DNA from: Pyrodictiaceae archaeon
Lineage (GTDB): Archaea; Thermoproteota; Thermoprotei_A; Sulfolobales; Pyrodictiaceae
Direction of reading: 5' to 3'
Length of the DNA: 22,346 bases
Assembly (NCBI GenBank): GCA_027033675.1
Contig: JALVKZ010000267.1
Location: 1 to 22,346, forward strand
Below, piece by piece: positions 1 through 22,346 of the stretch. A model generated the notes under the pieces. It saw nothing but the letters and a program-made list of their open reading frames with translations, had not been told where the DNA came from and did not search any database. A program made the translations under genes and the position numbers. Within the stretch, counting starts at the first letter, position 1, and each line of letters starts with the position of its first letter.

Positions 1-492
1 ATGATAGAGAAGCTCTTGGACAAGAACGCTAGGCAAGTATTCCAAACACTATTCGAGGAAGGAGAGGAGCTAACAGAGATAGATATTGCTGAGCGCACCG
101 GGCTAAAGCTCAACGCTATACGGAGAGCGCTTAATCTTCTTGCCGAACAAGGCCTGGTTGTGTATAGGCGCCAGAAGCACCTGGAGAAGAATAGGCTAAT
201 ATTCTATTGGAAGATAAACTATGAGGCCTTACCCGCCATAATAGAGGCTAGGAAAAAGGCCGCTCTTGATAAGCTTAAGACGCTACTAAGCAAGGAGGAG
301 GCAACCATGTACTACGTATGCCCCAATGACGGTACCAGGTACACCTTCGAAGAGGCTCTAGAGCATGAGTTTACCTGCCCTCGCTGCGGCTCAATGCTAG
401 TACCGGACCAGGATAGAGAGCTCAGGATACAATTGCTGCGCCAGTACATAGCGATGTTGGAGGCAGAGCTGAATGAATCCAACACTCGTTGA
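1..492 (+). CDS. tfe: Transcription initiation factor E, alpha subunit (TFE)
   Basis: Archaeal counterpart of TFIIE-alpha. It binds RNA polymerase and promoter DNA at the pre-initiation complex and helps open the promoter. Residues about 10-75 form the extended winged helix ([19 protein letters not shown], then a basic wing). Residues 104-132 form the zinc ribbon and a C-terminal helix follows. Only three ribbon cysteines are present (C107, C126, C129), with Asp110 where the second Cys of a CxxC knuckle would stand. From memory Sulfolobus TFE has a similar CPxD there, so this is probably a crenarchaeal trait. At 163 aa it is about 10 residues shorter at the N-terminus than Sulfolobus TFE, so the true start may lie upstream of the window. 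Its last 20 nt overlap the methyltransferase gene, suggesting cotranscription. Confidence 0.93.
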
Positions 493-1429
493 TCTCTTCT
501 CTGGCGCTGGTGGCTTTGCGGAGGGATTTAGGCAAGCTGGGTTTAAAGTACTTCTCGGAGTAGATAACGACCCAGCTGCTATACGTAGCTTCAAAGCCAA
601 TTTCCCAGAAGCAATAGCACTAGCTATGGATATCAAGGAGGTGAGTGGCTCTCTCATAGAAGAGCTCGTGGGAAGGCCAGACGTAGTTATCGGCAGTCCT
701 CCTTGCGAGCCATATACCGGGGCCAATCCTCGTAGACGAAGGAATCCTGTTGAAAGGCTATACGAGGACCCTGCTGGTCAGCTAGTTATTCACTTTGCCC
801 GTATCGTTGGCGAGCTAAAGCCTCGTGTATTCGTCATGGAGAATGTGCCGGGGATCCTTGACGTAGAGGACGAGATAAGAAAAATATTCAGAGATGCTGG
901 CTACGAGAAGATATACTTTAATGTACTCAGGGCAGAAGACCATAATACACCCAGCCATAGACTGCGCGTCTTCGTATCAAATATTAGGATAAAGCCCCCC
1001 AAAGCCCGGAGAAGAATAAGCGTTGAGGAGGCGTTAAGCGGGCTACCAGCACCAGGCACGGTTCTGTCGCCTAACCACGAGCCTCCCAGTATGAGTCCTC
1101 GAAAAACCAAGCGAATCGCCAGACTCCGCTGGGGGCAAGCACTCATATACTACGAAGGAGCCGAGGGCAGACGGCTACCAAACCTCATCCGGTTAGACCC
1201 GCGACGTCATGCTCCAACGGTTCTGGGATCTAGCCGCTTTATACACCCCTATGAGAATAGGTTTCTGACGGTCAGGGAGCAGGCGAGGCTCATGGGGTTT
1301 CCAGACGATCACGTGTTTCTAGGGGGAAAGGATGAACAGTATAACCAGGTCGGCGAAGCTGTCCCAGTTCCATTAGCAAGAAGTATAGCGGAGGTTGTTC
1401 TAAGAACTCTTCGAGAGAGAGACAATTAG
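473..1429 (+). CDS. C5-cytosine DNA methyltransferase (orphan, archaeal clade)
   Basis: SAM-dependent m5C methyltransferase of 318 aa. Motif I is DLFSGAGGF (residues 7-15), motif IV is SPPCEPYT with nucleophile Cys78, motif VI is MENVPGI (E123-N124), motif VIII is HRLRVF (R163, R165), and a variable target-recognition stretch covers about 175-258. Motifs IX/X run from [14 protein letters not shown] to [12 protein letters not shown]. It departs from the usual consensus at three sites: PPCEPY instead of PPCQ-F/S, Ser161 where motif VIII usually has Gln, and GEAVP instead of GNAVP. The ATG at 473 lies inside the end of tfe, implying translational coupling. No restriction endonuclease gene is adjacent, so it appears to be an orphan epigenetic enzyme. 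DNA is the expected substrate, but RNA (Dnmt2-like behaviour) cannot be excluded. Confidence 0.88.
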
Positions 1430-1870
1430 TGGATAAAGTATTATAGCGGCCTCAGCGACTGGACCTATCCTAGCCTCTAAACCAGCAGGATAGACTGCCT
1501 CACCAAGCCCCGCTACGTCCTTTCCAGGTGCTGACTCACTACCACCAAACACTAGCAAAACCTTCTCCTTGTTGCTGAGCCTTGCCACTATTTCGCTAAT
1601 AGGTAGTGACTCGCCATACTCGCGCGAAATTATGATGACCTTGCCTGGATTGAAGGCCTCAACAGCGTCGCGCACATGGGGTAGGACGTAGAATCCCCGG
1701 TTCAGGCGAAGGGCAAGCCTCATAACGTCGGGGACACCGCTAGAAGCAGCTGCTCCGTAGAGCCTTGTTGCGATAAACTGTTTGAGGCCAAGCCCATAGA
1801 CTAGCCGAGCCATATCGATCAGTCTTTGTGCGCTCGAGACATCGTGCATAACTACCAAGATCTCCGCCAT
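1400..1870 (-). CDS. SPOUT-like RNA methylase family protein (COG4080-like)
   Basis: A 156-aa protein resembling the archaeal family often labelled 'RecB-family nuclease' but regarded as SPOUT-type (alpha/beta-knot) RNA methylase-like. Visible are an N-terminal beta strand (MAEILVVMHDVSS), a helix with AQRLIDMARLVYGLG, and a C-terminal segment of the knot type (LVFGGSES, then GLGEAVYP and AAIILYPLI). The substrate is unknown. The start is ambiguous: ATG at 1870 was chosen, but a GTG four codons upstream at 1882 lies close to the transcription start predicted from the TATA box at 1907-1914, so a leaderless GTG start is possible. The last 30 nt overlap the convergent methyltransferase gene. Confidence 0.7.
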   Translation of the reverse strand: MAEILVVMHDVSSAQRLIDMARLVYGLGLKQFIATRLYGAAASSGVPDVMRLALRLNRGFYVLPHVRDAVEAFNPGKVIIISREYGESLPISEIVARLSNKEKVLLVFGGSESAPGKDVAGLGEAVYPAGLEARIGPVAEAAIILYPLIVSLSKSS

Positions 1871-1906
1871 AACCGGTCCCACTTCGATAACGGAGGCAAG
1901 GAGGCA

Positions 1907-1914
1907 TTTTAAAT
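1907..1914 (-). promoter_or_regulatory. TATA box of the minus-strand SPOUT-like gene
   Basis: Read on the minus strand this is ATTTAAAA. Archaeal transcription starts about 26 nt downstream of the box centre, which predicts a start near 1884, just before the GTG at 1882 and 14 nt before the ATG at 1870. Confidence 0.5.
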
Positions 1915-2076
1915 CATTGAGAGGAGTGTAGAATGGGGCTCAGAACTTAAAGGCGTCAACATCCTCTTGTCTTTCAGCGAGTACAGCCCTCAGCATCTCC
2001 TAGTGCTAAAAAGGCTGGCGTCCTAAACCCTAATTCGGTTTTCCCCTCGCCAACCTATTAGCTAGAGGAGTAGGGC

Positions 2077-2853
2077 GTGGTACATGTGGCTGAGAAGGAG
2101 AGAATTATTGCGATTAAGCTTCCAGAAGACATATATCGCGAGCTAGAGAGGAGAGCGAAGAGGCTTGGCTACGGTCTTGTTAGCGATTATCTAAGGGATC
2201 TTATCTATAGAGAGCTTGGCTATAAGGATAGAGAGGAGCATCTTAGGAGACTAGTTGAGGAGATAGTGTCGTCTCGGCTTAAAGAACTCGGACAAGCCTC
2301 TAATATTGATAAGACCATTGCTAGGCTCGAGAAAAAGCTCCAAGACCTAATAAACCCATGGACAGCGAAAATAGATCAGCTATCGAGCAGAGTTGCAGAA
2401 CTCTATGAAAAAATCGAGACACTCGAGGAAAAAATAAAGGCTCTAGAAGAAGCTGAGACTGCTAAGAAGGAGCAGGTACAAAGATACAGAGCGCCTATTG
2501 AGGCCAGGAGGGAAACTAGGAGAAAAACCGCTATAGAAAGGCTACGAGAACAAGGCGTGGTATTTGAGCACGATGTTCAGTGGCTCAGGGATCGCGATGC
2601 TTTCTTCGAGAGGCTTAGGAGAGAGGGAGCTATAGTACTTAACATCGGTGGCGAGAGAGTGGCTCTTGACCCAGCGTTTTGGCGTAATTTTAGAGAGAAG
2701 GTGGAGCAACTGCCAACACCAAACGATGAAGAGGTACGTGTATTACTCACTGAGCCTCAGTATCAGCTCTTTAAGAAGCTAAAGGAGAATGGTCTTATAT
2801 ACTTTGATGCGTCGAAAAGAGCATGGCGATTCATAGAGGAATTCCGGGAATAG
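2077..2853 (+). CDS. Ribbon-helix-helix / coiled-coil DNA-binding protein
   Basis: A 258-aa protein with three parts. Residues about 8-48 (IIAIKLPEDIYRELERRAKR... SDYLRDLIYRELG) match a ribbon-helix-helix (CopG/Arc-like) DNA-binding domain. Residues about 55-150 are a highly charged heptad-like coiled coil with a run of LEKK/LEEK segments. Residues about 165-258 form a compact alpha/beta domain (VVFEHDVQWLRDRDAFF... GLIYFDASKRAWRFIEEF) that I do not recognise. It is much longer than simple RHH repressors, suggesting an architectural or multimeric regulator; this is inference. The GTG start at 2077 has GAGGAG at 2065-2070 six nt upstream. It is monocistronic, with about 200 nt of empty sequence on each side, and its target is unknown. 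Confidence 0.75.
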   Translation: MVHVAEKERIIAIKLPEDIYRELERRAKRLGYGLVSDYLRDLIYRELGYKDREEHLRRLVEEIVSSRLKELGQASNIDKTIARLEKKLQDLINPWTAKIDQLSSRVAELYEKIETLEEKIKALEEAETAKKEQVQRYRAPIEARRETRRKTAIERLREQGVVFEHDVQWLRDRDAFFERLRREGAIVLNIGGERVALDPAFWRNFREKVEQLPTPNDEEVRVLLTEPQYQLFKKLKENGLIYFDASKRAWRFIEEFRE

Positions 2854-3084
2854 AGACACGATGTTTTCCATGCCTCGGAGCCAAGTCATTCATCACTGCC
2901 ATAGCATTAGGTCAGGCGCTGGCGTATTCTTCATAGGCCTGGACATAAGGGGCTCGCTTAAGGGGCGAAATTCTTCATCCCGTGGATCTGCTCGGCTGTA
3001 AGACTTCATTGCCCCAGTCCTATAGTATTGCCCGGTCTGTGTAAAAACACTACCATGGAGAGGTAGTGTAGTTGGGAGTAGGAA

Positions 3085-4335
3085 TTAGAGTTGCCAGCTT
3101 TGAAGATATTCCACTTGCTCCGGTATTAGAGAGTCTATTTCTATGCCCATGGCTTTTAGCTTGAGTCTCGCAACCTCCTTATCTATCTCGTCAGGCACAT
3201 TGTATACCTTCCTTTCTAGCTTATCCTTGTTCTTAACAATGTACTCCACGGCTAGGGCCTGATTAGCAAAACTCATATCCATTACTTCGCTTGGGTGACC
3301 CTCTGCTGCTACGAGGTTTACTAACCTGCCCTCTGCTAAGAGGTATATCTTTCGCCCGTCTCGTAACTTGTACTCAGTTACATAGTTTCTAATAGTTCTC
3401 TTTGATACAGCTAGTTGCTCAAGGTCGGGTATCCAAATTTCCACGTTGAAGTGCCCAGCGTTGGCAAGTATTGCTCCATCCTTCATTACCTCAAAGTGCT
3501 CTTTTCGTATGACCTTCTTGTTGCCCGTTGCCGTAATGAATACGTCACCTATCTTGGCTGCTTCCTTCATAGACATGACGTCAAATCCATCCATTACGGC
3601 CTCGAGGGCCCTTATCGGGTCAACTTCTGTCACAATGACGCGGGCTCCAAGACCTCTAGCTCTTATCGCTATCCCTCTACCAACCCATCCATACCCTGCC
3701 ACCACTACCTTCTTCCCGGCAAAGAGGATATTAGTCGCCCTCATTATGCCATCGAGAGCGCTCTGCCCGGTACCATACCGGTTATCAAACATCATCTTAG
3801 TTCTTGCATCATTAACCGCTATAGCGGGATACCTAAGTACACCCTGCCTCTCCATAGCACGGAGCCTAATAACCCCGGTAGTAGTCTCTTCTGTACCTCC
3901 CCATATCTTCTCGGCTATCTCGGGGAACTCCTTATGAAGAGTTGCGTGTAAATCGCCACCATCATCTATTACCACATTAGGCTCCTGCCCAGCAACCCAT
4001 CTTATGCAATCAAAATATTCCTTCTCATCCATGCCCCTCCAAGCGCATACCTCAATACCTTCTTGTGATGCAAGAGCAGCTGCGACATCATCTTGTGTGC
4101 TTAGAGGATTACTAGCTGCAAGGAACACCTTTGCGCCTCCTTGTACTAGGGTGCGTACTAGCGCGGCTGTCTCCTTCGTTACGTGCAAAACAGCTCCAAC
4201 AACCACTCCTCTAAGAGGCCGCTCCTGGCTAAAACGCTCCCTGATAAACCTTGATACAACAGGCATGTGCTGCTCGGCCCATTCTATTTGAACCAAGCCT
4301 TGATCGGCAAGGCCTAGATCCTTCACCCTTGACAT
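3085..4335 (-). CDS. ahcY: S-adenosylhomocysteine hydrolase (adenosylhomocysteinase)
   Basis: Cytosolic NAD+-dependent enzyme that reversibly splits S-adenosylhomocysteine to adenosine and homocysteine, clearing the inhibitory product of SAM methyltransferases. In the 416-aa protein, DDGGD (124-128), EETTTG, the catalytic segment [16 protein letters not shown] (K180, D184), the NAD-binding loop GYGWVGRG (214-221) with E237 at the end of beta-2, and AGHFN (H295) are all intact. The start is set by the ribosome site GGAGGT (complement of 4342-4347), which abuts the upstream ATG at 4341 but sits six nt from the ATG at 4335, so MSRVKDLG is preferred. The tRNA gene lies upstream on the same strand. 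The C-terminus ends YLQSWQL without the long eukaryotic tail, as in archaeal enzymes. Confidence 0.96.
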
Positions 4336-4447
4336 AGCCATACCTCCTCCGAAACTCTATGCTGAGCAGTGAACGGGGCAGAGAATAAGAATAAAGCGTT
4401 CACAAAAACACTCATAGAAGCTTAACACGAGAAGTGAATTAGATAAA

Positions 4448-4524
4448 TGGTGGGCCCGGGGGGATTCGAACCCCCGACCACCCGGTTATGAGCCGGGCGC
4501 TCTACCGGGCTGAGCTACGGGCCC
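4448..4524 (-). tRNA. tRNA with CAU anticodon (elongator Met, or Ile2), CCA encoded
   Basis: Read on the minus strand it folds into a perfect cloverleaf: acceptor GGGCCCG/CGGGCCC, D-arm GCTC...GAGC, anticodon stem CCCGG/CCGGG with loop CTCATAA, a 5-nt variable loop, T-arm GGGGG/CCCCC with TTCGAAT, discriminator A, and an encoded CCA at 4448-4450. There is no intron. It lacks the run of three G-C pairs next to the anticodon loop typical of initiator tRNA, so it is not tRNAi. CAU together with this acceptor fits either elongator tRNA-Met or the agmatidine-modified tRNA-Ile2; sequence alone does not decide. Confidence 0.96.
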
Positions 4525-4773
4525 AGCGAATTCCCCAAGTAGCACTAATGCACTATACCTAAGCCTCTTTATCAACTTATCGCCACCTTCAGTATTACAA
4601 CTTGACAATAACTATGGCGATATAACTCAGGAATATAATATACCAAGGATAATACATCGCATATGAAAAACATTTACCTTCCTTGAGAAAAGAATGATAA
4701 TACTGGGTACAATAATCATGCTATATGCTCAACTAATTCTACGCAGCAACTATCTACATGAGAAAAGAGTATA

Positions 4774-4780
4774 GGAGGTG
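4774..4780 (+). promoter_or_regulatory. Ribosome binding site deciding the Cren7 start
   Basis: GGAGGTG is a full Shine-Dalgarno match. It overlaps the in-frame GTG at 4778, which therefore cannot be the start, and lies nine nt before the TTG at 4790, which gives the expected Cren7 N-terminus. Confidence 0.7.
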
Positions 4781-4789
4781 TGTGTTGGG

Positions 4790-4978
4790 TTGGCGTGTGA
4801 GAAGCCTGTTAAGGTTCGTGACCCTACTACTGGTAAGGAGGTTGAGATTGTCCCGATAAAGGTGTGGCAGCTAGCGCCTCGTGGCAGGAAGGGAGTAAAG
4901 ATAGGCCTATTCAAGAGCCCCGAGACAGGAAAGTACTTCAGAGCCAAAGTACCAGACGACTACCCAATATGCAGCTAA
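4790..4978 (+). CDS. creN7: Chromatin protein Cren7
   Basis: Small, abundant, sequence-independent DNA-binding protein of crenarchaea that bends and compacts chromosomal DNA through an SH3-like beta sheet. The 62-aa product matches the Sulfolobus Cren7 pattern closely: KPVKV, then [20 protein letters not shown], then SPETGKYF and a C-terminal KVPDDYPIC. The length fits the usual ~60 aa only if translation begins at the TTG at 4790, which is also the best match to the ribosome site. One Cys sits near the N-terminus (MACEKP) and another near the C-terminus (PICS). The gene is alone, with 250 nt of AT-rich sequence upstream. It is a strong lineage marker for crenarchaea. Confidence 0.96.
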
Positions 4979-5009
4979 AAAGATAAGCTAACCGACTCGG
5001 TCTAAGCAT

Positions 5010-5021
5010 CACTCTTTTTAA
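5010..5021 (+). terminator. T-rich terminator after Cren7
   Basis: A CTCTTTTTAACC tract lies about 35 nt beyond the Cren7 stop codon without a hairpin, as expected for archaeal oligo-T termination. Confidence 0.4.
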
Positions 5022-5153
5022 CCTAATTTCTGCTCACTCCTTATCCATCTTATAATAGCTACTTCTAACTTTTATGAGCATAGACATTATAATTACGTTG
5101 TAGCATTCCATTATTATCCTGGATCCTCTTAAGTTGCTGCAGGTGTCTTCTTT

Positions 5154-6101
5154 ATGAGATGCGCCGTACAAGCGCCCGCAAAGATAATCTTGCTAGGAGA
5201 GCACTGGGTAGTACACGGCTCAAAAGCAGTTGCAGCTGCAGTGGGACTTTATGCACGCGTCCAAGGCCAGAAAGCCAAGCAAGGAATCGTTGTTAGTAGC
5301 AAGAACCTAGGAATAGTAGAGGATCTTACTTCATGCCGTAGGTTTTGTAACCTATGGGAGGCAGCCCAATATATAGCGGCCAATGTTTCTCGTAGGCCAT
5401 GGCCTGCTAGGATACATATAGAGTCTGATATACCAATAGGAGCTGGTATGGGTAGTAGTGCTGCCGTCGCGGTCGCGTTCTCAGCTTGTTACGCTGTACT
5501 TGGAGGGATCAAGCCCTCGCTTGACCTCGTTCTACGCGCTGCCTATGAGGCAGAAAAAATTGTTCATGGAAACCCCAGCGGAATAGATAATACAGTCTCG
5601 ACTATTGGAGGTTTTGTCCTCTATCGCAGAGGAGAAAATCCTATAAGACTCAACAACGTGAGCCTTGAAAGAACAAAGCTGCTTATCATAGACACGGGTA
5701 TTCCTCGGTCAACTAAAATTGCCGTAAATATTTTCTCTACTAGGCTAAAAGCCCTAAATGGTCTTGGTGAGTCATTATTAGAATTAATGAACCAAGTTGT
5801 AGACGAAGCTATAACAGCTCTTAGAAAAGACGATGCTGCTAAGCTAGGCTTGTTATTAGATCTTTCACACGGCTTACTCAATGCTATGGGTGTTTCTCAT
5901 GAAGCACTAGAAACAGCTATACATATTGCAAGACGAAACGGTGCTTATGGAGCAAAGCTTACTGGTGCAGGGATGGGCGGCACCGCTATAGCACTTGTGC
6001 CATCCGAAAAAGCAAGCTCTATAAGCAGTTTGCTTCGGGAAGGAGGCTTCCGTGTATTCGAAGTAGAGATAGGCGTTAATGGTTTTAGGATACTGTCATG
6101 A
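5154..6101 (+). CDS. mvk: Mevalonate kinase
   Basis: GHMP-superfamily kinase that phosphorylates mevalonate to 5-phosphomevalonate with ATP, on the path to archaeal isoprenoid lipids. In 315 aa it shows the N-terminal PAKIILLGEHWVVHG segment (K10, E16, H17), the glycine-rich ATP loop PIGAGMGSSAA (94-104), HGNPSGIDN (138-146, catalytic D145) and the C-terminal KLTGAGMGG loop (268-276). The length matches archaeal mevalonate kinases. The ATG at 5154 has AGGTG at 5141-5145 upstream. The next gene on the same strand, 133 nt downstream, is a possible GHMP relative. No other mevalonate-pathway gene is in the window. Confidence 0.95.
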   Translation: MRCAVQAPAKIILLGEHWVVHGSKAVAAAVGLYARVQGQKAKQGIVVSSKNLGIVEDLTSCRRFCNLWEAAQYIAANVSRRPWPARIHIESDIPIGAGMGSSAAVAVAFSACYAVLGGIKPSLDLVLRAAYEAEKIVHGNPSGIDNTVSTIGGFVLYRRGENPIRLNNVSLERTKLLIIDTGIPRSTKIAVNIFSTRLKALNGLGESLLELMNQVVDEAITALRKDDAAKLGLLLDLSHGLLNAMGVSHEALETAIHIARRNGAYGAKLTGAGMGGTAIALVPSEKASSISSLLREGGFRVFEVEIGVNGFRILS

Positions 6102-6234
6102 CATAAGATACTTATAGAACAAATAAGGTATAATTAATGGAGTTAAGTATACGACTATGAATGTAAGGCCAAGGTATTAATAAGGTGTTATTGTCTCGCC
6201 CCTCACCTATCCCTAGTGTGATACCTATAATGTT

Positions 6235-7032
6235 ATGATAGGGGGTGCCTTGGTAGCGGCACTAGAGTTTAGCCGGCAGCTTCATACAGGGATAGTGCTT
6301 ACTGCTACTGGTATATCAAGGTGTGTGGAAATTGAGGCCTATACTGTACTCACGCCTCTCCCTATGGTTAGTCAAGTTGGTGTTGGAATTGCGTTTGACG
6401 TACCAGTGGTCGCAGAGGCTTGCGGTCTAGGTGGCCCAGGTCTTGACGAAGAAATAGAGATACGTGTATATGGTAGAGGTCTTGCCTTCTCTACGCCCCA
6501 TTTGCCACACCTACTGGAGGATGCTGTTACAAGGGCCTACGCCGATAACGGAGAACTAAGCTTTACAATGCTTATCGATTCTAGTAGTCTAATAACGGGA
6601 ATAGAGACTATAATTGCTAGCCTAGAGGGAAGCACCATAGTTATAGACGGCATACCGATTCCGCTGCACGAGGTTGCCGATCTATGGGGAATCATAGTTA
6701 GACTTGATGAACCACTTAATAAAGAGAAAATAATTGAAGCTATATTAACAAATATAGGAACTTATGAGGACATAGTACTAAGCAACATCAACAATGCCTT
6801 GGAGGCTCTCTATATTGTTACCAATAAACTATATGAAAACACCGACATGACTCCAGTGAGGCAAATTATCCGAAAAGCTGATAGACTAGGCGCTCTAAGC
6901 GTCTTTGTAGATGTATCAGGGCAATATGTAGCCTTCCTTTTCGATAACTATGATGATGCAGCTAATGCGTCCACTGTATTATCGCGCCAGGGAGCTGTGC
7001 TTGAGGCCCCAATAACCGTTCTCGGTATGTGA
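6235..7032 (+). CDS. Uncharacterised protein, possible degenerate GHMP-kinase relative
   Basis: A 265-aa protein I do not recognise. Its order of elements recalls a GHMP fold: beta-rich N-terminus, a glycine-rich patch (ACGLGGPGLDEEIEI, about 63-77), a middle alpha/beta region, then a helix pair followed by DRLGALSVFVDVSGQYVAFLF and a helix ending VLSRQGAVLEAPI, like the GHMP C-terminal 'glycine loop then ferredoxin-like' segment. The P-x-G-x-G-L-G-S-S ATP loop is absent, so kinase activity is doubtful. Position just after mevalonate kinase makes ancient duplication conceivable, but this is inference from topology only. The start is uncertain: ATG at 6235 is used, with a TTG at 6250 as alternative just after GGGGGTG. 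Confidence 0.5.
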   Translation: MIGGALVAALEFSRQLHTGIVLTATGISRCVEIEAYTVLTPLPMVSQVGVGIAFDVPVVAEACGLGGPGLDEEIEIRVYGRGLAFSTPHLPHLLEDAVTRAYADNGELSFTMLIDSSSLITGIETIIASLEGSTIVIDGIPIPLHEVADLWGIIVRLDEPLNKEKIIEAILTNIGTYEDIVLSNINNALEALYIVTNKLYENTDMTPVRQIIRKADRLGALSVFVDVSGQYVAFLFDNYDDAANASTVLSRQGAVLEAPITVLGM

Positions 7033-7114
7033 CGTAGCAATTCACGTGAAAGAGCCCGGGTTCTAGAAATTTCAAGGACTGTCAAGATATGGTATCTCTA
7101 CACGGGGTTCTACT

Positions 7115-7561
7115 GTGCTATTTCGGGTGAGCGCAAGATGCGTAATAATAAGAGATGGGAAGATATTGTTGCAGCTTAGCAAGAAAGGTGACTTCTATAG
7201 ATTGCCTGGCGGAAGAGTCAAGCCGGAGGAGACAATTGTACAAGCTCTCAGCAGGGAACTTAGAGAGGAACTGGGAATCGAGAAAATTGAAGACCCTGAA
7301 CTCGTATTCATAGTAGAGTCATTTTACCGCAGACACAGCGGCGTTGTGCATGAGCTTGGATTCTACTTCCTCTGCGACAAAATAGATACAAGCGATATAG
7401 TGCCCAAAGAGGATCACTTACACATCGAGTGGGTACCACTAGAGAAAATAAGTCATGACAATTTGCGCCCAGCGGCGCTAGCGCCCTACATAGCTAAACT
7501 AGGGTCGCGACGACCTAATAAGCCACTATATATAATAAATATAGATGTTGATAGTATTTAG
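7115..7561 (+). CDS. Nudix hydrolase
   Basis: A 148-aa Nudix-family pyrophosphohydrolase that cleaves nucleoside diphosphates linked to another group. The 23-residue Nudix box is complete and spaced exactly as GX5EX7REUXEEXGU: it begins at the second Gly of LPGGRVKPEE and ends in RELREELGI. The substrate cannot be read from sequence; ADP-ribose, modified NTPs or NDP-sugars are all possible. Downstream, FYFLCD and HIEWVPLEKI follow the usual fold. The start is a GTG at 7115 with only a weak ribosome site (GGGGTT). The gene converges on the eL33 gene with a 16-nt gap. Confidence 0.92.
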   Translation: MLFRVSARCVIIRDGKILLQLSKKGDFYRLPGGRVKPEETIVQALSRELREELGIEKIEDPELVFIVESFYRRHSGVVHELGFYFLCDKIDTSDIVPKEDHLHIEWVPLEKISHDNLRPAALAPYIAKLGSRRPNKPLYIINIDVDSI

Positions 7562-7577
7562 TCATATAAGAATTTCA

Positions 7578-7886
7578 CTAGGCGGTAAAGACTAGTTCAA
7601 CACCCTTAGGATAAATATAGACATTGTCCCCATGTGCTTGGCCGGGCAGATTGGGTTTGAACACTGCGATTACTACTCCCTTGTCTCCATGAACATGTAC
7701 TATTTTCCCTCTATATTCATTACCTTTGCTATCTCTGTATAGAACTCTCCATCCAATTAACCTCGAAGCTTCTTTCCTGGTTGTAATTCCATCTATTCTT
7801 ATCAATACCTGGTTTTCGTACTGCGTATTAGAGCCGAGTCTATAACCAACAATTATCCCGGTGTACACCTTCGGTTTCTCGCTCAT
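7578..7886 (-). CDS. rpl35ae: Ribosomal protein eL33 (L35Ae)
   Basis: Large-subunit ribosomal protein shared by archaea and eukaryotes. The 102-aa product shows the family pattern: YTGIIVGYRLGSNTQYENQ, WRVLYRDSKGNEYRGKIVHVHGDKG and FKPNLPGQAHGDNV. An in-frame ATG at 7910 exists, but the TATA box at 7927-7934 predicts a transcript start near 7904, downstream of that ATG. The start MSEKPKVYTG at 7886, with GGAG six nt upstream, is therefore preferred. It is divergent from the aminotransferase gene and may share its TATA element. Confidence 0.93.
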   Translation of the reverse strand: MSEKPKVYTGIIVGYRLGSNTQYENQVLIRIDGITTRKEASRLIGWRVLYRDSKGNEYRGKIVHVHGDKGVVIAVFKPNLPGQAHGDNVYIYPKGVELVFTA

Positions 7887-7926
7887 AAGCGCTCCAACCC
7901 CCAGCAGCATTAACCGTAACTGGGTG

Positions 7927-7934
7927 TTTAAAAG
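7927..7934. promoter_or_regulatory. Palindromic TATA box shared by eL33 and the aminotransferase gene
   Basis: TTTAAAAG contains the palindrome TTTAAA. Read leftward it predicts a transcript start near 7904 (18-nt leader to the eL33 ATG); read rightward, a start near 7957 (26-nt leader with AGGAGG before the ATG at 7983). No other good TATA box is visible in the 96-nt gap. Confidence 0.5.
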
Positions 7935-7982
7935 TAGTGATACCTAGTTTCTAGCTCGGCCAGCTTCTAGGAGGCGAGCAGC

Positions 7983-9335
7983 ATGAGCACAGAAATCACT
8001 AAGCCACGAATAATAGTTGAGCCGCCAGGACCAAAAGCTAAAGAGATTATTAAAAAAGATGAGAAGTACCTAATGCAGAGCTTCGTGCGCTGGTACCCCC
8101 TCGTTGTCGAGAAAGCCGAGGACTACGTGGTTTACGACGTTGATGGAAACGCGTACATAGATCTTAACGCAGGTATTGCAGTCTTAAACGTAGGCTCAAC
8201 AAACCCGGAGGTAGTAAAAGCGGCTACTGAGCAACTCAAAAAGTTTACCCATTATAGTCTAACGGACTTCTACTACAAGGTTGCTGTTGACCTAGCAGAG
8301 AGGCTAGTTAATATCGCGCCGGTTGGGAAGCCTGCAAAGGTCTTCTTCACGAATAGTGGTGCTGAGAGCGTTGAGGCAGCAATAAAGGCAGCAAGATACT
8401 CAACTGGTCGTCAATACCTCATAGCGTTTCTGGGAGCCTTCCACGGACGAACCATGGGCGCGGTGTCGCTTACAGCAAGTAAGCCTGTCCAAAGAAAGGG
8501 ATTCGCGCCCTTGGTGCCCAGCGTTATCCATGTACCCTATCCATACCCTTATAGATGCCCCTTCGGAACAGATGACCCAGAAGAGTGTGGCGAGAGAACG
8601 ATAGGCTACATAGAGGAATGGGTCTTCGGCAAACTCGTTGATCCATCAGAAGTGGCAGCGGTTATAGCAGAGCCTATCCAGGGCGAAGGTGGCTACATTG
8701 TTCCACCGGACAACTTCTTCCCCAAGCTTACTAACCTGCTCAGGAGGCACGGGATACTGCTAATAAGTGACGAAGTACAAGCAGGCTTTTGCAGAACAGG
8801 TAGATGGTTCGCAATACAGCATTGGGGCGTCAATCCAGACATAATAACAACGGCTAAAGCCATAGCTGGTGGATTGCCGCTCGGAGCAGTGATAGGAACT
8901 GACAAAGCAATGAGTATTGGCCCAGGTGGTCACGCGTCAACCTTTGGTGGTAACCCTGTAGCAGCTGCAGCTGCGCTAGCAGTAATAGACTTCATAGAGA
9001 GGAATAAGCTCTGCGAGCGCGCAGCAAGAATGGGAGAAAAAGTCATCAAGAGGTTCAAGGAAGCCATGAACGAGCTTGAGATGATAGGTGATGTACGAGG
9101 CAAGGGCCTAATGATTGGAGTAGAATTAGTCAAGAACAAGAAGACAAAAGAGCCTGCAAAGAAAGAACTAGCTGAGATACTAATGAGGTTGTTCAAGAAA
9201 GGCTATCTCGTAATAGGCGCTGGAGTGTCAAGTATAAGGATATCGCCCCCATTAACAATAAATGAGGAGGCACTAATGAACGCAGTAGAAGCGATAATCG
9301 AGGAAATAAGGCGTATTGAGAAGGAATCGATGTAG
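7983..9335 (+). CDS. Class III PLP aminotransferase (4-aminobutyrate/ornithine type) or amino-acid racemase
   Basis: A 450-aa fold-type I PLP enzyme of the acetylornithine/GABA aminotransferase group. Residues visible are NSGAESVEAAIKAAR (124-138), the GAFHGRTMGAVS cofactor segment, AEPIQGEGGY (229-238), the PLP-pyridine aspartate in SDEVQAGF (D263) and the Schiff-base lysine in TTAKAIAGG (K292). The insert YPYPYRCPFGTDDPEECG (185-203) also occurs in archaeal members related to the Pyrococcus broad-specificity amino-acid racemases, so racemase activity is a real alternative to transamination. The start is well supported by AGGAGG at 7969-7974. The gene is single, divergent from eL33, and followed by the candidate C/D sRNA. 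Confidence 0.92.
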   Translation: MSTEITKPRIIVEPPGPKAKEIIKKDEKYLMQSFVRWYPLVVEKAEDYVVYDVDGNAYIDLNAGIAVLNVGSTNPEVVKAATEQLKKFTHYSLTDFYYKVAVDLAERLVNIAPVGKPAKVFFTNSGAESVEAAIKAARYSTGRQYLIAFLGAFHGRTMGAVSLTASKPVQRKGFAPLVPSVIHVPYPYPYRCPFGTDDPEECGERTIGYIEEWVFGKLVDPSEVAAVIAEPIQGEGGYIVPPDNFFPKLTNLLRRHGILLISDEVQAGFCRTGRWFAIQHWGVNPDIITTAKAIAGGLPLGAVIGTDKAMSIGPGGHASTFGGNPVAAAAALAVIDFIERNKLCERAARMGEKVIKRFKEAMNELEMIGDVRGKGLMIGVELVKNKKTKEPAKKELAEILMRLFKKGYLVIGAGVSSIRISPPLTINEEALMNAVEAIIEEIRRIEKESM

Positions 9336-9403
9336 GAGGAGGGATATTCGGCCCTTATATTAATGTTAATACTATCCGGATAATTGATAATTGTGCTGGA
9401 ATA

Positions 9404-9462
9404 GTGATGAGGCTTACAAGGGGCCTAGCCGTGCAGGCGATGGGCTATGAACCCGCGGCTGA
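9404..9462 (+). ncRNA. Candidate C/D box guide sRNA
   Basis: A perfect C box GTGATGA (9404-9410) is followed 48 nt later by a perfect D box CTGA (9459-9462), giving a 59-nt unit, the usual archaeal C/D sRNA size. An internal C'-like CGATGG lies at 9438-9443 and a weak D'-like CTAG at 9425-9428. An AT-rich TATA-like stretch near 9353-9363 lies upstream and GTTTTT follows the D box. It sits in the short gap between convergent genes and overlaps the last codons of the antisense gene. D' and C' are weak and no target was identified. Confidence 0.45.
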
Positions 9463-10203
9463 GTTTTTGCCTCTCTCTTTTACCCCAAGTATTCGTGATA
9501 GCTTTTTCCTCGGAACTTCAAAAACATTAGTAGCTATAAACGCTATGTATTCATCGTCTGGCATTATTCTCGGAAGGCCTATCCTCGCTGCTAGTGCCTG
9601 CTTAAAGGCCTCCTTGGCTATACGGGATCGTATTTCCCTCATAGCTATGGATTGAGCCACTCTTAGTGCAATGTAAAATCTTGCATATTTTCTCACGGTT
9701 TGTTCTTGCTCGGGAAAGACCTTTGGTAAGAGCTGCAGAAGCTTTATTAGTTTATCCTCATCTTCAAACCCTGTAACAACCTTAGTGGTTAGCACCCTTA
9801 GTAAACGTGCTACGGTGTTATCATCTATTTGTCCTCCAAGGAGGAATAGGACTATTTTTCTTGCATCCTCAGGGCTTTTTTCGAGTATAGTGTTTGCTGC
9901 TTCTTCAAGGGTTTCTTCATAGTTAAAGAGTTTGTGAAAGAGTTCCGGGTTCTCCTCATTAAGCATTAGCGCGTATTTTGCTATAACGTAGAGGGTTGCC
10001 ATTTCCTTATCCCATATATCATTTGGCCATGCTTTACCCCGTAGTGGCTGTATTGCACGCTTGCGATAAGTATCTTCAAGGATGCTTGTTGCTTTTCCTC
10101 TATCTGTTGTTTTCTCCTGTAATATGCGTGATAGTGCTTCCATAGCAGCATTAATTCTATTTCTCATTGATTCTCTAGCTTTACGGGGATTTAGACTCTC
10201 CAA
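9445..10203 (-). CDS. Conserved crenarchaeal hypothetical protein (DUF2192-like)
   Basis: A 252-aa, mostly helical, charged protein without signal peptide or membrane segments. Patterns include DTYRKRAIQPLRGKAWPNDI, a helix-rich centre, and a conserved-looking end (ARIGLPRIMPDDEYIAFIATNVFEVP). I associate it tentatively with the crenarchaeal DUF2192 family; its function is unknown. The TTG at 10203 overlaps the upstream 87-aa gene by 23 nt, implying cotranscription; an ATG 12 codons in (10167) is the alternative start. Its 3' end overlaps the antisense C/D sRNA candidate. Confidence 0.65.
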   Translation of the reverse strand: MESLNPRKARESMRNRINAAMEALSRILQEKTTDRGKATSILEDTYRKRAIQPLRGKAWPNDIWDKEMATLYVIAKYALMLNEENPELFHKLFNYEETLEEAANTILEKSPEDARKIVLFLLGGQIDDNTVARLLRVLTTKVVTGFEDEDKLIKLLQLLPKVFPEQEQTVRKYARFYIALRVAQSIAMREIRSRIAKEAFKQALAARIGLPRIMPDDEYIAFIATNVFEVPRKKLSRILGVKERGKNSAAGS

Positions 10204-10444
10204 CCCCTAGCACCCTTGACACTATGTTCTTTATTGCCAAGGCCGTTCCTTCGGGAGAGCCATAGGCCCGTACCCTGCCGTCACGATAAACTATTATCTT
10301 TACATACCCATTTCTTAGTCTTATATAGAGTACTTGTTTAGCTTTATGTTGCTCGATACGAGATATCTCTGCCTCGGGCCAACGCTCTCTAAGCCTTCTT
10401 ACAAACTTTATGAGAGACTCCTCGCTAAACCACCTATACGGCAT
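10181..10444 (-). CDS. Small hypothetical protein, first gene of a two-gene operon
   Basis: An 87-aa basic protein (MPYRWFSEESLIKFVRRLRERWP...) with a beta-rich centre, VLYIRLRNGYVKIIVYRDGRVRAYG, then a helix (GTALAIKNIVSRVLGV). The layout, helix then three strands then helix, could bind nucleic acid, but no family is recognised. It overlaps the start of the downstream DUF2192-like gene by 23 nt, so the two are probably translated together. The strongest support for its reality is codon-level coherence and this overlap. Confidence 0.6.
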   Translation of the reverse strand: MPYRWFSEESLIKFVRRLRERWPEAEISRIEQHKAKQVLYIRLRNGYVKIIVYRDGRVRAYGSPEGTALAIKNIVSRVLGVGESKSP

Positions 10445-10603
10445 AACGTAGTAACCCTCTACGGCCTCATGTTTGCCCGAGCTTCATCACTGACTCAGAT
10501 CTGCGTGAGCAAGTCATTGGCTAGTATACGCCCCATAGGTTGTTCTGCCTTGCTTATAGATAATATTTCTAGCCTTTAATAACAAGTCTAAGAGGTGACG
10601 TGT

Positions 10604-10936
10604 ATGAGGCCAGTAACGGTGCTAAGCTATGAGGAAGACGATATGCCGAGACATGTTGCTATCTATCGTGCACGCTGTGGCACAGATGAGTGTATACTAC
10701 TTTTTTACATGTATAGAGGAGTGCCATACGCAATAGTAGTGCCTGCTAGGCCGTCTCCTCTCTGCGGGCTAGTAGACCTAGAAAACGCGAGAATAATATC
10801 AAGAATAGTAACCGATCTTGGTATAACAAGTACTTACTTACCAGCTTGTAGGGTCTCTTCGAGACTCTTACGCAGCTCCATAAAGGAGACAATAAATACG
10901 TTGATTAGCCTAGGATTGATCGATGAAATAGTTTAG
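10604..10936 (+). CDS. Hypothetical protein, 110 aa
   Basis: Unrecognised small protein. It has four cysteines in two pairs (RARCGTDEC and later PLCG, PACR), a hydrophobic beta segment (ILLFYMYRGVPYAIVVPA) and a C-terminal helix (SIKETINTLISLGLI). The ATG at 10604 is chosen because GAGGTGA at 10592-10598 lies five nt upstream; a GTG at 10595 overlaps that site. The last 27 nt overlap the convergent 288-aa gene. Confidence 0.6.
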   Translation: MRPVTVLSYEEDDMPRHVAIYRARCGTDECILLFYMYRGVPYAIVVPARPSPLCGLVDLENARIISRIVTDLGITSTYLPACRVSSRLLRSSIKETINTLISLGLIDEIV

Positions 10937-11776
10937 GCCATCTAATTCTTGTTTAGAATCAAGTGAAATACAGAGGCCGGGAGCACTACATGCTTTCTTC
11001 CTAGCAGGGTCAATTAATATTCTATATGCAAGACCCTTGTTGTCTATTATTTCTAATATTCCACTAGCGTATGTTATCCTTACACTTCCAAGGATTGAAT
11101 AACTCTTTGCACTATACATCGTAGCTTCTATCTCTTCTCTTACTAGGCCGTTTATGTGACTTATTCTAATGGTTGTTGTCTTCGGATCTATTATTGATCG
11201 TTGAGAAAGGTAGATTTTCCTTAAAGTATAGATAATGATGCTTGGCTCTAAAATTATGTAGTTATCAAGCACAGTAATTGCTTCAAGACTCTTACGTGCA
11301 ATATATACTCCACTACGAATATCACGTGAGTAGGGCTCAAGCTGGGGCATGGTTCTTGTGAGTCTTCTTATCCAGTATTCGTAGATAACACCAATAGCTT
11401 CATAGGTCAAGGAATTAAGGCCTAAAGATCTAACCCTCTGGGCTTCACTAAGCTTAGACGAGTATGTCCCACTATAGTCTATTACCAGTGAGTTAGGCGG
11501 GGGAAGGGACCAAGCCGGCTTTCCCCTCGGGTCAACTACGTAAACTGGTTTCTTGGGCTCCTCAAGCTCTGTTGAGACACTCGCTCTTAGAACCTCAACT
11601 GGTGTCCTAGACTCTACTATGAGTCTTAAAGGAAGACGCCTACCAAGCCCAACTATTGTTAGACGCCAGTCTTTAACTCCGAGCCCAGCGTATAGTGTAC
11701 GCAGGATGACAGCTGCATCGAAGACTGAGGGTGGGGTGATTACGATAACGTGAGGATTAGGGTTCTCTTTTATCAT
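10910..11776 (-). CDS. Hypothetical protein, 288 aa
   Basis: No family recognised. The N-terminus has a Rossmann-like alternation: HVIVITPPSVFDAAVILRTLYAGLG, then LTIVGLGRRLPLRLIVES, VYVVDPRG and NSLVIDYSG. The middle is helical (EAIGVIYEYWIRRLTRTMPQLEPYSRDI) and the C-terminal third is beta-rich with a DNKGLAYRILIDPARKK strand. An ATP-independent or degenerate nucleotide-binding role is possible but unsupported. The ATG at 11776 is preferred because AGGTGG (complement of 11785-11790) lies eight nt upstream; a GTG at 11788 is inside that site. Its first 27 nt overlap the divergent SPOUT gene, and its end overlaps the 110-aa gene. Confidence 0.6.
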   Translation of the reverse strand: MIKENPNPHVIVITPPSVFDAAVILRTLYAGLGVKDWRLTIVGLGRRLPLRLIVESRTPVEVLRASVSTELEEPKKPVYVVDPRGKPAWSLPPPNSLVIDYSGTYSSKLSEAQRVRSLGLNSLTYEAIGVIYEYWIRRLTRTMPQLEPYSRDIRSGVYIARKSLEAITVLDNYIILEPSIIIYTLRKIYLSQRSIIDPKTTTIRISHINGLVREEIEATMYSAKSYSILGSVRITYASGILEIIDNKGLAYRILIDPARKKACSAPGLCISLDSKQELDGLNYFIDQS

Positions 11777-12199
11777 CCCAAGAACCACCTTAACTTACAC
11801 GATGCCGCCTATATCGTGTACAGCATTGGTTCCCTGCTCTATGTTGTAGCGCGTCCTCGGACAGAATATAAGCTTGAAATGCTACCGGAGAAGGTTAGGA
11901 ATAGAATAAGATTTCTAAGCAGTTTAGAGGAGATCACGAATTATGAGCCCAATTCTCTCTTTATAGTGCTTGAGACATATGGTACTAGATACCTTAATGA
12001 GATAGAAGTTCAACCCAGCCAAGATGTAGTACTTGTAATCGGTGCAGAGGATTATGGTCTGCCCCTTAACGAAGCGGCCAAATTGCCGCATAGCGTAGTT
12101 GCTAGACTGCCTACGAACGTAGAGGGTATGAGCTATAATGTTGTCTCGTCGCTCGTAATGGCAATTTATGAGCTAAAAAGAGGACGAGAAAGTAAATAG
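11750..12199 (+). CDS. SPOUT (SpoU/TrmH-like) RNA methyltransferase
   Basis: A 149-aa minimal alpha/beta-knot methyltransferase. It has the SpoU motifs near the C-terminus: VLVIGAEDYGLP (residues 94-105, compare GSEGxGL) and LPTNVEGMSYNVVSSLVMAIYEL (120-142, compare the SLNVSxAxAIxLYE motif). These residues form the SAM-binding knot. An N-terminal strand and helix (IRVLFYHPKNHLNLHDAAYIVYSIG) match the NPxNxGNxAR-like entry. It probably methylates a 2'-OH of tRNA or rRNA; the substrate is unknown. The GTG start at 11750 has GGGGTGAT about ten nt upstream. Its 5' end overlaps the divergent 288-aa gene. Confidence 0.82.
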   Translation: MRIRVLFYHPKNHLNLHDAAYIVYSIGSLLYVVARPRTEYKLEMLPEKVRNRIRFLSSLEEITNYEPNSLFIVLETYGTRYLNEIEVQPSQDVVLVIGAEDYGLPLNEAAKLPHSVVARLPTNVEGMSYNVVSSLVMAIYELKRGRESK

Positions 12200-12258
12200 T
12201 ATTAGCTCCCACTACAACTACTAAGAACGTAGTCTCGACATATACCCTGTAACAGGAA

Positions 12259-12270
12259 TTAAATATAAAC
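12259..12270 (+). promoter_or_regulatory. TATA box upstream of the GT4 glycosyltransferase
   Basis: TTAAATATAAAC is preceded by a purine-rich BRE-like stretch. It predicts transcription starting near 12290, next to GTG 12288 / ATG 12291, which are out of frame with the glycosyltransferase. Confidence 0.55.
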
Positions 12271-12324
12271 ACTAAGCGTGTTATGAGGTGATGCAACGTA
12301 GGGCAAGGTTTCAGAATAGCATTT

Positions 12325-13458
12325 ATGTCCAGGTACCCGCCAGCACACTGCGGCGTAGGAGAGTACACACGAATGCTTGTCTCAAGCCTATACTCTATTC
12401 GTCGAGACCTAGACATATTAGTTATAGCTACCGAGCTCTCGGGCAAAGAGCAGTACCAAGAAGCCACTAGCGGTGCCCTCGTCTATCCTGTGCTACGAGA
12501 GGAAGACAATGACTATGTCCGGTCCCTAGACGTACTAGCTGAGAGAAACGGTGCCGATATTCTACACATAGAGCATGAGTACGGCATATTTCATGACGGG
12601 TTAGGCCTGCTAAGCGTCATAGAAGAGGCTAAGAAGGAAAGACTCGCTAAGAGAGTAATAGTAACTCTACATACCGTATATCATCCCTCATCTGGGCGAA
12701 GCGACGCGTTATTCTTCCAAAAGAATCTACGCGCCAGTACAATAGACAAGATAATTGTTCATAGTAGGCTCCAAGAATTCGAACTTGAAGCTCAGGGCAT
12801 ACCCATGGATAAGATCGCTAGGATACCTCATGGGACATTGATAAATCCATATATTAGTATGCCGCGCGATAAGCTTTGTGAATCCCTGGGAATTAAAGGA
12901 GAGAGACTTCACGGCATCATACTAGTAACTCCGGGCTTCATTAGGCCCGATAAAGGACTGGATGTGTTACTCAATGCTCTAACCAGTATTAGATTCCCCT
13001 ATACGTTCATTGCTGCAGGCGAGTTCAAGGATTCAAGGATAAGAGAACTAGTAGAGAATAATAACAATACTATTGTTATCGAGAAATATTTATCCCACGA
13101 CGAGATACTAAAACTGATAGCTCTATCAGACATGCTTGTCCTACCCTATAAGGATAAGCCAGGCACATACTCTGTTAGCGGTATACTTCACCTATCCATG
13201 GGTAGTCTACGACCCATTATTGGCACCAGGGTGCCTCGTCTAATAGAACTCTATACAAGAGCCCCCCGCATGTGTACGACCCCCGGGAGTGTCAAGGATC
13301 TCGAGAAGCGCATTAATTGGGCCTATGATAACTACGATTTAGCAGTCGCCTATATGAGCGAGCTGTACGCCTACGCTGCTAGAACTCAGTGGATTCGTAT
13401 GGCCCGGCGCCACCTGGTGCTCTATAAAAAGATCCTAGTTAGAGGGGAAGCCTCGTAA
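12325..13458 (+). CDS. GT4-family glycosyltransferase
   Basis: A GT-B fold glycosyltransferase of 377 aa that transfers a sugar from a nucleotide-sugar donor. The N-terminal acceptor domain starts [17 protein letters not shown] and carries [12 protein letters not shown] and VTLHTVYHP. The donor domain shows [43 protein letters not shown] and a [12 protein letters not shown]...PII segment of the SG-type GT4 subgroup, then a C-terminal helix. Donor and acceptor are unknown. Only ATG 12325 is available in frame, yet the upstream in-frame codons would encode FRIAF, the expected first beta strand, so the N-terminus is probably longer (see findings). The 3' end overlaps folE by 20 nt. Confidence 0.88.
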
Positions 13459-14008
13459 ACCTATAGGGCCTTATTATGTTATAAACTTCCTCCTTAAGCG
13501 AGTCCTTAGATATAAAGGCCCCTCTAATAGCAGCAACAACCGTTGGCGATGGTGACCTTACGCCCCTCATAGTCATGCACAAGTGTATGGCCTCGGTTAC
13601 AACCATTACATCAGGAGAGCCAGTTGCCTTAATAACCTCGTCAGCTATCTGTTTCGTCATTCTCTCCTGTATCTGAAGCCTCCGCGAATACTTGTGCACT
13701 ATCTTGACTATCTTACTTAGTCCAATGACCTTTCCGCGCGGTAAGTAAGCTACATGAGCTACGCCGAAGAAGGGTAAGAGATGATGCTCACAGAGACTAA
13801 AGAACCTTATACCGCTAACTACTACAAGGTCGCTACTCTCAGTGAACCATGTATATTCTTCCTCGGCATCATAGCCTCCTAGGATCTCTTCAAGCATATC
13901 AGCTACTCTTTGGGGTGTCTCCCTTAATCCCTCTCTATCGGGATTCTCACCTATAGCTTCAAGTATCATTCTGATGGCTTGCTTGACTTTCTCCTTGTCA
14001 ATATTCAT
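13439..14008 (-). CDS. folE: GTP cyclohydrolase I (FolE type)
   Basis: Converts GTP to 7,8-dihydroneopterin triphosphate, the first step of pterin synthesis and of 7-deazaguanine (preQ0/archaeosine) synthesis. The 189-aa protein keeps all hallmarks: [14 protein letters not shown], zinc ligands C73, H76 (in [10 protein letters not shown]) and C144 (in HLCMTMRGV), [23 protein letters not shown] and a normal T-fold length. This is the bacterial/eukaryotic zinc type, not the MptA/FolE2 type used by many archaea. The ATG at 14008 follows GGGGAG, and a TATA box at 14041-14050 predicts a 12-nt leader. It is convergent with the glycosyltransferase (20-nt overlap) and divergent from pyrophosphatase. 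Confidence 0.96.
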
Positions 14009-14040
14009 GGGGCTCCCCGCACAGATAGCTAGTGCGAGGC

Positions 14041-14050
14041 CATATTTAAC
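14041..14050 (-). promoter_or_regulatory. TATA box of folE
   Basis: Reads GTTAAATATG on the minus strand; the predicted transcript start near 14020 leaves a 12-nt leader carrying GGGGAG. Confidence 0.5.
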
Positions 14051-14085
14051 TAACCCTCGTTAAAGACGGTGTGGCCAAGAAGCCA

Positions 14086-14097
14086 CTTATATAAATG
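14086..14097 (+). promoter_or_regulatory. TATA box of the pyrophosphatase gene
   Basis: CTTATATAAATG is a near-consensus archaeal TATA box. It predicts a transcript start near 14118, just after the TTG at 14115 and 24 nt before the ATG at 14142, favouring an internal ATG as the start codon. Confidence 0.55.
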
Positions 14098-14141
14098 CTT
14101 ATATGTAAGGAGAGTTGGCCTACTCTGTGTGGATGAGAGTA

Positions 14142-14672
14142 ATGGTAAGCATACATGAACGCATAGGACCCGGCAAAAACGCCCCAGACCTAGTTAATGT
14201 CCTAGTTGAGATACCAATGGGTAGTAATGTAAAATATGAATTCGATGAGGAGAAGGAGATTATAAAGGTTGATCGCTTCTTATACACATCAATGGTTTAC
14301 CCATTTAATTACGGGTTCGTACCAGGTACACGAGAGGAGGACGGAGACCCGGTAGATGTGCTAGTGATATCAATGCTTCCAGTGCTTCCTGGTACTATTA
14401 TCGAGGTAAAGCCCATAGGTTTGCTCGAAATGGAGGATGAAGAGGGACCAGATAGTAAGGTAATAGCTGTACCCAAGGAAAAAGTCGACCCCGTCTATGG
14501 CAAAATAAACTCCGTTGACGAGTTACCGGATGCTATTAAGTCCAAGATTAAGCACTTCTTTGAGCACTATAAAGAGCTTGAGCCAGGTAAGTGGACTAAA
14601 GTAACTGGATTCAAGGGCCCAGAGGAAGCAAAGAGAAAGATAAAAGCAGCCATCAAGAGGTTCCAAAGCTAA
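14142..14672 (+). CDS. ppa: Inorganic pyrophosphatase, family I
   Basis: Soluble Mg2+-dependent enzyme that hydrolyses pyrophosphate and so pulls biosynthetic reactions forward. It aligns end to end with Sulfolobus pyrophosphatase: [47 protein letters not shown], the metal-binding [11 protein letters not shown] and [17 protein letters not shown]. At 176 aa it matches the family length. Starts at TTG 14115, ATG 14133 and ATG 14142 are all in frame; 14142 is chosen because the predicted transcript begins near 14118 and the N-terminus then matches the Sulfolobus enzyme. A CTTTTTG tract about 50 nt after the stop may terminate transcription. Confidence 0.95.
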
Positions 14673-14721
14673 AAGCTCCGAGTTAGTTAGTAGCTCATAG
14701 AGCACACCACTTATTTATCAG

Positions 14722-14731
14722 TCTTTTTGAA
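14722..14731 (+). terminator. Oligo-T terminator after pyrophosphatase
   Basis: A GTCTTTTTGA tract lies shortly after the ppa stop, followed by an AT-rich gap to the next gene. No hairpin is evident; this is the simple archaeal type. Confidence 0.35.
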
Positions 14732-14837
14732 AGCCATACTACACGAGGAAGTAAATAAAACATATAGTTACAAAATAATGATTATATGTAATAATTTGTA
14801 ATTATCATAATCTCCTACCCGGACAAGGTGCGCCAAT

Positions 14838-15758
14838 TTGAGACTAACCCCCACGTGCATAGCATGCACACTTGCACGTAGAGCGGCTGAGCTAGAACAA
14901 CTAGATATAGATAATAGGAAGAAGCTCGGTATATTCCGAGATTTACTTGACGCTGTTAACCTTTACATAGGACCCGATATAGAGGTAGCTGTTTTAGAAT
15001 CAGTTGTGTTTCGTAGGTTTAAGACGCTTCTGGGAGGCAAGAACATCTACGAAAACTTGGTCAAGGAAAAGATTAATGCCGCTCTAACCCGGGCAAACGA
15101 GATCTTCGAGATACTTAAGGAAAAACCACTTGAGGAGAAACTTCGCCTAGCTCTATATGCTAGTGCACTCGCAACAGGGTACAACGTACTGGATGCGCCA
15201 GAGAAAGTTCTCTTAGAACCTCCGGGCCCCGCTGATTTAGCCCTCATAGGCTCATCAATAAAACTTGGCCGCGATGACTCGGCGAAACTCATCGAGTATG
15301 TAAAGAGATTAGGAGAGTCCGGCGGCACAGTCTATTATCTTTTTGCATCAGTAATGGAACTTCCCTACGATAAAAATGTCATTAAGATACTGGTTGAGGA
15401 TTTTGGATTAGGTATTGTAGGCGTTGTCAGAGGCGCGAGATACAGAGACTTTGCCATTGCCGAGGACCTAGAGAATTATGGACTGATAGAGTATGTATCA
15501 GAAGTCCTAGATATGGGTAGTGATTCGTTAACAGTAACCAAGGATGAACACCCACATATATATGATCAATTAAATGAGGCTTCACTTGTATTTATAAAGA
15601 GTTCCGAGCAGGCCATTTACTTCCATAATAATCCACTTAAGTCTCCTAATGTGTTGATTTTCATGGCTCCATGTAGTGTTGTGGCTAAAGCTTTTGGTGT
15701 ACCTATTAAGAGCTTAAACATAATAGTGCAGAATATTGAAGAGAGTCAGTCAGGATAG
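14838..15758 (+). CDS. DUF89 (ARMT1-like) family protein with altered metal site
   Basis: A 306-aa homologue of archaeal DUF89 metal-dependent damage-control phosphatases. The N-terminal CxxC (C7, C10), a helical cap, N116/D119 in YNVLD, and the C-terminal FMAPCSVVAKAFGVP match the family. The core DNxGE segment expected after the VYYL strand instead reads LFASVMELPYDK: the Asp and Asn become A170 and S171, while E174 and D178 remain. The later ND pair reads R203-D204, and the KGxxNxE signature is not recognisable (IKSSEQAIYF). It may be catalytically dead or have changed chemistry. The TTG at 14838 has AAGGTG seven nt upstream. It is monocistronic in an AT-rich setting. Confidence 0.78.
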   Translation: MRLTPTCIACTLARRAAELEQLDIDNRKKLGIFRDLLDAVNLYIGPDIEVAVLESVVFRRFKTLLGGKNIYENLVKEKINAALTRANEIFEILKEKPLEEKLRLALYASALATGYNVLDAPEKVLLEPPGPADLALIGSSIKLGRDDSAKLIEYVKRLGESGGTVYYLFASVMELPYDKNVIKILVEDFGLGIVGVVRGARYRDFAIAEDLENYGLIEYVSEVLDMGSDSLTVTKDEHPHIYDQLNEASLVFIKSSEQAIYFHNNPLKSPNVLIFMAPCSVVAKAFGVPIKSLNIIVQNIEESQSG

Positions 15759-15903
15759 GACCTCCTCATCCCCATCCTAGATGTCTTTTGGTCGGTCGGG
15801 GTTCTATCACTCATCCAGCATACTTAGGTAGACAAGGATATTTCCTTAATTGTATTCTGCTGCTTCATCACAGTTATTAGAGTATGGGTAAGACGGGGAG
15901 AAA

Positions 15904-16668
15904 ATGCCAAGAATTAAGGGCTTTGATCCAGTAAAGCTTGGTCTTCGATTAGAGGAGCTTGTTCAAAGGGAAGCTGATAGGAAGTACTACAGGTTTAGGG
16001 GGACAAGGTTCTATGGCGGAAGCTCTACCGGTGATGTAGTTGGTTGTAATCTTAGATGTATATTCTGTTGGAGCGGGAGAGCTAGAGATGATCCGCGACT
16101 CGGATTTTTTGTTTCACCAGAGTATGCATATAATCGACTTAGCAGCATAGCTCGAAGACATAAGTATAAATATATACGATTATCTGGCGGAGAACCAACC
16201 ATAGGTTGGAGGCATCTCATTAGTCTTTTAGACCTAGTTGAAAACTCCGATTTCATATTCATACTTGAAACCAATGGGATCCTCATTGGCGCCTTACGTG
16301 AGCGTGCGCGATTCCTCGCAAGGTATAGTAGGGTACATGTCCGTGTATCAATCAAGGCCTGCAACGAGGAATGGTTTACTAAACTAACTCTAGCAGAGCC
16401 AAAGGCCTTTAACTATCAGCTAATGGCTGTTAACAATCTCTTGGACTACGGTATCGACTTTCATATAGCTCTTTTCATGTCCTACGGCAACAATACTTGC
16501 TGGCAAGGCCTATTAGAGCGCTTAATCAACATAGCCGGGCAGGAGATAGTAAACATGCTAGAGCCCGAATATCTAGTGCTCTACCCTAATGTCAAGAAAA
16601 GGCTTCAACTGTATGAGAAAATTCTGGGTATAAAACCTAGAGTAGTCTTTGAGCCAAAGAGGCGATAA
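15904..16668 (+). CDS. Radical SAM enzyme of unknown substrate
   Basis: A 254-aa radical SAM protein. The 4Fe-4S-binding CxxxCxxC is GCNLRCIFC (C48, C52, C55), followed by the SAM-binding RLSGGEP (92-98) and FILETNGI (119-126) and a half-barrel of strands and helices. It lacks the C-terminal SPASM/Twitch cysteine cluster and the TRAM/B12 domains that would indicate function. Its start resembles organic-radical activating enzymes and QueE-like proteins only in general layout. A 126-aa Cys-rich gene begins 2 nt after its stop, so the two are almost certainly cotranscribed. No clear ribosome site was found before the ATG at 15904 apart from GGGGAG six nt upstream. Confidence 0.85.
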   Translation: MPRIKGFDPVKLGLRLEELVQREADRKYYRFRGTRFYGGSSTGDVVGCNLRCIFCWSGRARDDPRLGFFVSPEYAYNRLSSIARRHKYKYIRLSGGEPTIGWRHLISLLDLVENSDFIFILETNGILIGALRERARFLARYSRVHVRVSIKACNEEWFTKLTLAEPKAFNYQLMAVNNLLDYGIDFHIALFMSYGNNTCWQGLLERLINIAGQEIVNMLEPEYLVLYPNVKKRLQLYEKILGIKPRVVFEPKRR

Positions 16669-16670
16669 CA

Positions 16671-17051
16671 ATGTCTAGAATTGATGCTAATGTAGTAGTT
16701 AAGCTTCGGGAATCAATTAACCCTATAATAGCGCTAATTGACCCTTCATTCGAGATACTAGTAAAATATTCTTGCTTGATCTGCGGTGGGAGCATTTTTA
16801 ACGAATATATTGATAAATACTTTGTCCAAGCGTTGCGACAAGCATTTCTAGACTTATATACACTATATAGTTCATATGTTCCGTGGCTTCTCGTTGACGA
16901 GATAAGGATGAATAGGGGTAATTGTCCTATAATCCGTAGCTCGTTATGCAATAAGGTATCATATAATCTTAACCTTGATAAGAATGAATTAGTTGTTAGT
17001 GTTGATTGCAACAAGATTCATTATAGGTGTGTTTTCAAGGTACAAGCCTAG
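16671..17051 (+). CDS. Cys-rich hypothetical partner of the radical SAM enzyme
   Basis: A 126-aa unrecognised protein with six cysteines: C35 and C38 in YSCLICGG, C85, C93, C113 and C120. The arrangement, one CxxC and scattered later Cys, could bind zinc or an iron-sulfur cluster. The middle is helical and the end beta-rich (NLNLDKNELVVSVDCNKIHYRCVFKV). The ATG begins only 2 nt after the radical SAM stop, the strongest reason to think it is real and works with that enzyme. A 125-aa antisense reading frame (16637-17014) also exists but has no such context. Confidence 0.6.
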   Translation: MSRIDANVVVKLRESINPIIALIDPSFEILVKYSCLICGGSIFNEYIDKYFVQALRQAFLDLYTLYSSYVPWLLVDEIRMNRGNCPIIRSSLCNKVSYNLNLDKNELVVSVDCNKIHYRCVFKVQA

Positions 17052-17067
17052 AAACACAGCATGTTTT

Positions 17068-17122
17068 TCAGAAGGGTGGGCCCAGTCATTGCCTTCTGCT
17101 CCTCTGTGCGTAACTTCATCAC
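17068..17122 (-). ncRNA. Candidate C/D box guide sRNA
   Basis: On the minus strand a perfect C box GTGATGA (17122-17116) is followed by a C'-like CAATGAC (17091-17085) and, after a 13-nt spacer, a perfect D box CTGA (17071-17068); total 55 nt. A CAGA tetramer about nine nt after the C box could be D'. The C'-to-D spacing is the usual 12-13 nt, so the guide TGGGCCCACCCTT would direct methylation five positions from the D box. No target was identified. Confidence 0.5.
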
Positions 17123-17358
17123 ATAATTGTATAATCCAAACCAAACAACCTGTATGCGACATGAGATAAACTATAACATAGTGTTTAATCAATGTATGTG
17201 GGTCAGTGCTGCGCGGCTCCACATTCTTTTCTTCGGACCTTTCGAGCCTCTTCATTCCCGTATTCTATGTTTTAGACCGAGCTTACTATTAGTTGCTGCC
17301 ATTTTAACATGTGTTTATTCTAGATATTCTCTCCCACCCGGATAATACCTTTAGTCCT

Positions 17359-17367
17359 AGATATAGG
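17359..17367 (+). promoter_or_regulatory. TATA-like element of the transglycosylase-like gene
   Basis: AGATATAGG is centred 35 nt before the ATG at 17398, predicting a transcript with a leader of about nine nt. The match is moderate. Confidence 0.35.
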
Positions 17368-17397
17368 CTTGTATTACTCTATAAGTGGCGTAATACA

Positions 17398-18522
17398 ATG
17401 GGTGCATTCAAGCTTATCCTAGGAACACCTCTACAAGCCATACCGCGTCCTTGGCTGATGCTCCCCATAGAAGGCGTTATGGTGAATACATATGAAATAC
17501 TAAGTTATGGGCTGAGCAAGGTAAGGGGGCGCAACCTTAGAAGAATCCTTGGCATAGATAACACCAACATCGAGCTATGGATAGACAGTGGAGGATACCA
17601 ATTCCTTTCACGAGGGCTTAATCCGAGCGTTGATAAAATAGCTAAGGTGTACAGAGAGGTTGATGCTGATTACTATATAAGCTTGGACTATCCCCCAGGC
17701 CCGAGAGACGATGAGAAGATAAGGGCTATGAAAATTGCTAAGACTGTTTCGAGCTTCATGAGTATGAAGAACATACTACGAGGATTAATAGAGGAAGGAC
17801 GCCTAATCCCAGTATTTCATCTATCTGTAGGGGAGTCGCTTAGGATACAGCTTAGAGTCTATGAGTCCCACAGCATTACTGCAGCAGTTGGTGGACTGAT
17901 TCCACACTTCATGCAGCTATCTGGTAAGGGTTCGCGGCTCAAGGCAGTGTTATTCCTATTACTAATGCGTAGAATATGGAGAGGAAAACTTCACGCTTTA
18001 GGCCTAGCATCGGCAGCCATTATACCATTACTTAAAAGTATTGGCATAGATAGTGGTGATACACAGTCCTGGCGACATAAGGCCGCTTATGGTAAGATTA
18101 TCATACCAACGATAGGTGAACGTCACATATCAGGCCGACGTGTAAAATTTGGTCCATCTACTCTTCGTGAAGAAGAGTACCCCCTCTATAGAGAGTATTT
18201 GAGTAAGGCTTCTCGTATATTACGGAGACAGCTTAGTCATGAAGACTTGGTAAATAGTTTTGAGGCTAGGGCTCTGTTTAATTCATATATATTATTAGAG
18301 GTTGCGTCTAATGGTGCGAGATACAGGGGGCCCAGTAGAGCTTTTATGCGCTTATTCGAGAGGATACAAGAGTTAAAGAACCGGGATCCGAGTAGCTTGG
18401 AGGAGGAGCTAGCTAGACTAATAGAGCTTCGTGAGGAAGCAGTTGAGTACAAGTCTGTGCGGAGTGTTGAGAAAGGTGCCGTCTCTGTTAGCACTGTAGC
18501 CACAGAGGCATCGGTTGCCTAG
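17398..18522 (+). CDS. TGT-superfamily base-exchange transglycosylase, zinc-less, DpdA-like
   Basis: A 374-aa protein with the core of tRNA-guanine transglycosylases: WIDSGGYQ (general base D63), ISLDYPP (D97), ITAAVGGLIP (165-168, compare AIGGL), and GIDSGDTQSW (216-225) aligning with GVDMFDC of TGT so that D221 is the nucleophile. It contains no cysteine, so the structural zinc site (CxCxxC...H) of queuine/archaeosine TGTs is gone, and there is no PUA domain. Lack of zinc and retention of two Asp are features of DpdA, the enzyme that inserts 7-deazaguanine into DNA. The 40-residue tail is helical and ends in a Ser/Val/Ala-rich stretch. The ATG at 17398 is preferred over a GTG at 17311 because MGAFKLILGTP gives the typical first strand. 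Substrate, DNA or RNA, is unresolved. Confidence 0.75.
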   Translation: MGAFKLILGTPLQAIPRPWLMLPIEGVMVNTYEILSYGLSKVRGRNLRRILGIDNTNIELWIDSGGYQFLSRGLNPSVDKIAKVYREVDADYYISLDYPPGPRDDEKIRAMKIAKTVSSFMSMKNILRGLIEEGRLIPVFHLSVGESLRIQLRVYESHSITAAVGGLIPHFMQLSGKGSRLKAVLFLLLMRRIWRGKLHALGLASAAIIPLLKSIGIDSGDTQSWRHKAAYGKIIIPTIGERHISGRRVKFGPSTLREEEYPLYREYLSKASRILRRQLSHEDLVNSFEARALFNSYILLEVASNGARYRGPSRAFMRLFERIQELKNRDPSSLEEELARLIELREEAVEYKSVRSVEKGAVSVSTVATEASVA

Positions 18523-18587
18523 TCTTTTACACCCGAACTTGTTTCAAGTTCTACTAGATAACAAATACAAAAATTACATTAACGCTA

Positions 18588-18595
18588 CTTAAAAT
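18588..18595 (+). promoter_or_regulatory. TATA box of feoB
   Basis: CTTAAAAT predicts a transcript start near 18617 and a 15-nt leader carrying AGGGAAAGAG before the ATG at 18632. Confidence 0.45.
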
Positions 18596-18631
18596 CGGGT
18601 ACATCTCTACCTGTGTAACCTAGGGAAAGAG

Positions 18632-20800
18632 ATGGCGCTGTCAAGGATCAATAGCAAGGACTGTGACTACATTGTGGCCTTGGTGGGTGCACCGAATAGC
18701 GGTAAAACTACTCTCTTCAACGTACTTACAGGGTCTAGTGAATTTGTTGCCAATTGGCCTGGTGTTACTGTAGATGTACGAGTAGCCATTATGAGAATTG
18801 ATGGTAAAAAACTTTGTATCGTAGACCTACCAGGGACATATAGCATTAGCGGGGATACAGCCGAAGAAAGGGTCACGCGTAGCTTTCTTACAGAAAACCT
18901 TGTTGATGTTATAGTTGTATTAGCTGATTCAACTATACTTGAACGAAGTCTTTACCTACCATTAGAAGTAATGAGTGTCTACGATAATGTTGTACTTGTA
19001 TTGACTAAAGCCGACGAGGCAGAAAGGAAGGGAATCAGTATAGATGTTCAGGGTCTCTCACGCGAGCTCGGAATCCCAGTAGTAATGATAAGTGCATTGG
19101 AGGGCAAAGGCATAGAGGAGTTACTAAAAGCGATAAAGGAGTATATTTCAAAGCAACAACCTACTCCAGGAATAAAAATAGACTATGGAAAACTGTCGCC
19201 CTATGTAGAGGAGCTTGCAGAGCGCATTCGTAGACTAGGAGTAGATGAGAGAAGAGCAAAATGGTTTGCAGCAGCCCTCATTCAAGGCCATGAATGGGTT
19301 ATAGAGGAGCTTAAGAAGCTTAAACATAACAATAGAAATGATGATGGAAAAGATATCGAGGAACTAGAGAGGCTCGCAGAGCGCATTCGCGACAGGCTGC
19401 GCCAAGAGGGTATAGAGCCTATCGTTGAGATACCACGGATATACTATGACTTAGCCGCTGCGCTTTACGAGAAATATGTTAGAAAGAGAGAAGAGGAAGT
19501 AACGCTTTCACGCTTCGATAGATTGCTCCTACACCCATTCCTAGGCCCGGTAATTAGTGGGTTAGCCTCGTTTGCAATAATACTGCTAGCCTATATTGTT
19601 GCTACAGGTTCGCCTCTGGATTCGTTACTCGATGCTCTCGGGCTTCATAAAGCTGCTCGCCTTGTCTCAGAGTACAGCTTAGTTAACTTAGTAGCTGCTG
19701 GAATGGATTGGTTAGCGAGCATAGCTGAATCCACTATACCAAATCCGGTTATAGCTAGAATGATTGGTGAAGGGGTTCTCTCTTCAAGCTACGGCGTGGG
19801 ACTTGTAATAAGCTTCCTGCCCCTTGTAGCAGTCATGATGCTCATACTCGGTGTGCTCGAGGATAGCGGCGTCCTAACACGACTTGCGGCTGGCTTCGAT
19901 AACGTGTTTAGGAAATTTGGTGTTAGCGGAAAAGCCCTATTTCCGGTACTTGTAAGCTTCGGGTGTAATGTGCCTGGGGTACTCTCCACGCGTATCATGG
20001 AGAACGAGGAGGAGAGAAGAGCAGTTATCTTTGCACTTCCATTCATCCCTTGTTCTGCAAGGCTCACGGTTATCCTTGCATTTGCCCATGTCTTCTTCGG
20101 CTCAGGTATAGAGAAGGCACTAGTAGTGCTCGTGGTCTATGCCATAGCTATTACGGCTTTCTTACTCACCCTCCGCCTCTTTGGGTACTTCGAGGGCTTA
20201 GAGCCGTCGGAGCTTGTGCTAGAGCTTACGCCCATTAAGAAGCCCAGTATGAGGGTTGTGTGGTGGTTCTTCTGGGATAAAATAAAGCACTTTCTTGTAA
20301 GAGCCGGCACAGTAATCACAATTGCAAGCATATTCCTCTGGATACTGGCGAGCTATGGTCCTAGCGGGTATCTGAAATACAATGAGACTAGTTATAATCC
20401 CGGAGCAAGCTATGCGGCGAGCATAGGGAGGGCGATAGCTCCTTACGTGGAGCTAGTGTTTGGTGTCAATGAGTCGCTTGCATGGAGGGTTGGGTTCGGC
20501 CTACTAGGTGGCTTCCTTGCCAAGGAGGTATTTCTTGACTCTCTTGCAGCCGTCTCACCTATACATGGTAGTGGCGAAGAATTTGCTACACTGAAAGCGT
20601 ATAGTCTTGATCCATGGGCTGCATTGGCGCTCTTAGTGGCTGTGACTCTCTACGTACCATGTATATCAACGCTGAGCGTAATCTACGCTGAAACGAGGAG
20701 TGTTAAGTTGACTACTGCTGTGTTTCTGTATGACCTTAGTGTAGCTAGTCTAGTAGCTCTTATTATAAGGCTTATTGGGGGCCTTCTAGCGATTCTTTAA
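18632..20800 (+). CDS. feoB: Ferrous iron transporter FeoB
   Basis: Membrane Fe(II) transporter with an N-terminal G domain. The G domain has G1 GAPNSGKTT (19-27), G2 in WPGVTVD, G3 DLPG (65-68), G4 TKAD (125-128) and G5 SALEGKG (154-160). A charged helical NFeoB extension follows (about 190-295), then polytopic membrane segments with the two Cys gates SFGCNVPGVLSTR and FIPCSARL, and a later YVPCISTLS. It has 722 aa, normal for FeoB. Two departures: the first Asn of GNPNSGKTT is Ala20 (the K+-coordinating second Asn, N22, is kept) and G4 is TKAD rather than NKxD. No feoA or feoC is adjacent. It converges on a minus-strand gene 3 nt away. Confidence 0.96.
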   Translation: MALSRINSKDCDYIVALVGAPNSGKTTLFNVLTGSSEFVANWPGVTVDVRVAIMRIDGKKLCIVDLPGTYSISGDTAEERVTRSFLTENLVDVIVVLADSTILERSLYLPLEVMSVYDNVVLVLTKADEAERKGISIDVQGLSRELGIPVVMISALEGKGIEELLKAIKEYISKQQPTPGIKIDYGKLSPYVEELAERIRRLGVDERRAKWFAAALIQGHEWVIEELKKLKHNNRNDDGKDIEELERLAERIRDRLRQEGIEPIVEIPRIYYDLAAALYEKYVRKREEEVTLSRFDRLLLHPFLGPVISGLASFAIILLAYIVATGSPLDSLLDALGLHKAARLVSEYSLVNLVAAGMDWLASIAESTIPNPVIARMIGEGVLSSSYGVGLVISFLPLVAVMMLILGVLEDSGVLTRLAAGFDNVFRKFGVSGKALFPVLVSFGCNVPGVLSTRIMENEEERRAVIFALPFIPCSARLTVILAFAHVFFGSGIEKALVVLVVYAIAITAFLLTLRLFGYFEGLEPSELVLELTPIKKPSMRVVWWFFWDKIKHFLVRAGTVITIASIFLWILASYGPSGYLKYNETSYNPGASYAASIGRAIAPYVELVFGVNESLAWRVGFGLLGGFLAKEVFLDSLAAVSPIHGSGEEFATLKAYSLDPWAALALLVAVTLYVPCISTLSVIYAETRSVKLTTAVFLYDLSVASLVALIIRLIGGLLAIL

Positions 20801-20803
20801 GGG

Positions 20804-21259
20804 TCACAGTATGGCTACTGTGTCTCCTCCTCTTCTCTTAAGCTTCTTGAGAAAGGCATGTGCTTGTCTCCTTGTCGGTGTAAGAGTATAGGCTTCTCTC
20901 TGCGGCGCTGGCTGGGCTAGGACGTAGCCTCTTACTGCGACTATTGTTATGCCTACTCCGAGCTTATTTATCTCCTGCTTGATTCTTTTCAAGTCCTCTA
21001 AGAGTTCCTCGGGTTCTACAAGAGGAATCTCTATCACTGCTTCCTCGGTTCCTCTTTCCTCATCTAGGCCATACACAATTACTCCCTGCCATTTCCTTAC
21101 AAATTCCTCAACGAGTCGGGTAAGCAGAGCTGTTGCTGGATTAGGGCTATACTCGCTCCACCCCCTCTCTGCGACGACATCACTAAACCGGTCAAGGTCC
21201 ATCATAACCACTGTGCCCTCTACAAGAGGGTAACTCTTATAGCCCCGCTTCCGCACCAT
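20804..21259 (-). CDS. Small palm-domain protein resembling GTP cyclohydrolase III
   Basis: A 151-aa protein with a betaalphabetabetaalphabeta palm-like layout. VVMMDLDRF (D21, D23) could bind metal, SPNPATALLTRLVEEFV (38-54) resembles the PNPRRExDLQxLQxRL segment of GTP cyclohydrolase III (ArfA, MJ0145), and GVIVYGLDEERGTEEAVIEI parallels its GLxFYxRFDNxIAIxN strand-loop-strand with D66. Then comes a helix, GVGITIVAVRGYVLAQPA and a C-terminal helix. The resemblance is by eye and may be topological only; other nucleotide-cyclase or polymerase-palm families are alternatives. ATG 21259 is chosen because GGAG and GGTGG precede it; GTG 21304 is an upstream alternative. Confidence 0.6.
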   Translation of the reverse strand: MVRKRGYKSYPLVEGTVVMMDLDRFSDVVAERGWSEYSPNPATALLTRLVEEFVRKWQGVIVYGLDEERGTEEAVIEIPLVEPEELLEDLKRIKQEINKLGVGITIVAVRGYVLAQPAPQREAYTLTPTRRQAHAFLKKLKRRGGDTVAIL

Positions 21260-21352
21260 TTCCACCACTCCTGAAAACGCACAAGCACCTCGCTTCTGTA
21301 ACACTGTGTTCTTGTAATTTTCCCCACTACTTTCTAAACGGTTAACGATTAC

Positions 21353-21361
21353 GTTAAAAAC
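21353..21361 (+). promoter_or_regulatory. TATA box of glutamate dehydrogenase
   Basis: GTTAAAAAC predicts a transcript start near 21383 and a 27-nt leader carrying GAGGTG (21398-21403) before the GTG at 21410. Confidence 0.5.
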
Positions 21362-21409
21362 TCTGCCACAACAAATCTATCTACATGGACAGAACTAGAG
21401 GTGTAACTC

Positions 21410-22346
21410 GTGGCTCAAGACTCTCGTCGCCTCCTAGTCGAAGCAGAAAAGGTCCTCCATCGCGCAGTAGTTGATCTTCTTGGATACGACGAAGACACAT
21501 ACGAGGCTCTCCGTCACCCGGAGAGAGTTATACAAGTTAAAATCCCCGTCCGCATGGATAACGGCAAGGTTAAGGTATTCATCGGGTGGAGAAGCGAACA
21601 CAATAGTGCCCTCGGCCCCTACAAGGGCGGTATAAGATACCACCCCGAAACAACAAAAGAGGAAGTAATAGCGCTCAGCATGATGATGACCTGGAAGAAC
21701 GCCCTAGCAGGCCTCCCATATGGTGGCGGCAAGGGCGGTATCCGCGTAGACCCACACGCTCTCTCAACACGCGAGCTCGAACAGCTCTCAAGAGGCTTCA
21801 TAAGAGGAATATACAAGTACATAGGCCCCGACAAGGACATACCTGCACCTGACGTATATACTAATCCACAGATAATGGCCTGGATGATGGACGAGTATTA
21901 CAGACTCACCGGCGACAACGCCTTCGCAATGATAACCGGTAAGCCAAAGATACTAGGCGGCATGGAGACGAGAATCATTGCAACTGGCTTCGGTACAGCG
22001 GTAGCAGCTAGAGAGATAGCAAAGAAGCTATGGGGAGGAATTGAGGGCAAGAAGGTAGCCGTACAAGGCTATGGTAACGCTGGCTACTACGCTGCAAAGT
22101 TCCTACACGAAATGGGTGCAATAATAGTAGCTGTGAGCGACAGCAAAGGCGGTATCTATAGCAGTAAGGGACTAAACCCAGACGAAGTGCTCGAGGTCAA
22201 GAGGAAAACGGGCAGCGTCATCAACTACGACAAGGCAGAGAAGAAGATAACTAATGAGGAACTATTAGAACTCGACGTAGACGTGCTAGTACCAGCAGCG
22301 ATAGAGGATGTGATAACAGAGCAGAACATGGATAAGATAAGAGCAA
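21410..22346 (+). CDS. gdhA: Glutamate dehydrogenase (3' truncated by window)
   Basis: NAD(P)-dependent enzyme interconverting glutamate with 2-oxoglutarate and ammonia. The visible 312 codons start [19 protein letters not shown]. They contain the substrate-binding segment [18 protein letters not shown], the catalytic-lysine region [33 protein letters not shown] and the Rossmann loop [17 protein letters not shown] with VSDSKGG after beta-2. The Asp in that position suggests NAD rather than NADP preference, tentatively. About 100 C-terminal residues are beyond the window. The GTG start at 21410 is supported by GAGGTG six nt upstream. The gene is divergent from the palm-domain gene. Confidence 0.96.

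Follow-up and report, generated by a model that had tools for sequence, protein, structure and literature searches.

The stretch of archaeal DNA analyzed here (the window; 22,346 nt from a Pyrodictiaceae archaeon) encodes an enzyme that, judged from its sequence, is a transglycosylase lacking the zinc site but keeping its catalytic residues; it belongs to a DpdA-like crenarchaeal and viral subfamily. We regard it as on balance probable that this is a chromosomal DpdA-like system in which guanine in DNA is exchanged for preQ0, followed by ArcS-like tailoring, and that it acts as a self-marking module in f11, a family label that we took as Sulfolobaceae. The enzyme and the ArcS-like gene together hint that crenarchaeal DNA contains a modified base not reported so far. 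A preliminary description had read the locus as a zinc-less DpdA-like transglycosylase for modified-base insertion, served by an adjacent radical SAM enzyme and a Cys-rich protein. The transglycosylase and base insertion stand as the best reading; the partnership does not, and an unlinked ArcS-core gene is a better supported partner than these two neighbors.

Fold and Catalytic Residues of the Enzyme

The enzyme gene (positions 17398 to 18522, plus strand) encodes a 374-aa TGT-fold protein, identified by motifs, alignment, tree, and structure model. It and the two genes upstream lie where first placed, with 2 nt between the radical SAM and six-Cys genes and 346 nt between the latter and the enzyme gene. 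Relatives at 94–95% identity rule out a chance ORF.

The protein had been described as free of cysteine and of a PUA domain, with D63 in IDSGGYQ, a VGGL loop, and D221 in GIDSGDT. All of these held, and D63 and D221 stand at the residue numbers given: the 374 residues contain no Cys and no CxCxxC, and no PUA model in Pfam matched at E up to 1. D63, D97, VGGL, and D221 align with TGT catalytic positions. Across a 75-row family alignment, D63 (codon at 17584 to 17586, plus strand, as are all codons given here), the general acid/base Asp of DSGGYQ, and D97 (17686 to 17688), the base-recognition Asp of LDYPP, are invariant, and D221 (18058 to 18060), the nucleophile Asp of GIDSGDTQSWR, is nearly so, being kept in at least 90% of rows. 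The VGGL base-pocket loop, placed by alignment, spans residues 164–167 (17887 to 17898). H141 (17818 to 17820) replaces the base-binding Gln of tRNA TGTs, a replacement common to DpdA rows.

Structure prediction, one of the checks originally proposed, gave a clear TGT fold. With E values up to 1 allowed, the window enzyme had no match to a Pfam TGT model or to the DpdA equivalog model of NCBIfam; it matched PADLOC “TGT” weakly (0.014) and PHROG 887, a phage “queuine tRNA-ribosyltransferase,” at 5.9e-11. A profile of the enzyme family matched both ArcTGT 1iq8 (1.7e-9) and DpdA 7ui4 (5.3e-4).

Base Pocket, Zinc Site, and Phylogeny

We used pocket His as a DpdA criterion, a rule derived within the present analysis. 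At this column, Gln is found in 14/14 rows of canonical TgtA and also in E. coli Tgt, and His in all 30 cellular rows, all 6 Sulfolobales-virus rows, and all 11 DpdA-type rows, as well as in 7ui4, a “DNA-guanine transglycosylase.” His also occupies it in 2/3 rows of P3, a set of further zinc-motif-bearing Pyrodictiaceae TGT paralogs, and therefore does not by itself establish DNA as the substrate. The CxCxxC-His zinc site is missing from the window enzyme, 29/30 cellular rows, and 6/6 virus rows; two haloarchaeal DpdA-type rows have it. H199 aligns with conserved His196 of DpdA (9g numbering), a match that does not discriminate because canonical TgtA shares it.

Phylogeny, likewise proposed at the outset, placed the enzyme family in a clade of its own (support 85/92) outside the archaeosine TGT (TgtA) clade. 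In this tree, which is unrooted, has long branches, and holds no rows of DpdA2, of Dpd islands on bacterial chromosomes, or of the N-terminal part of euryarchaeal ArcS, nine DpdA rows and the enzyme family form separate groups, and the family is not joined to phage DpdA; the two DpdA-type rows from haloarchaea are placed on the same side as TgtA. Virus rows nest among f11 rows. The two f9 rows (L067 and L186), which are included in the tree and in the zinc-motif and pocket-His counts, lie outside the main clade. The enzyme shows none of the features expected of a TgtA: it has no zinc site, no Gln in the pocket, and no PUA domain, and it lies outside the TgtA clade.

Neighboring Genes in the Window

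The radical SAM gene (15904 to 16668, plus strand) encodes a member of a widespread archaeal family with CxxxCxxC and a Pfam Radical_SAM match of 5.3e-18; we class it as a neighbor only. We rejected three identities for it: matches to QueE models (2.8e-5 and 3.5e-5) were far below the models’ own cut-offs, the RaSEA model TIGR01210 was absent from the best 25 of 36 matching families, and matches to PADLOC viperin models (1.2e-7) were at a level expected of many radical SAM proteins. The six-Cys gene (16671 to 17051, plus strand; 126 aa), also a neighbor only, has four database relatives, a poor structure model (pLDDT 60), and Cys residues that are partly conserved; it is a fast-evolving gene specific to Pyrodictiaceae, and neither the relatives nor the model pointed to a function.

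A role for these two proteins in making or tailoring a base that the transglycosylase would use now seems very improbable. Outside the window, 9 of 12 Pyrodictiaceae loci do have the radical SAM gene upstream of the enzyme gene. However, the supposed three-gene neighborhood sits within a longer Pyrodictiaceae synteny that takes in other genes and is broken in three loci (L036, L037, and L041), and the Cys residues of the six-Cys protein are only partly kept. Occurrence is also mismatched: at E 0.001, the radical SAM query matched 104 of 118 good genomes (including weak matches to other radical SAM families), whereas the enzyme is in 39; strong relatives occur in many enzyme-negative genomes, with matches of 1e-50 or better in, e.g., G008, G009, and G012, and enzyme-positive f11 genomes have weak matches or none.

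Farther upstream lies folE (13439 to 14008, minus strand), assigned to GTP cyclohydrolase I by Pfam and NCBIfam matches and synteny comparison. It may provide the first step of preQ0 supply, with a pterin role equally open to it. All six good Pyrodictiaceae genomes have strong QueC matches, which favor a supply of preQ0.

Distribution and Co-Occurrence with an ArcS-Core Protein

The enzyme was matched in 17 of 20 Pyrodictiaceae genomes searched (in G100 at a contig end only), including 6/6 good ones, and in 39 of the order's 118 good genomes; the f9 genomes (L067 and L186) are <90% complete and hence outside these 39. Among all 31 f11 genomes, 18 have the full-length enzyme and 13 do not. A PF01702 match, mostly canonical TgtA, accompanies the enzyme in 57/59 genomes.

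A DUF5591 subfamily was present in 39/39 enzyme-positive good genomes, one copy being cut by a contig end; of the 118, one has DUF5591 without the full enzyme, beside an enzyme remnant, and 78 have neither. These counts are inflated by shared ancestry, come from a survey without Thermoproteales, and rest on a profile (A2) built partly from enzyme-positive genomes. Within f11, DUF5591 is found in the 18 enzyme-positive genomes and in G162, there next to an enzyme remnant of 53 residues. A control search of Sulfolobus acidocaldarius turned up no DUF5591. In most f11 loci, as in the viruses STSV1/2, the enzyme and DUF5591 genes overlap; in Pyrodictiaceae chromosomes they are unlinked. The partner carries the ArcS core with PCxxxKPYxxSxxH, the last His being Ser in Pyrodictiaceae (PCSxVKPYTRSPTS). 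Three partners scanned matched only residues ~200–414 of the ArcS model and so lack the full-length architecture with TGT-like and PUA domains. According to PMC11298593, T. kodakarensis ArcS requires RaSEA for activity. No RaSEA was seen linked to the DUF5591 partner, and of two enzyme-positive f11 genomes sampled, G011 had no match and G050 a weak one (7.8e-6).

HerA–NurA Operons and Viruses

Six loci (L058, L060, L062, L063, L182, and L183) share the order TGT–DUF5591–HerA–ATPase–p229–NurA, with a 143-aa ORF inserted in L058; L053 has enzyme–DUF5591–NurA–HerA–AAA. The operon ATPase is KAP-like, and an ATPase of ~1000 aa occurs in the same 18/31 f11 genomes as the full-length enzyme. HerA adjoins the enzyme gene in Vulcanisaeta/Caldivirga. 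Overall, HerA lies ≤6 kb from the enzyme in 29 of 81 loci (a nonrandom draw in which G183 is counted twice and short loci cannot reveal distant genes), compared with one HerA in 144 kb of TgtA/QueC/RaSEA loci, as scored with a profile built from HerA of the enzyme loci themselves. No HerA was found in 11 Pyrodictiaceae enzyme regions (176 kb) or near the enzyme in the f3 loci, of which there are seven, and among the 20 loci L229–L248 it was missing from 13; in L233 and L234, the gene adjoining the enzyme encodes an ABC transporter. Three Pyrodictiaceae genomes have a second DUF5591 some kilobases from a HerA-like ATPase (HerA/TraG by Pfam in L202).

STSV1 (ORF18–ORF19) and STSV2 carry the enzyme–DUF5591 pair; no DUF5591 match was found in rudivirus records. 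An IMG/VR scan with the window enzyme yielded no relative, and a plasmid search with an f11 enzyme yielded two haloarchaeal matches and nothing else. Xiang reportedly described an “unusual” modification of STSV1 in 2005. In PMC11208441, STSV1 DNA modification is reported for cytosine.

Proposed Function and Alternatives

We infer that guanine in DNA would be swapped by the enzyme for preQ0, a 7-deazaguanine base; D221 would serve as the nucleophile and D63 as the acid/base, and H141 would sit in the base pocket. The stand-alone DUF5591 protein would then attach an amine to this base at its nitrile, a step modeled on ArcS adding lysine to preQ0 in tRNA. In f11, the pair would mark self DNA, and DNA without the mark may be attacked by the HerA/KAP-like ATPase/NurA module; one or both genes would serve viruses, and perhaps conjugative elements, in marking the DNA of the carrier. 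In Pyrodictiaceae, where no HerA-type module is linked to the enzyme, the pair may mark DNA on its own. In favor of this reading are the fold and catalytic residues, the pocket His, the separate clade, the co-occurrence with DUF5591, the HerA linkage, the pair in STSV1/2, and the QueC matches. Against it weigh the pocket His of the P3 paralogs, the modest clade support and the lack of a join to phage DpdA, the missing match to the DpdA model, the loci without HerA, the need of ArcS for RaSEA, and the cytosine modification reported for STSV1.

The pair might instead act on RNA, at a second tRNA site (as 13 besides 15) or an rRNA site, the enzyme being a TgtA paralog minus PUA domain and zinc site. 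A chromosomal gene near-universal in Pyrodictiaceae is what a housekeeping role would predict, and both the absence of HerA linkage in that family and the pocket His of other TGT paralogs (2/3 rows) agree with it. We nevertheless consider an RNA substrate rather unlikely, given the His shared with DpdA, the patchiness in f11 (18/31), the HerA/NurA/ATPase operons with an ATPase of identical occurrence in f11, and the carriage of the enzyme by DNA viruses.

Euryarchaeal ArcS is a TGT-like domain joined to a DUF5591 core, and NCBIfam ArcS models span 515–575 positions. The enzyme could be the N-terminal half of a split ArcS, modifying TgtA-inserted preQ0 in tRNA with no base exchange, which would suit the strict co-occurrence with DUF5591. 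This is improbable: invariant D63 and D97 and a nearly invariant D221 are unexpected in a nonexchanging domain, the f11 enzyme matches the TgtA model (5e-4) but, at E 0.01, neither of the ArcS models, whose core is matched by the adjoining DUF5591 protein, and elsewhere in Crenarchaeota ArcS cores are paired with RaSEA-like proteins instead. TGT enzymes are dimeric, and the eukaryotic QTRT2 subunit is a noncatalytic paralog, a precedent for the enzyme as a noncatalytic partner or regulator of canonical TgtA; the catalytic residues kept across 75 rows and the many enzyme-negative genomes with PF01702 proteins make such a role highly doubtful.

In its widest form, the DNA-marking reading becomes more tentative, and we rate it as possible: many Crenarchaeota, including the hyperthermophilic Pyrodictiaceae, would carry a 7-deazaguanine derivative in chromosomal DNA, written by the DpdA-like/ArcS-core pair; in f11, it would be the self-mark of HerA–ATPase–NurA restriction, and viruses and conjugative elements would copy the writer gene(s) to escape. 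The derivative would be preQ0 tailored by the ArcS-core enzyme, perhaps to dPreQ0-Lys or dG+. Our search of open-licence papers showed no such class of DNA modification for crenarchaeal cells. If true, the reading would add a new two-enzyme writer (DpdA-like enzyme plus ArcS core), and it would give the TGT genes annotated in Sulfolobus viruses a use. The f11 survey supplies natural plus/minus genomes, 18 with and 13 without the full-length enzyme.

Comparison with Known Systems

TgtA, which occurs alongside the enzyme, differs from it in having a zinc site, a pocket Gln, and additional domains at the C terminus. With ArcS, the DUF5591 partner shares the core motif PCxxxKPYxxS, but it is the core alone, mostly ~180–290 aa. 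The viral “queuine tRNA-ribosyltransferases” (STSV1/STSV2 and the rudiviruses SIRV1 and SIRV6) belong to the same clade as the enzyme; unlike the window copy, they nest within f11 copies. Pfam scans of selected neighbors of the enzyme found HerA and neither PglZ nor DUF4007. BREX-Related Capture (BRC), as described in PMC12839542, similarly brings together in one defense locus a HerA/FtsK translocase and an AAA ATPase, joined in a subset by a TGT, but its other components are PglZ and DUF4007, plus GNAT in a subset, where the present loci have NurA, DUF5591, and a KAP-like ATPase. DpdA (bacterial Dpd islands; phages 9g and CAjan; PDB 7ui4) resembles the enzyme in its TGT fold, His for Gln in the pocket, a nucleophile motif with D-[ST], and, in nine phage and Paenibacillus rows, the absent zinc site. 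In contrast to DpdA, the enzyme family forms a separate clade, is chromosomal across Crenarchaeota, and is unlinked to preQ0 genes; and where the known partners of DpdA are DpdB and DpdC, the enzyme co-occurs with an ArcS-core protein.

Results

A better partner for the DpdA-like enzyme (17398-18522, + strand) than its radical SAM and six-Cys neighbors is DUF5591, an ArcS-core protein. In the loci read from family f11 (probably Sulfolobaceae, to judge from its virus relatives), the enzyme overlaps, or lies at most 2.4 kb from, a gene of ∼180-210 aa, which was DUF5591 (∼1e-20) in both proteins scanned. The same overlapping pair occurs in STSV1 (ORF18-ORF19) and STSV2, and in the Njordarchaeota loci L273 and L277, DUF5591 follows a relative of the enzyme after 4 and 7 nt. 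The enzyme-linked DUF5591 is an ArcS core (NCBIfam ArcS residues 261-409, 9.8e-22) with the motif PCxxxKPYxxSxxH; in Pyrodictiaceae this protein is encoded at another place on the chromosome than the enzyme and carries the motif PCSxVKPYTRSPTS. Co-occurrence was counted with A2, the profile for this DUF5591 subfamily, over 118 "good" genomes (completeness ≥90%, contamination ≤5%); frames of ∼500 aa, taken to be canonical TgtA, were left out, as were other types of DUF5591 (1e-13 to 1e-24). DUF5591 was present in all 39 of the 39 enzyme-positive good genomes (in G068 as a piece at a contig end), occurred without the enzyme in one (G162), and was absent together with the enzyme from 78. Among less complete genomes, the enzyme stands without A2-type DUF5591 in G000, G076, G144, G082, G134, G055, and G165 and with a different DUF5591 type in G194, and DUF5591 stands without the enzyme in G129, G035, and G092.

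The preliminary description had instead tentatively assigned the making or tailoring of the base to the radical SAM gene (15904-16668) and the six-Cys ORF (16671-17051). The radical SAM gene is found upstream of the enzyme in 9 of the 12 Pyrodictiaceae loci other than the window, as part of a longer syntenic stretch that also holds folE, ppa, and a DUF89 gene; it is absent at L036 and L041, another gene intervenes at L037, and relatives of the six-Cys ORF keep the cysteines partly. This ORF was recognizable in 5 of 11 candidate ORFs (BLAST, E < 1e-3), and a global search gave four relatives. At E 0.001, where weak matches to other radical SAM families are taken in, the radical SAM query matched in 166 of 197 genomes (104 of the 118 good ones); its best NCBIfam matches were MoaA-like and other models, far under cut-off. 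Matches of 1e-50 or better in the enzyme-less genomes G008, G009, and G012, weak matches (1e-4 to 1e-9) or none in f11, and the breaks in synteny speak against the two genes as partners. Elsewhere in the window, ORF 473-1429 may encode a DNA cytosine-5 methyltransferase, to judge by its motif.

A TIGR03916-related radical SAM gene is a candidate tailoring enzyme. It lies near DUF5591 in 5 of 12 Pyrodictiaceae DUF5591 regions (L204:4049-5128 and the like regions L201, L203, L206, and L220), directly adjoining it in two; the two scanned (L156 and L158) matched TIGR03916 at 5e-51 and 6e-51, under cut-off, along with helix-hairpin-helix. A stand-alone ArcS core of a different kind, with a PCSYGKPYSQSYIH-type motif in the two genomes where the motif was read, G003 and G014, is adjacent to a radical SAM frame of ∼250-310 aa that resembles RaSEA (G003:C17:17015-18129, G014:C109:77923-79043, G016:C5:54405-55465, and G023:C139:3867-5221); the two are perhaps a crenarchaeal archaeosine synthase. 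Single proteins of 451-494 aa were also found (L049:16882-18366, L171:952-2307, and L173:909-2267); the two scanned, L049 and L171, are RaSEA-like in their N-terminal half, which is fused to an ArcS core, and L173 resembles them.

The enzyme-DUF5591 pair recurs in operons with DNA-handling genes. Downstream of the pair, in the same orientation, L058, L060, L062, L063, L182, and L183 have HerA, a ∼1,000-aa KAP-like ATPase, a protein of ∼230 aa, and NurA; in L175-L179, the HerA-ATPase-NurA block is separate from the pair. Across all 31 f11 genomes, full-length enzyme and KAP-like ATPase occur in the same 18, and DUF5591 occurs in those 18 and in G162. The G162 locus (L185; G162:C1:1400292-1401009), with DUF5591 and a 53-residue enzyme remnant in a genome where the ATPase has no match, is a decayed copy of the module. 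The f2 locus L053 has the order enzyme-DUF5591-NurA-HerA-AAA, and at both L067 and L241 a relative of the enzyme occurs with genes for a PCNA-like protein, DUF5591, HerA, and a protein of very large size (at L067 also with a GmrSD gene). HerA is the immediate neighbor of the enzyme in loci of Vulcanisaeta and Caldivirga, as well as in L235-L239 and L244; at L233 and L234, ABC-transporter genes take that place. With a profile built from HerA of such loci, HerA was found within 6 kb in 29 of 81 enzyme loci; DUF5591 is present in 20 of the 81 (G183 counted twice). At L283, which like L273 and L277 comes from the Njordarchaeota and Asgard metagenome-assembled genomes, HerA lies 4.2 kb from the enzyme relative. 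Control regions gave one HerA in 144 kb (38 TgtA/QueC/RaSEA loci) and three in 186 kb (12 Pyrodictiaceae DUF5591 regions), and none was found in three f3 DUF5591 regions (42 kb) or in 11 enzyme regions of Pyrodictiaceae (176 kb). All three HerA of the Pyrodictiaceae DUF5591 regions belong to regions that hold a second copy of DUF5591 (G056, G028, and G039); the scanned one, L202, was HerA/TraG-like, and this region looks like a conjugative island.

A 65-row tree unites 28 cellular rows and 6 virus rows of the enzyme in one group, whose support (85/92) is not strong, and 14 canonical crenarchaeal TgtA in another (88/97). Nine DpdA rows (8 phage and 1 Paenibacillus plasmid) group on their own, apart from the enzyme (100/100), and two f9 enzyme rows fall outside the main enzyme group. 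Placed on the side of TgtA are two DpdA-type rows from haloarchaea. The tree sets the enzyme apart from canonical TgtA but does not join it to the DpdA rows; because it has no root and its branches are long, its topology does not show closeness to DpdA. In the alignment, a pocket position holds His in 30/30 enzyme-family, 6/6 Sulfolobus virus, and 11/11 DpdA-type rows and Gln (IQG) in tRNA TGTs, the 14 TgtA rows being misaligned there by one column and reading PIQG or PVQG in the raw strings. A profile alignment places His there in 7ui4, a solved DNA-guanine transglycosylase. This active-site His suggests closeness to DpdA but does not prove it, since the rule was derived within the present analysis and two of three P3 rows, Pyrodictiaceae paralogs with the zinc motif, share the His.

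PF01702 matched in 57 of 59 genomes of the order (49 of 49 good ones), mostly in frames of ∼500-560 aa, the size of canonical TgtA. Pyrodictiaceae TGT paralogs with CxCxxC lie at L157:1665-2774 (weak matches to TgtA and ArcS models), L159:1279-2322, and L169:1353-2444. The haloarchaeal plasmid islands L196:1870-11337 and L197:4766-11557 encode a TGT of DpdA type along with a BREX-type ATP-binding protein and a long protein that bears the name TGT, with DUF262 and QueD-like genes in L196 and a queuosine-precursor transporter in L197.

Discussion

The DpdA features, the ArcS-core partner, the DNA-handling operons, and the virus copies fit an enzyme that writes on DNA: it would insert preQ0, which would then be tailored. 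In PMC11298593, the complex of Thermococcus kodakarensis ArcS and RaSEA is reported to attach lysine to preQ0, even when this is part of a nucleoside, so that an ArcS core acting on DNA is chemically plausible; the paper also reports that ArcS is inactive when RaSEA is lacking and that arcS is missing from most Crenarchaea. A RaSEA search of two enzyme-positive f11 genomes gave no match in G011 and one of 7.8e-6 in G050. Two points count against action on DNA: the enzyme is nearly universal in Pyrodictiaceae, where no restriction module accompanies it, and STSV1 is reported to be modified at cytosine (PMC11208441).

The enzyme is probably DpdA-like in its work; we do not class it as DpdA, because the DpdA model gave no match to it and the unrooted tree does not settle the DpdA grouping. 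Among archaeal viruses, PMC6884629 names 12 members of the Ligamenvirales and 2 of the Bicaudaviridae as carriers of 7-deazaguanine genes, and it points out that Sulfolobus hosts have the G+ pathway; the accessible text of that paper makes no mention of a host chromosomal paralog. The BRC systems described in PMC12839542 combine HerA with parts of BREX, and a subset of them includes a TGT as well, whereas NurA and DUF5591 are features of the present loci.
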